The translations under genes were made by a program, and so were the position numbers. The notes below the pieces were generated by a model. The model was not told the DNA's origin and did no database searches. It saw only the letters and a list, made by a program, of their open reading frames with translations. From the NCBI GenBank assembly GCA_003166955.1, contig PMUI01000111.1, positions 19,975-73,214 of the forward strand: a DNA stretch of 53,240 nt, given 5' to 3'. This stretch comes from Acidobacterium sp. Lineage in GTDB: Bacteria > Acidobacteriota > Terriglobia > Terriglobales > Acidobacteriaceae. This document shows, piece after piece, positions 1 through 53,240 of the stretch; positions within the stretch are counted from its first letter, which is position 1, and every line of letters starts with the position of its first letter.

Positions 1-207
1 CTGGCGGAGATGGTCGGCACCACCCGCTCTCGCGTCAACGTCTTCATGAACCGCTTTCGCAAGCTGGGATTCATTGAGTACAACGGCGGCATCCACGTCC
101 ACAAGTCCCTGCTGAACGTGGTGCTGCTCGATCGATTGCCCGAGCACTACGCCGAAAAGGCTCCCATCGAGGACTCCGCCGAGTCCATCGAAGCCGAGCA
201 GACATAG
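1..207 (+). CDS. Crp/Fnr family transcriptional regulator, C-terminal fragment (5' end outside window)
   Basis: This is the last 68 residues of a regulator whose start lies before the window. The frame is open from base 1 and stops at 205-207. Residues 1-30 (LAEMVGTTRSRVNVFMNRF) have the shape of the recognition-helix region of a Crp-type winged helix, followed by a wing (LGFIEYNGGIHVH) and a short acidic tail. In the family an N-terminal cyclic-nucleotide-like beta barrel would precede this; it is not visible here. It would bind DNA as a dimer and respond to an unknown signal. The helix-turn-helix assignment is fairly secure; target genes and effector cannot be inferred. Confidence 0.8.
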   Translation: MAEMVGTTRSRVNVFMNRFRKLGFIEYNGGIHVHKSLLNVVLLDRLPEHYAEKAPIEDSAESIEAEQT

Positions 208-208
208 T

Positions 209-547
209 TCACGCGAACAACGGCCCGATCAGGCTATGGGGCTGCCTTTGTTCGTTGTTGGTGTGTTGTCGGCCATACGGAACAATCAATGGAAGCCCTT
301 CACTCCAGCGGCGGTGCCCATTCCCCCGCCCCGAGGGCCGCTTCGCCTGCCGTCCGAAGAAGATCCCCGCCGCCAGAAACACCGCCGCAATCAGCGCGTT
401 CGTCATCCCGACGCGCAAATTGCTGTGGCGCATCGCCAGCGCCGCGTTCAGGAACCAAACCGCGGCGCCCAGGTACCAGATCCAGTTGAAATTGCGGCTC
501 ACTCTCTTTTGGGAGGGGACATTTGCAAACATCACGACAAACCGCAT
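209..547 (-). CDS. Small membrane protein, hypothetical
   Basis: Predicted protein of 112 residues if started at the ATG at 545-547; longer upstream starts in the same frame add low-complexity sequence. Residues about 15-60 hold two hydrophobic segments (WIWYLGAAVWFLNAALAM and ALIAAVFLAAGIFFG) joined by a short polar turn, followed by a basic C-terminal tail, so a two-helix inner-membrane protein is likely. The stop codon lies 2 bases beyond the Crp/Fnr gene stop, so the two genes converge. No family is recognised. The GC-rich tail after the second helix could be read-through past the true end of an older, shorter gene. Existence is moderately supported by the clean hydrophobic pattern. Confidence 0.45.
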   Translation of the reverse strand: MRFVVMFANVPSQKRVSRNFNWIWYLGAAVWFLNAALAMRHSNLRVGMTNALIAAVFLAAGIFFGRQAKRPSGRGNGHRRWSEGLPLIVPYGRQHTNNEQRQPHSLIGPLFA

Positions 548-685
548 GAATCGCGGAGTGCGGTTGGGCGGCGGCGCCCCACATCCACGCGAACGCTCTC
601 CAAAACGAGGACATTGCGCTCGCCAGTCCCGCAACCGTCAGCAGCACAATGTTCCGCACCCGGCAGTTATACAACTAGAGGAGGA

Positions 686-1609
686 ATGTCCCGACTCTCC
701 CACCTCGAGGCCATCACCCTCGCCACCACCGGCTTCACCCCGTGGGTCCTCACCGACACCGCCATCAAGCTCATCAACCAATCTCACCTGCCATGGTATG
801 AAGTTCTCGCCTTCCTCGGCCTCTTCATGGCGCTCTTCCTGGTCGCCCGCGGCTTCCTGCGTCGCGACCTCCGCGCTCTCCTGCCTCATAAACTCCGCCC
901 CCAGCTTCTCCGCTCCGACCTCGACCTCGGCAACAACATCTGTGTCATCGTCGCCCTACGCCACCTCGCCCTCACCACCTTCTACATCCTCATCTTCCTC
1001 GCGCCTATCGTCGTCGCCCTGCTCTCGCCGTTCTTCCTTGGCGAGCGCATGACCTCAAAAAAAGCCCTCGCCATCCTCAGCGGCTTTGCTGGAGTGGTGA
1101 TCGCGGTCCATCCCTGGGATTCCGCCCGCGAGGGGGACTGGATCGGCTACGCGGCCTGTATGGTCTGCGTCGGGTGCTTCTCGGTGAACATCGTCTGGTC
1201 GCGCGTCCTGACGCAAACCGAGAACCCCGAAAGCCTCACGCTTTTCTCCGCTGTGGTTATGGCCCTGGCCGGCTTCGGGCTGATGCTCGACTTTGGATTC
1301 ATGCCCGGCTATGCGGCGCCCCTCACCGCCCGTGTGGCCGCGCTGCTGGTTGCCATGGGTCTGCTCTGCTCCATCGGAAGCCTCTGCTTCTTCGTCGCCC
1401 TAAAACACACCACGGCCGCCAACGTCTCGCAGTTCCACTACACGCAGCTGATCACCGGGGCGCTCATGACCTGGCTTGTGTGGCGGCAAAAACCAAGCCT
1501 CTTTACCATCGCCGGCGCGGTCCTGATCATCGTCTCCGGCGTCTACATCGCCGTGCACGCCTCCCACGACGCGCGCATGTGGGCGCATCCCACCACCGTC
1601 CCGGACTGA
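686..1609 (+). CDS. EamA/DMT-superfamily transporter
   Basis: Protein of 307 residues made almost entirely of about ten hydrophobic segments in two similar halves, the arrangement of EamA (DMT superfamily) metabolite exporters. The second half ends in the typical pattern of a late helix with FHYTQLITGALMTWLVW, then LFTIAGAVLIIVSGVYIAV. The ATG at 686 was chosen because a purine-rich AGAGGAGG lies immediately upstream (677-684), although spacing is very short; the open frame extends far upstream with non-membrane low-complexity sequence that is unlikely to be translated. It converges with the membrane protein gene at 1611 with one base between stops. Substrate cannot be predicted. Family assignment is fairly confident. 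Confidence 0.85.
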   Translation: MSRLSHLEAITLATTGFTPWVLTDTAIKLINQSHLPWYEVLAFLGLFMALFLVARGFLRRDLRALLPHKLRPQLLRSDLDLGNNICVIVALRHLALTTFYILIFLAPIVVALLSPFFLGERMTSKKALAILSGFAGVVIAVHPWDSAREGDWIGYAACMVCVGCFSVNIVWSRVLTQTENPESLTLFSAVVMALAGFGLMLDFGFMPGYAAPLTARVAALLVAMGLLCSIGSLCFFVALKHTTAANVSQFHYTQLITGALMTWLVWRQKPSLFTIAGAVLIIVSGVYIAVHASHDARMWAHPTTVPD

Positions 1610-1610
1610 C

Positions 1611-2261
1611 TCATCCAGTCACGGGCTCTTCGGCTCGCATCAGCCCAACCCCCATCCCCACAAACCAGATCACCTCGCTCAGCATCACCGCTGCCATGCC
1701 GTGCACATCGAGCCGGAGATGTCCCACGAAAATCAGCAGAGCGATCAGCGGCGCCGTGATGCATCCATAAATCGCCATCCCGCGCGACAGCCGGCCCATC
1801 CGCAAACTACATGCCGACCACAGCAGGATCGACACTGCCGCTCCCACGGAATAAATCCGGGCCATCGCCTGGTTGATCTGGAAAATCGACGCCACCGCGA
1901 TCTGCCACGTCCCCGCATTCGCCGGAACATCGCGCGCCATCTGCTGCCAAATCCCGGGCACGATCCACCCGCTCACCGCGGCCGCAATCATGATCGCAAC
2001 GGCTGCGAATCCATAGGTCACCAGAGCGGCAAACGCCATCCGATCCGGCCCCTCCAGAAACTTCGCCAGCCCGCACGTTCCCAGAAACAGCAGCAGCACG
2101 CTCACCAGCGCGAGCGAGTGCGCGATCCCCGACATCGACATCAAATGCCCCACCTGATCGGGGCTCAGCTTTCCCGACGCTACCGGATGGATCGCCATCG
2201 TCACCATCCCGCCCACTGAGCCCACAATCAGCGCCCAACCTGCCTTGCGATTGTCTGTCAT
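1611..2261 (-). CDS. Six- to seven-helix membrane protein, hypothetical
   Basis: Protein of 216 residues starting at the ATG at 2259-2261 (MTDNRKAGWALIVG). The open frame extends upstream but that part lies across the divergent TetR gene. The sequence is a run of hydrophobic segments with conserved-looking polar positions (HPVASGKLSPDQVGHLM between helices 1 and 2, GWIVPGIWQQMA after helix 4). I do not recognise a named family. It is divergent from the TetR regulator at 2332 with 70 bases between starts, the classical arrangement for a TetR repressor controlling its neighbour, so regulation by that protein is a reasonable inference. No Shine-Dalgarno is evident. Confidence 0.75.
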   Translation of the reverse strand: MTDNRKAGWALIVGSVGGMVTMAIHPVASGKLSPDQVGHLMSMSGIAHSLALVSVLLLFLGTCGLAKFLEGPDRMAFAALVTYGFAAVAIMIAAAVSGWIVPGIWQQMARDVPANAGTWQIAVASIFQINQAMARIYSVGAAVSILLWSACSLRMGRLSRGMAIYGCITAPLIALLIFVGHLRLDVHGMAAVMLSEVIWFVGMGVGLMRAEEPVTG

Positions 2262-2331
2262 GCGCGTACTGTAAGGAGTATTCGCGCCGCAGTCACGCGC
2301 CGATTCGCGAAACCAGACAAAGCAGGCCCGC

Positions 2332-2961
2332 ATGTCCGGAAACACCGACACCAAACCCTCGCCCGCAGGCCCGACCGTGGCCACGCCGCGCGCCGCAGCC
2401 CCGACCAAGCCCGACCGCCGCATCCTGCGCACCCGCGACGTCCTCGGTGACGCCCTCATCGCGCTCATGCACGAGCAGCCCTTCGACTCCATCACGGTGC
2501 AGCAGGTCCTCGACCGGGCGGGCGTCTCACGCGCCACCTTCTACACCCACTACCGCGATAAGGACGACCTCTTGTTCAGCGACGTCGAAGACTTCTTCGA
2601 AACGATGGGGGCTTTTCTCACCCACCGCGGCGCGCCCCTCGCACGCATCTTCCCCGTCGAGGAATTCTTTTCTCATCTGGCCGACATGCGCGACCTCAAC
2701 GCGGCCATCAACGCCTCCGGCAAAGGACCCGACGTGCGCGAGCTGGGCATCGGATGTTTTGCCCGCGCTATGGAGCAGCGCCTCGTGCTGGCCGGGGTCA
2801 ACCTCGCCGCGCCAGAACTGCGGGCCACGGGGCACGCCCTCGCCGGCGCTCTCTTCTCGCTGCTGGACTGGTGGCTCGGCCAGGACAAGCGCATGCCGCC
2901 CAAAGAAGTCGACGCGCTCTTCCATCGCATGGCCTGGCGGGGCATTGCAGGCAAGCCCTGA
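2332..2961 (+). CDS. TetR/AcrR family transcriptional regulator
   Basis: Protein of 209 residues. A proline/alanine-rich 27-residue leader is followed by the TetR DNA-binding domain: residues about 35-80 include the helix-turn-helix ITVQQVLDRAGVSRATFYTHYRDKDDLL, which matches the family signature closely. The remainder is an all-helical ligand-binding and dimerisation domain ending near a tryptophan pair (DWWLG). In the family this protein represses a divergent or adjacent gene until a small hydrophobic ligand binds. Here the divergent gene is the membrane protein at 1611-2261. The short gap contains a repeated ATTCGCG and the self-complementary TTCGCGAA, possible operator pieces, but this is weak. 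Family call is strong; ligand unknown. Confidence 0.92.
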   Translation: MSGNTDTKPSPAGPTVATPRAAAPTKPDRRILRTRDVLGDALIALMHEQPFDSITVQQVLDRAGVSRATFYTHYRDKDDLLFSDVEDFFETMGAFLTHRGAPLARIFPVEEFFSHLADMRDLNAAINASGKGPDVRELGIGCFARAMEQRLVLAGVNLAAPELRATGHALAGALFSLLDWWLGQDKRMPPKEVDALFHRMAWRGIAGKP

Positions 2962-3106
2962 AGGCCCGGCCGCCGATTCCCTCAACCCACCATCCCCGCC
3001 ACCCGGCTACATACTTCAGGCCATATGCCGTCCCAAACCGCGGGCGATACACTGCGCTCTGGTTACCGGCTCATATCTCGCACGATTCGAGGCACGACAC
3101 ACCGAA

Positions 3107-3607
3107 ATGAGATATTTTCAGCGCAAGCTTATCGTCTTCGCCGCTTCGCTCGCCTTCGCTTTCATTTACAGGCCGCTGCGGCAGTTCCCCTTCGCGCTGG
3201 ACCTGGCGTTTTGCGTGAGCTTCACCATTCTGGTGTTCGGCAACGCGATTCGCCGGCGCGGCTTCGCGCTCTTCTCCGGCGACTCCGCCCGCCCGCTGAG
3301 CGAAACTCTGCTGGCCCACTCCATCTGCCTGGTCGCACTCGTCATCATCCTCCGCCTGGGGATGTACGCCACGCCCTTCCTGCCGGAGTGGCTCATCCTG
3401 CCCATCGGCGCCGACAACTATGGCCGCGTGGGCCCCAGCGTCTTTCAAATCCTGCAGAGCCTTGCCATCTTTTTCCTGGGATTCTTTGAATTGCGCGTCC
3501 TGGTGGCGCAGAACACCAAAGATGCCGCCGATGCGCAGAGCAAAGCTACCCGCTGGACCGAGGCCGAGCTCGAAACGGAACGCATGAGCAGCCTCCGCCT
3601 CCACTAA
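3107..3607 (+). CDS. Four-helix membrane protein with charged tail, hypothetical
   Basis: Protein of 166 residues starting at ATG 3107 (MRYFQRKLIVFAASLAF). The open frame continues upstream into the TetR gene in another frame and that part looks non-coding. It has about four hydrophobic segments (residues 7-25, 28-45, 67-87, 108-128) and a hydrophilic C-terminal tail rich in Ala, Glu and Thr (residues about 130-166) that could form a helix in the cytoplasm. No family is recognised. It ends 34 bases before the mobile repeat element at 3642. The gene has no close operon partner, and nothing in the sequence indicates its regulation. Confidence 0.65.
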   Translation: MRYFQRKLIVFAASLAFAFIYRPLRQFPFALDLAFCVSFTILVFGNAIRRRGFALFSGDSARPLSETLLAHSICLVALVIILRLGMYATPFLPEWLILPIGADNYGRVGPSVFQILQSLAIFFLGFFELRVLVAQNTKDAADAQSKATRWTEAELETERMSSLRLH

Positions 3608-3641
3608 TCCGCCTGCACTAATAAGAGCCGTGCGGGACCGC

Positions 3642-3810
3642 TAAGGAAGCTCCGATTAAGCGTTCGGAACCATCCCTCAGCGGCTAAAGCCGAATTCATT
3701 CCGCAGACTTTGCGGTCCGGCTGAAGCCGGACCCTTTCAAAGAGTCGAGTTTTTCCGCAAGCTGTGAAGCCGTGCCCCTTCAAAGCAGCGGCTTAATCAG
3801 AGTTTCCCTA
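3642..3810. repeat. MITE-like repeat element, copy 1
   Basis: 169-base element bounded by TA on both sides. The left end reads AGGAAGCTCCGATTAA and the right end, reverse-complemented, GGGAAACTCTGATTAA, so the ends are imperfect inverted repeats of 16 bases. Inside are hairpin-forming words: GGCTAAAGCC, CCGGCTGAAGCCGG and a GTTTTTCCGCAAGCTGTGAAG block. The same ends and internal words recur at 23147-23271 and 30517-30951. The right TA lies in the stop codon of the permease gene on the minus strand. No reading frame is evident inside, as expected for a non-autonomous element mobilised in trans. Confidence 0.75.
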
Positions 3811-5865
3811 AATCGCCCGCAGGGCCTCCACCGGATCGCCGCTCGCCGCGCGATTCGCGGGCAAGGCCGACGCCAGAATCGTAATCGCCATCATCGTCAC
3901 AATCGTGGCCGCATACACCAGCGGATCCGTCGCGCTGACGCCGAACAGAAACGCGCTCACCAGCCGCGAGACCGCCAGCGAACCCAGCGCCCCAAGCCCG
4001 CATCCGATCAGCGCCAGCTTTACCCCCGACATCAAAACCATCTTCGCGATGCTGGCCCGCTGGGCTCCCAGCGCCATCCGGATGGCAATCTCCCGCGTCC
4101 GCAGCGACACTGAAAATGCCACCACCGCGTAGATTCCCGTCAGCGCCAGGAGCAGTGCTGCCGCCGCAAAGCTCGCCATCAAGTCCGTATTGAAACGGCG
4201 CGGCGCTTCCACGCTGGCCATAGCTTCCTTCATCGTCCGCACTTGTTCGAGCGCCAGCAACGGATCCACCTCCGCAACCGCGGACCGCAGGACCTGCACC
4301 ATCTGCTCCGGCTCCAGGGATGAGCGGAGCGTGATATATCCTGCCGCCGGCTGGATCAGATTCTCCTTCGCGTTCGCCCCGTAAATCACCGCGGGCTGCT
4401 CCGCCGGGATATACCACTGATCGGCGGCAGGCGTGTCGCGCGGGCCCAGCACGGTGTCGGCGACCACGCCCACCACGGTCGCCCACGGCAGCCCCTTGTG
4501 TGGATTCCCCACATGGATCCGCTTGCCGACCGCGGATTCACCCGGCCAGCAATGCTTCGCCATCGACTGGTTCACGATCACCACCAGCGGCGCGTCCGCG
4601 CGATCGTCCTCAGTGAAATACCGTCCTGAGAGCAGCGGAATATCCATCGCGCGAAAATAATCGCCATACGTCAGCGCGAAGGCCGCAAACGTCAGCTTCC
4701 ACCCAGCTGCCGGTGTTCCTTCCACCGTGTAGGCCGCAAGCCCGCCGTCGTTCGCCGTCGGCAGCGTGTTGCTGATGCCCGCCGCTACAATCCCCGGCTT
4801 GCCGGTGAGCCGATGGATCACCGCGCGACTGAAGTTGTCCGCCGCAGTCTGCGTCGAGTACTGATGGAGGGGGAGCTGATAGCTGGCCACCAGCACATGC
4901 TCGGGCCGAAATCCGGGATCGACCGCGAGCATCTTCCGATAACTCCGCAGAAAAACACCCGCCGTGGTCAGCAGCACCAGCGCAATCGCAATCTCTGCGA
5001 TCACCAGGGCCGACCGCAGCCACGCATGGCTCGCCGACCCCGTCCCGCTTCGCGCGCCCTCTTTCAGGTTCTCCATCACGCTGGTGCGCGTCGCCGCAAA
5101 CGCCGGAACCAGACTGCACAGCGCGCCCGTGACCAGCGCCAGGAGCAGAGCAAAAATCAACACGGCCGGATCCATGGAGATCGAATCCACCCGCGGCAAT
5201 GAGTCAGGCAGCAGATGCAGGGCCGCGCGAACGGCCAGCGCCGCTAGCCCCACGCCAATCGCGCCGCCCACCATCCCCAGCATCAGCCCCGCCAGCACCG
5301 ACTGCCGCAGAATCGCGCTCGCCGGTGCGCCCAGCGCCACCTGGACCGCATATTCGCGCCGCCGCCCAATCGCCCGCACCAGCAGCAGACCCGCCACATT
5401 CGCGCACGCAATCGTCAGCACCACCAGCACCGCCGCAAACAGGGCCCGCAGCAGCGGCCGCGTCGCTGCCACCGTCTGCTCCCGCAACGACAGCGCGTCA
5501 CCGCGGATCCGAATCGCCGCCATGCTCGCCGGAAAATCACGCATGATCTGTTGCGCCACGCGGTTCGCATCCTCGGCCGCCTGGCGCTGCGTGACGCCAT
5601 CTTTCAGCCGGGCCACCATCCGATACGCCCACGCGCCTACGTTCTTGTCCGAAAGCTCCTCCGCGGTCAGGCTCAGCGGAACCCACACCTGCGCCTGATT
5701 CAAACGCCCCGGCAGCAGCGGAAACTCAAAATCACGGGGCATCACTCCGATGATCGAATAGGCCTTCCGGTCCAGCACAATCGACTGCCCCAGCACCTGC
5801 GGATCGCGATTGTACCGATTCAGCCACAGCGCATAGCCGATCACCAGCCAGCGGCTGGCGCCCAT
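3808..5865 (-). CDS. ADOP-type ABC permease, C-terminal reading frame of a frameshifted gene
   Basis: This frame carries the larger part of a MacB-like permease of the acidobacterial duplicated orphan permease type. It contains the rest of the periplasmic core domain, a first FtsX-like three-helix block (about VLVVLTIACANVAGLLLVRA onward) and a second block at the C terminus, ending in DPVEALRAI. The true coding part probably begins near 5844, where it joins the frame at 5732-6283; the upstream ATG at 5865 simply opens this frame. Joined, the product would be about 824 residues, normal for the family. Such permeases lack a linked ATPase gene, as here. Function is thought to be export or envelope-stress related; the substrate is unknown. 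The stop codon overlaps the end of repeat copy 1. Confidence 0.85.
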   Translation of the reverse strand: MGASRWLVIGYALWLNRYNRDPQVLGQSIVLDRKAYSIIGVMPRDFEFPLLPGRLNQAQVWVPLSLTAEELSDKNVGAWAYRMVARLKDGVTQRQAAEDANRVAQQIMRDFPASMAAIRIRGDALSLREQTVAATRPLLRALFAAVLVVLTIACANVAGLLLVRAIGRRREYAVQVALGAPASAILRQSVLAGLMLGMVGGAIGVGLAALAVRAALHLLPDSLPRVDSISMDPAVLIFALLLALVTGALCSLVPAFAATRTSVMENLKEGARSGTGSASHAWLRSALVIAEIAIALVLLTTAGVFLRSYRKMLAVDPGFRPEHVLVASYQLPLHQYSTQTAADNFSRAVIHRLTGKPGIVAAGISNTLPTANDGGLAAYTVEGTPAAGWKLTFAAFALTYGDYFRAMDIPLLSGRYFTEDDRADAPLVVIVNQSMAKHCWPGESAVGKRIHVGNPHKGLPWATVVGVVADTVLGPRDTPAADQWYIPAEQPAVIYGANAKENLIQPAAGYITLRSSLEPEQMVQVLRSAVAEVDPLLALEQVRTMKEAMASVEAPRRFNTDLMASFAAAALLLALTGIYAVVAFSVSLRTREIAIRMALGAQRASIAKMVLMSGVKLALIGCGLGALGSLAVSRLVSAFLFGVSATDPLVYAATIVTMMAITILASALPANRAASGDPVEALRAI

Positions 5866-6283
5866 CGTCTTCCTGCTGGGTGAACACGCGTCCCAGCATC
5901 GGTGCGACGCCGAGAGCCGAGAAAGCTCCCGCCCCGAGCCGCGCCCCGCTGATCAGCTCCGGAGTCGGGCCGCCCGACAGCTCATAGCTCGTCCCGTTGA
6001 ACCCGCCCATCGCCGAAAACGCGTTGGTCGCGGTTTCATACGTGGCAATCTCGCGCGCCGTTACTCCGGGATTGGGCCCGTTGCCCACGTGATCGCCCAC
6101 GATCACCAGCCTGTCCGGATCGGCGAAGGGCAGTGGCCGCAGCAGAATTCCTTCCACCAGCGAGAAGATCGCGATGGTCGCGCCCATTCCTAAGGCCAGG
6201 GTCAGGATGGCGGTCAGATTGAACCCGGGCGCCTTGCGCATTTGCCGCACCGCCAGCCGCAAATCCTGCATGATGCCGCCCAT
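5732..6283 (-). CDS. ADOP-type ABC permease, N-terminal reading frame of a frameshifted gene
   Basis: This frame encodes the N terminus of the permease: a short cytoplasmic leader (MQDLRLAVRQMRKAPGF), the first transmembrane helix (LTAILTLALGMGATIAIFSLV) and the start of the MacB-type periplasmic domain. The start at 6283 is supported by GGAGGA seven bases upstream. After about residue 146 the frame turns into meaningless sequence, while the other minus frame continues the family pattern (VIGYALWLNRY). Deleting one C at 5844/5845 restores a continuous protein. It diverges from lipA with 98 bases between starts. It may be a genuine pseudogene or an assembly error; both are plausible. Confidence 0.8.
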   Translation of the reverse strand: MGGIMQDLRLAVRQMRKAPGFNLTAILTLALGMGATIAIFSLVEGILLRPLPFADPDRLVIVGDHVGNGPNPGVTAREIATYETATNAFSAMGGFNGTSYELSGGPTPELISGARLGAGAFSALGVAPMLGRVFTQQEDDGRQPLAGDRLCAVAESVQSRSAGAGAVDCAGPEGLFDHRSDAP

Positions 6284-6381
6284 TCTGTCCTCCGCGCCTG
6301 AAGCGCATGCGCCATTACAACCCGCCCTTGTCGCGGCCCGCAACCCCGCCCGTCACAAACACTCCGCTAAAATAAAGATTG

Positions 6382-7317
6382 ATGGCCACCTCGCCCGATC
6401 TTGTCCAGATCGACCTCGCGCCGCGGCGCCCGCTCCCCAAACCGGAATGGCTCCGTGCACGCGCGCCCATGGGCGACAACTACCACGACCTCAAAAAGCT
6501 GGCCCGCTCGCTGAACCTCCACACCGTCTGCGAATCCGCGCAGTGCCCCAACATCGGCGAGTGCTGGCACCACCGCACCGCGACCTTCATGATGCTGGGC
6601 AACCTCTGCACCCGTCGCTGCGGATTCTGTGCCGTCCCCAAAGGGCGTCCCGATCCCATCGACTTCGACGAGCCTCGCCGCGTTGCCGAAGCTGTTGCCC
6701 AGCTCGGACTCAAATTCGCTGTCATCACCAGCGTCAATCGCGATGACGACGTTATCGGAGGAGCCCGCGCCTTCGTCATGGTGATCGACGAAATCCGCCG
6801 CCAGGCGCCCGGCTGCCAGGTTGAAGTCCTCATCCCCGACTTTCAGGGCAACGAAGAAGCTATCCGCCTCGTGGTCGAAGCGCGGCCGGAAATCCTCGAC
6901 CACAACACCGAATCCGTCCCGCGACTCTACCGTGTGGTCCGCTCCGGAGCCCGTTACGAGCGGACGCTGCGCCTTCTGCAGTTTGCGAAGGAAATCAATC
7001 CAGCCACTGTTACAAAATCGGGGGTCATGGTCGGACTCGGAGAAGAAATGGACGAGCTTCTCGCTGTGTACCGCGACCTGGCCTCGGTCGGCGTCAACGT
7101 CCTCACTATCGGCCAGTACCTGCGCCCCTCCAAAGATCACCTGCCCATCGCGCGCTACTACACCCCCGACGAGTTCGCCTTCATGAAGCGCGAAGCCCTC
7201 GCCATGGGCTTCCGCCACGTCGAATCAGGCCCGCTCGTCCGCTCCTCTTACCACGCCCACGAGCAAGCGGATTCCCAGGCGTCCTCCTCCGGCGGCTCTC
7301 GTCTCCCCATCATGTGA
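6382..7317 (+). CDS. lipA: Lipoyl synthase
   Basis: Protein of 311 residues, a radical-SAM enzyme that inserts two sulfurs into octanoyl groups on lipoyl domains of the 2-oxoacid dehydrogenases and glycine cleavage system. Both iron-sulfur sites are visible: the auxiliary cluster cysteines C50, C55 and C61 (CESAQCPNIGEC) and the radical-SAM CX3CX2C motif C76, C80 and C83 (CTRRCGFC). The expected YLRPSKDHLPIARYYTP and GPLVRSSYHA motifs near the C terminus are also present. An in-frame TTG lies one codon upstream at 6379, but ATG 6382 is preferred. The last codon, ATG, overlaps a GTG that could start the next gene, suggesting translational coupling. Assignment is very confident. Confidence 0.97.
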   Translation: MATSPDLVQIDLAPRRPLPKPEWLRARAPMGDNYHDLKKLARSLNLHTVCESAQCPNIGECWHHRTATFMMLGNLCTRRCGFCAVPKGRPDPIDFDEPRRVAEAVAQLGLKFAVITSVNRDDDVIGGARAFVMVIDEIRRQAPGCQVEVLIPDFQGNEEAIRLVVEARPEILDHNTESVPRLYRVVRSGARYERTLRLLQFAKEINPATVTKSGVMVGLGEEMDELLAVYRDLASVGVNVLTIGQYLRPSKDHLPIARYYTPDEFAFMKREALAMGFRHVESGPLVRSSYHAHEQADSQASSSGGSRLPIM

Positions 7318-7322
7318 GAGCC

Positions 7323-7586
7323 ATGAACGCTGCGTACCGGTTTGCCGTGATCGCGTTGCTCGCGATCCTCGGGTTCGCCGCTGCCTCGATTCCGTCCACG
7401 GCGATCTACCTGCTCTGGTGCGCGTGGCGGTATCCGCACGACGGCCAGGTCGGGCTCGGTGTCATCATGATTGTGCCCATCGCCGGCTTCGTCGGTGCCG
7501 CAGTCAGCGGCCTTTTCACGGCCGATCTCCTGCGCAAAAGAGAAGCGGCCCTCCTCCACCAGGGCCACGCGTCCATGAAACGATAA
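7323..7586 (+). CDS. Small two-helix membrane protein, hypothetical
   Basis: Protein of 87 residues from ATG 7323, or 90 residues from GTG 7314, which overlaps the lipA stop. It contains two clear hydrophobic segments (FAVIALLAILGFAAASIPSTA and GVIMIVPIAGFVGAAVSGLF) separated by a short polar loop, and ends in a basic tail (LLRKREAALLHQGHASMKR). No family is recognised. Its tight placement 5 bases after lipA and 50 bases before frr suggests cotranscription with lipA, but a functional link to lipoylation is not implied. Confidence 0.65.
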   Translation: MNAAYRFAVIALLAILGFAAASIPSTAIYLLWCAWRYPHDGQVGLGVIMIVPIAGFVGAAVSGLFTADLLRKREAALLHQGHASMKR

Positions 7587-7636
7587 GAACGCAGTAGAAT
7601 ACGTCTTTTGAGCAGCATTCAAGAAGGACCACCACC

Positions 7637-8224
7637 ATGGCGCCTCTAGTAATGGCGGGCATTCCCGCTCTCAAAGCCGATTACACGCAGCTGCGCACCC
7701 GCATGGACAAAGCCGTTGCCGATTTCCAGACCAACCTCGGCTCCATCCGCACCGGCCGCGCCTCCATCCACATGCTCGATCAGGTCAAAGTCGACTACTA
7801 CGGAACGCCCACTCCACTGAACCAGGTCGGCCAGATCACCACGCCCGACGCCAACCTCATCGAGATCGCGCCCTACGACCCGAGCCTCATCACGGACATC
7901 GAAAAATCTCTCCGCACTTCCGACCTCGGCTTCAATCCCAACAACGACGGCAAGAAAGTCCGCGTCCCTGTCCCGCCGATGACCGAGGAGCGGCGCCGCG
8001 AAGTGGTGAAGCATCTCCATCGCGTTCTTGAGGATCACCGCACCGCCGTGCGCAACATCCGCCGCGATGGCAACGACCTCATCAAGAAAGCCGCAAAGGA
8101 CAAAAATATCTCCGAAGACGAAGAGAAGCGCTCTCTCGATGAGATCCAGAAGCTTACCGACGAAGAAATCAAGAAGATGGAAGAGATGGCAAAGAAGAAG
8201 GAAGCCGAAGTCATGCAGGTTTGA
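7637..8224 (+). CDS. frr: Ribosome recycling factor
   Basis: Protein of 195 residues, about ten longer than usual because of an N-terminal extension before the family start (DYTQLRTRMDKAVADFQTNLGSIRTGRAS). It works with EF-G to split post-termination ribosomes in the cytoplasm. Diagnostic stretches are the SIRTGRAS region, PYDPSLITDIEKSL, and the long charged C-terminal helix (EEKRSLDEIQKLTDEEIKKMEEMAKKKEAEVMQV). AAGGA lies about ten bases before the ATG, supporting this start; a second ATG five codons in (MAGIPALKADY) would restore the usual length. A strong hairpin terminator follows. Assignment is secure. Confidence 0.97.
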   Translation: MAPLVMAGIPALKADYTQLRTRMDKAVADFQTNLGSIRTGRASIHMLDQVKVDYYGTPTPLNQVGQITTPDANLIEIAPYDPSLITDIEKSLRTSDLGFNPNNDGKKVRVPVPPMTEERRREVVKHLHRVLEDHRTAVRNIRRDGNDLIKKAAKDKNISEDEEKRSLDEIQKLTDEEIKKMEEMAKKKEAEVMQV

Positions 8225-8298
8225 CCCGCGCGGTCCGGCGCTCAGCCCTTTTCACCCGCGCCGGCAGGCCCCTGCAGCAGCTCGGCAGCAAAACAAGA

Positions 8299-8326
8299 AG
8301 GCCGTCCTCGCGGACGGCCTTTCTCA
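8299..8326 (+). terminator. Rho-independent terminator after frr
   Basis: A perfect 10-base-pair stem, AAGGCCGTCC (8299-8308) and GGACGGCCTT (8313-8322), closes a four-base loop and is followed by TCTC. It lies 75 bases after the frr stop and 26 bases before the end of the convergent secreted-protein gene, so it may serve both strands; the AA at its left foot gives only a short U tract on the minus strand. Confidence 0.8.
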
Positions 8327-8351
8327 TTCGGAGGGTGGAGCGAAATCCAGC

Positions 8352-8945
8352 TTACTCCGCCGCGTTGGTACCGCTCGCAGGGCTGGCCGGGGCAATTCCC
8401 AACTGCAGGTTTGTCCCCGCCAGCAGCTTGAAGTTTCCGTTCGTGCTTGAAAACGTTCCCGAGTCGGAATCTTTCACCGCGCTGGTGAGTGCGACGTGCG
8501 ACAGCGCGCCCGGCTCCTGGTCAAAAGTGCGGTCCGCGGACACCAGCGCCGGCGCCGGCCCCGCTCCCACATCACCCAGCGACTCGCCCACAGGGTCCAG
8601 TTCCGGATAGGCCGCCAGCAGCGTAGCCTTCACCGGAATCTCCTTGCCGTCCTTCAGCTTCGCCGACGTGAACACGACGCTCACGCTCACGGCGCCGTTC
8701 GCGTTCTTCACATCGGCGATTTTGCCGATCAGTTCCGTACTCTTCGGCAGCTTCGTGCCTTCCGCCGTAATTGTTCCGTCCAGTTTCGCAGTCACCACCT
8801 GCCCCACCGCGGCGCCCTTCGAATCGAGGGTGCGGTCAAGCTTCGCATTCACGCCCACCAACGATTGCGCGGATGCGACACCCATGGAAATAACCGAGAC
8901 AACTGCCAGACCAAAGGACAGGTTCCTGAAAGATTGAAAGCGCAT
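8352..8945 (-). CDS. Secreted hypothetical protein
   Basis: Protein of 197 residues with a classical signal peptide: basic start (MRFQSFRN), hydrophobic core (LSFGLAVVSVISMGVASA) and a probable cut after ASAQS. The mature part has several short beta-like segments: VGQVVTAKLDGTITAEGTKLPKSTELIGKI resembles a small periplasmic beta-barrel or SH3-like fold, and VVFTSAKLKDGKEIPVKATLLAAYP continues it. The rest is an alanine/serine/glycine-rich linker region. I do not recognise a named family. AGAGGAG eight bases before the ATG supports the start. It converges with frr across the terminator at 8299. Export is well supported; function is unknown. Confidence 0.75.
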   Translation of the reverse strand: MRFQSFRNLSFGLAVVSVISMGVASAQSLVGVNAKLDRTLDSKGAAVGQVVTAKLDGTITAEGTKLPKSTELIGKIADVKNANGAVSVSVVFTSAKLKDGKEIPVKATLLAAYPELDPVGESLGDVGAGPAPALVSADRTFDQEPGALSHVALTSAVKDSDSGTFSSTNGNFKLLAGTNLQLGIAPASPASGTNAAE

Positions 8946-9352
8946 GAATCAACTCCTCTGCAGAAAATTCTGCCGTTACGCTACACCGCTTTTGCAATCC
9001 CGCATCCGGACAAGCCTCTGCGAACACGCCGAAAACCGGCAGCCGCAGGGATTATGGGTTTCGCGAGTCAGCGCAGGCGCGCCAGCGGAATACAACCTGG
9101 TTCCGCCTCATGGATCGCCTCAAACAACCAACATCTGAAACAGACGCGGGAATTAGACGACCCCCAACCATCACCACGAACGGCGCATTCCCAAGCCATT
9201 CAACTTCGAATGCTCGAAACACATCGTTTGCAGAAAAGGTAGAAAACCACCCTCTGCATGTTTCGACGTGCGAGGGCGCGCTTTAGATTCAGGAAAAGTC
9301 GATTGATGCGGGCGACAAAAGTTTCTTACTAAAACGATTTTTTACACCTAAT
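8946..9352. other. 407-base gap between two minus-strand genes
   Basis: The left edge carries the Shine-Dalgarno and presumably the promoter of the secreted-protein gene at 8945. The stretch from about 9240 to 9352 is AT-richer than its surroundings and contains long A/T runs. I see no convincing open frame, hairpin terminator or recognisable RNA in it. Confidence 0.5.
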
Positions 9353-9595
9353 TCACATCACGTATGCTACGCCTTCGAGCTCCCGTTGCATGCACTCGAA
9401 GTTGCACGCGTTCGCCTCCAGCCGCACCACCGCCTCGCGCACCATCGCCGGATCCGCTCCGTAGCCGCGCCCGGACAGGAACGTCGTCACCAGTTCCGCC
9501 GCCTGCCACGAATCCATGCCCGACCGCAGAAGCTCGGTGCGCAGACCTGCGAGTTCGGCCATCTGGAATTTCTCGATTCTGCTGTCGCTCGCCAT
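9353..9595 (-). CDS. Small cytoplasmic hypothetical protein
   Basis: Protein of 80 residues starting at the ATG at 9593-9595, supported by AAGGAG about seven bases upstream on the minus strand. The open frame extends eleven codons further up but lacks such a site. The sequence (MASDSRIEKFQMAELAGLRTELLRSGMDSWQAAELVTTFLSGRGYG...) predicts two or three amphipathic helices, with two cysteines near the C terminus (NACNFECMQ). There is no signal peptide or membrane segment and no recognised family. It stands alone between the long gap at 8946 and the small membrane gene at 9801. Codon pattern and the ribosome site make it a plausible real gene. Confidence 0.6.
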   Translation of the reverse strand: MASDSRIEKFQMAELAGLRTELLRSGMDSWQAAELVTTFLSGRGYGADPAMVREAVVRLEANACNFECMQRELEGVAYVM

Positions 9596-9800
9596 GGTCG
9601 TCTCCTTGCGGTCTGTCCGGACTTTCATCGTCCGGGGCGCCTCTCGATTTGCCCTGCCAGGTCAACCTCTGTTTCCCTTAGACACCATTCGCTTGAATTT
9701 GTGTTGCTACAGAACCTGCAATCCCCCCGATTTCATTGCCTCCGCGCGCCTCTTTCGTGGCCTTCGCCCTCTGCGGTAACCCGTCGCCGTACACTGAGCA

Positions 9801-9956
9801 GTGACCGATCCGCAGAAAGATCCTTCCCCCCGGGCAACCCCTCCGCCCCACGAAGGCCCTTCCTGGGGTCTGATGCTCGCTCTCATTTTCCTCGCTATGC
9901 TCGTCGCCACCGGCTTCGCGTGGCTCTTCATCCATCCCCTCATGCAGCGGCACTGA
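9801..9956 (+). CDS. 51-residue single-pass membrane protein
   Basis: A GTG-initiated frame encodes a proline-rich cytoplasmic leader (about 22 residues, TDPQKDPSPRATPPPHEGPSW), one hydrophobic helix (LMLALIFLAMLVATGFAWLFI) and a short tail HPLMQRH. The composition and the single clean helix argue for a real small protein. It lies 119 bases upstream of coaE. No family name is known to me; the weak point is the non-ATG start with only a modest ribosome site. Confidence 0.5.
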   Translation: MTDPQKDPSPRATPPPHEGPSWGLMLALIFLAMLVATGFAWLFIHPLMQRH

Positions 9957-10075
9957 GTAGTGCCTCGCACTCTCTATACGTTTCTCTCTCTCCTTCGGTT
10001 CGCCGTGCCCACGCGCCTTACAATCACATCGGAGATTTCGGGCCCCATCATCCCCGGTGTATCGATAGGAGACGC

Positions 10076-10747
10076 ATGTTGCGTGCAGGCCTCACGGGTA
10101 GTCTCGGCAGCGGCAAAACCACGGTGGCCGGCATCTTGCGCGAGCATGGCGTCCACGTCCTCGAGGCCGACGCTATCGCGCGCGAGATGATGCGGCCTGG
10201 CCAGGAAGTCTTCCGCCGCATCGGCGAACACTTCGGCCCCACCGTCATTCGGCCCGACGGCTCGCTCGACCGGCCCAGACTGGCGACGCTTGCCTTCTCA
10301 GAAGGCCGGCTCAACGAGCTCAACCAGATCGTCCATCCACCGGTGATCGCGGAACAGGAACGCCGGATGGGCGCAATCTTCGGGCGCGATCCCAGCGCTA
10401 TCGTCGTCATCGAATCCGCGCTGATCTTCGAAGCCGAAGCGTGGGGTACAGTCCCGGACTGGCGGCGTCGCTTCGACCGCCTCATTCTGGTGACCGCCCC
10501 CGACGATCTGAAGATCCAGCGCTTCCTCGGCCGCATCATCCCGGCAAACGCGGCGACCGGAGCCGCAGACTCTGAAGCGCGCGCCGCGGCCGAGCGCGAT
10601 GCGCGTCTACGCCTGGCCGCGCAGTTGCCCGACGCGGTCAAGATCCCGCGCTCCGACTTCATCATCGATAACTCCGGCTCCCTCGACTCGACCCGCCGTC
10701 AGACGGAACGGATCGCTGCGGAACTCCGAACCGCAGCCAGTGTTTAA
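10076..10747 (+). CDS. coaE: Dephospho-CoA kinase
   Basis: Protein of 223 residues catalysing the last step of coenzyme A synthesis, ATP-dependent phosphorylation of the 3'-hydroxyl of dephospho-CoA, in the cytoplasm. The P-loop GSLGSGKTT lies at residues 8-16, followed by LEADAIAREMM (the D of DAD/EAD binds the substrate), LNELNQIVHPPVI and the lid region with SDFIIDNSGSLDSTRRQ near the C terminus, all typical for CoaE. The ATG at 10076 is preceded by a purine-rich AGGAGA; the longer open frame upstream crosses other genes. The C-terminal half carries an alanine-rich stretch somewhat longer than in many homologues. Assignment is confident. Confidence 0.95.
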   Translation: MLRAGLTGSLGSGKTTVAGILREHGVHVLEADAIAREMMRPGQEVFRRIGEHFGPTVIRPDGSLDRPRLATLAFSEGRLNELNQIVHPPVIAEQERRMGAIFGRDPSAIVVIESALIFEAEAWGTVPDWRRRFDRLILVTAPDDLKIQRFLGRIIPANAATGAADSEARAAAERDARLRLAAQLPDAVKIPRSDFIIDNSGSLDSTRRQTERIAAELRTAASV

Positions 10748-10864
10748 GCGTATGCCGATACAATGAGAGGAGGCTGTTTCCCGCGCCTGATCCGCGCGCT
10801 GGCCCCATGAATACGCAGCCGCTGCGCATCCGGGGCTCAACAACGAAACGCCACCAACAACACT

Positions 10865-12007
10865 ATGACCTTACGTCGACTTCTTCTGGTTCTTATCCTC
10901 GTTGCAGGTTTCGGGTACTTCATCACCCATTTTGAGGTCCGCCGGACCGGCTCATCCGGAGATCGGAGCTCACCGCTTACCATCACCGAGGCCCACGCCG
11001 CGCCCGAGTACACCAACACCGAGCTGAATAACATTTCCGTCTACAAACGCGTGGTCCCCTCGGTCGTGAACATCACGGCCGGCACCGTTACGCTCGACTT
11101 CTTCATGGGCCTCGTGCCGCAGCAGGATCAGGGCTCCGGCTTCATCCTCGACAAGCAGGGCCACATCCTGACCAACTACCATGTGGTGGCGGACGCGCGA
11201 AATGTGGAGGTCCAGACCCACGACAAGCGCCGCTACCAGGCCCAGGTGATCGGCAAGGATCGCCTCCACGACCTGGCACTGCTCCAGATCAATGCGCCGA
11301 ATCTGGTGCCCGCCGTCCTCGCATCCTCGCGCGATCTGCAAGTCGGCCAGCAGGTCTTCGCCATCGGCAATCCTTTCGGCCTGAGCGGGACCATGACCGT
11401 TGGCATCATCAGCGCGATCCGTTCGGTCCGCAGCCCTGAAGGCGGCGCACCCATTGAAAACGCCATTCAGACCGATGCCGCGATCAACCCTGGCAACTCT
11501 GGCGGACCGCTGCTCAACTCCCAGGGCGAGGTCATCGGCATCAATTCGATGATTGCCCAGAACGGCGCCGAGCAGAACGCCGGCATTGGCTTCGCGATCC
11601 CCATTGACACTGCCAAGGCCGTCCTCAGCGACTTCCAGAAGTACGGCCACGCCCGCCGACCCTCGCTGGGCGTTCGCACGCTGCCCATCGGCCCCGACCT
11701 GGCCGAGCAGATGGGCCTTCCCGCGCAATACGGCGTTCTTATTGAGAGCACTATCCCCGGCGGCGCCGCCGAGCGCGCAGGCCTGCACGGCGGCAATCAG
11801 GTCGCCTACCTCGGCAACATGCAAATCTCCGTCGGCGGCGACCTGATCGTCGCCATCGACGGCCAGGAGATCACCAACTCCCAGGACATCTCCGAAATCA
11901 TGAACGGGCACCAGCCCGGCGACGCCGTCACCGTCACCTTCTACCGCGGACGCCGCAAAATGGCGGCGCACGTGACCCTCGGGGAAGCCCACGACCAATC
12001 CGCGTGA
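10865..12007 (+). CDS. DegP/HtrA-family serine endoprotease
   Basis: Protein of 380 residues, a periplasmic or membrane-anchored protease and chaperone for misfolded envelope proteins. An N-terminal hydrophobic segment (residues 5-20, LLLVLILVAGFGYFI) with no obvious cleavage site suggests a membrane anchor, as in DegS. The trypsin-like domain follows with the catalytic triad H106 (TNYHVVAD), D136 (HDLALL) and S212 (NPGNSGGPL). One PDZ domain covers residues about 265-375, so this is the single-PDZ type (DegS/HhoA-like) rather than two-PDZ DegP. It is followed 51 bases later by the dehydrogenase gene on the same strand. Family call is secure; the exact paralogue is not. Confidence 0.94.
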   Translation: MTLRRLLLVLILVAGFGYFITHFEVRRTGSSGDRSSPLTITEAHAAPEYTNTELNNISVYKRVVPSVVNITAGTVTLDFFMGLVPQQDQGSGFILDKQGHILTNYHVVADARNVEVQTHDKRRYQAQVIGKDRLHDLALLQINAPNLVPAVLASSRDLQVGQQVFAIGNPFGLSGTMTVGIISAIRSVRSPEGGAPIENAIQTDAAINPGNSGGPLLNSQGEVIGINSMIAQNGAEQNAGIGFAIPIDTAKAVLSDFQKYGHARRPSLGVRTLPIGPDLAEQMGLPAQYGVLIESTIPGGAAERAGLHGGNQVAYLGNMQISVGGDLIVAIDGQEITNSQDISEIMNGHQPGDAVTVTFYRGRRKMAAHVTLGEAHDQSA

Positions 12008-12058
12008 GTCCTCAAGCGAGTGGCCCACATCCAATACCCCCCCTGGAGAGGCTGAACG

Positions 12059-12991
12059 ATGACCCACTGGACCGCCGCCCAAATCCCGCCGCAACACGGT
12101 AAGCTCGCGTACATCACCGGAGCCAACAGCGGCATCGGATATCACGCCGCGCTCGAACTGGCCCGCGGCGGAGCTGGCGTCATCCTCGCCTGCCGCGACG
12201 TCGCCAAAGCTGAAGCGGCCCGGAACCGCATCCTCGCCGAAATTCCCGCGGCCCAGGTGGAAATCGCCCAGCTAGACCTCGCCAGCTTCGCCTCGGTTCG
12301 CAGCGCTGCTCAATCCTTCCTCAGCACTGGCCGCCACATCGACCTGCTCATCAACAACGCCGGCGTCATGGCGCTCCCCGACCGCCGGGTCACGTCCGAC
12401 GGATTCGAGCTTCAGCTCGGCACTAACCACTTCGGCCACTTCGCCCTCACCGGACTGCTGCTGCCCTCGGTGCTCACCGCGCCGGCCGGCCGTATCGTCA
12501 CCGTCAGCTCCATCGCGCACCGCGGGGCCACCATAGACTTCGACAACCTGAACTGGGAACACGATTACAAACCCTGGCCCGCCTACCGGCGCACCAAGCT
12601 CGCGAACTTGCTTTTTGGCCTCGGACTCCACCGCCGCCTTTCGCGCGCCCGTGCATCAGCGATGAGCATCGTCGTCCATCCGGGCGTCTCCAACACGAAC
12701 CTCTTCGCCGCAGGCCCCGGCTCCGGCAAAGGCATCGAGGCCGTCATGGCCCCCCTCGTCATCCGCCTCATCGCACAGTCCGATGCGCAGGGCGCGCTGC
12801 CCACCCTTTACGCCGCAACCTCTGCCGATGTTCAGAGCGGCCATTTCTATGGACCGAACGGTTTTCGCCAAATGCGCGGCTATCCCGTGGAAGTCCGCGC
12901 CGAAGCCCAGGCTTACGACGAATCCCTTGCTGAGAAACTCTGGCAAGTCTCTGAAGAACTGACCCGGGTCCGCTATCCGCTGCCGGGTTAG
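12059..12991 (+). CDS. Short-chain dehydrogenase/reductase, retinol-dehydrogenase-like
   Basis: Protein of 310 residues with a complete Rossmann fold of the classical SDR type. Visible motifs are TGANSGIGYHAA at residues 20-31 (dinucleotide-binding TGxxxGIG), NNAGVM near residue 99, the serine in VTVSSIAH and the catalytic YRRTK (Tyr-x3-Lys). An arginine after the first beta-alpha unit (ACRDV) suggests NADP(H) preference. The overall pattern, including HPGVSNTNL and the C-terminal GHFYGPNG segment, is that of the retinol-dehydrogenase-like subgroup common in bacteria, whose substrates are mostly unknown. It ends one base before the stop of the convergent membrane protein gene. Family is secure, substrate unknown. 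Confidence 0.93.
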   Translation: MTHWTAAQIPPQHGKLAYITGANSGIGYHAALELARGGAGVILACRDVAKAEAARNRILAEIPAAQVEIAQLDLASFASVRSAAQSFLSTGRHIDLLINNAGVMALPDRRVTSDGFELQLGTNHFGHFALTGLLLPSVLTAPAGRIVTVSSIAHRGATIDFDNLNWEHDYKPWPAYRRTKLANLLFGLGLHRRLSRARASAMSIVVHPGVSNTNLFAAGPGSGKGIEAVMAPLVIRLIAQSDAQGALPTLYAATSADVQSGHFYGPNGFRQMRGYPVEVRAEAQAYDESLAEKLWQVSEELTRVRYPLPG

Positions 12992-12992
12992 A

Positions 12993-13331
12993 TCATCGCA
13001 ACCGGTCCCTGACTTCAGGCCGCACCAGATACAGGAAGAAAACCAGGTTCAGCGCCACCATCACCAGTTCCGCGGGTTGATGAAGCTTGACCAGCATCCA
13101 CATCCCGTACATCGCCGACAGAAACACCGCCGCCAGGGTCATCGCCCATCCCCACCGGCGCAGGCGCAGCAGTCCCTGGCCGGCGGCGGCGAACGCCGCG
13201 CACAACACAACATACACAAGCGGGAGTTTATGCATCGTTACGCTAACCAGCCCCAGGACCGCCAGCAAAAGCATCCAGATCGCAATCGCCACCACTCCCG
13301 GCAGCAGTCCGCGCTTTTTCTCTTCGCTCAT
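12993..13331 (-). CDS. Small four-helix membrane protein, hypothetical
   Basis: Protein of 112 residues with four hydrophobic segments (residues about 11-31, 36-53, 60-76 and 84-103) and short charged ends (MSEEKKRG and VRPEVRDRLR). Its ATG overlaps the stop codon of the cytochrome c gene in the ATGA manner, so the two are translationally coupled and probably cotranscribed. No family is recognised. Coupling to a membrane-anchored cytochrome c suggests a role in electron transfer or as an anchor, but that is inference from position only. Confidence 0.75.
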   Translation of the reverse strand: MSEEKKRGLLPGVVAIAIWMLLLAVLGLVSVTMHKLPLVYVVLCAAFAAAGQGLLRLRRWGWAMTLAAVFLSAMYGMWMLVKLHQPAELVMVALNLVFFLYLVRPEVRDRLR

Positions 13332-13708
13332 AGCGTGTGCAAGTACGCCAGCAGATCTGTGAGCTGTTGATCGCTCAGATCGTTCCCGTACCCCGGCATG
13401 GTGTTATGCCCGCGCAGGATCACCGGGGTCACGCGCTCGTCGTTGGCCGGCGCGCCCGACGGCAGATACTTCTTCCGGTACATCGCAAACAGGCTCGGCC
13501 CGTGCAGATCACCCGTCTGATTCGCGTAGTGACAGCTGGCGCAGTATTGCTGATACAGCGCGCGCCCGCGCGACTCCTGGGGCGTCAGCTGACTCACGGC
13601 CTTCGAAGGCCCCAGCGACGGCCCACACCCCGCAATCAACGCGACTGCAGCACCAGCAACAACAGTCAGAGTCTTCAATCGCAACCTGGCTTCCGGCATC
13701 ACGTCCAA
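13328..13708 (-). CDS. Lipoprotein cytochrome c, single heme
   Basis: Protein of 126 residues. The N terminus has a lipoprotein signal with lipobox-like LIAGC; the mature domain begins with a short linker and carries one CASCH heme-attachment site (CXXCH) followed by a methionine ligand candidate in HNTMPGYGNDLSDQQLTDLLAYLHTL, the pattern of class I monoheme cytochromes c. It would sit on the periplasmic face as a small soluble-type electron carrier. The start could be the ATG at 13708 or three codons later (MPEARLR). It is coupled to the membrane protein at 12993-13331 and lies 24 bases downstream of dacB on the same strand. Family is secure; partner complexes are unknown. Confidence 0.92.
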   Translation of the reverse strand: MDVMPEARLRLKTLTVVAGAAVALIAGCGPSLGPSKAVSQLTPQESRGRALYQQYCASCHYANQTGDLHGPSLFAMYRKKYLPSGAPANDERVTPVILRGHNTMPGYGNDLSDQQLTDLLAYLHTL

Positions 13709-13732
13709 TCCCTCAGCGGTGGCAGTCTGCAG

Positions 13733-15364
13733 CTAGTAGCTGGCGGCCACCGCCTCTACAATCCGATCGAGCGCCACCCTCGCAGCATCCCCCGCAGGCT
13801 GTCGATCGTTGCAGAGAATCGAAAACACCAGCGTCTTCCCGGTCGCCGTTGTCAGATATCCGCTCAGCGCGTTCACTTCCGACAGCGTTCCCGTCTTCGC
13901 GAATACCTTCGCCTTCATCGGACCCGCGAACCGCCCCGCGAGCGATCCATCCACGCCGCCAACGGGTAACGATGACCGATACAATTCCCCCCACGGCTGG
14001 CGCGCCGCATACGTCAACAGCGTGGTGGCCGCGCGCGGCGTTATGAGGTCATCGGACGACAACCCCGACCCGTCATAAAACAGAAAATCTCCCGGATCGA
14101 CGCCGGCATTCACCAGAAACTGCCGGACCACGCGGGCTCCCTGCGCGATTGACCCGTCCTGACCCTCGAGCCTTCCCAGCAGCCGCTGTAACAATTCCGC
14201 GTGCAGATTCTGGCTCACTTTATTGGTTATGGTCACATCTTCGGCCAAGGTCGGCGAGACATGCGTTGCCAGCACGGTCAACCCCGTCACCGGCGGCGCA
14301 ATCGTGGCCAGCGTGAGCTGCCGCAGCGCCACCGCCTGATTCACCTCCGCCCGATAGTCCTCCGTATCCACAGGCAGCCGATGCCACGCCTTCGCCGTCC
14401 CCGTCACCGTGATGCCGCGCGCCAGCAGCATCTGCCGCAGTGCGGTCGCGGCAAACTCCGCCGGATCCTCGACCGCCAGCGCCTCGTGCATCCCGTTCGC
14501 GCTGACCGACCCATACAGCCGGATCGCCAAACTTCCCGGGGAGCGATCGATCCCGGAATGGGCGGCGGCCGTGCCCGACGCCAAGGTCAGCGAATTCTCC
14601 AGCTTGTAATACGGCACATCGGGATTCCACGCCACCACCATCGGCGAGGTCGACGCGGTATCGCCCTCACTCCCGGCTGGAGTCGCGGCGTTCGCCGCGC
14701 CCACCGGACGTGCCGTCACCTCTGGCGTTACGTTCAGATACACGACGTTGTCGTTCACCGTCAGGGCCGACACCGGCGCGCCGTACTCCCACTGCAAATC
14801 GCCCCACGCCCAGCTTCCGCCGTACCGCTCCCACACAAACCACGCATCGTCGCCGATCACGTCACCCGTAATCGTCTTCACACCGGTCGCGACAATCTGG
14901 TCCGCCATGTCTTCGAGCGCCTGCAGCGGCGGATTCGGCCGCGCCGTCTTCCCATCCCACGGATAGGTGCGCCCCGACATCGTGGGGTCGCCCGCGCCCA
15001 GCAATCGCACATCGCCGGTCAGGGTCCCATTTGCATCGATTGATCCTGAAGTGACGGCGGTCGTGGTCCACGTCGCATTTGCAGGAATCAACCCGAGAGC
15101 CGCCGCGGTCGTGAACAATTTCGCATTCGATGCCGGCTCAAAGAACTGACCGTCATTCAGCGCATACACCGGCTTGCCATCGAGCGTCACCACCGAAATT
15201 CCCCAGTGCGCGCGCGACACTGCGGGATCCGCCAGGACCTGCCTGATCGTCACATCGAGCGGCACAGATTTGTGAACGGGCTTCGCTGCTTTGTGCCGCG
15301 TGGCGCCGCCCGCCGAACTCAGCGACAGCGCGGCAATCGCTATCAACGGCCAACAAAGCCGCAT
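13733..15364 (-). CDS. dacB: D-alanyl-D-alanine carboxypeptidase/endopeptidase (PBP4 type)
   Basis: Protein of 543 residues with a signal peptide (MRLCWPLIAIAALSLSSAGGA), acting on peptidoglycan in the periplasm. The three penicillin-binding motifs of class C low-molecular-weight PBPs are present: SNAK with nucleophile S79 and K82, SQN at 384-386, and KTG at 490-492. The long insert between the first two motifs (residues about 110-370) is the domain II/III insertion typical of PBP4. The start at the ATG 15362-15364 gives the signal peptide; the open frame runs further upstream across folP and is not credible there. The last bases coincide with short heptamer-like words (13723-13743). Assignment is confident. 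Confidence 0.95.
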   Translation of the reverse strand: MRLCWPLIAIAALSLSSAGGATRHKAAKPVHKSVPLDVTIRQVLADPAVSRAHWGISVVTLDGKPVYALNDGQFFEPASNAKLFTTAAALGLIPANATWTTTAVTSGSIDANGTLTGDVRLLGAGDPTMSGRTYPWDGKTARPNPPLQALEDMADQIVATGVKTITGDVIGDDAWFVWERYGGSWAWGDLQWEYGAPVSALTVNDNVVYLNVTPEVTARPVGAANAATPAGSEGDTASTSPMVVAWNPDVPYYKLENSLTLASGTAAAHSGIDRSPGSLAIRLYGSVSANGMHEALAVEDPAEFAATALRQMLLARGITVTGTAKAWHRLPVDTEDYRAEVNQAVALRQLTLATIAPPVTGLTVLATHVSPTLAEDVTITNKVSQNLHAELLQRLLGRLEGQDGSIAQGARVVRQFLVNAGVDPGDFLFYDGSGLSSDDLITPRAATTLLTYAARQPWGELYRSSLPVGGVDGSLAGRFAGPMKAKVFAKTGTLSEVNALSGYLTTATGKTLVFSILCNDRQPAGDAARVALDRIVEAVAASY

Positions 15365-15431
15365 TGGCCAGAGCACGCGAGGATTTTTGTCGAGGGATCG
15401 CAATTTCTCTGGAGTGTAGCATCGTTTTCTG

Positions 15432-16331
15432 ATGGCTTTCGCGCGCAGACCGGCCTGCACCTGGCAGCTCCGCACCGGTTCCCTGCCACTGGGCGAGCGA
15501 ACTCTCGTCATGGGAGTCCTCAACGTCACGCCCGACTCGTTTTCCGACGGCGGCGCATTCCTCAATCCTGAACGCGCCGTCCAGCACGCGCTCTCCATGC
15601 TCGACCAGGGCGCTGATCTCATCGATGTCGGCGGCGAATCCACCCGCCCCGGCTCCCAGCCGCTCAGCACGCAGGAAGAACAAGCCCGCGTTCTCCCCGT
15701 CCTCGAAGCGCTGCTCCGCGAGCGCCCCACATCTGTGCTGTCCATTGATTCATATAGAGCCGCAACCGCTCGCGCCGCCATCGCTGCCGGTGCGGAGATC
15801 GTCAACGACGTTTCCGGCTTTCAGTGGGATCCCGACCTGCCCCAGGTTTGCGCCGATCTCCGTTGCGGAGTCATCCTGATGCACACCCGCGGTCGCCCCA
15901 GTGAATGGCGCACTCAACCCCGCCTGGCCCAGGAAGAAGTTGTCCCGTTGGTTAAAACCGGCCTCACGCAATCTTTGAAAGCGGCGCTCGCCACCGGCAT
16001 CGACCGCAGCCGCATCGTGCTTGACCCCGGCTTTGGCTTCGGCAAAACGTACGACAACAACTACCCGCTCCTCGCCCACCTTGACGAGCTACTCGCCATT
16101 GGGGCGCCTCTGCTCGCCGGCGTCTCGCGCAAGTCTTTCCTCGCTCGAACTCTCTCCGAAATCGGCTCGGGGGGAAGAACCGCCGACATTGCACCCGAAG
16201 CGCGCGCCAACGCCACACTCGCTGCCACCACGGCCGCCATCCTCGGCGGAGCGAGCATCGTGCGCGTCCACGACGTTCGCCCGGCCGTCGAAGCCGCCCG
16301 CATCGCCGACGCCATCCTGGCGGAACTCTAG
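15432..16331 (+). CDS. folP: Dihydropteroate synthase
   Basis: Protein of 299 residues of the folate pathway; it condenses p-aminobenzoate with 6-hydroxymethyl-dihydropterin diphosphate in the cytoplasm and is the sulfonamide target. The TIM-barrel signatures are clear: MGVLNVTPDSFSDGG (residues 27-41), DVGGESTRPGS, the strand with EIVNDVSG, DPGFGFGKTYDNNYPLL and LLAGVSRKSFLAR, ending in RVHDVRP. The first 25 residues are a short extension. It diverges from dacB with 67 bases between starts. It is followed by a perfect heptamer array. Assignment is very confident. Confidence 0.97.
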   Translation: MAFARRPACTWQLRTGSLPLGERTLVMGVLNVTPDSFSDGGAFLNPERAVQHALSMLDQGADLIDVGGESTRPGSQPLSTQEEQARVLPVLEALLRERPTSVLSIDSYRAATARAAIAAGAEIVNDVSGFQWDPDLPQVCADLRCGVILMHTRGRPSEWRTQPRLAQEEVVPLVKTGLTQSLKAALATGIDRSRIVLDPGFGFGKTYDNNYPLLAHLDELLAIGAPLLAGVSRKSFLARTLSEIGSGGRTADIAPEARANATLAATTAAILGGASIVRVHDVRPAVEAARIADAILAEL

Positions 16332-16366
16332 TTGGGAGCCAGAGGCGTCCGAGGATCACGCTGCCG

Positions 16367-16441
16367 TCACTCGGACTACACGCTGTCCGCTGTCCGCTGT
16401 CCGCTGTCCGCTGTCCGCTGTCCGCTGTCCGCTGTCCGCTG
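16367..16441. repeat. Perfect heptamer tandem array
   Basis: Bases 16381-16440 are eight full copies of CGCTGTC plus CGCT, without a single mismatch. The 14 bases before it (TCACTCG and GACTACA) are in the same 7-base phase but diverged. The array lies between the folP stop and the stop of the small gene at 16443 and touches the latter. It is the least diverged member of the heptamer-period tracts seen elsewhere in the window. Confidence 0.95.
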
Positions 16442-16442
16442 A

Positions 16443-16634
16443 TTACGCGATCACATCCAGCAAACCGTCGTGATCCGAATCCACCTCAGCCACTGCTGCC
16501 GCCTGCTCCTCGGCTTCACTCTCCGACGGCTCTACTTCCGCGGTGAACTTCCGCCTCCGCATCTTCTCGCGCGTCCACGACGGATTCTGCTCCTGGCCCA
16601 CTCCGCCCATCGGTGAAATCCGATCCACATCCAT
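16443..16634 (-). CDS. 63-residue acidic hypothetical protein
   Basis: Predicted protein of 63 residues from the ATG at 16632-16634. The first half (MDVDRISPMGGVGQEQNPSWT) is polar and the middle carries a basic cluster (REKMRRRKFTAEVE) followed by an acidic tail (PSESEAEEQAAAVAEVDSDHDGLLDVIA). There is no membrane segment. The open frame extends upstream to 16856 with sequence that overlaps the mutL start and looks non-coding. Its stop lies two bases from the heptamer array. Composition and the sensible start make it plausible; I have no family for it. Confidence 0.45.
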   Translation of the reverse strand: MDVDRISPMGGVGQEQNPSWTREKMRRRKFTAEVEPSESEAEEQAAAVAEVDSDHDGLLDVIA

Positions 16635-16845
16635 GGCCCGCCGCCCGGCGCCTCGCCTGTGCGAGGCCACACACTTTGGACTTCGGCGTACCTCCGCGCG
16701 CACTTGAGCCGACCCCGCGCAATCGTCCTGCCACTGCGCAGCGGCGTGCAAAAGTGAACTACTTCTCCACACACTTCCCCCGCGCGCGGCCCCCACCACG
16801 CCCGCTTTTGGCGTGTTGGGGTGCAGCGTATCCTTGAACCCAGAC

Positions 16846-18867
16846 ATGGGCCGCATCCGCGTTCTCTCCGATCAGGTCGCTAACCAGATCGCCGCCGGCG
16901 AGGTCGTCGATCGCCCCGCCTCGGTGGTCAAGGAACTGCTGGAGAACGCACTCGACGCAGGCGCCACCCGCATTCGGATCGAGATAGAAGCCGGCGGCCG
17001 CCGCCTCATCCGCATCACCGACGACGGCTGCGGCATGGTCCGCGACGACGCGCTCCTCGCCTTCGAGCGCCACGCCACCTCCAAAATCCGCTCCTCCGAC
17101 GACCTGCTCTCCATCGCCACGCTCGGCTTCCGTGGCGAAGCGCTCCCCTCCATCGCCTCCATCTCGCGTCTCGAGCTAGTCACCCACCCCAGCGCCAGCG
17201 GCGACTCCAAAGAGACCGCCTCCACGGGAACGCGCGTCGAAATTGCCGGAGGCAAAATCCTCGCTGTCGAGGATTCCGGCGGCGCGCCCGGAACCACGAT
17301 CGCGGTCCGGGACCTCTTCTTCAACACGCCAGCCCGACGCAAGTTTCTCCGCGCCGAAACCACCGAGCTCTCTCATGTAACAGCGCTTGTTACGCATTAC
17401 GCGCTCGCCCATCCTGAAATCCACTTCGAGCTCCACTCCGCCACCCACTCCCTGCTGACCGCGCCGCCCGTCCGCGAGCCCTCGGAGCGCATCTACCAGA
17501 TCTTCGGCCGCGACACCCTCGACGAGCTCCTGCCCATGGCCGCCGAGCGCCGGTTCGACCACGCCGGTATCCCCGAGCCCCCGCCCTGGCGCCGCGATCA
17601 GGACTACACGCCTCCCGACCCCGGCTTCCTTCGCGTCCGGGGCTTCGTCTCGCGGCCGGCGCTGCAAAAGCTCAACCGCAACTCCATCTACGTCTTCGTC
17701 AATCAGCGCCTCATCCGCGACCGCCTCATCATCCACGCCATCGTGGAGGCCTATCGCAACATCATTCCGCCCACCTCGTTCCCGGTCGTCCTCCTCTTTC
17801 TCGAAATACCGCCGCACGAAGTCGACGTCAACGTCCACCCCGCAAAAACCGAGGTTCGCTTCCGCCAGCAATCGCTCGTGCATGATTTCGTTCGCGAAAG
17901 CATCCGCATCACGCTGATGAAGACCCGCCCCGCCGCGAGCTTCCTGGCCGCGCTGACCAACAGCCCCAACGCTTCGTCCTCGCTCGTCCCCGACAGCGCC
18001 TCCGCGCTCGCCGAGCCTATCTCAGAATTCCCCGACTCCGACGCCCCGCCCCAACCCGCGGACGCCGCCCCCTTTACCCTCGCCCCACCCGAGCCGCGTC
18101 CCGAAGAGGTCCGTCTCGCCTTCGCCGCCGTGCCTGCCATGCAGAGCGACACCGAGCAAACGCAGCGCGGCGAGGCAGATTCGAAGGACCTGCGTTTTCC
18201 TTCCGCTGTCCAGGCCGCCTCCAACGGCCACGCCTGTTCCACTCCCGCGTTGCCCGAAGGCGGAGACCCACCCCCTTCCCTCCACTCTCTCGGCTCCCTC
18301 AAAGCATTGGGCCAACTGCGCGAATCCTTCATCCTCGCTACCAACGACGAGGGCCTCTGGATCATCGATCAGCACGTCGCCCACGAGCGCGTCCTGTTCG
18401 AGAAGATCCTCCGCGAGCGCCAAACCGAGCGCGTCGAGCGCCAGCGCCTCCTCATGCCGATGCTCATCGACCTGCTCCCACAGCAGATGGTCGTCTTCTC
18501 CACGCTCGCCGCCGAACTGGAACGCAACGGCTGCGAGGCTGAACCGTTCGGCCCCCACACGATCGCCATCAAAGCCGCGCCCGCAGGACTCAACGGCGGC
18601 GCCCTCGAGCGCATGATCCTCGAAGTCCTGGAGCAGCCGGGCGCCTCCGTTCAGTCCGACAACCTCGAAACGGCCCGCACCCGGATCGCGGCCTCCATCG
18701 CCTGCCACGCCGCCATTAAGGTCAACATGCCCCTTGACCCGGTCCGCATGGAATGGCTCCTCGCGGCGCTGGCCCGGACCGACCACCCCACCAGTTGCCC
18801 CCACGGCCGTCCCATTGCATTACGATATTCATGGAAAGACATTCAGCGCGCGTTCCAGCGCATTTAA
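16846..18867 (+). CDS. mutL: DNA mismatch repair protein MutL
   Basis: Protein of 673 residues. The N-terminal GHKL ATPase is intact: catalytic-glutamate region VKELLENALDAGA (residues 28-40), DDGCGM (59-64) and GFRGEALPSI (94-103). After a low-complexity proline/alanine-rich linker (about 365-470) comes the C-terminal dimerisation domain, which retains the endonuclease signatures: DQHVAHERVLFE from D508 (matching DQHA-x2-E-x4-E with V for A), ACHAAIK and CPHGRP near residue 651. In the family these mark MutL proteins that nick DNA themselves, used in organisms without MutH. ATG 16846 gives the canonical start (MGRIRVLSDQVANQIAAGEVV); the extra twelve upstream residues are unlikely. Assignment is very confident. 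Confidence 0.97.
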   Translation: MGRIRVLSDQVANQIAAGEVVDRPASVVKELLENALDAGATRIRIEIEAGGRRLIRITDDGCGMVRDDALLAFERHATSKIRSSDDLLSIATLGFRGEALPSIASISRLELVTHPSASGDSKETASTGTRVEIAGGKILAVEDSGGAPGTTIAVRDLFFNTPARRKFLRAETTELSHVTALVTHYALAHPEIHFELHSATHSLLTAPPVREPSERIYQIFGRDTLDELLPMAAERRFDHAGIPEPPPWRRDQDYTPPDPGFLRVRGFVSRPALQKLNRNSIYVFVNQRLIRDRLIIHAIVEAYRNIIPPTSFPVVLLFLEIPPHEVDVNVHPAKTEVRFRQQSLVHDFVRESIRITLMKTRPAASFLAALTNSPNASSSLVPDSASALAEPISEFPDSDAPPQPADAAPFTLAPPEPRPEEVRLAFAAVPAMQSDTEQTQRGEADSKDLRFPSAVQAASNGHACSTPALPEGGDPPPSLHSLGSLKALGQLRESFILATNDEGLWIIDQHVAHERVLFEKILRERQTERVERQRLLMPMLIDLLPQQMVVFSTLAAELERNGCEAEPFGPHTIAIKAAPAGLNGGALERMILEVLEQPGASVQSDNLETARTRIAASIACHAAIKVNMPLDPVRMEWLLAALARTDHPTSCPHGRPIALRYSWKDIQRAFQRI

Positions 18868-18903
18868 CCCTGGTTTGCCAGCCAACCTCTGACGCAGGAC
18901 AAT

Positions 18904-20793
18904 TTGAACCAGCAACAGTTACAAATCGCGCGCGCCGCGCTGTGGCACCAGACCGCCGCAACTGACTCTGCTTCCCCGTTGCTGACCTTCGACGACGCGG
19001 CCCGCTGGCTCGACGACACCGGTCTCTGCCTCTTTCTCCCGCGTCACACACAGCTGCCGGCGCCCGCGCCCTCCTTTGTTGAAGCCTGCCTCGGCGCGAC
19101 CGCCGTCACGCCGCCTCCGACCGCCATCGCCCAGGCCACAGAAATCGTCAACCGGCTCATCGATGAGCACCGCGTCATCCCTCTCAATCTGCTCGGCGCC
19201 GTCTCCGAGCAGCCCGACTTCCTCGTCACCCCTGAAGTCCTTCCCTGGGCCGCCGCCGTCCGCGGAGACCGCCAATGGAAAGCCGCTCCCGGTGGACGCA
19301 CAGCCCCCATCGTCCTCCGAACCTGGGAAGCGCTCGACCGCACGGGTGAAATGACCTCTGTCGCAATCCGCGAAGCCCTCGGCCGCGAGCTCACCGAAGC
19401 CGCCGTCCTCCGCGCCCTGATCGAGCTCTGGACGAACCTGCGCGCAATGCCCATCTACGCGGCGGGAGGGCCCACGCGCTGGACCCTCCTCAAGAATCGC
19501 TATCCCGCGCAGCTGGCCACCGCCGCTAACACTGCGCAGACCACCGCCCTCTCCGCGCTCCTTTGCATCTATTTGCGCTCCGCCGTCGCCGCCAGCGCCG
19601 AAGAGGCGGAAATTTTCCTCTCGCCTCTCACGGCCCGCTCGCGTATCCGCGAAGTCATCCATGGCATGACGGCCGCCCGCCAGATCGGCACCATGTCGGT
19701 CGGCTCGCAGACGCTGCTCTTCGTCGAAGGGTCGCTTCCCGAAACCGTCCCCGCGCCTGAACCGGAAAAGCCTATCGCCACACCCGCGGCATTCGCTCCC
19801 GCCCCGCGCATCCCGTTCCGCAAAGCACCGCGCCCGACCCGTTGGGAGATGCCTGCTCGAAGCGCGCGCCCCGAGCAGGACGGCCCACGCGCCCCATGGC
19901 AGAAGAAGCCCGCAGGCCCGCACCGCCCCAGACCTTCCGCCGAGCAGCCGGGAGGTGAAGGAAAGACGAACCTAGGCCCGCGCCCCGATTCGCGGCCCTC
20001 GCGACCTGACTCCAAACCCTCCTTCGCTCCACGCTCGAATCGTCCCGGCGCCAAACCCCGCTTCGGGCCACGCCCCGATTCAAGGCCTGCGCGACCCGGC
20101 TCCAGGCCGTCGTTCGGCTCGCGCCCGAATCGCACCGGTGCCAAACCCTGGCAACGCCGCCCCAACACTGCATTCCGCAAGCCAAGCAGCACCTTCCGCA
20201 AACCAGACACTGAAGTTCCTGGCCGTCGTCCAACACAGGAAGACCGCCCGCAGCGCGAACAGCATTGGCGCGGCAAAGACTCGGCCTCGCCGCAACCGCG
20301 CGCGAGCCGCCCGTGGCAAAAGGATCGCCCCCGTCGCGATCAACCCGCACAGCGTGAAGGCCGCCCCACCCGGGAGGCAGGTCCCCGCGAAGACCACCCT
20401 TTCCGCCCCAAATCCTCGCGCCCCGCGGGAAGCTTCGGTCCAAAATCCGGCGGCAAATTCGCCCCAAAGGCCGGTGGCAAATTCATCGCTAAGCCCGGCG
20501 CAAAATTCCGGGCAAAGCCTGGCGGCAAATTCATCGGTACGCCCGGCGCTAAGTCAGGACCAGAAACACGCTTCTCCGGCCCCCGCACTTCGGCCGCCGG
20601 CAAATCCCGCTCGGGAGCGGGCTCGTCGCGTTCGTTTCGCCCAGGGAAATTTTCCCCGGGCAAACCCAATCGCCCCGCCGGCAGCGGCCCGCGCCCGGCG
20701 AGCCCCGGCAAGCCCAAAAACAAATTCCGCAATCTCCCCCCGCGCGAACGAAATCCGCGCAAGAATCGTAATCAGGAAGAGAAACCCGAATGA
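18904..20793 (+). CDS. Winged-helix-like protein with long disordered basic tail, hypothetical
   Basis: Protein of 629 residues from a TTG at 18904, with AGGA about six bases upstream. Residues 1-270 look folded: FDDAARWLDDTGLCLFLP, LPWAAAVRGDRQWKAAP and MTSVAIREALGRELTEAAVLRALIELWTNLRAMPIY suggest winged-helix units, faintly like the AlkZ/YcaQ glycosylase-related families, but I cannot confirm this. Residues about 285-629 are a low-complexity, strongly basic tail of Arg, Pro, Lys, Gly and Ser with two imperfect repeats: units built around RPDSRP...RPGAKP (about 355-420) and GGKF units (about 500-550). Such tails bind nucleic acid or promote condensation. The stop overlaps the cmk ATG, so it is coupled to cmk and lies 36 bases after mutL. 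Confidence 0.75.
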   Translation: MNQQQLQIARAALWHQTAATDSASPLLTFDDAARWLDDTGLCLFLPRHTQLPAPAPSFVEACLGATAVTPPPTAIAQATEIVNRLIDEHRVIPLNLLGAVSEQPDFLVTPEVLPWAAAVRGDRQWKAAPGGRTAPIVLRTWEALDRTGEMTSVAIREALGRELTEAAVLRALIELWTNLRAMPIYAAGGPTRWTLLKNRYPAQLATAANTAQTTALSALLCIYLRSAVAASAEEAEIFLSPLTARSRIREVIHGMTAARQIGTMSVGSQTLLFVEGSLPETVPAPEPEKPIATPAAFAPAPRIPFRKAPRPTRWEMPARSARPEQDGPRAPWQKKPAGPHRPRPSAEQPGGEGKTNLGPRPDSRPSRPDSKPSFAPRSNRPGAKPRFGPRPDSRPARPGSRPSFGSRPNRTGAKPWQRRPNTAFRKPSSTFRKPDTEVPGRRPTQEDRPQREQHWRGKDSASPQPRASRPWQKDRPRRDQPAQREGRPTREAGPREDHPFRPKSSRPAGSFGPKSGGKFAPKAGGKFIAKPGAKFRAKPGGKFIGTPGAKSGPETRFSGPRTSAAGKSRSGAGSSRSFRPGKFSPGKPNRPAGSGPRPASPGKPKNKFRNLPPRERNPRKNRNQEEKPE

Positions 20794-21560
20794 CTCGCGG
20801 CCCCATCATCGCCATCGACGGCCCCGCCGGCGCCGGCAAGAGCACTGTGGCGCGCCATCTCGCACAGCACTTCGGGCTGCTCAATCTCGAAACCGGTGCG
20901 ATGTATCGCGCCTTCGCCCTGAAAGCCATCCAGAGCGATCAGGACTTCGACGACGCCTGCGCTCTGGAGCGTCTCGCCCGCGACACCGAAATCGCGCTGG
21001 AGGCCGACCGTGCCGGCAATCGAGTGTATCTCGACGGCGCCGACGTCACCGAGCGCATCCGCGACTCCGACGTCACTCAGGGAGCCTCGCGGGTCAGCGT
21101 CCACCCCCACATTCGCGCCTGGATGGTCGACCTACAGCGCGACCTCGGCCGCTCCGGCGGCGTGGTCATGGAGGGCCGCGACATCGGCACGGTCGTCTTC
21201 CCCGACGCCGACGCCAAAGTCTTTCTCGATGCATCCCCCGAAGCACGCAGCCAGCGCCGCTACGAGCAGAGCTCCAGCGCGAAGGACCGCCTGCCGAACT
21301 CAGGCTACGAACAGAATGCCGGCGCCCGCGAGCAAAATACCCTCACGCCCGAGTCCGGTCCCAGCCACTCTGCCGTTTTTCAGGAACTTCGTGAGCGCGA
21401 CGAGCGCGATCGTACCCGCGCCAGCTCTCCGTTGCAGCCCGCTCCAGACGCTATCGTCATCGACTCCACCAACCTCACCCTCGACGAGGTTCTGGCCCGC
21501 ATCGAAGACCTCGTCCGCCCCCTGATCGTCCGCCGCGGTGCGGCCGAAAAAGTCAGCTAG
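20790..21560 (+). CDS. cmk: Cytidylate kinase
   Basis: Protein of 256 residues phosphorylating CMP and dCMP with ATP in the cytoplasm. The P-loop GPAGAGKST is at residues 11-19, followed by LETGAMYRAFAL, the substrate-binding VVMEGRDIGTVVFPDA and FLDASPEARSQRRYEQ, and ERDERDRTRASSPLQPAPDAIVIDST, all typical. The lid region between RRYEQ and ELRERDERD carries an unusual hydrophilic insertion of roughly 20 residues (about 160-185) rich in Ser, Asn, Gly and Glu. The ATG overlaps the previous stop (ATGA), indicating translational coupling. Assignment is confident; the insertion is the only oddity. Confidence 0.95.
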   Translation: MTRGPIIAIDGPAGAGKSTVARHLAQHFGLLNLETGAMYRAFALKAIQSDQDFDDACALERLARDTEIALEADRAGNRVYLDGADVTERIRDSDVTQGASRVSVHPHIRAWMVDLQRDLGRSGGVVMEGRDIGTVVFPDADAKVFLDASPEARSQRRYEQSSSAKDRLPNSGYEQNAGAREQNTLTPESGPSHSAVFQELRERDERDRTRASSPLQPAPDAIVIDSTNLTLDEVLARIEDLVRPLIVRRGAAEKVS

Positions 21561-21630
21561 CCAGGCACTGTGCCCTTTCGCCCGTGCCCTGTTCAGGCGT
21601 TACCCTATCTTCGTCTGGAGGTCTTAATCC

Positions 21631-22206
21631 ATGTCCCGTACTGAATCCGCTATGCTCGCGCTCGGTACCCGAGCCCCCGCATTCTCGCTCAACGACGTCC
21701 GCGACAACAGCGTCTACAGCACCGAATCTCTCACCGGCCCCAAAGGCCTGCTCATCATGTTCATCTGTTGCCACTGTCCCTTCGTTAAGCACGTCGAGCA
21801 GCAGCTTGCCCAGCTTGCCATCGATTTCCGCAACTGCGGCGTCGGCTTTGCCGCTGTCAGCAGCAACGACGCGGAAAATTACCCGGACGACGCGCCCGCT
21901 TCGCTCGCCGAACAAGCGTTCAAACTGGGTTTCATCTTTCCTTATCTCTACGACGAAACCCAGGAAGTTGCCCACGCCTACGACGCTGCCTGCACGCCGG
22001 ACTTCTTCCTCTTCGACGCCTCAGGCGCCCTCGTCTATCGGGGCCAACTCGACTCCAGCCGCCCGGGCAACGACATTCCTGTGACCGGCCGCGACCTGCG
22101 CGCCGCCCTCAAAGCGGTTATTGCCGGCGAACCCGTCGACCCCGATCAGCACCCCAGCGTCGGCTGCAACATTAAGTGGAAGGATGAGTGGCTTAATCGG
22201 CTTTGA
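21631..22206 (+). CDS. Thioredoxin-fold redoxin (AhpC/TSA-like)
   Basis: Protein of 191 residues with the thioredoxin-like fold of AhpC/TSA-type redoxins (APAFSLNDVRDNSVYSTESLTGPKGLLIMFICCHCPFVKHVEQQL). The active site is CCHC, so a CXXC pair (C46 and C49) is available, as in resident thiol-disulfide oxidoreductases rather than one-cysteine peroxiredoxins. The cis-proline region is CTPDFFLFDASGALVYRGQLD. There is no signal peptide, so it is likely cytoplasmic. Its C terminus (HPSVGCNIKWK) matches a subgroup common in many bacteria. It follows cmk by 70 bases. Family is clear; partner and physiological role are not. Confidence 0.9.
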   Translation: MSRTESAMLALGTRAPAFSLNDVRDNSVYSTESLTGPKGLLIMFICCHCPFVKHVEQQLAQLAIDFRNCGVGFAAVSSNDAENYPDDAPASLAEQAFKLGFIFPYLYDETQEVAHAYDAACTPDFFLFDASGALVYRGQLDSSRPGNDIPVTGRDLRAALKAVIAGEPVDPDQHPSVGCNIKWKDEWLNRL

Positions 22207-22304
22207 CCTTCATCGCACCATCGGCGCGAAGAATTTCCGGGCCTTCTGTGCAGCCCGTCGGTTAGTATGGTTGGCCTCCCCTGAACTTCGATCGGAGGCC
22301 TTCC

Positions 22305-23114
22305 ATGCGCAGGGTTCTCGCCTGTGTCTGCCTGCTTTGTGCCGTCCCGTTTGCTCTCGCGCAGCAGGCGCTCAACAACGATGCCATCATCAAGATGGTC
22401 AAAGCGGGCCTCTCGGACGACGTCGTCATCGCGACCGTCAATGCCAGCGCCGCGGCCTACGACACCAGCACCGACGGCCTTATCGCTCTCAAGAAACAGG
22501 GCGTCAGCGACAAGGTCGTCGCCGCCCTCATCTCCCGCAATGCCGGCGGCGCGCCCACCCCACCCTCCGGCTCATCATCTCCGGCTCCCGTTGGCGCCGC
22601 GTCCGCAACTGCCGGCGTTCCTGCCGGCATCGATGACGTCGGCGTCTACTACCGCACCAAAGACGGTGTCTGGAACGAAGTCGACGCGGAAGTGGTGAAC
22701 TTCAAGACCGGAGGCGTGCTCAAGCACGTTGGCAGCCTCGGCATCGTCAAGGGAGACCTTAACGGCAACATTGGCGGCGTCGGCAGCCGCCTTCAGCTCA
22801 CGTTGCCCGCCGAGTTCATCTTCTACGTGCCGGAAGGTACCTCACCCGGCGAATACCAGCTCCTCAAACTCCGCATCAATAAGGATAACCGCGAATTCCG
22901 GTCCGTCACCGGCGGGGTCGCGCACGAGTCCGGGGGCGCCCAGCGCGACGATGTCGAATACACGAGCCGGAAAATCGCACCGCGCATCTATGAGATCACC
23001 CTGAACGACGGGATCGTCCGCGGCGAGTATGGATTCCTTCCACCCATCGAGGCCGGTTCCGGCAAGAACATGGCCAGCTCGGGAAAGATCTACACTTTTT
23101 CGATTGTGGAATAA
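22305..23114 (+). CDS. Secreted hypothetical protein
   Basis: Protein of 269 residues with a signal peptide (MRRVLACVCLLCAVPFALAQQ). Mature residues about 22-75 (LNNDAIIKMVKAGLSDDVVIATVNAS and LIALKKQGVSDKVVAALISRN) form a helical repeat of the kind found at the start of many secreted acidobacterial proteins. After a proline/serine/alanine linker a second domain of about 160 residues is mostly beta strands (LQLTLPAEFIFYVPEGTSPGEYQLLKLRINKDNREFRSV). No enzyme motif is visible. A mobile repeat sits between its stop and the nearest terminator at 23271. Export is confident; function unknown. Confidence 0.82.
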   Translation: MRRVLACVCLLCAVPFALAQQALNNDAIIKMVKAGLSDDVVIATVNASAAAYDTSTDGLIALKKQGVSDKVVAALISRNAGGAPTPPSGSSSPAPVGAASATAGVPAGIDDVGVYYRTKDGVWNEVDAEVVNFKTGGVLKHVGSLGIVKGDLNGNIGGVGSRLQLTLPAEFIFYVPEGTSPGEYQLLKLRINKDNREFRSVTGGVAHESGGAQRDDVEYTSRKIAPRIYEITLNDGIVRGEYGFLPPIEAGSGKNMASSGKIYTFSIVE

Positions 23115-23146
23115 GTGCAGCGCGCACAAATTGTCGCGCAACAACC

Positions 23147-23271
23147 TAAGGAAGCTCTGATTAAAACCTCGAGAACCATCCCTCAGGGGCTAAAGCCCAT
23201 TTTTCCCTGATCTTTATGGCACAGCTGAAGCCGTGCCCCTTCAAAACAGCGGCTTAATCAGAGTTTCCCTA
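23147..23271. repeat. MITE-like repeat element, copy 2
   Basis: 125-base copy with the cleanest ends: left AGGAAGCTCTGATTAA and right, reverse-complemented, GGGAAACTCTGATTAA, both flanked by TA. It contains the ACCATCCCTCAGGGGCTAAA word with its GGGCTAAAGCCC hairpin and the GGCACAGCTGAAGCCGTGCC hairpin, but lacks the internal GTTTTTCCGCAAGC block of copies 1 and 3. Its right TA touches the left foot of the terminator at 23271. Confidence 0.8.
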
Positions 23272-23309
23272 AGGCCCGCGAGAATCTCCCCGCGGGCCTT
23301 AGGTTTTTC
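23271..23309 (+). terminator. Rho-independent terminator
   Basis: Stem AAGGCCCGCG (23271-23280) and CGCGGGCCTT (23291-23300), ten base pairs, loop of ten bases, followed by AGGTTTTTC. The T run is on the plus strand, so it ends transcription of the secreted-protein gene whose stop is now 157 bases upstream because of the repeat insertion. It may also terminate clpB transcripts less efficiently. Confidence 0.75.
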
Positions 23310-23322
23310 AGAACGCTGTTCT

Positions 23323-25977
23323 CTACGCCTGTCCAATAGCCACGCCATGCTCCAGCGGAATCCCGGCGCGGCTCACCACCTCAAACTGCAGCGTGCTGCT
23401 GCCTTTGTGTGCGTCGACCCGCACGTGATCCCCATGAAGCACCTCGCCGTCGAGGATCTTCATCGCCAGCGGATCCTGAATCAGCCGCTGGATCGCCCGC
23501 TTCAGCGGACGCGCTCCATATGCCCGATCGTACCCCGAAGTGAAGATCTGGCGCCGCGCCGCAGGTGTCAGCTCGATCGTGATGTGCCGATCCGCCAGCA
23601 ATTTCTCCAGATCTTTCAGCCGCAAATCCACGATGTGCGTCAGCTGCTCCTCGCCAAGCGGACGGAAGATCACAACATCATCCACGCGGTTGAGAAACTC
23701 CGGCCGAAAGTGCTCGCGCAGCATCTTCATCACGCTCTCTGTGGCGTGCGCAAACGTTGTCTCATCCTTCAGGGAATCCCCCTGCAGGAATCCCGCGCCG
23801 AGATTCGACGTCATGATCAGCACCGTGTTCTTGAAGTCCACGACGCGACCCTTGGAATCCGTCAACCGCCCATCATCCAGAACTTGTAACAGTACGTTGA
23901 ACACATCCGGATGTGCTTTCTCGATCTCGTCGAGCAGAATCACCGAATAGGGCCGCCGGCGCACCGCCTCCGTCAGCTGCCCACCTTCGTCGTAGCCTAT
24001 GTAGCCGGGAGGCGCGCCAATCATGCGTGCCACGGCATGCTTTTCCATGTACTCCGACATGTCGAGACGAATCATCGCCTGCTCATCGTCGAACAAAAAC
24101 TCCGACAACGCCCGCGCCGTTTCCGTTTTCCCAACGCCCGTCGGCCCTAGGAAAATGAACGAGCCAATCGGCTTCTTCGGATCGCTCAAGCCCGCGCGCG
24201 ATCGCCGAATCGCATTCGCTACCGTGCTCAACGCCGCGTCCTGCCCGACCACGCGCTCCTTCAGCCGGTCCTCCATCTGGACCAGCTTGCGCACTTCGCC
24301 TTCCAGCATCCGCGACACCGGAATTCCGGTCCACTTGCTGACGATCTTCGCGATGTCTTCCTCGTCGACTTCTTCCTTCAACAACCGGGGCGCGCCGCCT
24401 TTGCCGTCCTGCAGAGCATCCAGCCGCTTCATCTCCGCTTCCAGTTTCGGAAGCTCGCCGTACTGGATCTGCGCAGCCCGCTCCAGGTTTCCGCGCCGCG
24501 TCTGCTCTTCGGCCTCAAACCGCAGCGTCTCGATCTGCTTTTTCAGATCGCTCAGCCGCGTAATCGCCTCGCGCTCCTTCTGCCAGCGAGCCCGCAACGC
24601 CGTCGCCTTCTCCCGCAGCCCGGCCACTTCGCGCTCCACAACCTGCAGACGCTCTTTCGAGTTCGGATCGCTCTCTCGCTTGAGCGCCTCGCGCTCAATT
24701 TCGAGCGACGTGGCCTGCCGCTCCAGCTCATCAATCTCCGTGGGCACGGATCCGATCTGAATCGCCAGTGAAGCTGCCGCCTCATCCACCAGATCGATCG
24801 CCTTGTCGGGCAAGAAACGGTCCGAAATGTACCGATGCGACAAGGTCGCCGCTGCCACAATCGCCGAGTCGCGAATTCTCACCTTATGGTGCGACTCGTA
24901 GCGCTCCTTGAGACCGCGCAGGATCGCGATGGTGTCCTCGACATTCGGCTCGCCCACGTACACGATCTGGAAACGCCGCTCCAGCGCCGCGTCTTTCTCG
25001 ATATATTTCCGATACTCGTTCAACGTCGTGGCGCCAATGGCACGCAGCGCGCCACGCGCCAGCGCCGGCTTCAGCATGTTCGAGGCGTCAATGGCGCCTT
25101 CCGCCGCGCCAGCTCCAACGAGCGTGTGCAGTTCGTCGATGAACAGAACGATCTGGCCGTTGCTCTCTTCAATTTCTTTGAGCACGGCTTTGATCCGATC
25201 CTCAAATTCGCCGCGATACTTCGCGCCGGCGAGCATCGACCCGAGGTCGAGCGAGATCACTCGCTTGTCGCGCAGGATGTCCGGCACATCGCCGTGCACG
25301 ATTCTCCGTGCCAGGCCTTCGACGATGGCTGTTTTGCCCACGCCGGGCTCGCCGATCAGCACGGGATTGTTTTTTGTTCGACGAGAGAGGACCTGGATCA
25401 CGCGCCGAATTTCTTCGTCCCGCCCAATCACCGGATCGAGCTTGCCGCGGCGCGCGAGCTCCGTCAGATCCTTCGCGTACTTCTCGAGCGCCTGGAACTT
25501 CGCCTCAGGATTCTGATCCGTTACCCGCTGGCTTCCGCGCACCGTCGCCAGGCCCTTCAGCACCGCATCGTGGGTCGCTCCGAGCGACGCGAGCAGCAGC
25601 TGCGCTCCATCGTTCTTCTGCCGCGTCAGCCCGAGCAGCAAATGTTCCGTCGAAACGTACTCGTCCTTAAAATTTTCCGCCTCTTTGAACGCCTGATCGA
25701 ACACCTGGTTCAGCGCGTTCGAAGCCCCCGGCTGGGCCGCCGCTCCACTCACTTTGGGCAGCTGCGCCACCGCTTCCTGCGCCTTCGTCTCCAGCTGCCC
25801 CACCGGCACACCAATCTTGTCGAGGACGGCCGGAATCACGCCCTCCTTATCGCCCAGCAGCACCGCCAGCAAATGCAGCGGCAGTATCTCGGGGTTGCCA
25901 TTCTCCGCCGCAAGCTGGCTGGCGTTCTGCACCGCCTCCTGCGACTTCACCGTGAATTTATCCCACCGTATCGCCAT
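23323..25977 (-). CDS. clpB: ClpB disaggregase (AAA+ chaperone)
   Basis: Protein of 884 residues, a hexameric ATP-driven disaggregase that works with DnaK. Domains in order: N-terminal Clp_N repeats ([23 protein letters not shown], residues 1-150), first AAA+ with Walker [19 protein letters not shown] near residue 207, the coiled-coil M-domain (about 400-540, Arg/Glu/Leu-rich), and the second AAA+ with [22 protein letters not shown] near 610 and [24 protein letters not shown], the pore-loop motif. The M-domain distinguishes ClpB from ClpA and ClpC. The start at 25977 is the family start; longer frames upstream are spurious. It lies downstream of hsp20 on the same strand. Assignment is very confident. 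Confidence 0.97.
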
Positions 25978-26000
25978 AAACACTCCAAAAACTGATAAGA

Positions 26001-26083
26001 AGCGGTCAGTGAAAAAGCGGTCAGCAAAGAACGGGTTAGCGATAACCCGGTCAGCGGCCGCGAACCCAAATCCCGCTTTTGCT
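26001..26083. repeat. Heptamer-period tract upstream of clpB
   Basis: Words such as AGCGGTC, AGCAAAG, TAGCGAT and TCAGCGG follow one another mostly at 7-base spacing, with at least one 8-base step. The stretch lies between clpB and hsp20. It is more diverged than the arrays at 16381 and 51589 and is listed with moderate confidence. Confidence 0.5.
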
Positions 26084-26124
26084 ATCTTCCACTTTTTATC
26101 GAAACTCTGAATTGCCACCGGAAG

Positions 26125-26170
26125 AAAAAGCGGCCAGCGACCGAGAGCAGCCCATCGCCAACCGCTTTTT
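26125..26170 (-). terminator. Bidirectional-type terminator between hsp20 and clpB
   Basis: AAAAAGCGG (26125-26133) pairs with CCGCTTTTT (26162-26170); inside, GCGA (26137-26140) pairs with TCGC (26155-26158) across small internal loops. T runs exist on both strands. On the minus strand it follows the hsp20 stop by about 60 bases and would separate hsp20 from clpB. Confidence 0.5.
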
Positions 26171-26230
26171 CGCTGCCGGATCATCGCTAGCCGGTTTTTA
26201 GCTGACCGCTTTACCAGCTATCTGCTGTTC

Positions 26231-26728
26231 TTACGCAGCCTGCGACTGCTTTCCCGCCTCGATCGGCTTCGGCGCAGAACCAGATCCCACTTCCACCTTG
26301 ATCTGCTTCGGCTTCGCCTCAGCCCGCTTCTCCAAGTCGATCTTCAGCACGCCCGATTCATACTTCGCCTTGATGCTGTCGGGGTTCACTGTGTTCGGAA
26401 TCGTGAAGGAACGGTAGAAACTGCCATAGCGCCGCTCGATCCGATGGAAGTTCTCTTCCTTCTCTTCGTTCTCGAACTTGCGCTCGCCTTTCACCGTCAG
26501 CAGGTTGTTTTCGAGTTCGATGTCGAGGTCGCTCTCCTGCATGCCTGGCACCTCGAGCTTGAGCAGGATCTTGTGCTCGTCCTCATAGATATCAACCGGC
26601 GGCACAAACGCCGCGGTCACCAGAGAGTCGCCCTCGCCCTGGTTCCTGTTGTACTCCTGGAAAATCGAGTTCATGCGGTTCTGCAGCGCGAGTACGTCCC
26701 GAAACGGATCCCATCTTGTAATAGCCAT
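26231..26728 (-). CDS. Hsp20/alpha-crystallin small heat-shock protein
   Basis: Protein of 165 residues, an ATP-independent holdase that keeps unfolding proteins soluble for the ClpB/DnaK system. The N-terminal arm is MAITRWDPFRDVLALQNRMNSIFQEY. The alpha-crystallin domain spans about residues 42-140 (FVPPVDIYEDEHKILLKLEVPGMQESDLDIELENNLLTVKGERK ... GSFYRSFTIPNTVNPDSIKAKYESGVLKIDLEK), ending in a Lys-rich region with PKQIKV, the IXI-type anchoring motif. GGAGG eight bases before the ATG at 26728 supports this start. It stands upstream of clpB, a sensible functional pairing. A palindrome and possible promoter lie upstream (26810-26858). Assignment is confident. Confidence 0.95.
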   Translation of the reverse strand: MAITRWDPFRDVLALQNRMNSIFQEYNRNQGEGDSLVTAAFVPPVDIYEDEHKILLKLEVPGMQESDLDIELENNLLTVKGERKFENEEKEENFHRIERRYGSFYRSFTIPNTVNPDSIKAKYESGVLKIDLEKRAEAKPKQIKVEVGSGSAPKPIEAGKQSQAA

Positions 26729-26809
26729 TGCGCATCCTCCATCCGACTGCTTTTGAGAGTTGGAGCCAAGCTCCACCATCCGAGGCGGAGCGGTCGTCAC
26801 AACATCTGA

Positions 26810-26858
26810 TGTGCATATAGCACAATGGATGCATAAAATATGAGTGTATTATTGTCAA
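26810..26858 (-). promoter_or_regulatory. Candidate hsp20 promoter with palindromic operator
   Basis: On the minus strand TTGACA (26853-26858) is followed after 17 bases by TATGCA (26830-26835), a fair -35 with a weak -10. Immediately downstream, 26810-26824 reads TGTGC-ATATA-GCACA, a perfect inverted repeat placed at the likely start of transcription, where a repressor would act. The block is much more AT-rich than the surroundings. It is not the CIRCE sequence, so HrcA is not implied. Confidence 0.45.
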
Positions 26859-26978
26859 TGCAAGATGAACCCAATACTAGCGACAAAAGAAAAGACTTAG
26901 TCAAAAATAACGTGACCCCCGCGCCCGCCGTTACCGAAGACCCGTGACTAGGCCCGCCGCCAGCTGCCAGCCACGAGG

Positions 26979-29900
26979 TCAATAAATCAGCTTCAGTGAA
27001 AACTGAATCTGCCGGGAAGTCCCCGCCGTTTTGCTGATCTCCCCAAACCCGGACCCCTGGATCGTGTTTGCCGGCAGTCCCATATTCACCACGTTGAACA
27101 GATTGAAAAACTCCGACCGGAACTGCACATCCACCCGTTCCACTCCGCTCTTCCGGCGCCCCACCGGCGTGTCCTTGATCACCGCATAGTCGAAGTCGTA
27201 GTACGCCGGCCCCCGAAACGTATTCCGTCCCAGCGTCCCGAACCGCCCCGCATTCGGCCCCGTCCCCCCAGCCACGCCCACAGGAATAAAAAAGTACGAA
27301 GCATTCCCTGCGCCCTCGCCAAAATAGTCCTCGCGCGCCCGCGTCGAGCTGTGCGCCGTCGACAAATGCGGTTTCCCAATCTGATCTGGCCGATCCCCGC
27401 CCATCGTCCCCGCGCCCGTCTGCTGGATCCCCGAATACACAGTGAACGGCGCCCCGCTCGTGATGCTCGAAATGCTCAGCAGCTCCCACCCACCGGTAAA
27501 CTTCCGCGCCCGCGCCCCCTGCGTTCCCAGCTCCTGCAAGTGCAGATCCTGCGCCGCGCTCACGCTGAACCCATGCGCCACATCGAAATTCGATGGCCCC
27601 CTCTCCGGATGCGTATTGGACGGATCCTGCGGCAGCGGCAGCGCCACCGCCCCCGTCGATCCCGTCCCGCCCACCACCCCGCTCACGTCGTCCAGCGACT
27701 TCGACCATGTGTATCCCGCCTGCAATCCGGGACCGCCATGCTTCACGGTTCCCGACAGCGAAGTCTGCAGCGCGTGATACGACGAATGCGACGTGTCCGT
27801 GATCACCGACTCGAACCCGAACCCGCCCGTCACCACTCCCGCACCGTTGAACTGCGTATACGGAGCAAACCCCGGCTCCGCTCCCGGGTAGCCATTCGGA
27901 TAGGAACTCCGTGGCAACCGGAACGAAGCCGTGCCAACGTATCCAGCATCGGCCGTCAGCCCAAACAGCGTCCGCTCGAACCCCAGCGTCCACGTCTGCA
28001 GGAATCCATCCCCAAACCGACGGTCAATCCCGCTCAGATTCAGCAACGAGAGCTGATGCCCCGGCGCCAGCGCCGCCAAATCATTCTGGTACCGGTTCAC
28101 ATCCATCACCGTATTCGCCGCAACCTTCTTCGGGTCGCCGCTCCCAAACACGTTCGCGCCCGCAGGCGTGTACGTCGGCGGCAGCTCATCCGGCGTGATC
28201 GTGAACCCGTACGCAATCTCTCCACTCTTTGCGGCGTTCACCCGCGGATACACCGCGAACGGCGTCGACCCCGTTAAGAAATTGTCCTGCCAGATGTTCG
28301 GCGGAATCACCGTGATCGCTCCGCCTGCATGCACCCGCACGCCGCGTGGAGCATTCCAGTCGACCTGCACTCGCGGTCCCCATCCATTCCATCCAGACTG
28401 GTAGCCCGGCTGCGGATTGATCACATATTCCTGGCTCTGGCCAGGCGGCGGCGTAACCGCCAGAAAACCCGCCGTCCGATGCGCCCTCTCCGTAATCGGC
28501 GAATACACCTCGTACCGCAACCCATAATCGAGCGCCCACCGATCGTTGATCTTCCACGTGTCTTCAACATAAAAGTTCACGTCATTGCGACTAATCGCCG
28601 CCGGCCCAATGTGCGCCCCATTTGAAAAATACGGCGGAGCCACCGCCACCGTGTACCCATATGGATACCCCACCAGCAAACTCGCCAGCGTATTCGGCAG
28701 AGGATCGCCGGGATTTACGTTGTGCGTCCCACTCTGCGACGGAATAAACACCGGCGAATACACCGTCCCGCCGCCAAAGTCGTACTCCCCATTCGGACTG
28801 ATCCCGAAATACGTCGTGTCCCGATTCAGCCGCGCCTCCACGCCCGCCTTCACCGTGTGCCGCGCCCGCGTCCACGTCGCGTTCAGCTGCCCCTGAAATA
28901 AATTCCCATACGCCTGCATCACCGACCCAGCCGCCAGGTCGAACCCCTCATACAACCCATCGGTGAACTTCACCGCCGGGTCGGTGTGGTTCGGCGTCGG
29001 AAATCCCGGTGTCGTCCGCGTAATGCTGAATACCGACTCCCAGGAAAAATGCGGCGACTCGGTCCGCGTGTACCGGAAGTCCACGTTCCGCTGCCGGTCC
29101 ACATATTGCACGCCGAAGCTCTTATCAATCGTTGTCTGATCCGGATTCGTCGTCGGCCCCGTCAGGTTGTCGTAGTTGAACCGCCCAAGAAACTGCCCCT
29201 TCTCCCCCAGCTTCTCGTCGATGCGGATCGAAAACTGATCCGCATTCGTCACTACATTGGATGGCGCCGCGTAAGTCCGTGCCCCATACGCGCCTGTGGG
29301 ATTATTCGGCAACGGATAGCGCTTCAGCACCGCGGCGATCCCCGCGTTCACCGGAACCATCAGCGTATCCGTGCTCCCGTCCGCATACTTCACCAGGTCC
29401 TGTCCTGCGCGCTCGGCCGCGGTTGGCATCGGCAGTACCTGGGTCGTTCCCAGCACCTGCCGGAACCCCTGATACTGACCGAAGTAAAACGTCTTCCCTC
29501 GGTCAGAGATATGTGGGATCACCACCGGCCCGCCATTCGTGAACCCAAACTCGTTCCGCTTAAACGGTGGAATCCGCCCCCGCTCCACCACCGAGGGATA
29601 GTCGAAGTAATTCCGCGCATCGAGCGCCGAATTCCGCAGAAACTCAAATACCGACCCGTGAAATCCCGCCTGCCCCGAGCGGGTCACGATGTTTGTGAAC
29701 CCCGCCGCGCCCCGCCCAATCTCCGCCGGCATCCACCCGGAACTGGACTGGAGCTCCTGGATCGCATCGACGTTGAAATTCGTGAACGTGCTGCCGCCCA
29801 TCTCCGGATCGCTGATGTCCGCGCCGTCCATGGCGAATACCGCCTCCACGCCACGCTGCCCATTGATCGCGAACTGCTGTGTGAAGTTGGTCGCCCCGTT

Positions 29901-30503
29901 TGCGTCGGTCATCGTGCCGGCCGCCAGGAGCAGCAGCGTGCTGAAGTCGCGCCCGTTCAGAGGCAGGGAACTCACCGACTCGCTCGACAGCTTCTCGCCT
30001 CCGCTCGTCCCCGCTCCGCTGCCCGCGGCGCCATCCGCCTGCGTGGCGGCCGGCCCCGGGACCGCCGCGCCCGGCGTCGGCCCGGGAAGAGGTATCAAGA
30101 GCGCCGTCACCGACAGTGTATTCTCATTTGTAACCGTCAGTGTGACAGAACCGCCCGGAGTCACCGACGCAGCCTTCGTCGCCGCGCCTCCCGGGAGCCG
30201 CACCACCACCTCACAAGGCACCGGCGCAACCAGTGCAAAGTAGAATCTCCCGTCCGCCCCCGTAGTCGCCCTCTGCACGACGCCCAGTCTGGACAGCTCG
30301 AGCGTAGCGCCTGCAATTCCTACCCCAGCGCTGCTGCGGACGACCCCACTCCACGCAACGCCACCCGTGTCCTGCCCCCACGCCGTCCCCGCCCTCAGCG
30401 AGCACAGAGCCAGGCAAACAATCCCAATCCACAACGCCCGCCCACTCCCGTATCCCACCTGCACGACCGCACTCCCGCCGCGAGTATAACGTTTTAGCAG
30501 CAT
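26979..30503 (-). CDS. Oar-like TonB-dependent receptor with carboxypeptidase-regulatory-like domain
   Basis: Protein of 1,174 residues, an outer-membrane receptor of the Oar type that is greatly expanded in acidobacteria. A signal peptide (about 20-43, IGIVCLALCSLRAGTAWGQ) is followed by a carboxypeptidase-regulatory-like beta domain (about 48-125), a low-complexity Gly/Ala/Pro linker, and a plug domain with SLPLNGRDFSTLLLLAAGTMTD and FAINGQRGVEAVFAMDGADISD. The remaining 800 or so residues are aromatic-rich beta strands of the barrel, ending in the outer-membrane signature QFSLKLIY with a terminal aromatic. Substrate is unknown (large oligosaccharides or peptides are typical). A composite mobile repeat begins 13 bases upstream of the start, so its promoter may lie inside or beyond the element. 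Confidence 0.93.
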   Translation of the reverse strand: MLLKRYTRGGSAVVQVGYGSGRALWIGIVCLALCSLRAGTAWGQDTGGVAWSGVVRSSAGVGIAGATLELSRLGVVQRATTGADGRFYFALVAPVPCEVVVRLPGGAATKAASVTPGGSVTLTVTNENTLSVTALLIPLPGPTPGAAVPGPAATQADGAAGSGAGTSGGEKLSSESVSSLPLNGRDFSTLLLLAAGTMTDANGATNFTQQFAINGQRGVEAVFAMDGADISDPEMGGSTFTNFNVDAIQELQSSSGWMPAEIGRGAAGFTNIVTRSGQAGFHGSVFEFLRNSALDARNYFDYPSVVERGRIPPFKRNEFGFTNGGPVVIPHISDRGKTFYFGQYQGFRQVLGTTQVLPMPTAAERAGQDLVKYADGSTDTLMVPVNAGIAAVLKRYPLPNNPTGAYGARTYAAPSNVVTNADQFSIRIDEKLGEKGQFLGRFNYDNLTGPTTNPDQTTIDKSFGVQYVDRQRNVDFRYTRTESPHFSWESVFSITRTTPGFPTPNHTDPAVKFTDGLYEGFDLAAGSVMQAYGNLFQGQLNATWTRARHTVKAGVEARLNRDTTYFGISPNGEYDFGGGTVYSPVFIPSQSGTHNVNPGDPLPNTLASLLVGYPYGYTVAVAPPYFSNGAHIGPAAISRNDVNFYVEDTWKINDRWALDYGLRYEVYSPITERAHRTAGFLAVTPPPGQSQEYVINPQPGYQSGWNGWGPRVQVDWNAPRGVRVHAGGAITVIPPNIWQDNFLTGSTPFAVYPRVNAAKSGEIAYGFTITPDELPPTYTPAGANVFGSGDPKKVAANTVMDVNRYQNDLAALAPGHQLSLLNLSGIDRRFGDGFLQTWTLGFERTLFGLTADAGYVGTASFRLPRSSYPNGYPGAEPGFAPYTQFNGAGVVTGGFGFESVITDTSHSSYHALQTSLSGTVKHGGPGLQAGYTWSKSLDDVSGVVGGTGSTGAVALPLPQDPSNTHPERGPSNFDVAHGFSVSAAQDLHLQELGTQGARARKFTGGWELLSISSITSGAPFTVYSGIQQTGAGTMGGDRPDQIGKPHLSTAHSSTRAREDYFGEGAGNASYFFIPVGVAGGTGPNAGRFGTLGRNTFRGPAYYDFDYAVIKDTPVGRRKSGVERVDVQFRSEFFNLFNVVNMGLPANTIQGSGFGEISKTAGTSRQIQFSLKLIY

Positions 30504-30516
30504 GCGCGGGCACCCC

Positions 30517-30951
30517 TAAGGAAACTCTGATTTAGCGGCGAAACCATCGCTCAGGGGCTAAAGCCCGGACGACTTGGCTGGCTTTACGGCACGGCTGAAC
30601 GGCTTGCGGAAAAAAGGCAAAACAATCACCCCTCAGCGGCTAAAGCCGGACTGATTTTACAGCTCTTACGGCACAGCTGAAGCTGTGCCCCTTCAAAGCT
30701 GGCGAGTTTTTCCGCAAGGTGGAAGTCGGGCCCCGATACGGGGTCTGGGCCAGAGACTGGGCCTTTTCAAAACGGAACAAGACAGTACTTCGGGGTGAAC
30801 CCAGAGTCGATTTGCGTTGATGTTGGGGTGGCGGGGGTATTTGCTTCTTGCTATGGGGTGAACCTGGCTGTCTGTGCTTTGGGGTGTGGTTTTTTCCGCA
30901 AGCTGTGAAGCCGTGCCCCTTCAAGACCGGGACTTGATCAGAGGTTCCCTA
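30517..30951. repeat. MITE-like repeat element, composite copy 3
   Basis: 435 bases between the same TA-flanked ends: left AGGAAACTCTGATTTA and right TTGATCAGAGGTTCCC. Internally the hairpin module with GGGGCTAAAGCCC is present at 30550-30570 and again in altered form (CAGCGGCTAAAGCCGG) near 30637. The GTTTTTCCGCAAG block occurs near 30708 and 30893. A unique stretch of about 170 bases separates the halves, so this looks like nested or recombined copies rather than a single insertion. It fills the whole gap between the receptor gene and doxX; no credible gene is present. Confidence 0.7.
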
Positions 30952-31008
30952 AGCCGGCCGCCCCGTTACCGTTGGCGCCCGATCCCAAAGACCGCTCGCA
31001 AGCCGAAA

Positions 31009-31473
31009 TCAGCCTCGCGGTTGCAGTTCCTCGAAGCTCCCGCGCCTTTTCGCAACCGTCCCGCCAGACTCAGCCGCCCGCTCACGCGAGCGCGTCAACG
31101 CCAGCGAGCCTCCGCCCACCATCAGCAGAAACAGCAGCCCGAGCACCATGCTGAAATCCGTCCGCGCATCGTGCAGCATGAACCAGAATCCCTGCCCCGC
31201 AGCATGCAGCTCCGGAATCTTGGTTGTAACAATGGCTGTTGCAATTACAACCAGCAGCGGAATCGCCGCCAGCCGCGTCCACAATCCCAGAATCACCGCG
31301 GCTCCGCACACAATCTCTATCGCGCCTACAGCGGGCGCCATGATCCCCGGATGCGGGATCCCGATCTTCGCGAACCGCCCCACGCCGAGCGCAGCGGGAA
31401 ACAAGAATTTCTGAATTCCCTCCGACACGAACACCCAACCCACCAGGATCCGAATCAGAACGACCGCGCGCAT
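31009..31473 (-). CDS. DoxX family membrane protein
   Basis: Protein of 154 residues with four hydrophobic segments and the DoxX-family N-terminal pattern (LIRILVGWVFVSEGIQKFLFPAALGVGRFAKIGIPHP), in which GWVFVSEGIQKF is the hallmark. The C-terminal tail (TRSRERAAESGGTVAKRRG) is basic and likely cytoplasmic. Family members are integral membrane proteins related to quinol oxidase small subunits or to redox-stress systems; the exact role is usually unknown. It ends 57 bases from repeat copy 3. The ABC exporter gene lies upstream on the same strand with 68 bases between, so cotranscription is possible. Family call is good. Confidence 0.88.
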   Translation of the reverse strand: MRAVVLIRILVGWVFVSEGIQKFLFPAALGVGRFAKIGIPHPGIMAPAVGAIEIVCGAAVILGLWTRLAAIPLLVVIATAIVTTKIPELHAAGQGFWFMLHDARTDFSMVLGLLFLLMVGGGSLALTRSRERAAESGGTVAKRRGSFEELQPRG

Positions 31474-31541
31474 TCAGCTGTCCTCCATCTCGCAGGGATC
31501 AACCGGTGTTCCAAAGTATGTCCTTCAGGATCGAGCCGCAC

Positions 31542-33425
31542 CTACTTCGCTTCTTCCTCGACCGTGTCCCCTTCGCCGGGGGCCAGAAACAAATTCTCTT
31601 CGAGCCCATGCTGCCGCGTGTACAGGTCGTAGTAGCGCCCGCCCAGCGCGTACAAACTGGCGTGCGTTCCGCGCTCGACGATCAGTCCGCCTTCGACCAC
31701 CAGGATCTGCTCCGCGCGGCGGATCGTCGACAGCCGGTGCGCGATCACAAACGTCGTCCGCCCCTGCATTAAGTAACTGAGACCGTTCTGAATCATCGCC
31801 TCCGACTCGGAATCGAGCGACGACGTGGCCTCATCCAGAATCAGGATCCGCGGGCTCGCCAGAATGGCACGCGCAATCGACAGCCGCTGGCGCTGCCCGC
31901 CCGACAGCTTCACGCCGCGCTCGCCTACGATCGTGTCGTATCCATCTGGAAACCGCTCCGCGAATTCATCGACGCGCGCGATCCGGCACGCGTTCAGGAA
32001 CTCGTCGTCAGTCGCCTCCGGATGCGAGAACATCACGTTTTCCCGAATCGTTCCATCGAAGAGGAACGACTCCTGCAGCACCACGCCGAGTTGACTGCGA
32101 TAACTGTCCAGCCGGACAGTAGACAAATCAATACCATCCACCAGCACCTGGCCTGAGTCCGGTTTGTGAAACGCGCAAACCAGGCTGATGATCGTGGACT
32201 TGCCCGATCCCGACGAGCCCACCAGCGCCGTCACCGTGCCCGGCAGCGATTCAAACGAAATCCCGTGCAGCACCGGCTTGTCTTTCTCGTATGCGAAACG
32301 CACATCATCAAATCGCACCTCGCCAACGATGTTGTCGAGCATTCGCACGCGCGCCGGATCGGCAAATTCGTCCTTCTCGCCCAGGATTTCCATGGTGCGA
32401 TCCAGCCCGGCCACCGCTTCGGTGAGCTGGGTGCCTATGTTCACGATCTGGAAAATGGGCGCGATCATGTAGGCCAGCAACATCGTGTACTGGAAATATC
32501 CGCCCGTCGTCATGCGATGGCTGATGACCTGATGCCCGCCAATCAGCATCACCAGTCCGCCCACGACGCCCAGCACCGTGGTCGCGGCCAGACTGAGCAG
32601 GCTGGTCGCCGTCAGCGACTTCATCACGTTCTCGAGCAGCCGCATGACGCCGCCGGTGAAGACCTGCGCCTCGCGCTTCTCGGCGTGATAGCCCTTCACT
32701 ACGCGCACGCCGCCGAGCGACTCGGTAAGCCGCCCCGTCACTTCGCCGGTGATCTTCGCCCGCTCCCGGAAAATCGGCCGGATCGTCTTGAAGGCCCTCT
32801 GCAGAACAACGACAAACGCCCCCACCACGCCAAACACGATCAGCGTCATCCTGGCGTTCGTGGTTACCAGATACGCGAACACCATGCCCGCGGTGAGCAT
32901 GCCGCCGACAAATTCCACCAGGCCGGTGCCGATCAGGTTCCGCACGCCTTCCACGTCGTTCATGATGCGCGACACCAGCAGGCCGGTCCGGTTCGCGTCG
33001 TAAAAGGCCACCGACAACCGCCCCACATGCTGCTGCACCTGCTGCCGGAGCTCGGTGATCATGCGCTGCGCCGCCTTCGACAGCAGCTGGGTCAGTGAAA
33101 ACGAAGTCACCGCCTGAATCGCTGTCGTGGTGAAGACGATGCCGCACAGCGGCAGCAGGAGCTTCGCGTTCCCATGCGTCCCGAGAACCCGGTCGATCAG
33201 ATACTTGGTCGAAAACGGCAGCACCAAACCGGCGACGCGGTTAATCACCATGAGCCCGAACCCAAACAGGAGGAGCCAGCGCCGCGGCCGGACCAGCTTC
33301 CAGATCTCCGGCATCACCTTTTTCAGATCGGGCTTCTTCTTCGGCAAGTCCGTGCCGGCCCGCGCCCGCGCACTCCCGCCGCGGCTCCGATCTCCATGCA
33401 TCACCGGCATCGATCCCATTCGCAC
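31542..33425 (-). CDS. MsbA-like ABC exporter (fused permease and ATPase)
   Basis: Protein of 627 residues, a half-transporter that would act as a homodimer in the inner membrane. A charged leader (about 45 residues) precedes the six-helix transmembrane domain (about 46-345), with EVTGRLTESLGGVRVVKGY as its coupling region. The nucleotide-binding domain contains Walker A GSSGSGKST near 405, the signature LSGGQRQRLSIARAIL near 507, Walker B ILILDEATSSLD and the H-loop VIAHRLST. Homologues export lipids, peptides or drugs; substrate cannot be deduced. The start may be any of M1, M3, M6 or M9 (the last two being MPVMHGD). The 3' end of the next gene upstream lies in a heptamer tract at 33432-33515. 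Confidence 0.93.
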   Translation of the reverse strand: MRMGSMPVMHGDRSRGGSARARAGTDLPKKKPDLKKVMPEIWKLVRPRRWLLLFGFGLMVINRVAGLVLPFSTKYLIDRVLGTHGNAKLLLPLCGIVFTTTAIQAVTSFSLTQLLSKAAQRMITELRQQVQQHVGRLSVAFYDANRTGLLVSRIMNDVEGVRNLIGTGLVEFVGGMLTAGMVFAYLVTTNARMTLIVFGVVGAFVVVLQRAFKTIRPIFRERAKITGEVTGRLTESLGGVRVVKGYHAEKREAQVFTGGVMRLLENVMKSLTATSLLSLAATTVLGVVGGLVMLIGGHQVISHRMTTGGYFQYTMLLAYMIAPIFQIVNIGTQLTEAVAGLDRTMEILGEKDEFADPARVRMLDNIVGEVRFDDVRFAYEKDKPVLHGISFESLPGTVTALVGSSGSGKSTIISLVCAFHKPDSGQVLVDGIDLSTVRLDSYRSQLGVVLQESFLFDGTIRENVMFSHPEATDDEFLNACRIARVDEFAERFPDGYDTIVGERGVKLSGGQRQRLSIARAILASPRILILDEATSSLDSESEAMIQNGLSYLMQGRTTFVIAHRLSTIRRAEQILVVEGGLIVERGTHASLYALGGRYYDLYTRQHGLEENLFLAPGEGDTVEEEAK

Positions 33426-33431
33426 GCTACC

Positions 33432-33515
33432 CCGCTACGTTCTACCAGCGACAGGCCACCGACTACGGGCCACTCGCTTCCCGCTACTCCGCACTGGCTA
33501 CCGGCTGTCTCCTAG
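33432..33515. repeat. Heptamer-period tract overlapping a stop codon
   Basis: Twelve consecutive 7-base words, ten of which end in AC or TC (examples CCGCTAC, GGGCCAC, TGGCTAC), in a single phase. The stop codon (33484-33486) and last codons of the membrane protein gene on the minus strand lie inside it, so the tract both separates and partly encodes. CCGCTAC occurs twice, 49 bases apart, which is seven periods. Confidence 0.8.
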
Positions 33516-33870
33516 CCTTGATGAACGACCGCACGCAAAGGAGCACATAAATCAGCAGCATCATCGAGAACACGGCCTTATCCTCGACGGCAATCGGCCG
33601 CGCCATCGCGTGCCCCCGCTCCATCTGGATGAAATCCCAAATGCTCTTTGCCGTCCCCAGAAAACCCAGCAACCCCAGGGTCACCGCGATGTGCATCACC
33701 ACCATCCGGCGTTTCGGGCTGGCTCTCCGCGCGAGAATACCCAGGCACGCGAACACCACCCCAACGTACAGCGGGATCAGCGCGGTCGGCGCGTGTCGTC
33801 CTGTTCCGACATATCCGGCCACGCCGAGCACGATCAGCAACAACCCGAACAGAATCGTCACCTTGGCCAC
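33484..33870 (-). CDS. Four-helix membrane protein, hypothetical
   Basis: Protein of 128 residues with about four hydrophobic segments (residues 4-23, 30-46, 56-73 and 101-113) and a short basic C terminus (KARRQPVASAE) that is encoded inside the heptamer tract at 33432-33515. The N terminus MAKVTILFGLLLIVLGVAGYVGTGRHAPTALIPLYVGVVF resembles small conserved membrane proteins seen widely in soil bacteria, but I have no family name. It lies 62 bases downstream of the kinase gene stop on the same strand. Confidence 0.78.
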   Translation of the reverse strand: MAKVTILFGLLLIVLGVAGYVGTGRHAPTALIPLYVGVVFACLGILARRASPKRRMVVMHIAVTLGLLGFLGTAKSIWDFIQMERGHAMARPIAVEDKAVFSMMLLIYVLLCVRSFIKARRQPVASAE

Positions 33871-33913
33871 GCTTCCTCCAGTGTCAGTCCTTTCAGTCTA
33901 CTGGAGGCAGCGT

Positions 33914-33941
33914 GTTGCCTGGTGGCGGTTGCCTATCTCTG
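33914..33941. repeat. Short heptamer-period tract at the sugar kinase stop codon
   Basis: Four words in phase, with GTTGCCT appearing twice (33914-33920 and 33928-33934) and GGTGGCG between. The kinase stop codon (33933-33935) lies within it. Short, so the period alone could be chance. Confidence 0.4.
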
Positions 33942-35018
33942 AATCCTCGCGGAGCCGCCCTTCGCGAAGGCCTTCACCTGTTCGAGTGTCGCCATCGTGG
34001 TGTCGCCGGGGAACGTGGTGAGCAACGCACCATGGGCCCATCCCAGTTTCACTGCCTCCTCCGGATCGGCGCCGCTCAGCAATCCATAGAAGAAGCCGGC
34101 CGCGAAGCCATCGCCGCCGCCCACGCGGTCGTAGACGTCCAGCTCCGCGGTCGGCGCCGTGTAGGTCTTCCCATCCAGCCACGCCACCGCGCTCCAGCTG
34201 TGCCGATTTGTCGAGTGCACCTCGCGAAGCGTCGTCGCCACTGCCTTGACCTGGGGTTGCTTCTTCACCACCTTGCCGATCATCTCGAAGAACGCGCTCG
34301 GATCGAGCTTCGATTTCGTTTTGTCCTCAAGCTTCGGCCCTTCGATCCCGAGCCCCTTTTGTAAATCCTCTTCGTTGCCCACCAGTACGTCCACATGATC
34401 CACGATCCGCGCGATCACTTCGACCGCGCGATCCGCGCCGCCGCCGATCTTCCACAGCTTCTCGCGGAAATTCAAATCGAACGACGTCACTGCGCCCGCG
34501 TTCTTTGCCGCCGTCATCATTTCCACGGCCAATTGCCCGGTAGTCGGCGACAGCGCCGCGAAGATCCCGCCGCAATGCACCCAACGCACGCCGCCCGCGA
34601 AAATCGCCTTCCAGTCGAAATCCCCGGGCTTGAGTTGCGCCGCCGCTTCGTTGCAGCGGTTGTAGAACACCACGGGCGCGCGCACACCGAACCCGCGGTC
34701 GCTGTAGACCGTCGCCATGTTCGGCCCGGTCACGCCGTCGTGTTTGAAGTGCCTGTAAAACGGCCGGACGCCCATCGCCCGCACGCGTTCGGCAATCAGG
34801 TCGCCGATCGGGTAATCGACCATCGCCGACGCGATCCCCGTCTTCATTCCGAAGCAGTCGGACAAATTCGCCGCGACGTTGAACTCGCCGCCGCTCACGT
34901 GAATCGCGCACTCCGCCGCCTTGCGAAACGGAATGATCCCCGGATCCAGCCGGTGCACCAGCGCTCCAAGCGACAAAAAATCCAGCTCACCGTCTTTGCG
35001 AATCGTCAGCGGACTCAT
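33933..35018 (-). CDS. PfkB-family sugar kinase (KdgK-like)
   Basis: Protein of 361 residues of the ribokinase/PfkB family, phosphorylating a sugar or sugar acid with ATP. The N-terminal substrate region is GGEFNVAANLSDCFGMKTG (residues about 44-62), and the ATP/anion-hole motif near the C terminus is DRVGGGDGFAAGFFYGLLSG, matching the conserved GAGD with Gly in place of Ala and the catalytic Asp retained. The length and an internal segment (CGGIFAALSP, SFDLNFREKLW) recall 2-keto-3-deoxygluconate kinases, but substrate remains a guess. It sits alone between the copper lipoprotein and the membrane protein on the same strand. Family is secure. Confidence 0.9.
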   Translation of the reverse strand: MSPLTIRKDGELDFLSLGALVHRLDPGIIPFRKAAECAIHVSGGEFNVAANLSDCFGMKTGIASAMVDYPIGDLIAERVRAMGVRPFYRHFKHDGVTGPNMATVYSDRGFGVRAPVVFYNRCNEAAAQLKPGDFDWKAIFAGGVRWVHCGGIFAALSPTTGQLAVEMMTAAKNAGAVTSFDLNFREKLWKIGGGADRAVEVIARIVDHVDVLVGNEEDLQKGLGIEGPKLEDKTKSKLDPSAFFEMIGKVVKKQPQVKAVATTLREVHSTNRHSWSAVAWLDGKTYTAPTAELDVYDRVGGGDGFAAGFFYGLLSGADPEEAVKLGWAHGALLTTFPGDTTMATLEQVKAFAKGGSARIQR

Positions 35019-35069
35019 CGTTTCCTCACCTCGTGGTCAGACCACTCACCTGGACCCATCCTATCGAAT

Positions 35070-35993
35070 TCATTCGGCCGCCAGCTTCTTCACGTCCGCC
35101 AGCACCTGCTCCGGCGTCCACTCATTGCCTGGATACCACTTGAATACCGTGCCATCCGGCCTGATCATCACCGTTGACAGGGAATGCGTAATCGTCCTGT
35201 CCTTCTCCGGGGTCGCGCCCACGTCGAAAAACTCCAGCACCCTGGGCAGATCCTTTTCCGTGGGCGCCGCGAAATCCCAATGCGCGAATGTCTCCTTCGT
35301 GTACTTCCCCGTATAGGCTCCGCCATAACTGCGCAGCACCGCCGGCGTGTCGTACTTCGGATCGAAGCTCACGCTCAGCAAGTGCGTCTTCGCATACAGC
35401 CCAGGATCCTTCTGGAGTGACTGGTCGATTTCCGCAAAATTCCGGCTCATCCGCACGCAGAAATTCGGCAGTGGGCAGCGCGTATAGATGAAGGTCAGCA
35501 GGACCACTTTCCCGCGCCACTGCTGGAGCCGCACCATGTGCCCGCTCTGATTCCGAAACGCGAAGTCCGGCACCGCCTCGCCCGGCTCCAGATCGTTGTA
35601 CGTCACCGCCGGTTTGTAGTCCGGCCTAGCCTGCGCCACCACCACGATCTCGTCCAGCACATCCGCGTCCGCCGTCGCCGTGAGGGTCGCCGTAATCGTG
35701 TCGCCTGGATGCAGCTCGCTCGCGATATTCGGCTGCGCCAGCGTGTAGGGCATGGTCATCGCGTCCATGTATCCCGGAATCGCATCCGTATCTAAGGTCA
35801 CCGCACCTGTGTTCGCATCGGCCGACACCACAATCCCGCGGACGTGATACTTCCTGGCCCCGGCCTGCTGCGCCGCGCGGCTCGAACTCTCCGCCGGCCG
35901 GCTCTCACGCGTGGCCCCGCCGCGACAGCCCCCCAAAAACACAACCACCGCCAATAACAGCGCGGTGGAAATGTGCGCAGGAAGTCGCTTCAC
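35070..35993 (-). CDS. Fused CusF-like copper-binding and SCO/SenC lipoprotein
   Basis: Protein of 307 residues from GTG 35993 with a lipoprotein signal whose lipobox is LGGC (C23). Residues about 48-120 form a small beta domain with IPGYMDAMTMPY, the Met-rich copper-binding signature of CusF-type proteins. Residues about 135-300 are a thioredoxin-like SCO/SenC domain whose metal site is C173-x5-C179 (CPLPNFC) rather than the usual CX3C, with the conserved His at 270 (THSLSTVMI). SCO proteins deliver copper to cytochrome oxidase CuA or act as thiol reductases. An in-frame ATG at 36026 overlaps the start of the divergent nuclease gene, so GTG is preferred. Confidence 0.88.
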   Translation of the reverse strand: MKRLPAHISTALLLAVVVFLGGCRGGATRESRPAESSSRAAQQAGARKYHVRGIVVSADANTGAVTLDTDAIPGYMDAMTMPYTLAQPNIASELHPGDTITATLTATADADVLDEIVVVAQARPDYKPAVTYNDLEPGEAVPDFAFRNQSGHMVRLQQWRGKVVLLTFIYTRCPLPNFCVRMSRNFAEIDQSLQKDPGLYAKTHLLSVSFDPKYDTPAVLRSYGGAYTGKYTKETFAHWDFAAPTEKDLPRVLEFFDVGATPEKDRTITHSLSTVMIRPDGTVFKWYPGNEWTPEQVLADVKKLAAE

Positions 35994-36024
35994 CCGCCAG
36001 TTTACACTTGAGAGTCGATCCCCC

Positions 36025-38760
36025 ATGCCCCTGGCCCGCCCCATCGCCGACGCGCTCCGGCGCGGCGCCACCATCGTCGCCGCCAGTCCCCGCGCGGCCC
36101 GCGCCCTGCAGTTCCGCTTCGCCGAAGAGCAGCGCGCCGCCGGCCACACCATCTGGCCGACGCCCCCTATCCACGACTGGGATTCCTGGCTGCGCATGCT
36201 ATGGCGCGATCACGCCTTCGCCGCGCCTGCCGCGCCCATCCTCCTCACCGCGCTTCAGGAACGCGTCCTGTGGAAACGCGCTCTGCGCGACGATGCGGAT
36301 CTCGTGCTTTCACCGGACTCCATGGCCGCGCTCGCCATGGAAGCCTGGTCTCTGCTCTCCGCATACAACGCCCACGGCGCGCGCCGTTCCGCGTGGGACC
36401 AGAGTGACGCGGAGCGCTTCCGCCACTGGGCCGCCGCGTTCGAGCAGACTTGCTCGCGCCAGGGTTGGCTCAGCGCCAGCCAGCTCGAATCGGCGCTCGC
36501 GCCGCACCTTTCCTCCAGCGCCGGCCTCACCCTCCCCGGCGAAATCCTCGTTGTCGGCTTCGACCGCATCACGCCCGCGCAACGCGATTTCCTCGGAGGT
36601 CTCGCATCGTGCGGCCTCAGGGTCTCCGAATTCCGGCCCGAGGCCGCCTTCACCCCGGACCAGGCGCACCGTTCCTGGATTCGCGCCAACCATCTGCGCG
36701 ACGAAATCTCTGCCTGCGCGGCGTGGGCGCGCGATCTGCTCACCGGGAATCCAAGTGCCCGCGTCGGCATCATTGTTCCTGCCATCTCCGGCGCGCGCGG
36801 CGAGATCGACCGCGCCTTCCGCCGCACTCTGTTGCCGGAGAGCGAAGACATCCGCCAACCCTCGTCTTCGCCGCCCTGGGAATTCTCTCTCGGACAGCCC
36901 CTGGCCGGCGTGCCCGTGATCCGCGCCGCGCTGCTGCTTCTGCGCTGGATTGCCGAGCCTCTTCCCGAAGAACACATCTCCTGGCTCATGCTCTCAGGAT
37001 TTGTCGCTGACACCGTTACAAATCCTCTTGATGTCGCGCAGCACGACGCTCGCCAGCGCCGCCTCAGCGTGCTTTCCACCGAGCGCTCCCTCCCGAGCTA
37101 CCGCGATGCTCTGGCCGCATCCTCTCGCCTCCGCGACCTTCATTACCATCTCAGCGAGCTGCAGCGTGCCGCAGACTCCAACCGCATCCTCTCCAGTTCC
37201 CGCCAACCCTCCGCCTTCGCCAGCGTCGTCCCACGCCTGCTCGATCGTGGCGGCTGGCCCGGCGGGCGCCACGCCGATTCCGTGCAGTTCCAGGCCCTCC
37301 AGCGCTGGCAACGTCTGCTCGACGAGGTCTCGCTCCTCGACTTCGACGGCAGCCGCTATGCCTGGGGGGAATTCCTCGACCTCCTCGAGCGTCAGGCACT
37401 GGAAACGATCTTCGCGCCCGAATCCCACGACGCGCCCATCCAGATCACGGGTCCCTTCGAATCTTCCGGCCAGCAGTTTGACGCCATCTGGTTCCTGGGT
37501 ACCGACGACACCGCCTGGCCGCAGCGCGGGCGCTTGCACCCCCTGCTGCCAGCTGCCGTCCAGGTCCAGTTCGCGATGCCGAGCGCCACGCCGGAAGACG
37601 ACTGGAACCTCGCCCACACCGCCACCGCGCGCCTGCTCACCTCCGCGGCGCGCATCGTCTTCAGCTTTGCCGAGCGCGATAAGGACGCCGAGCTGCGCCC
37701 CTCGCCGCTGATCGCGAGCCTCTTCCCCGCAGGCTCGGAACCACAGCCGGCTGCTACCATCGCTCCCGCGCAACAGCCGCTTCCCGTGCCGCGTCTGGAC
37801 GAGATCGCCGACGATTCCGGCGTGCTGGCCTGGCCGCAGGAGCAAAACGCCGGCGGCGCGGATGTCCTGAAACGCCAGGCCGCCTGTCCCTTCCAGGCCT
37901 TCGCCGCAAAACGACTCCGCGCCGAGCCACTTGACGAATCCGAGTGGGGCATCAGCCCTTCGGAGAAGGGCAAGCTGCTGCACGATGTCATGCATAGGCT
38001 GTTTTCTTCCACCGAATCCGCTGCCATCCGCAGGCGCGACGATATCGTAACCGCCATTGATACAGAACAGCTCCCCGCGATGCTCGAGGCCCACATCGAT
38101 GCCGCCATGGGTGAGCAGTTCGGCCCACCCTCGGCCGATCCGTGGCAACAGGCCTGTCTTGCCGCGGAAAGGCGCCGGCTTATCGCCCGCATCGGAGCGT
38201 GGCTTGAACAGGAGGCCCGGCGCCAGCCGTTCAGCGTCGAGGACACTGAGAAGCGCCTCAACGACGTCCATATCGGGGATCTCCGCCTCAACCTGCGCGC
38301 CGACCGCGTCGACCTTCTGCCCGATGGCAGCCGCCTTCTTCTCGACTACAAAACCGGCAACGTTTCGACTTCGAGTTGGGACGGCGATCGTCCCAATGAC
38401 CCGCAGCTCCCTCTCTACGCCGCTTACGGCAACGTTGAGAATGTAAGCGGGATCCTCTTTGCGCGGATTCGCGCCGGCACCATCCACTTCGAGGGGCGTG
38501 TGCGCGACGCCCACGCGCAGCTCTCCGCCGATATTCCCGCCAAAAAAGCTCTGGTCACTGATCCTTATTCCGAATCCATGCGCGACCAATGGGTCCGCGC
38601 CCTCGAAGCGCTCTCCCGGGAGTTCCTCCGGGGCGAGGCAGCGGTGAAACCCCAGCCCCAGGCCTGCGACTACTGCCGTCTCCACTCGCTCTGCCGTGTC
38701 GCCGAAATCGATCGTGTCGCCGTGGCAGAAGACGGGAGCGAGGAGGACGCCGATGACTGA
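36025..38760 (+). CDS. AddB-like PD-(D/E)XK nuclease with iron-sulfur cysteines
   Basis: Protein of 911 residues, the nuclease/scaffold partner of the helicase that follows. The C terminus holds a PD-(D/E)XK nuclease core (LNLRADRVDLLPDGSRLLLDYKTG, Asp and DYK motif) embraced by four cysteines at C621, C881, C884 and C890, the spacing of the AddB iron-sulfur cluster that pins the nuclease domain. The N-terminal two thirds look like an inactivated UvrD-like helicase fold (the ATILVAASPRAARAL region lacks a Walker lysine), as in AddB. In the family the pair resects double-strand breaks for RecA loading. It overlaps the next gene by eight bases. Family is secure; chi recognition cannot be predicted. 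Confidence 0.9.
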   Translation: MPLARPIADALRRGATIVAASPRAARALQFRFAEEQRAAGHTIWPTPPIHDWDSWLRMLWRDHAFAAPAAPILLTALQERVLWKRALRDDADLVLSPDSMAALAMEAWSLLSAYNAHGARRSAWDQSDAERFRHWAAAFEQTCSRQGWLSASQLESALAPHLSSSAGLTLPGEILVVGFDRITPAQRDFLGGLASCGLRVSEFRPEAAFTPDQAHRSWIRANHLRDEISACAAWARDLLTGNPSARVGIIVPAISGARGEIDRAFRRTLLPESEDIRQPSSSPPWEFSLGQPLAGVPVIRAALLLLRWIAEPLPEEHISWLMLSGFVADTVTNPLDVAQHDARQRRLSVLSTERSLPSYRDALAASSRLRDLHYHLSELQRAADSNRILSSSRQPSAFASVVPRLLDRGGWPGGRHADSVQFQALQRWQRLLDEVSLLDFDGSRYAWGEFLDLLERQALETIFAPESHDAPIQITGPFESSGQQFDAIWFLGTDDTAWPQRGRLHPLLPAAVQVQFAMPSATPEDDWNLAHTATARLLTSAARIVFSFAERDKDAELRPSPLIASLFPAGSEPQPAATIAPAQQPLPVPRLDEIADDSGVLAWPQEQNAGGADVLKRQAACPFQAFAAKRLRAEPLDESEWGISPSEKGKLLHDVMHRLFSSTESAAIRRRDDIVTAIDTEQLPAMLEAHIDAAMGEQFGPPSADPWQQACLAAERRRLIARIGAWLEQEARRQPFSVEDTEKRLNDVHIGDLRLNLRADRVDLLPDGSRLLLDYKTGNVSTSSWDGDRPNDPQLPLYAAYGNVENVSGILFARIRAGTIHFEGRVRDAHAQLSADIPAKKALVTDPYSESMRDQWVRALEALSREFLRGEAAVKPQPQACDYCRLHSLCRVAEIDRVAVAEDGSEEDADD

Positions 38761-41700
38761 AATCCTGATCGACGCCCCTGCCGATGCCGCCCAGCGCGAA
38801 GCCGCTCTCGACATCCGCCGCTCCATCATCGTGCAGGCCCCGGCGGGCTCGGGCAAAACCGACCTGCTCACGCGCCGCTATCTCCGTCTTCTGGCGGCGG
38901 TCGATGAGCCCGAGGAAATTCTCGCCATCACCTTCACTCGCGCGGCCACTGCCGAAATGCGCTCTCGCATTCTGCGCGACCTGGAGGCCGCTGCCGGCCG
39001 CCGCCGCTACGATCCCGGCGAAGATGATGCCCGCATGGAGCTGGCTCGCGCGGCCCTTGCCCACGCCGAGCGCCGCGGCTGGAACCTCTTCGAGCATCCG
39101 CAGCGCCTCGCCATCGAGACCATCGATTCGCTCTGCCTTCGCATCGCGCACGATCGCCCGCTGCTGGCGCGCCTCGGCGGCCATTTCCAGCCCATCGAAG
39201 AAGCCGAGCCCCTTTATGCACTCGCTGCTCGCCGCACCCTCGAACTCCTTGGCGGACCCGACGCCGTCCTTGACCAGGCGCTCGCCCAGCTGCTCGATCT
39301 GCGCGACAACCAGCTTTCCGGCTGCCAGTCTCTGATCGCGGAGATGCTGAAGGTGCGCGACCAGTGGCAGGACGCTTTCCCGCTCTCGAGGGAAATGGGC
39401 GAAGAAGACTGGGAGCTTCTCCGGCAGAGACTTGAGGCGCCTTTCCGTCGCGAGATTCGCCGCGTCCTGACAGGAACCTGTCATCTGCTCTCTGCCGAAC
39501 CGATTCACAGGGAGCTTCTGGAGTTGGCGCATTATGCCTGCGATCAGGGCAACGAGAAGGTTGCGCTCCTTGCGGGCGTTCCCTCTCTCTCAGGCTCGAT
39601 GCCCGTCGAACATTGGCGGTGCATCACCGACTTCCTCCTCACCACGGATGGCGATTGGCGCAGAAGTTTCCGTGCTCCCGACGGCTTCCCGACCGAAAAG
39701 AGAGGCGGTCCAGCGGCCAAGCGCGCGAAAGAGAAAATGGAATTTCTGCAGGCACGCCTGCGGCAGATTCCGCAACTCCACGACGCGCTCCGCTCCATCC
39801 GCCGGCTCCCGCCCGCCACCTACACGGAATCGCAATGGACCACGCTCCGCAGCGTGTTCACGGTACTACGACAGGCCGTCGCCGAGCTCAGAGTCGTCTT
39901 TGCCGAACACAATCAGGTCGACTTCACCGAGCTTTCCCTCGCCGCGGTCGACGTTCTCAGGCACTCTCCCGACCGCGTGCTCGATATCGCCGGCAACGTC
40001 CGGCACCTGCTCATCGACGAATTTCAGGACACCTCGCGCCGCCAGCACCAACTGGCCTGTGCGCTGCTGGCCGCATGGGATCCCGGCCCCGAAAATTTCC
40101 AGGAGCGAACCACCTTCCTCGTCGGCGACCCGATGCAGTCCATTTATATGTTTCGCCAGGCCGAGGTCGAGCTTTTCGCGCTGGTCCGCGACCACGGCAT
40201 CGGCCCGGAGGGCGGTCGCATCCGCTGCGATCCTGTGCAACTCTCGGTCAACTTCCGTTCGCACGCTGGGCTCACCGAGCCGATCAACGAAATGTTCGAC
40301 CTCATCTGCACGGCCGACGCGCCTCCAGGGGCTGCCTCCGTGCCCTTCGCTCGCGCAACCTCCGCACCCGCGCCCGATGCGCCTCTGGCCTCCGCCCTGC
40401 ACATCCATCCGCAGATCATCGGCAGTGGCGATCGCACTGTCACGCTGGCCGACATCGCCGCAGCGCTGCGTCAGGAAGCCGAAGAGGTTCTTCAAATTCT
40501 CGAACGGCACCTCCCGCACATCGAGCGGGCCCGGGCCAGCGGTGGCGAATACCGCGTTGCCATCCTCGTGCGGGCCCGCACGCATCTTGCCCAGATCGTG
40601 CCGCTCCTCCGCGAGCGCCGCATTCCATTCCGCGCTGTTGAAATCGAGCGGCTTTCCGAACGCCAGGAGCTCCTCGACCTTCGCGCCCTCACCCGCACGC
40701 TGCTGCATCCCATGGATCGCATCGCATGGCTCTCCGCGCTGCGGGCGCCATGGTGCGGCCTCACACTCTCGGACCTGCACACCCTCATTGGCTCCGACGA
40801 CCCCGCCTTCAGGAATCTCTCCGTCATCGAGCTGATCGACCTCCGCCGGAGCCTTCTCTCGCCCGACGGCCAGCAGCGCCTCGCGCGCACAGCGGAAATT
40901 CTCCGCCGCGCCCTTGACCTCCGCTGGCGCCAGTCTGAATCCCCGTCGTTCGCATCCTGGATCGAGCGCACCTGGCGCACCCTCGGTGGTCCCGCCTGCA
41001 TCGACGCGGCCGCCCACGAAAACGTCCAGGTCTTCTTCTCAATGCTCGACTCCGTCGCGCCCGACGGGCTCGATGCGTCGGCGGCGTCCTTTGACGCGGA
41101 GTTCGACCGCCTGTTCGCCCAGCCCGATCCCGCGGTCAGCGAGCGCTGCGGCATCCAGCTCATGACGATTCACAAAGCCAAGGGGCTCGGGTTCGACGTC
41201 GTTATTGTCCCGGGGCTCGATCGCAAATCTTCGGGCGATCCCAACCCTCTCGTCACCTCCCTGGAGCGGATGAACCCATGGTCTTCGGAAAACGCGCCGG
41301 GCGAGAACGAATTCCTCGTCGCGCCCATTGGCCTGCAGGGAGAAAGCACCGAGCCGCTCTATAAATGGGTGGTCAAGCAGCGCCAGATTCGTTTCGACGA
41401 AGAGCGCAAGCGTCTGCTCTACGTGGCCTGCACCCGCGCGCGCCGTGAGCTGCACCTCCTCGGCACTGCCGTCGCGAAACGGGCCGGCGTCTCATGCTCC
41501 AGCAAAGACAGCCTGCTCGCGACTGCCTGGCCGGCCCTTCGCTCCAGATTCGAAACCGCCCAGCGCGAGCCGCAGAGAACGCCTGTGGCGGAACCCGCCC
41601 GCATTCTCACCTTCCCCGCGCTATCTCCGGCAGCTGTGGGGACTCCCGGCATTCTGGACAGAATCGCTGCCGCTGCCGGACCGTCACCGCTCATCCTGCG

Positions 41701-42364
41701 CCGCCTTGCGCTGGACGCCGAACCCGCAATCCCCTCCGCGCAAAATGTAACCGTCACCGGCTCATTCTCCATCGCGGATGCCGACGAGCCCGAATTTCAG
41801 CGCCGCGAGGGCGCTCGCGAGTCGCGCATCATCGGTTCCACCGTCCATGAGCTTCTGGAGCGTCCTGGTCCGGAGCTCGCCCGCCTCGATGCTGCCCAGC
41901 TTCGTTCGCGCGTTTCGTCGCTGCTGCGGGCCGCGGCGCTTACCGGCGAATCCCTCAAATCTGTCACCGAGGCTGTGACAAAAATGCTGCTGGCCTGCGC
42001 CGCCGATCCCGTCTGCCAGTGGATCCTCGCGGCTCATCCCGGGGCGCAGTCTGAAGCCTCGTGGACCGGCGTCGGCGATTCCGGCTCCCGCCTGCGGACG
42101 CTCCGCGCCGACCGCGTCTTCCGCGCCGGGCCTGCGCCGCTGGACTCTTCCAGTTCCGATTATCTATGGGTGATTGACTATAAGACCGGTTCCGTCGCGC
42201 CCGGCGCTCTGCTGCTCGCGTCGGAGCGAGCCCTCTACGCGCCTCAGCTCCTGGCCTACGCGCGCGCGCTCCGTGCCCTGCACGGGCCGGAAACCAAGCT
42301 CCGCCTGGGCCTTTATTACGCGGCCATCCCGGCGCTCGATTGGTGGGATCCGGACCGCGAGTAG
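38753..42364 (+). CDS. AddA-like UvrD-family helicase with C-terminal nuclease
   Basis: Protein of 1,203 residues starting at ATG 38753, preceded by GAGGAGG and overlapping the upstream gene by eight bases. Helicase motifs are in order: Q-motif region, Walker A APAGSGKT at residues 29-36, ITFTRAATAEMRSRI, motif II with DEFQDT at 422-427, GDPMQSIYMFRQAEVELF, and motif VI region VACTRARRELHLLG. The C terminus adds a RecB-type nuclease with VIDYKTG (D1142, K1144). With the upstream gene this forms a two-nuclease AddAB-like enzyme that unwinds and trims DNA ends. The gene ends 15 bases from the convergent phoU. Assignment is confident. Confidence 0.93.
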   Translation: MTEILIDAPADAAQREAALDIRRSIIVQAPAGSGKTDLLTRRYLRLLAAVDEPEEILAITFTRAATAEMRSRILRDLEAAAGRRRYDPGEDDARMELARAALAHAERRGWNLFEHPQRLAIETIDSLCLRIAHDRPLLARLGGHFQPIEEAEPLYALAARRTLELLGGPDAVLDQALAQLLDLRDNQLSGCQSLIAEMLKVRDQWQDAFPLSREMGEEDWELLRQRLEAPFRREIRRVLTGTCHLLSAEPIHRELLELAHYACDQGNEKVALLAGVPSLSGSMPVEHWRCITDFLLTTDGDWRRSFRAPDGFPTEKRGGPAAKRAKEKMEFLQARLRQIPQLHDALRSIRRLPPATYTESQWTTLRSVFTVLRQAVAELRVVFAEHNQVDFTELSLAAVDVLRHSPDRVLDIAGNVRHLLIDEFQDTSRRQHQLACALLAAWDPGPENFQERTTFLVGDPMQSIYMFRQAEVELFALVRDHGIGPEGGRIRCDPVQLSVNFRSHAGLTEPINEMFDLICTADAPPGAASVPFARATSAPAPDAPLASALHIHPQIIGSGDRTVTLADIAAALRQEAEEVLQILERHLPHIERARASGGEYRVAILVRARTHLAQIVPLLRERRIPFRAVEIERLSERQELLDLRALTRTLLHPMDRIAWLSALRAPWCGLTLSDLHTLIGSDDPAFRNLSVIELIDLRRSLLSPDGQQRLARTAEILRRALDLRWRQSESPSFASWIERTWRTLGGPACIDAAAHENVQVFFSMLDSVAPDGLDASAASFDAEFDRLFAQPDPAVSERCGIQLMTIHKAKGLGFDVVIVPGLDRKSSGDPNPLVTSLERMNPWSSENAPGENEFLVAPIGLQGESTEPLYKWVVKQRQIRFDEERKRLLYVACTRARRELHLLGTAVAKRAGVSCSSKDSLLATAWPALRSRFETAQREPQRTPVAEPARILTFPALSPAAVGTPGILDRIAAAAGPSPLILRRLALDAEPAIPSAQNVTVTGSFSIADADEPEFQRREGARESRIIGSTVHELLERPGPELARLDAAQLRSRVSSLLRAAALTGESLKSVTEAVTKMLLACAADPVCQWILAAHPGAQSEASWTGVGDSGSRLRTLRADRVFRAGPAPLDSSSSDYLWVIDYKTGSVAPGALLLASERALYAPQLLAYARALRALHGPETKLRLGLYYAAIPALDWWDPDRE

Positions 42365-42379
42365 CCCGGCTCTGAGCAC

Positions 42380-43072
42380 TCAGCCCTTGCTGCGCTGGCT
42401 GTTGTCCGCCGATGCGCCTACGTTGTGACGCACATCCGCGCCGCGTACCCAGAAGATTACGTCCTCGGCGATGTTGGTGGCGTGATCCGCGACCCGCTCC
42501 AGCGCCCGCGAAATCATCAGCGCGTTCAGCGCCTGTGGAGCCAGCGCCGGCTCCCTCTTCATGAGGCCCAGCAGCGTGTAGTGCGCTCCGCCATTCAGCT
42601 TGTCAACGCTGTCGTCCATCAAGAGCACGGCCTGCGCCATCTCCGCGTCGCCCTCGATAAACGCCTGCAGCGACTTCCTCACCATCCCGCCGGCCAGATT
42701 CGCAATGCGCGGAATATCGATCGGCAACTCCGCCTCCGGAAACGCCTGCAGTTCCCGGACGCGATCGCTGATCGCGCGCGCCGAATCCCCCACGCGCTCC
42801 ACGTCGGCATTGATTTTGATCACCGACAGAATGAAACGCAGATCGATGGCCATGGGCTGTTCCATGGCCAGCAGGTCCAGCGCCATTTGATCGATCTCCC
42901 GCTCCATCCGGTTGATCGCCATCTCCCCGCGATCCACCAGATCGCAGATCGACGTGTCCCGCACGCGGTAGGCTTCGACGGCGCGCTGGATCGCCTGCTC
43001 GGCCATCCCGGCCATCATCAGCAGCTTCTCCTTCAGATCGTCCAGGTTTTGCTGAAAGCGGATGCGCGCCAT
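42380..43072 (-). CDS. phoU: Phosphate transport regulator PhoU
   Basis: Protein of 230 residues, a dimeric all-helical cytoplasmic protein that links the PstSCAB transporter to the PhoR kinase and dampens the phosphate response. It has two PhoU repeats (about 10-105 and 115-215): each contains the metal-binding E/DxxxD pattern, seen as LDLLAMEQPMAIDLRFILSVIKINADVERVGDSARAI and ALNALMISRALERVADHATNIAEDVIFWV. The ATG overlaps the pstB stop in a TAATG arrangement, showing translational coupling. It is the last gene of the pst operon. Assignment is very confident. Confidence 0.96.
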   Translation of the reverse strand: MARIRFQQNLDDLKEKLLMMAGMAEQAIQRAVEAYRVRDTSICDLVDRGEMAINRMEREIDQMALDLLAMEQPMAIDLRFILSVIKINADVERVGDSARAISDRVRELQAFPEAELPIDIPRIANLAGGMVRKSLQAFIEGDAEMAQAVLLMDDSVDKLNGGAHYTLLGLMKREPALAPQALNALMISRALERVADHATNIAEDVIFWVRGADVRHNVGASADNSQRSKG

Positions 43073-43830
43073 TATCCAAACCTGCCCGTGATGTAATCTT
43101 CGGTCCGTTTGTCGCTCGGATTCGTAAAAATCTTGTGTGTCGAATCGAATTCGATAAGTTTTCCGTTCAGAAAGAAACCCGTGCGCTCGGCGACGCGCGC
43201 CGCCTGCTGCATGTTGTGGGTCACGATCACGATGGTGTACTGCACCTTCAGCTGGAAGATCAGATCTTCGATCTTCGCGGTCGACACCGGATCCAGCGCC
43301 GATGCCGGCTCGTCCATCAGCAGCACCTCCGGATCCACCGCCAGGGCCCGCGCGATGCACAACCGCTGCTGCTGGCCGCCGGAAAGGCTCGCGCCCGACT
43401 TCCTCTTCAGATCGTCCTTCACTTCTTCCCACAGGGCGGCGTGCTGCAGGGACCGCTCCACAACCTCATCCAGCACCCGGCGGTTGCGGAACCCGTTCAG
43501 CCGCAGCCCGGAAGCCACATTGTCGTAAATGGACATGGTTGGAAACGGGTTGGGCCGCTGAAATACCATCCCGATGCGGCGCCGCACCTCCACCGCCGAG
43601 GTTTGGCTGTAAATGTCCTGGCCGCCGACCTTGACTTCGCCCGTCACTCTGGCGATGGGGTTGGTCTCGTGCATGCGGTTGAGGCAGCGCACGAAGGTCG
43701 ACTTGCCGCATCCAGAAGGCCCGATGAGCGCGGTCGCTTCATTCGCGGCAATGTGCAGCGTGATGTCCAGCAGCGTGTGGTTGGTTCCATACCACGCATT
43801 CAGGCTGGTGACTTCGATGCTGACGCCCAT
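43072..43830 (-). CDS. pstB: Phosphate ABC transporter ATP-binding protein PstB
   Basis: Protein of 252 residues, the ATPase of the high-affinity phosphate importer. Motifs: Walker [18 protein letters not shown] near residue 37, the Q-loop [17 protein letters not shown], signature [15 protein letters not shown], Walker [14 protein letters not shown] and H-loop VTHNMQQA. The PstB-specific RMHETNP and RVTGEV segments are present. The start at 43830 gives [15 protein letters not shown], the family start; the open frame upstream crosses pstA. It lies two bases after pstA and overlaps phoU by one base. Assignment is very confident. Confidence 0.97.
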
Positions 43831-43832
43831 GC

Positions 43833-44705
43833 CTAACTTGCCCCTTTCAGCACGCCACGCGAGGTGACATACCGGACCAGCGAAACCGCAATCACAATCA
43901 GCGCGATCAGGACCAGCGATCCGGCCCACGCCAGGCGGTGCCACTCGTCATAGGGCGACAACGCATAGACGTAAATCTGCAGCGGCAGCGCCGAGATCGG
44001 CTGGTTCAGGTTCGTGCTCCAGAACTGATTGCCGAACGCCGTAAACAGCAGCGGCGCCGTCTCGCCGGCCACACGCGCAAAGGCCAGCATGCATCCGGTG
44101 ATCACGCCCGGCATGGCCGTCTTCAGCGTGATCGACAGCATCGCCCGCCAGGTTGGCACTCCCAATCCCAGCGCCGCCTCGCGGATAGAGTGCGGCACCA
44201 TCAGCAGCATCTCTTCGGTGGTACGCGCCACGGTCGGCACCATCATGATGCCCAGCGCCACGCCGCCCGCAAACGCGGAAAAGCCCTTCATGGGCGCTAC
44301 GATCAGCGCGTACACCGCGATGCCCATCACGATCGACGGCACGCCGTTCAGCACGTCCGCCGTGAACCGCACCACCGTCGACAGCTTGGTGCCGCGACCG
44401 TATTCGGCCAGATAAATCCCCGCCGCGATCCCCACCGGAATCCCGAGCAGGCTCGCTAGTCCGAGCAGCACCCCGGAGCCTACGATGGAGTTCGCCATCC
44501 CGCCGCCCGTTTCGCCCACCGGAGCGGGAATCTTCGTAAAGAAATTCAGATCCAGCGAGCTCGCGCCCTTGTACACCAGATCGATGAAGATGGCGACCAG
44601 AGGCGCGATCACCAGAACCGTCGCCAGCACCGCAAGCGCCGACGCCATGTGGTTCGTGAACCACCGCCATTGCCGATTCACCGCGCTTGATCTCAGTTGA
44701 GCCAT
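43833..44705 (-). CDS. pstA: Phosphate ABC transporter permease PstA
   Basis: Protein of 290 residues with six membrane helices, one of the two channel subunits. The coupling helix motif [49 protein letters not shown] is characteristic of PstA (EAAxxxG and GETAPL). The start at 44705 ([15 protein letters not shown]) is two bases from the pstC stop; a longer frame overlapping pstC is not needed. It would sit in the inner membrane with PstC. Assignment is very confident. Confidence 0.96.
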
Positions 44706-44707
44706 GG

Positions 44708-45754
44708 TTAGGTAACCCTTGCCGGCGCGCCGCGCGTCACCGCCCACATCAGCAGCCGCGCCAGCATGTTCACCACAATCGTCACCAGAAACAGCGCCAG
44801 CCCAATCTCAATCAGCGCGCTGCGATAGGTGTCGTCGGCCGCTTCCGCAAATTCGTTCGCGATCACGCTGGCCATGGTCGCCGCCGGCGCCAGGAGCGAC
44901 TTCGAAATCGTGGGGCTGCTCCCGATCACCATGGCCACCGCCATCGTCTCGCCCAGCGCGCGGCCCAGTCCCAGAATGATCGACCCCACGATGCCGATGC
45001 GCGCGTTGCGCAGCACCCCCATCCGGATCATCTCCCACCGCGTCGCCCCCAGCGCCAGCACCGCCTCGCGCTGCGTGTGCGGCACCGCCGTCATCACTTC
45101 GCGCGTCAGCGACGAGATGATGGGCAGGATCATGATGGCCAGAATCACCCCGGCCGCGAACATTCCGATCCCGAAATCCGGAGCGACGAAGAGACCCGTC
45201 CAGCCCAGCGTCTTAATCAGCAGCGGATTCACATACAACCGCAGCAGCGGCACCAACACGAAGATCGCCCACAGTCCATACACCACGCTGGGAATCGCCG
45301 CCAGCAACTCGGTCAGGAACGACAGGATTCCGCGCAGCGCCTTGGGGCACATCTCGGTGAGGAATACCGCAACTCCCACCGCCAGCGGCACCGCGATCAC
45401 CAGCGCCACCAGCGACGAAACCACCGTGCCATAGATGAACGGCAGTGCGCCGAAGTCCGCGTTGACGGGATCCCACGCGCTGCCGAAGAAGAACTTCATC
45501 CCGAACTTCGTCAGGGTGAGTTTTGAGCTCGACACCAGCTCGGTGGCAATCAGCGCGACGATGCCGAAGATGCTCAGCGCGCACAACACCATCAGCCAGC
45601 GGAAGGTCGAGTCGGCCAGCGACGAACTTCCCCGGCTCTGCAGGAATTTTCTGATCTGGGAGGCCGGTGCCGGCACAGCCACCGGCGTGAGCCCGCCGGC
45701 GGGTTCGGCGGCGGCAGCCCTGGGCGTGCGGGGTTCCTGGATCCGCAAAGTCAC
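44708..45754 (-). CDS. pstC: Phosphate ABC transporter permease PstC
   Basis: Protein of 348 residues beginning at GTG 45754. A proline/alanine-rich cytoplasmic leader of about 50 residues precedes six hydrophobic segments; the coupling region PHTQREAVLALGATRWEMIRMGVLRNARIGIVGSIILGLGRALGETMAVAMVIG is the PstC signature. The conserved FGAW/FGSAWDPVNADFGALPFIYGTVVSS loop after the first helix also fits. Upstream a hairpin terminator (45874-45901) separates it from pstS, so its expression relies on read-through. Assignment is very confident. Confidence 0.96.
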   Translation of the reverse strand: MTLRIQEPRTPRAAAAEPAGGLTPVAVPAPASQIRKFLQSRGSSSLADSTFRWLMVLCALSIFGIVALIATELVSSSKLTLTKFGMKFFFGSAWDPVNADFGALPFIYGTVVSSLVALVIAVPLAVGVAVFLTEMCPKALRGILSFLTELLAAIPSVVYGLWAIFVLVPLLRLYVNPLLIKTLGWTGLFVAPDFGIGMFAAGVILAIMILPIISSLTREVMTAVPHTQREAVLALGATRWEMIRMGVLRNARIGIVGSIILGLGRALGETMAVAMVIGSSPTISKSLLAPAATMASVIANEFAEAADDTYRSALIEIGLALFLVTIVVNMLARLLMWAVTRGAPARVT

Positions 45755-45873
45755 AACTCGTTTACCCTAACCGGCCTTTTTGAATGCCACGTTAATCTCT
45801 ATGAAAAACAAGGAAATAAAGTAACTCAGCGGGGTCCGCTGTGCCGATTCGATGCGTACCCTCACTCCGATGC

Positions 45874-45901
45874 AAAAGGGCGCATCCGCCGATGCGCCCT
45901 T
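45874..45901 (-). terminator. Intra-operon terminator between pstS and pstC
   Basis: Stem AAGGGCGCATC (45876-45886) and GATGCGCCCTT (45891-45901), eleven base pairs with a four-base loop. Read on the minus strand it is followed by TTTT. It lies 62 bases after the pstS stop and 120 bases before pstC, the usual place for a partial terminator that lets the binding protein be made in excess over the membrane subunits. Confidence 0.75.
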
Positions 45902-45904
45902 CAA

Positions 45905-45960
45905 TTCGCCGTCCGCTCGTCTTTAGCTCGCAGTTCGCTCGTCGTTCGCTCGCCTTCAGC
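45905..45960. repeat. Heptamer-period tract between pstS and its terminator
   Basis: Eight words in one phase (examples TCCGCTC, GTTCGCT, CGCTCGC). It fills nearly all the space between the pstS stop (45963) and the terminator hairpin, touching neither. Confidence 0.6.
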
Positions 45961-45962
45961 GG

Positions 45963-46970
45963 TTACGGCAGGGTCGAAACCGTCGACTTCACCTTCGCAG
46001 CCACGGACGCGGGCAGCGGCGCATAATCCAGCGCCGAAACTTCGCCCTCGCCATGGTCCAGCATCCAGGTCAGAAAGTCCTTGATCACCTTCCCCTTGGT
46101 CGCATCCGTCGGATGCGTCGGAATCAGCAGGTAGGTGAAGCTCGATATCGGATAGGAATCCTTTCCAGGAGCGTTCGTGATCGACACGCGGTAGTCCGCG
46201 GGCATCGACTTCAGCGAGCCCGCAGCATCCGTCACACCCTCGATGCTCGCCTTCAGCCAGGTACCGGCGGCATTCCGCATGTAACCGTACGAAATCTTGT
46301 TCTGCAGCGCGTAGATCAGCTCCACGTACCCGATCGCCCCTGGCATCTGCCGCACCAAGCCGGCCACGCCTTCGTTGCCTTTGCCGCCGATTCCCTTCGG
46401 CCATGCCACCGCCGAATTCGCGCCCACGCTTGTTTTCCAGTCCGGGCTCACCTTGGACAGATAATCCGTGAAAATGAAGGTCGTTCCGCTGCCGTCCGAA
46501 CGATGCACCACGTAGATCTCCTGGTTCGGCAGCTTCACCCCGGGGTTATCCTTCGCGATGCGCGCATCGCTCCAGTTGCTGATCTTGCCCAGATAAATAT
46601 CTGCCAGGACGTCGGGCGCGAACTTCAGATCCGTCCCTGCGCCCGGGACGTTGTACACCGGGACCACCGCGCCCAGCACGGTCGGGATGTGGATCAGCTT
46701 CACCTTCGACTGCGACAGCATCGTATCGGTCATCGGCATATCGCTGGCGCCGAAATCCACCGTCCCCTCTGTCACCTGGCGGATGCCTCCGCCCGACCCG
46801 ATGGACTGGTAGTTGATCTGAACCCCCGGATGCTGCGTGGCGTACTCGGAAAACCACTTTGAATAGATCGGATACGGAAACGTCGCACCTGCCGCGTTCA
46901 GCTTTTGTGCCCCGGCGGAACCGGCCGCGCACACCATCAGCGCAGCCGCAAGAATCATGCTTTTCTTCAC
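45963..46970 (-). CDS. pstS: Phosphate-binding periplasmic protein PstS
   Basis: Protein of 335 residues with a signal peptide (MKKSMILAAALMVCAAGSAGAQ), binding phosphate in the periplasm and delivering it to PstCA. Phosphate-contact motifs are present: NAAGATFPYPIYSKWF, the Gly-rich IGSGGGIRQV, DFGASDMPM and HRSDGSGTTFIFTDYL. It is the first gene of the pst operon. A direct repeat resembling a phosphate-response site lies 45-60 bases before the start (47015-47030). The following terminator would make it the most abundant transcript. Assignment is very confident. Confidence 0.97.
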   Translation of the reverse strand: MKKSMILAAALMVCAAGSAGAQKLNAAGATFPYPIYSKWFSEYATQHPGVQINYQSIGSGGGIRQVTEGTVDFGASDMPMTDTMLSQSKVKLIHIPTVLGAVVPVYNVPGAGTDLKFAPDVLADIYLGKISNWSDARIAKDNPGVKLPNQEIYVVHRSDGSGTTFIFTDYLSKVSPDWKTSVGANSAVAWPKGIGGKGNEGVAGLVRQMPGAIGYVELIYALQNKISYGYMRNAAGTWLKASIEGVTDAAGSLKSMPADYRVSITNAPGKDSYPISSFTYLLIPTHPTDATKGKVIKDFLTWMLDHGEGEVSALDYAPLPASVAAKVKSTVSTLP

Positions 46971-47014
46971 GGATTTGCCCCCCTAAGAGACTGAAACGAT
47001 TTTTCGTCCCGATT

Positions 47015-47030
47015 GTTAACGTCCGTTTAC
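47015..47030 (-). promoter_or_regulatory. Candidate phosphate-response (PhoB/PhoP-type) site
   Basis: GTTAAC (47015-47020) and GTTTAC (47025-47030) form a direct repeat with 10-base period (read on the plus strand) in an AT-rich patch 45-60 bases upstream of pstS. Direct repeats of similar short words are known as PhoB/PhoP sites in other phyla, but the acidobacterial consensus is not known to me and the spacing is one base short of the usual 11. Confidence 0.3.
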
Positions 47031-47111
47031 ATAGCCGTGAAAAACCCAACAAAGGCAGCGGGTTCGCGGACTGTGCACACGGAGAGCCGGTACTGGCTCA
47101 GGACGCCGTTT

Positions 47112-47213
47112 TCAGCTTCCCTGCAACACCAGGTACTGCTCCAGTTTCCCGTCCGGCATCGTGCAGGTGGTGATCGTCAGCGGCTTGCCGCCGTTCGGAA
47201 CATCCCTCCTCAA
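47112..47213 (-). pseudogene. Possible remnant of a small gene
   Basis: The minus strand reads 30 residues (DVPNGGKPLTITTCTMPDG, then KLEQYLVLQGS) to a TGA at 47112-47114, preceded by a TGA upstream so that no ATG start fits; a TTG at 47213 gives at most 33 residues. The protein-like composition suggests the C-terminal end of a decayed gene, between pstS and the peptidase. I do not recognise the family. Confidence 0.3.
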
Positions 47214-47286
47214 AAGAAAACCTCAAGAGTAGCACCCGCGCCCGGGCTGCCGGTGCTATGCTGTTCCCCCTCAGGACCCTGGCCCC

Positions 47287-48303
47287 ATGCGCGCACACCT
47301 AATTCTGCTCTCTGCCTTCCTCCTTGCCGCCACCGCTCAGCCCCAGCAAGCGCCGTCTGCCGATCCAGCCGCCGCCTCTGGAGCGCCTGCACGATCCCTC
47401 GAGCAGCCGACGCCCCGGCCTAAATCGAAAACCGTCCCCATCGACGCGCCCGCGCTCAGCTACTACGCCGTGCCCACCGGCGTCCTCGATCATGAGGTCC
47501 ACACCATCCCCGCCTCCGACGCCGATCGCCTCGCCCGCCTCAAAACCGCTTTCACCCAGGTCGATTGCACCGGCGACCGCATGCGCATCCAGGACATGAA
47601 GGACGGCCAAAATCTCATCTGCACCTGGCCCGGCAAGGACCCCTCCACTATCGTGGTCGTCGCCCATTACCCCCACAAAGGCAAAGGCGAAGGTGCGGTC
47701 GACGACTGGAGCGGAGCCGCGCTTCTTCCGTATCTCTACCTCGCCGTCCAGGCCGCGCCCCGCACCAACACTTACGTTTTCCTCGAATGCACCGGGGAAA
47801 AAGGTAATGAAGAATATCTGAAGTCCCTCAGTAAACAACAAAAGAAGGACATCCGCGCCGTCGTCGACCTCATGGGCCTCGGTGTCTCCCCCGTGCCGCG
47901 TTTCTACACGCCATCGGATACCGCCGACCCGAAGGCCGACGCCTTCCACCTGCAGCTGGAATTCCTCTACTCCACCTTCTCCGACAGCCGCCTGCAGCTG
48001 CCCCAGCCGCTCAACCCGCAGCGCTGGATCACCACCGACGACACTGAGGCATTCCGCTTCTCCCAAACCCCAGCCATCATCATCCACTCCATTCCGCAGA
48101 CCTCCGTCGGCCTCCCCGGTTCCGCCCAGGACACGGCCGCAGCCGTCGACACCGCCAACTACTACTGGAACTACCGCACCATCGCCATCTACCTCGCCGC
48201 CCTCGATGGCGTCGCCGAGAAGCTCGCCACTAACGACCCCCTCTGGGGCGCCGGCGGATCAGGCTACCGCCTCAACCTCAACGACCTTCCCTGGGTTCAT
48301 TGA
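47287..48303 (+). CDS. M28-like zinc metallopeptidase, secreted
   Basis: Protein of 338 residues with a signal peptide (MRAHLILLSAFLLAATAQPQ). The fold resembles M28 aminopeptidases: H127 in VVVAHYPHKGKGEGAVDDWSGAALL (His and the bridging Asp at 139/140), ECTGEKGNEEY with candidate ligand and catalytic Glu (171, 175, 176), VVDLMGLG (D194) and IIHSIPQ (H267). The motifs deviate from the classical HYDS and GEExG patterns (HYPH, GEKGNEE), so activity may differ. It is probably exported to the periplasm. No close operon partner; the asparaginase gene follows after 103 bases. Family is moderately confident. Confidence 0.75.
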   Translation: MRAHLILLSAFLLAATAQPQQAPSADPAAASGAPARSLEQPTPRPKSKTVPIDAPALSYYAVPTGVLDHEVHTIPASDADRLARLKTAFTQVDCTGDRMRIQDMKDGQNLICTWPGKDPSTIVVVAHYPHKGKGEGAVDDWSGAALLPYLYLAVQAAPRTNTYVFLECTGEKGNEEYLKSLSKQQKKDIRAVVDLMGLGVSPVPRFYTPSDTADPKADAFHLQLEFLYSTFSDSRLQLPQPLNPQRWITTDDTEAFRFSQTPAIIIHSIPQTSVGLPGSAQDTAAAVDTANYYWNYRTIAIYLAALDGVAEKLATNDPLWGAGGSGYRLNLNDLPWVH

Positions 48304-48406
48304 CCCGCACGCTGCTCCGAGCGAACGCCGGCCGGGCCTTTCCTGCCCCGGCGTGCCCCGATTCGCCCTCTCGGCGGCAAGGCAACGGTTTGTTACCATT
48401 CCCCGC

Positions 48407-49780
48407 ATGACAACAAGGCGCGATTTTCTCGCGATCGGTGCGCTTACTACCGCCGGACTCACGATTCCCGATTTGTTTTCGCAGACCGCCGACTCTGTTA
48501 AGCAGCTACAGCCTCCGTCGAAACCGGTCATCGTGACGCGCGTCACCGGCGACAAGACCATCCAGGAGGCGTATCAGATGCTCCTCGAGGGCGCGGACAC
48601 GCTCGACGCGGTGCACCGCGTTTGCATCGGGCGCGAGAACGATCCGAAGGATCACTCTGTCGGCCTAGGGGGCCTGCCCAATGAGGAAGGCGTGGTCGAG
48701 CTGGACTCCTGCTGCATGCACGGGCCCACGCGCTCCGCCGGTTCGGTGGGCGGGGTGCGCGACATCAAGAACGTTTGCCTGGTCGCGCGCAAAGTGTACG
48801 AGCACACCGGCCACGTGATGCTGGTGGCGGAAGGGGCGCAGCGCTTCGCCGTCGACCTGGGCTTCCCCAAGGAAGACCTGCTGACCGAGGATGCCCGGAA
48901 AATCTGGATGCTCTGGAAGGAAAACAACTCGCAGCAGGATTGGTGGGGTCCGTCGATGACCCAGCCAGGCTGGAAAGATCCATACGCCGACAAGCCGGCG
49001 CCGAAGCCGACGATGGATCTCCACGGGCTCTCGTCGCTGCGTGACGACCTGCACGACGATTCATCTCCCATGTCCCAACCCGAGGGACCCGTTCGACGCG
49101 CCGCCTCCGGCGACTTGCTCAGGGCAGGCTATGGGGCACCCGCGCTGCGGCCTGGCACTGTGCCGCGGCATCCGACTCCGGAATGGGCGGAGACGATTCG
49201 GGTTCGGGCGCAGAAGCTCGTTTCCATGGCGGCCGATCTTGGGATCGCGCCGGAAGATCGGCTCTACGCCGCCGAGCAGGTGCTGTGGCCGACCACGGGA
49301 ACGATTCACGTCTCAGTGGTCAACCCCAAGGGCGAGATCTCCGGCGCCACCACCACTTCCGGGCTGGCGTGGAAGCTGCCGGGCCGGCTCGGCGATTCGC
49401 CGATTCTCGGCGCGGGCAGCTACACCGATCAGGACGTCGGCTCGGCGGGCGCGACGGGGTCGGGCGAAGAGAACATCAAGGTCGCCGGCGCGCACACCAT
49501 CGTCGAACTGATGCGCCAGGGCCGCACGCCGCAGGAAGCGGGCATCGAAACGCTGCGGCGGATTGTGCGCAACTACAACGGCGACATGACGAAGATTCGC
49601 CTCCTCGACATGGAGTACTACATCGTGCGCAAAGACGGCACGTACGCGGGCTGCTCGCTGTGGAGCACCGGTCCGACGGGGCGTCCGCGGGTGTTTGCCG
49701 TGCACGATGACAAAGGCTATCGCGTGGAAAACTGCGCGGCGCTGCTGGAAGGCGGATCGCTGGTGTGGCCTCCGTTCTGA
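48407..49780 (+). CDS. Tat-exported glycosylasparaginase (Ntn hydrolase)
   Basis: Protein of 457 residues with a twin-arginine signal (TTRRDFLAIGALTTAGLTIP). The Ntn-hydrolase core is that of N4-(beta-N-acetylglucosaminyl)-L-asparaginases: DAVHRVCIGRENDP, VGLGGLPNEEGVVELDSCCMHG, then the self-cleavage/nucleophile region GT299IHVSVVNPKGEISGATTTSGLAWKLPGRLGDSPILGAG and GATGSGEENIK. Thr299 is the likely nucleophile, exposed by autoproteolysis. Residues about 209-256 form an unusual low-complexity insert (DDLHDDSSPMSQPEG onward) before the cleavage site, containing a 12-base word (ATGGGGCACCCG) shared with a palindrome at 52052. GC skew begins to invert within this gene. Family is confident. Confidence 0.9.
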   Translation: MTTRRDFLAIGALTTAGLTIPDLFSQTADSVKQLQPPSKPVIVTRVTGDKTIQEAYQMLLEGADTLDAVHRVCIGRENDPKDHSVGLGGLPNEEGVVELDSCCMHGPTRSAGSVGGVRDIKNVCLVARKVYEHTGHVMLVAEGAQRFAVDLGFPKEDLLTEDARKIWMLWKENNSQQDWWGPSMTQPGWKDPYADKPAPKPTMDLHGLSSLRDDLHDDSSPMSQPEGPVRRAASGDLLRAGYGAPALRPGTVPRHPTPEWAETIRVRAQKLVSMAADLGIAPEDRLYAAEQVLWPTTGTIHVSVVNPKGEISGATTTSGLAWKLPGRLGDSPILGAGSYTDQDVGSAGATGSGEENIKVAGAHTIVELMRQGRTPQEAGIETLRRIVRNYNGDMTKIRLLDMEYYIVRKDGTYAGCSLWSTGPTGRPRVFAVHDDKGYRVENCAALLEGGSLVWPPF

Positions 49781-49786
49781 AAGCCA

Positions 49787-49814
49787 GCGTTCGGCGCTCG
49801 GCGTTCAGCGCTCG
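49787..49814. repeat. Heptamer-period tract after the asparaginase gene
   Basis: Four heptamers in phase: GCGTTCG, then GCGCTCG twice with GCGTTCA between them. It begins seven bases after the stop codon. Confidence 0.7.
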
Positions 49815-49888
49815 GACATATCAAATCTTGTGGATCAAACGCTCTCGTGGTGAATCCATTCTTCGGACTTGACTGCGCGGAGAACAGC

Positions 49889-50446
49889 ATGGCTCGCAAC
49901 ATCACTCCCGTCCTGGACGATTCCGTTGCACTGCTGGCGCGGACGCCCGCGACGCTGGACGCGTTGCTGCGCGGCCTGCCTGACGTGTGGACGCTGCGCA
50001 ACGAAGGGAGCGGCACCTGGACGGCGCGCGATGTGGTCGCGCACCTGACCGAACTGGAGCGGACCGACTGGATGCCGCGGGTGCGCCGCCTGCTCACGTT
50101 CGGCGAGACGCGGCCCTTCGATCGGGTGGATCGGGGGGCCTTCAGGAGGAACGCAAGGGGCAAGTCGCTTTCGCAGCTGCTGGGCGAATTCGCGCGGCGG
50201 CGCAAGAAAAATCTCGACGATCTGCGGCGGCTCGAGCTGAAGCGCGCCGATCTGGGGCGGCGCGGGCGTCATCCTGCGCTCGGCATGGTCACGCTCTCGG
50301 AGCTGGTCGCAGCCTGGGCCGCGCACGACCTGACGCATCTGCACCAGATCGCACGGATCCTGGCGCACCAGCATCGCGAGGCGGTCGGCCCGTGGGACAA
50401 GTTCCTGGGCGTGATGCAATGCACAGGGCACAGCGCGTCGGGGTGA
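49889..50446 (+). CDS. DinB-like metal-dependent protein
   Basis: Protein of 185 residues from ATG 49889, with GGAG seven bases upstream; a GTG start 14 codons earlier is possible. It has the four-helix DinB/YfiT-like pattern, with candidate metal ligands H52 (VVAHLTELERTDW), H146 and H150 (WAAHDLTHLHQIARIL). The family includes thiol transferases using bacillithiol or mycothiol and many proteins of unknown role. An Arg/Lys-rich loop (FRRNARGKSLSQLLGEFARRRKKNLDDLRR) lies in the middle. No operon partner is apparent. Family is reasonably confident, function open. Confidence 0.85.
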   Translation: MARNITPVLDDSVALLARTPATLDALLRGLPDVWTLRNEGSGTWTARDVVAHLTELERTDWMPRVRRLLTFGETRPFDRVDRGAFRRNARGKSLSQLLGEFARRRKKNLDDLRRLELKRADLGRRGRHPALGMVTLSELVAAWAAHDLTHLHQIARILAHQHREAVGPWDKFLGVMQCTGHSASG

Positions 50447-50527
50447 GGGCAGCGCCCGGCTCGCGGCGATTCGTCGTATCCCGTTCGTCGTGTCCAGCTC
50501 GTCCGGGCCCGATTCGACCTGGCCCGA

Positions 50528-50629
50528 TCAGTCCCAGCTCGAATCATCCCAGCGGGGATCGCGGAAGCGGCGAACCAACATACGCAGACCAAAGACGGCA
50601 AGGATTCCTGCAACTATTTTCCAGATCAT
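50528..50629 (-). CDS. 33-residue putative membrane peptide
   Basis: Minus-strand ATG at 50627-50629 encodes one hydrophobic helix (MIWKIVAGILAVFGLRMLV) followed by a charged tail (RRFRDPRWDDSSWD) to TGA at 50528-50530. The amphipathic end and clean helix resemble small membrane proteins often missed in annotation. The ribosome site is weak. It lies alone in the 623-base gap after the DinB-like gene. Confidence 0.4.
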   Translation of the reverse strand: MIWKIVAGILAVFGLRMLVRRFRDPRWDDSSWD

Positions 50630-50822
50630 TTGTTTTCCAGGGCAAAGGCAATGGAACTGCCAGCGAACCACCAATGGGGCTGAGAGTAGCGCCAAGCGCG
50701 TGGATGACCAATCGCAGGAACGTGGAGGTGTGGTGTCTAACGGTACTAACCTTTTGGTAATCAGTTACTGCGGGTTCGATAGCGATCTGGTTAGCCCATG
50801 ACAGCGGATAGAGTGACCAGGG

Positions 50823-50990
50823 TTCAGCGTTCAGCGTTCAGAAAGGCGTGTGCGCCGGGAGCTCGAAAGACGTAGCTGGGAGCCGGGAGCTGGCAGCCAG
50901 TAGGTGCTAGCTCTTAGCTGACTCCTTGTCCTGTCTCCTGATCACTCTTCACAGATCACTGGCGTCTATTCCCTATTCCCTGGTGTTCGA
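50823..50990. repeat. Long heptamer-period tract
   Basis: About 23 heptamers in nearly constant phase, with at least one single-base slip. Recognisable word families follow one another: TTCAGCG-type words, GGAGCCG/GGAGCTG-type words (around 50879-50900), TTAGCTG-type words, then TCACTGG- and TCCCTAT-type words near the end. It occupies most of the gap before the gene at 51070. The stretch 50447-50822 upstream holds only the small ORF at 50528 and nothing else I can name. Confidence 0.8.
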
Positions 50991-51069
50991 TCACCGCACT
51001 CATCGTGCTGCAGAGCACAGCGGCGGCGGCGGAATCCGAGTAAAGTGCAGAGGTGGAGAGTGCTGAGGT

Positions 51070-51603
51070 ATGGACAGCAACGGTCCAGCGAGCAAGCCGC
51101 GTGTGCCCGGAAGAGGAGCGCCTGGCGCGCGGGGGCGGAAAGCGGATCCCGCGATCTATTCGCAGATGCGGCGGCATGCGCTGGAGCTGCAGTTGCCGCA
51201 GGTGGCGCGCGACGGCGTGCACGTGGTGCTGATGGACTGGCACGTGGACAAGGGCACGGTGACGGTGGCGGCTGCGGCGGATGGGGCTGCGAGCGTGTAT
51301 CTGAGCAGCGGAGGCGGGTTCATCGGGGGGAGCGAGAAGGTGCCGGCCATTCGGGAGGCGGCGCTGCACGCGGTGGCTCTGGCGACGGGGCTGCGGTTCC
51401 ACTTTGTGCCCACTGAGATGACGCCGCTGCCGTCGCTGGGGGATGTGACGTTCTATCTGACGACGGGGACGGACGTGCGACGGGCGGTGGCGGCGGAGTC
51501 GAAGCTGCGGGCGGGGGCCGATCCGCTGGCCGGCCTGGGCGGAGCGATGCAGCGGATCGTTACGGAGTATAGAGTGCACTTTAAGGCAGCGGTCAGCAGT
51601 TAG
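51070..51603 (+). CDS. Conserved-looking cytoplasmic hypothetical protein
   Basis: Protein of 177 residues from ATG 51070. A basic, glycine/proline-rich leader (about 28 residues) is followed by a compact domain: DPAIYSQMRRHALELQLPQV, VHVVLMDWHVDKGTVTVAAAADGAASVYLSSGGGFIGGSEKVPAIREAALHAVALATGLRFHFVPTE and VTFYLTTGTDVRRAVAAE. The pattern of alternating strands and helices with a glycine-rich turn looks well conserved, but no family name comes to mind. The last codons and the stop lie inside the heptamer tract at 51589-51658. Its coding strand is unusually G-rich compared with genes left of 48 kb. Confidence 0.8.
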   Translation: MDSNGPASKPRVPGRGAPGARGRKADPAIYSQMRRHALELQLPQVARDGVHVVLMDWHVDKGTVTVAAAADGAASVYLSSGGGFIGGSEKVPAIREAALHAVALATGLRFHFVPTEMTPLPSLGDVTFYLTTGTDVRRAVAAESKLRAGADPLAGLGGAMQRIVTEYRVHFKAAVSS

Positions 51604-51658
51604 CTGGGAGCAGTTAGCTGGGAGCCGGGAGCTGGGGGCCAGTAGCCAGTAGCAGACC
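51589..51658. repeat. Heptamer-period tract with fixed GC start
   Basis: Ten consecutive 7-base words, every one beginning with GC, occupy 51589-51658. Examples are GCAGTTA (twice), GCTGGGA (twice), GCCGGGA and GCCAGTA (twice). The stop codon of the hypothetical gene at 51601-51603 lies within it. This is the clearest degenerate tract in the window. Confidence 0.9.
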
Positions 51659-51767
51659 GATGCCAGACCGCCGACGAGAGCGGCTCGTTTCGCGCCAGTC
51701 CGCAATTTCAAAGCCGAGAAGCGGATCAGCCGGATTCGTAACGGTCGTGGTGCCTTATTTTGGCGAC

Positions 51768-51908
51768 CTAGTGCGGCGCGGCGTCGAAGCGGTACTTCGT
51801 GAAGAAATTCCAGGAGCCTTCGTTGACCTGGTCGAGGACGTTCCAGCAGGCGCCGGAAGAGCTGGAAATGCTTTTGAGTTTGATCGTGGAAGCCGGCTTT
51901 GGCGAAGG
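51768..51908 (-). pseudogene. Possible gene remnant
   Basis: In one minus-strand frame the sequence reads KPASTIKLKSISSSSGACW, then NVLDQVNEGSWNFFTKYRFDAAPH, to a stop at 51768-51770, with an in-frame stop about 45 codons upstream and no suitable start. The composition is protein-like, so this may be the end of an inactivated gene. Family is not recognised. Confidence 0.3.
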
Positions 51909-51943
51909 ATATTAGAGCTGGGGCGGGGGTAGGTCCACATGAC

Positions 51944-52013
51944 GAGGGTACAGGGGTGCAGGGTGCAGAACAGCGGATAGCGTTCAGGGGAGAGGCGGGA
52001 GACAAGAGACACG
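51944..52013. repeat. Heptamer-period tract upstream of the methyltransferase
   Basis: Ten words in one phase, moving through related families (GAGGGTA, GCAGGGT, AGCGTTC, AGACAAG). It runs to within three bases of the palindrome at 52016. Confidence 0.75.
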
Positions 52014-52015
52014 AT

Positions 52016-52056
52016 CCCATCCTGCTGCGCGGAAAAGCGCCGCGCACCAGGATGGG
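52016..52056. repeat. REP-like palindrome
   Basis: A long hairpin: CCCATCCTG (52016-52024) pairs with CAGGATGGG (52048-52056), and inside GCGCGG (52027-52032) pairs with CCGCGC (52040-52045) around the loop AAAAGCG. No T tract follows, so it is not an ordinary terminator. The adjoining word ATGGGGCACCCG (52052-52063) recurs at 49131-49142 in the asparaginase insert. Confidence 0.75.
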
Positions 52057-52112
52057 GCACCCGGGTTCGTGCAGAGCCTTTACAATCCAGGAGCGAGGGT
52101 TGAGAGCTGGGG

Positions 52113-52766
52113 ATGGTGAATCTTTTCCGGAGGAAGAAGGAAGATGAGGAGCGGGGGCGGCCGACGCTGCTGACGGGGCCGAGGATTCCGCGTCACTCGA
52201 GCGGGTGGGAGGCGCTGCTGAAGCATCTGCGGGCGGAGAACGGGCTGCGGGTGCTGGACGTTGGGCCGACGTCGCCGCAGAACATCAATTTTCTGACGGA
52301 AATGGGACACAGCGTGTACATGGCGGATGTGGTGAACGAGTCGCTGCGAGAGGAGTGGAAGCTGCCGCCGGAGGAGGAGGGGGAGCCGGCGCGGTTCGAC
52401 GTGGAGGGGTTCTTCGAGCAGAATTTGAATTTTCACGGGCGGCAGTTCGATGTGCTGCTGCTGTGGGCGACGCTGGATTACATTCCCCGGGGGCTGATTG
52501 AGCCGCTGGTGGCGCGGCTGAAGGACGCGACTCTGCGAGACGGGAAGGTGCTGGCGATTTTTCATTCGAAGCCGACGGGGCCGTATACGGAGTATTGCCG
52601 GTATCACCTGACGGGGACGTCGGAGATCGAGATGCAGGAGACGGAGCCGTATCCGGTGCTGCGGGTGCACACGAACCGGCAGATCGAGAAGCTTTTCACG
52701 GGGTGGTCGGGGAGCAAGTTTTTTCTGGCTAAGGATAATTTGTATGAGGTGATTGTGACGCGATAG
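52113..52766 (+). CDS. SAM-dependent methyltransferase-like protein
   Basis: Protein of 217 residues with a class I methyltransferase-like Rossmann fold. Residues 1-25 are a basic leader (MVNLFRRKKEDEERGRP). Motif I appears as LRVLDVGPTSPQNINFLTEMGHSVYMADVV (residues about 45-75), a variant of the usual DxGxGxG with TSP replacing the Gly-rich loop. Later segments (DVLLLWATLDYIPRGLIEPLVARL, GKVLAIFHS) match motifs IV and VI spacing. Substrate is unknown. The coding strand is strongly G-rich. The stop lies at the start of the heptamer tract at 52766. Family is moderately confident. Confidence 0.8.
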   Translation: MVNLFRRKKEDEERGRPTLLTGPRIPRHSSGWEALLKHLRAENGLRVLDVGPTSPQNINFLTEMGHSVYMADVVNESLREEWKLPPEEEGEPARFDVEGFFEQNLNFHGRQFDVLLLWATLDYIPRGLIEPLVARLKDATLRDGKVLAIFHSKPTGPYTEYCRYHLTGTSEIEMQETEPYPVLRVHTNRQIEKLFTGWSGSKFFLAKDNLYEVIVTR

Positions 52767-52842
52767 GGGATAGCGGACAGGGTACAGGGTGCAGGGTACA
52801 GAAAGGCGGCAGCGGTTAGCGGGCAGCGGATAGCGTTCAGGA
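52766..52842. repeat. Heptamer-period tract after the methyltransferase gene
   Basis: Eleven words in a single phase, starting at the last base of the stop codon: families GGGTACA (twice), GGCAGCG (twice), GTTAGCG and GATAGCG. Further, more diverged words continue toward 52870. Confidence 0.85.
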
Positions 52843-52902
52843 AAGAACGCGGGAGACAGGAGAGACCAGGGCGGAGACAGGGTAGATCGGAGTGATGGCA
52901 GA

Positions 52903-52935
52903 AGCGGCGCTGGGGCGCGCGCTTTTTTTGTTTTT
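52903..52935 (+). terminator. Probable terminator after the methyltransferase gene
   Basis: AGCGGCGC (52903-52910) pairs imperfectly, with one bulge, with GCGCGCGCT (52915-52923) around TGGG, followed by a long T run broken by a G. It lies between the methyltransferase stop and the end of the convergent membrane gene. Confidence 0.6.
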
Positions 52936-52967
52936 CAAAATTGAGAGATGGGTCGGCCGGAATTTGT

Positions 52968-53240
52968 TCAGGTTGGCTCGATGGGCGCGGGTTTGCGGCG
53001 GCGGGTGGCGAAGAGGGCTACGGCGATCGTGGCAAGGATGGGGGTGGCCAGGGCGGCGTAGGCAATGTAGTGCTGCTTTTTGGTGAGGAAGATGGTGTGG
53101 CGCGTGTCGGTGATGCGGTAGACGTGGCCGGAGGGCGGGTCGGGCTGGTGTGGGGCGGTTCGCTGGTAATGCAGCAGGAGCGCGATGCTGCCGCCGAAGA
53201 GGCAGAGGACGAGAACGACGAGGGCGGCGATGAGGCCGTC
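52968..53240 (-). CDS. Membrane protein, C-terminal 90 residues (5' end outside window)
   Basis: The minus strand is open from the window edge to a TGA at 52968-52970. It encodes a hydrophobic helix (GLIAALVVLVLCLFGGSIALLLH), a polar loop with PDPPSGHVYRITDTRHTIFLTKKQHYIAYA, a second helix (ALATPILATIAVALFATRR) and a short basic tail. It is a two-helix tail of a larger membrane protein; no family is recognised. Although on the minus strand, the plus strand here is G-rich, so its coding strand is C-rich, in line with the strand-bias change. Confidence 0.7.
   Translation of the reverse strand, partial: DGLIAALVVLVLCLFGGSIALLLHYQRTAPHQPDPPSGHVYRITDTRHTIFLTKKQHYIAYAALATPILATIAVALFATRRRKPAPIEPT

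Follow-up and report, generated by a model that had tools for sequence, protein, structure and literature searches.

A heptamer tract at the end of an open reading frame

The window, i.e. the whole stretch of 53,240 nucleotides analyzed here, comes from a draft genome of Acidobacterium sp. (G000, 5.41 Mb), where it spans bases 19975-73214 of contig 116. It contains several short arrays of seven-base words, two ORFs that end in such arrays and one dispersed palindrome:

16381-16441, minus strand: perfect array, AGCGGAC in 8.7 copies, in an oppositely skewed domain and in reversed orientation
50812-50922, plus strand: two AG arrays (AGGGTTC AGCGTTC AGCGTTC; AGCCGGG AGCTGGC AGCCAGT AGGTGCT AGCTCTT)
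50940-50981, minus strand: weak opposite-strand AG array (AGGGAAT AGGGAAT AGACGCC AGTGATC)
51070-51603, plus strand: 177-aa ORF, no Pfam match; it ends within the tract with the stop codon TAG (51601-51603), whose AG anchors the third AG word
51588-51658, plus strand: the tract in the AG register (AGCGGTC AGCAGTT AGCTGGG AGCAGTT AGCTGGG AGCCGGG AGCTGGG GGCCAGT AGCCAGT AGCAGAC)
51946-51993, plus strand: weak AG array, GGGTGCAGGGTGCAG..AGCGGATAGCGTTCAG, ahead of the dispersed palindrome
52014-52060, plus strand: dispersed palindrome with 15 copies in 754 kb, a separate element in the same niche as the arrays
52113-52766, plus strand: 217-aa ORF, no Pfam match; its stop codon lies within the first word of the array at 52762
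52762-52801, plus strand: sister array (GATAGGG GATAGCG GACAGGG TACAGGG ...), whose first word contains the TAG stop of the 217-aa ORF
52808-52846, plus strand: further AG words (AGCGGTT AGCGGGC AGCGGAT AGCGTTC)

From 51589 on, the tract reads GCGGTCA GCAGTTA GCTGGGA GCAGTTA GCTGGGA GCCGGGA GCTGGGG GCCAGTA GCCAGTA GCAGACC, and the eleventh word is GATGCCA. Direct reading of the letters confirmed that ten successive heptads at 51589-51658 begin with GC and that GCTGGGA, GCAGTTA and GCCAGTA occur twice each, as the initial annotation had stated. This run of 10 is the longest GC-heptad run in the window; the longest run in 100 dinucleotide-preserving shuffles was 4 (40 shuffles), 5 (52), 6 (6) or 8 (2). 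When any dinucleotide was allowed, the longest run in the window was 10 words at period 7 and 5-6 words at periods 5, 6, 8, 9 and 10. At period 7, a run of CT words from 16376, which belongs to the perfect array at 16381-16441, is also 10 words long. The heptads are head-to-tail 7-nt units beyond chance, as in long simple sequence repeats or STRR sequences. Tandem Repeats Finder (TRF) reported a period of 14 at 51595-51636, with the unit in 3.0 copies, and a period of 7 at 51638-51653.

The same annotation let the words begin at GC. GC as their anchor was not supported, as AG is common to the other arrays and GC is the AGC subset of their words. Because AG and not GC is shared, the register is better set one base earlier, as AG[C/G]NNNN from 51588. 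The tract (51588-51658) is non-coding except for the final codons of the 177-aa ORF, for which our gene caller preferred a start at 51166. An array at the stop codon on the 5' side of its AG strand (hereafter the stop-codon rule) is seen twice in the window, with the 177-aa ORF and the tract and with the 217-aa ORF and the array at 52762. The predicted RNA fold of the tract has z = -2.0, with 7 of 200 shuffles equally or more stable. Rfam gave no match up to E = 1 in 45000-53240, the palindrome at 52014-52060 included.

A genome-wide family of period-7 arrays

To place the tract in its genome, we used a non-random sample of 754 kb of G000 that includes the window (stretch L025 lies outside that set) and 454 kb of a congener, G008. 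Another congener, G006, is 100% identical over 8000 bases to PKVY01000026.1, a record of a draft genome named Acidobacterium sp. palsa_291, which places the genus in the Acidobacteriota. The sample of G000 contains 59 lag-7 arrays, 54 of which fit the one degenerate word AG[C/G]NNNN. The expected excess of lag-7 autocorrelation in intergenic DNA over the neighbouring lags was found relative to lag 8 (z = 9.5 against -1.0) but not relative to lag 6 (z = 12.4), when plain autocorrelation was computed over 407 pieces (130 kb) of predicted intergenic DNA and compared with 60 shuffles. Lag 14 reached z = 6.4. Lags 6, 9, 12, 15, 18 and 21 were all elevated, which probably reflects unannotated coding sequence.

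A test on local segments is clearer for period 7 than plain autocorrelation. At a score of at least 16 in 358 kb, it returned 24 segments at lag 7, 11 at lag 14, five at lag 6, two at lag 8 and none at lags 4, 5, 10 and 13, with none at lag 7 in one shuffle. The multiples of three gave six (lag 12), 10 (lag 15) and seven (lag 18) segments, and lag 21, a multiple of both, gave 22. AGS sites occurred 49 times at period 7, compared with once after shuffling; for periods 5, 6, 8 and 9 the numbers were 1, 5, 2 and 9 against 0, 4, 1 and 4. Together with the 59 arrays, the local segments bear out a period-7 signal throughout the sampled genome. That skewed, G-rich intergenic DNA only appears periodic, by chance or composition, is a negligible possibility. 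The skew of G000 is indeed strong, but the signal is absent from shuffles, the lag spectra refute such an origin, intergenic skew is small (0.00-0.26 in size) and arrays are abundant in genomes without skew.

At E up to 0.01, a profile built from 25 tracts had 63 hits in G000, with 150 of 2467 candidates scored. Under stricter filters, the 12 genomes of the genus had counts from 1 to 89, and 29 of 297 sampled genomes of the phylum had a profile match at E up to 0.001. A word-agnostic lag-7 scan (score of at least 14) found one array in G051 (the same number as in its shuffle), two in G004, seven in G038, 15 in G059, 16 in G008 and none in the samples of G003, G016, G026 and G028.

Words drift while AG is retained

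Circular word alignment of the first 29 tracts gave the consensus A (0.76), G (0.95), C (0.53) or G (0.35), with looser remaining positions. In arrays already chosen for their AG fit, 222 of the 266 words of G000 and 299 of the 351 of G008 begin with AG. There are 119 distinct words among the 266 of G000, and they have mainly AG in common. The two AG columns of G000 are nearly as similar between arrays (0.80 and 0.94) as within arrays (0.82 and 0.96), whereas the other five columns have identities of 0.68-0.81 within and 0.30-0.45 between arrays. G008 behaves in the same way, except for an identity of 0.64 between arrays in the third column.

Along an array, word identity falls from 0.80 at lag 7 to 0.75, 0.72, 0.69 and 0.66 at lags 14, 21, 28 and 35. 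Some arrays consist of near-identical units (16381-16441), and the overall lag-7 identity is about 0.80. The drift of words at a constant period, described earlier for the tract, is borne out. The arrays also look as if they had grown by copying of adjacent words, in line with the decay of identity with lag and with the 3.0 copies of the 14-base unit in the tract. The decay of identity and the contrast within and between arrays are as expected from local duplication and drift from which AG is largely exempt. Phase shifts are present in several arrays. The simplest guess is that AG is retained through a sequence preference of the slipping or repairing machinery.

The anchor looks lineage-specific, AG[C/G] in this genus and C[A/G]GTTG in G038. 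AG as a universal anchor was rejected: conserved-AG arrays numbered five of nine in G059 (5.2 after column permutation) and one of six in G038 (2.1), and cyanobacterial arrays of other words gave 41 of 77 against 35.0. We also rejected tandem stop codons as the purpose of the repeats. Of 234 AG occurrences in G000, 98 are preceded by C, 67 by T, 48 by A and 21 by G, so that TAG is a minority. As a separate observation, G038 (L103-L104) has a second degenerate heptamer vocabulary (AGTTGCC, GGTTGTC and others) with skew in the same orientation in all six intergenic arrays.

Arrays are polar with respect to stop codons

Genes were predicted with our own coding-potential caller (588 in G000 and 364 in G008), and their starts are approximate. 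For the analysis of polarity, 45 of 56 arrays were kept in G000 and 39 of 48 in G008; those dropped had a poor AG-word fit, lay more than half inside predicted genes or had a gene missing on one side. For 48 of these 84 intergenic arrays, the AG strand is bounded on its 5' side by a stop codon, which in 42 of the 48 is at most 23 nt away. Stop codons that bound the 3' side are this close in only 7 of 41 cases (Fisher p = 1.6e-11). Within skewed gaps that have stops on both sides, 12 of 14 arrays lie at most 23 nt from the AG-5' stop and two of 14 at most 20 nt from the other. Of the two neighbouring ORFs, the one 5' of the array, as read along the AG strand, is nearer for 37 of 45 arrays in G000 and 28 of 39 in G008. 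Array density per 10 kb is 5.6-6.5 with a stop on the AG-5' side and 3.6-4.0 without.

The remaining 36 of the 84 arrays have a gene start as AG-5' boundary. Their adjacency is weak (10 of 36 at most 20 nt away), which counts against the reading favored below, and the 5'-side gene is nearer in 12 of 18 and 9 of 18 arrays. No preference was seen where the AG strand is antisense to both neighbours (at most 20 nt away in 5 of 16 cases on the 5' side and 3 of 16 on the 3' side).

One explanation invokes G-quadruplex elements, in which the four G-runs of an array fold and regulate or stabilize, an idea already raised for Xanthomonas and Nostoc. In words like AGGGAAC and AGGGTAC, GGG recurs every 7 nt, the tract at 51588-51658 has four G-runs (spacing 11, 4 and 4 nt), and excerpts of one report describe the same polarity for GGGAATC (PMC4692102). 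Among our 48 arrays with an AG-5' stop, 25 contain at least two GGG, 13 contain none and 35 have fewer than four G-runs. Quadruplexes are weakened as the cause of the polarity by the arrays that keep the stop-codon rule with fewer than four G-runs (31 of 35 on the 5' side against 6 of 33 on the 3' side) or without GGG (11 of 13 against 3 of 14), and we consider this explanation improbable. Over all boundary types, the 5'-side gene is nearer for 7 of 12 GGG-free arrays in G000 and 10 of 13 in G008, neither of which is significant alone.

Four acidobacterial genomes of other families, in which array orientation was set by G minus C, gave a pooled stop adjacency of 30 of 39 on the 5' side against 9 of 42 on the 3' side. 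The individual values were 13 of 16 against 3 of 24 (G086), 10 of 14 against 5 of 13 (G085), 2 of 2 against 0 of 0 (G038) and 5 of 7 against 1 of 5 (G059). The 5'-side ORF was nearer for 37 of 49 (G086), 16 of 27 (G085), 5 of 6 (G038) and 9 of 13 (G059) arrays. We also assessed polarity at named loci, using the 80 listed of 115 stretches and long ORFs as genes. At cyanobacterial loci (pattern AGSGRAY) the 5'-side ORF is nearer in 41 of 51 cases, and in 31 of 32 within 50 bp. At the non-cyanobacterial ones it is nearer for only 10 of 17 arrays, which also counts against the favored reading.

The retained AG and the polarity are real. Directional tails outside the arrays were set aside, since the lag-7 signal there is too weak to use: the match in four successive 28-nt bins is 0.325, 0.304, 0.306 and 0.267 on the 3' side and 0.306, 0.270, 0.258 and 0.259 on the 5' side.

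Most arrays have AG on the G-rich strand

The G versus C skew at fourfold sites of G000 is very strong and independent of gene direction, and occurs in domains of changing sign. In 42 of 45 arrays of G000 and 35 of 39 of G008 (77 of 84), the AG strand coincides with the one that is G-rich in the local domain. Around the gene for ribosomal protein L2, 27 of 28 co-directional predicted genes have positive own-strand skew, and the G-rich strand was thus taken as the leading strand, with skew as a proxy that we infer. Per-gene values range from about -0.95 to +0.98 (window 46000-51500; contigs C39 and C97 of G000), and within the window the sign reverses, with about -0.6 at 47 kb and about +0.7 at 51 kb. 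The 754 kb contain three or more such reversals, which exceeds what a single origin and a single terminus would produce; inversions or breaks in the draft assembly are thus possible.

Skew was rejected as the cause of the arrays because G059, G085 and G086 have arrays without skew; G004, with strong skew and few arrays, also counts against it. Primase was another rejected candidate for the orientation, with AG as primer start and CTG or CTA, which we take to be primase template trinucleotides, as template. Because the AG strand is G-rich and probably leading, CTG is on the wrong strand for lagging-strand priming.

Some arrays form facing complementary pairs. The G-rich arm comes first in 16 pairs against none in G086 and in four against none in G085, both without skew, and the ratio is 2:2 in G059. 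Several gaps in G086 (L309-L318) are largely filled by two facing heptamer arrays capable of forming a hairpin.

Turnover of arrays and a dispersed palindrome

At orthologous stop codons, arrays are mostly absent. The 177-aa gene has no array after its stop in three of three congeners. For the 217-aa gene, nine of nine lack an array scoring at least 11 in the 500 nt around the stop, and for a 325-aa gene, array-adjacent in L027, 11 of 11 lack one scoring at least 12. For a 374-aa gene beside arrays in L017, two of 10 congener flanks have an array, with other words; a 50% identical relative from G006 was left out of this set, and the flank of G011 ends at a contig end. The arrays are therefore unlikely to serve particular genes, although this rests on four genes.

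These results bear on the possibility that the arrays act as control elements at the RNA or DNA level. Every 7 nt, the C-rich strand presents a pyrimidine-rich step, which would suit Rho factor; an array after a stop could end antisense transcription entering the gene, and G-first inverted pairs would serve as two-way terminators. The polarity at stop codons, which does not depend on quadruplex potential, is consistent with such a role. So are the G-first pairs of G086 (16:0) and G085 (4:0), as well as several arrays that lie, by eye, between a stop codon and a hairpin (folded for L027 only). We nevertheless regard control elements as unlikely. Besides the mostly array-free orthologous stops, many words (AGCCGGT, AGCTGGA) leave the C strand not G-poor, arrays also occur in gaps without an AG-5' stop, and the inverted pairs of G059 show no bias. 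A terminator scan of 50400-53240 (three sites, 1.7 expected) found nothing directly after the tract.

The palindrome at 52014-52060 belongs to a dispersed element of 60-70 nt whose hairpin (also at L027:2812-2877) has a predicted energy of -37 kcal/mol (z = -4.4). Six of its 15 copies in 754 kb have a same-orientation array at most 300 nt away on the 5' side. This association would fit a mobile or dispersed element (REP- or MITE-like) that inserts after stops and has an array as one of its ends. Flanks in G000 resemble the flank of another array in only 9 of 51 cases on the 3' side and 2 of 51 on the 5' side (11 of 102 in total), and in G008 this holds for none of 43 arrays. With most arrays lacking a common flank, they are not simply part of the palindrome element, and insertion of this kind is very unlikely. 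Nine of the 15 copies lie within 20 kb of contig 116, all nine on one strand, and 14 of 15 are on the locally G-rich strand (the exception is C126:54565). Another dispersed stretch of about 70 bases, at L138:7930-8000 in G006, has many relatives in G006, G005, G002 and G000 among the matches listed; its reverse strand contains CTTGACAAGTTCTCCACATTTGGGG.

Relation to known heptamer repeats

STRR sequences of filamentous cyanobacteria were reportedly described by Mazel et al. in 1990. The initial annotation named filamentous cyanobacteria as a source of heptamer repeats, which is too narrow, as two papers describe intergenic heptamer arrays in Xanthomonas and Nostoc, with polarity (PMC4692102), and in Beggiatoaceae, cyanobacteria and some Bacteroidetes (PMC4679880). 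Its view that a degenerate, multi-word type lacks a firm description is likewise to be set beside the heptamer mixtures mentioned for Microcystis (PMC4679880).

Period and position place the tract among the polar intergenic heptamer repeats known in Xanthomonas and Nostoc. According to excerpts of Rehm et al. 2015 (PMC4692102), the GGGAATC and GGGGA(C/T)T repeats are polar, intergenic and quadruplex-capable, with a polarity left unexplained in 2015. They share with our arrays a period of 7, a mostly intergenic location, a sense orientation after stops and closeness to the ORF lying 5' of the G-rich strand, in whichever direction that ORF is read. Convergent inverted pairs, 70 in Xcc and 75 in Xac, also occur here in G086 and G085. 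As described in the same excerpts, each genome has one word type, whereas we found 119 distinct words among 266; the repeats lie mostly between the same genes in two species, whereas here the orthologous stops of four genes mostly lack arrays. Two further reported traits are not shared by our family. Every unit there has a G-run and is quadruplex-capable, while our stop-codon rule persists without enough G-runs; and Xanthomonas is described as having no leading or lagging preference, while the AG strand here is the G-rich strand, inferred to be leading, in 77 of 84 arrays.

The TAACTGA repeats of marine Beggiatoaceae (MacGregor 2015, excerpts of PMC4679880) are likewise phylogenetically scattered intergenic direct repeats of heptamers. 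In the Guaymas strain they are a fixed word mostly just 5' of start codons, with related heptamers rare, in contrast to the many related words after stops seen here. Heptanucleotides were the commonest category of the long simple sequence repeats of Mrazek et al. 2007, and slippage tied to a 7-nt polymerase contact has been proposed for these, as both papers discuss; neither an AG anchor nor a strand lock, both present here, is described for STRR or long simple sequence repeats in the excerpts (PMC4679880, PMC4692102).

Among the open-licence literature matches listed, none described a many-word AG heptamer type, or any heptamer type in Acidobacteria. REP and BIME palindromes are located in 3' flanks. 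The arrays share this location, and form hairpins in G086, G085 and G059, but have little conserved sequence outside the heptads, and the arms are themselves arrays. They also lack the conserved dispersed sequence moving as a unit that marks REP/RAYT-type elements. The acidobacterial arrays are a variant of already known polar heptamer repeats, from which they differ in the many AG words, the strand lock and the polarity without enough G-runs.

Origin of the arrays

The reading that we favor, with a probability of about 0.6, assigns the tract to a genome-wide family of short heptanucleotide arrays in intergenic DNA, of the long-simple-sequence-repeat (STRR) kind, which are fast-turning slippage products and not gene-specific regulators. 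An origin by slippage is likely. Slippage or tandem duplication would add 7 or 14 nt at a time and point mutation would make the words drift; the arrays may be mutational products tolerated in 3' flanks that do not regulate the adjacent gene. With low confidence, we propose that growth proceeds along the direction of AG-strand synthesis with the 5' end pinned by coding sequence. Past the stop codon, RNA would be free of ribosomes, and G-rich RNA may stay paired to its template as an R-loop, which would leave the AG strand single and prone to slip; outward growth pinned at the coding end could be explained in this way. Plain de novo slippage predicts neither the common AG anchor nor the polarity, and this counts against the favored reading.

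A more speculative reading, which we hold to be doubtful, is that AG is read or written once per heptad by a sequence-specific, strand-polar process, and that arrays across phyla record one polar mechanism and not random slippage. The candidate agent would be a polymerase, a repair complex or a factor bound to the transcript. It would lengthen arrays on one strand, away from gene ends, and its anchor would differ between lineages.

Whichever process is at work, the acidobacterial arrays separate variables, as they combine stop-codon polarity without enough G-runs, a strand lock in skewed genomes and the retention of one dinucleotide amid drift at most other positions. This separation would make the origin of seven-base repeats directly testable.

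Arrays of AGGGAAC, AGGGAAT, AGCGAAT and AGGGGAT recur in cyanobacteria, Clostridia, Mesorhizobium, Thiobacillus, Helicobacteraceae and a Thermoplasmata draft genome (stretches L132-L211). The search pattern itself selected those words, and their recurrence across taxa suggests convergence.
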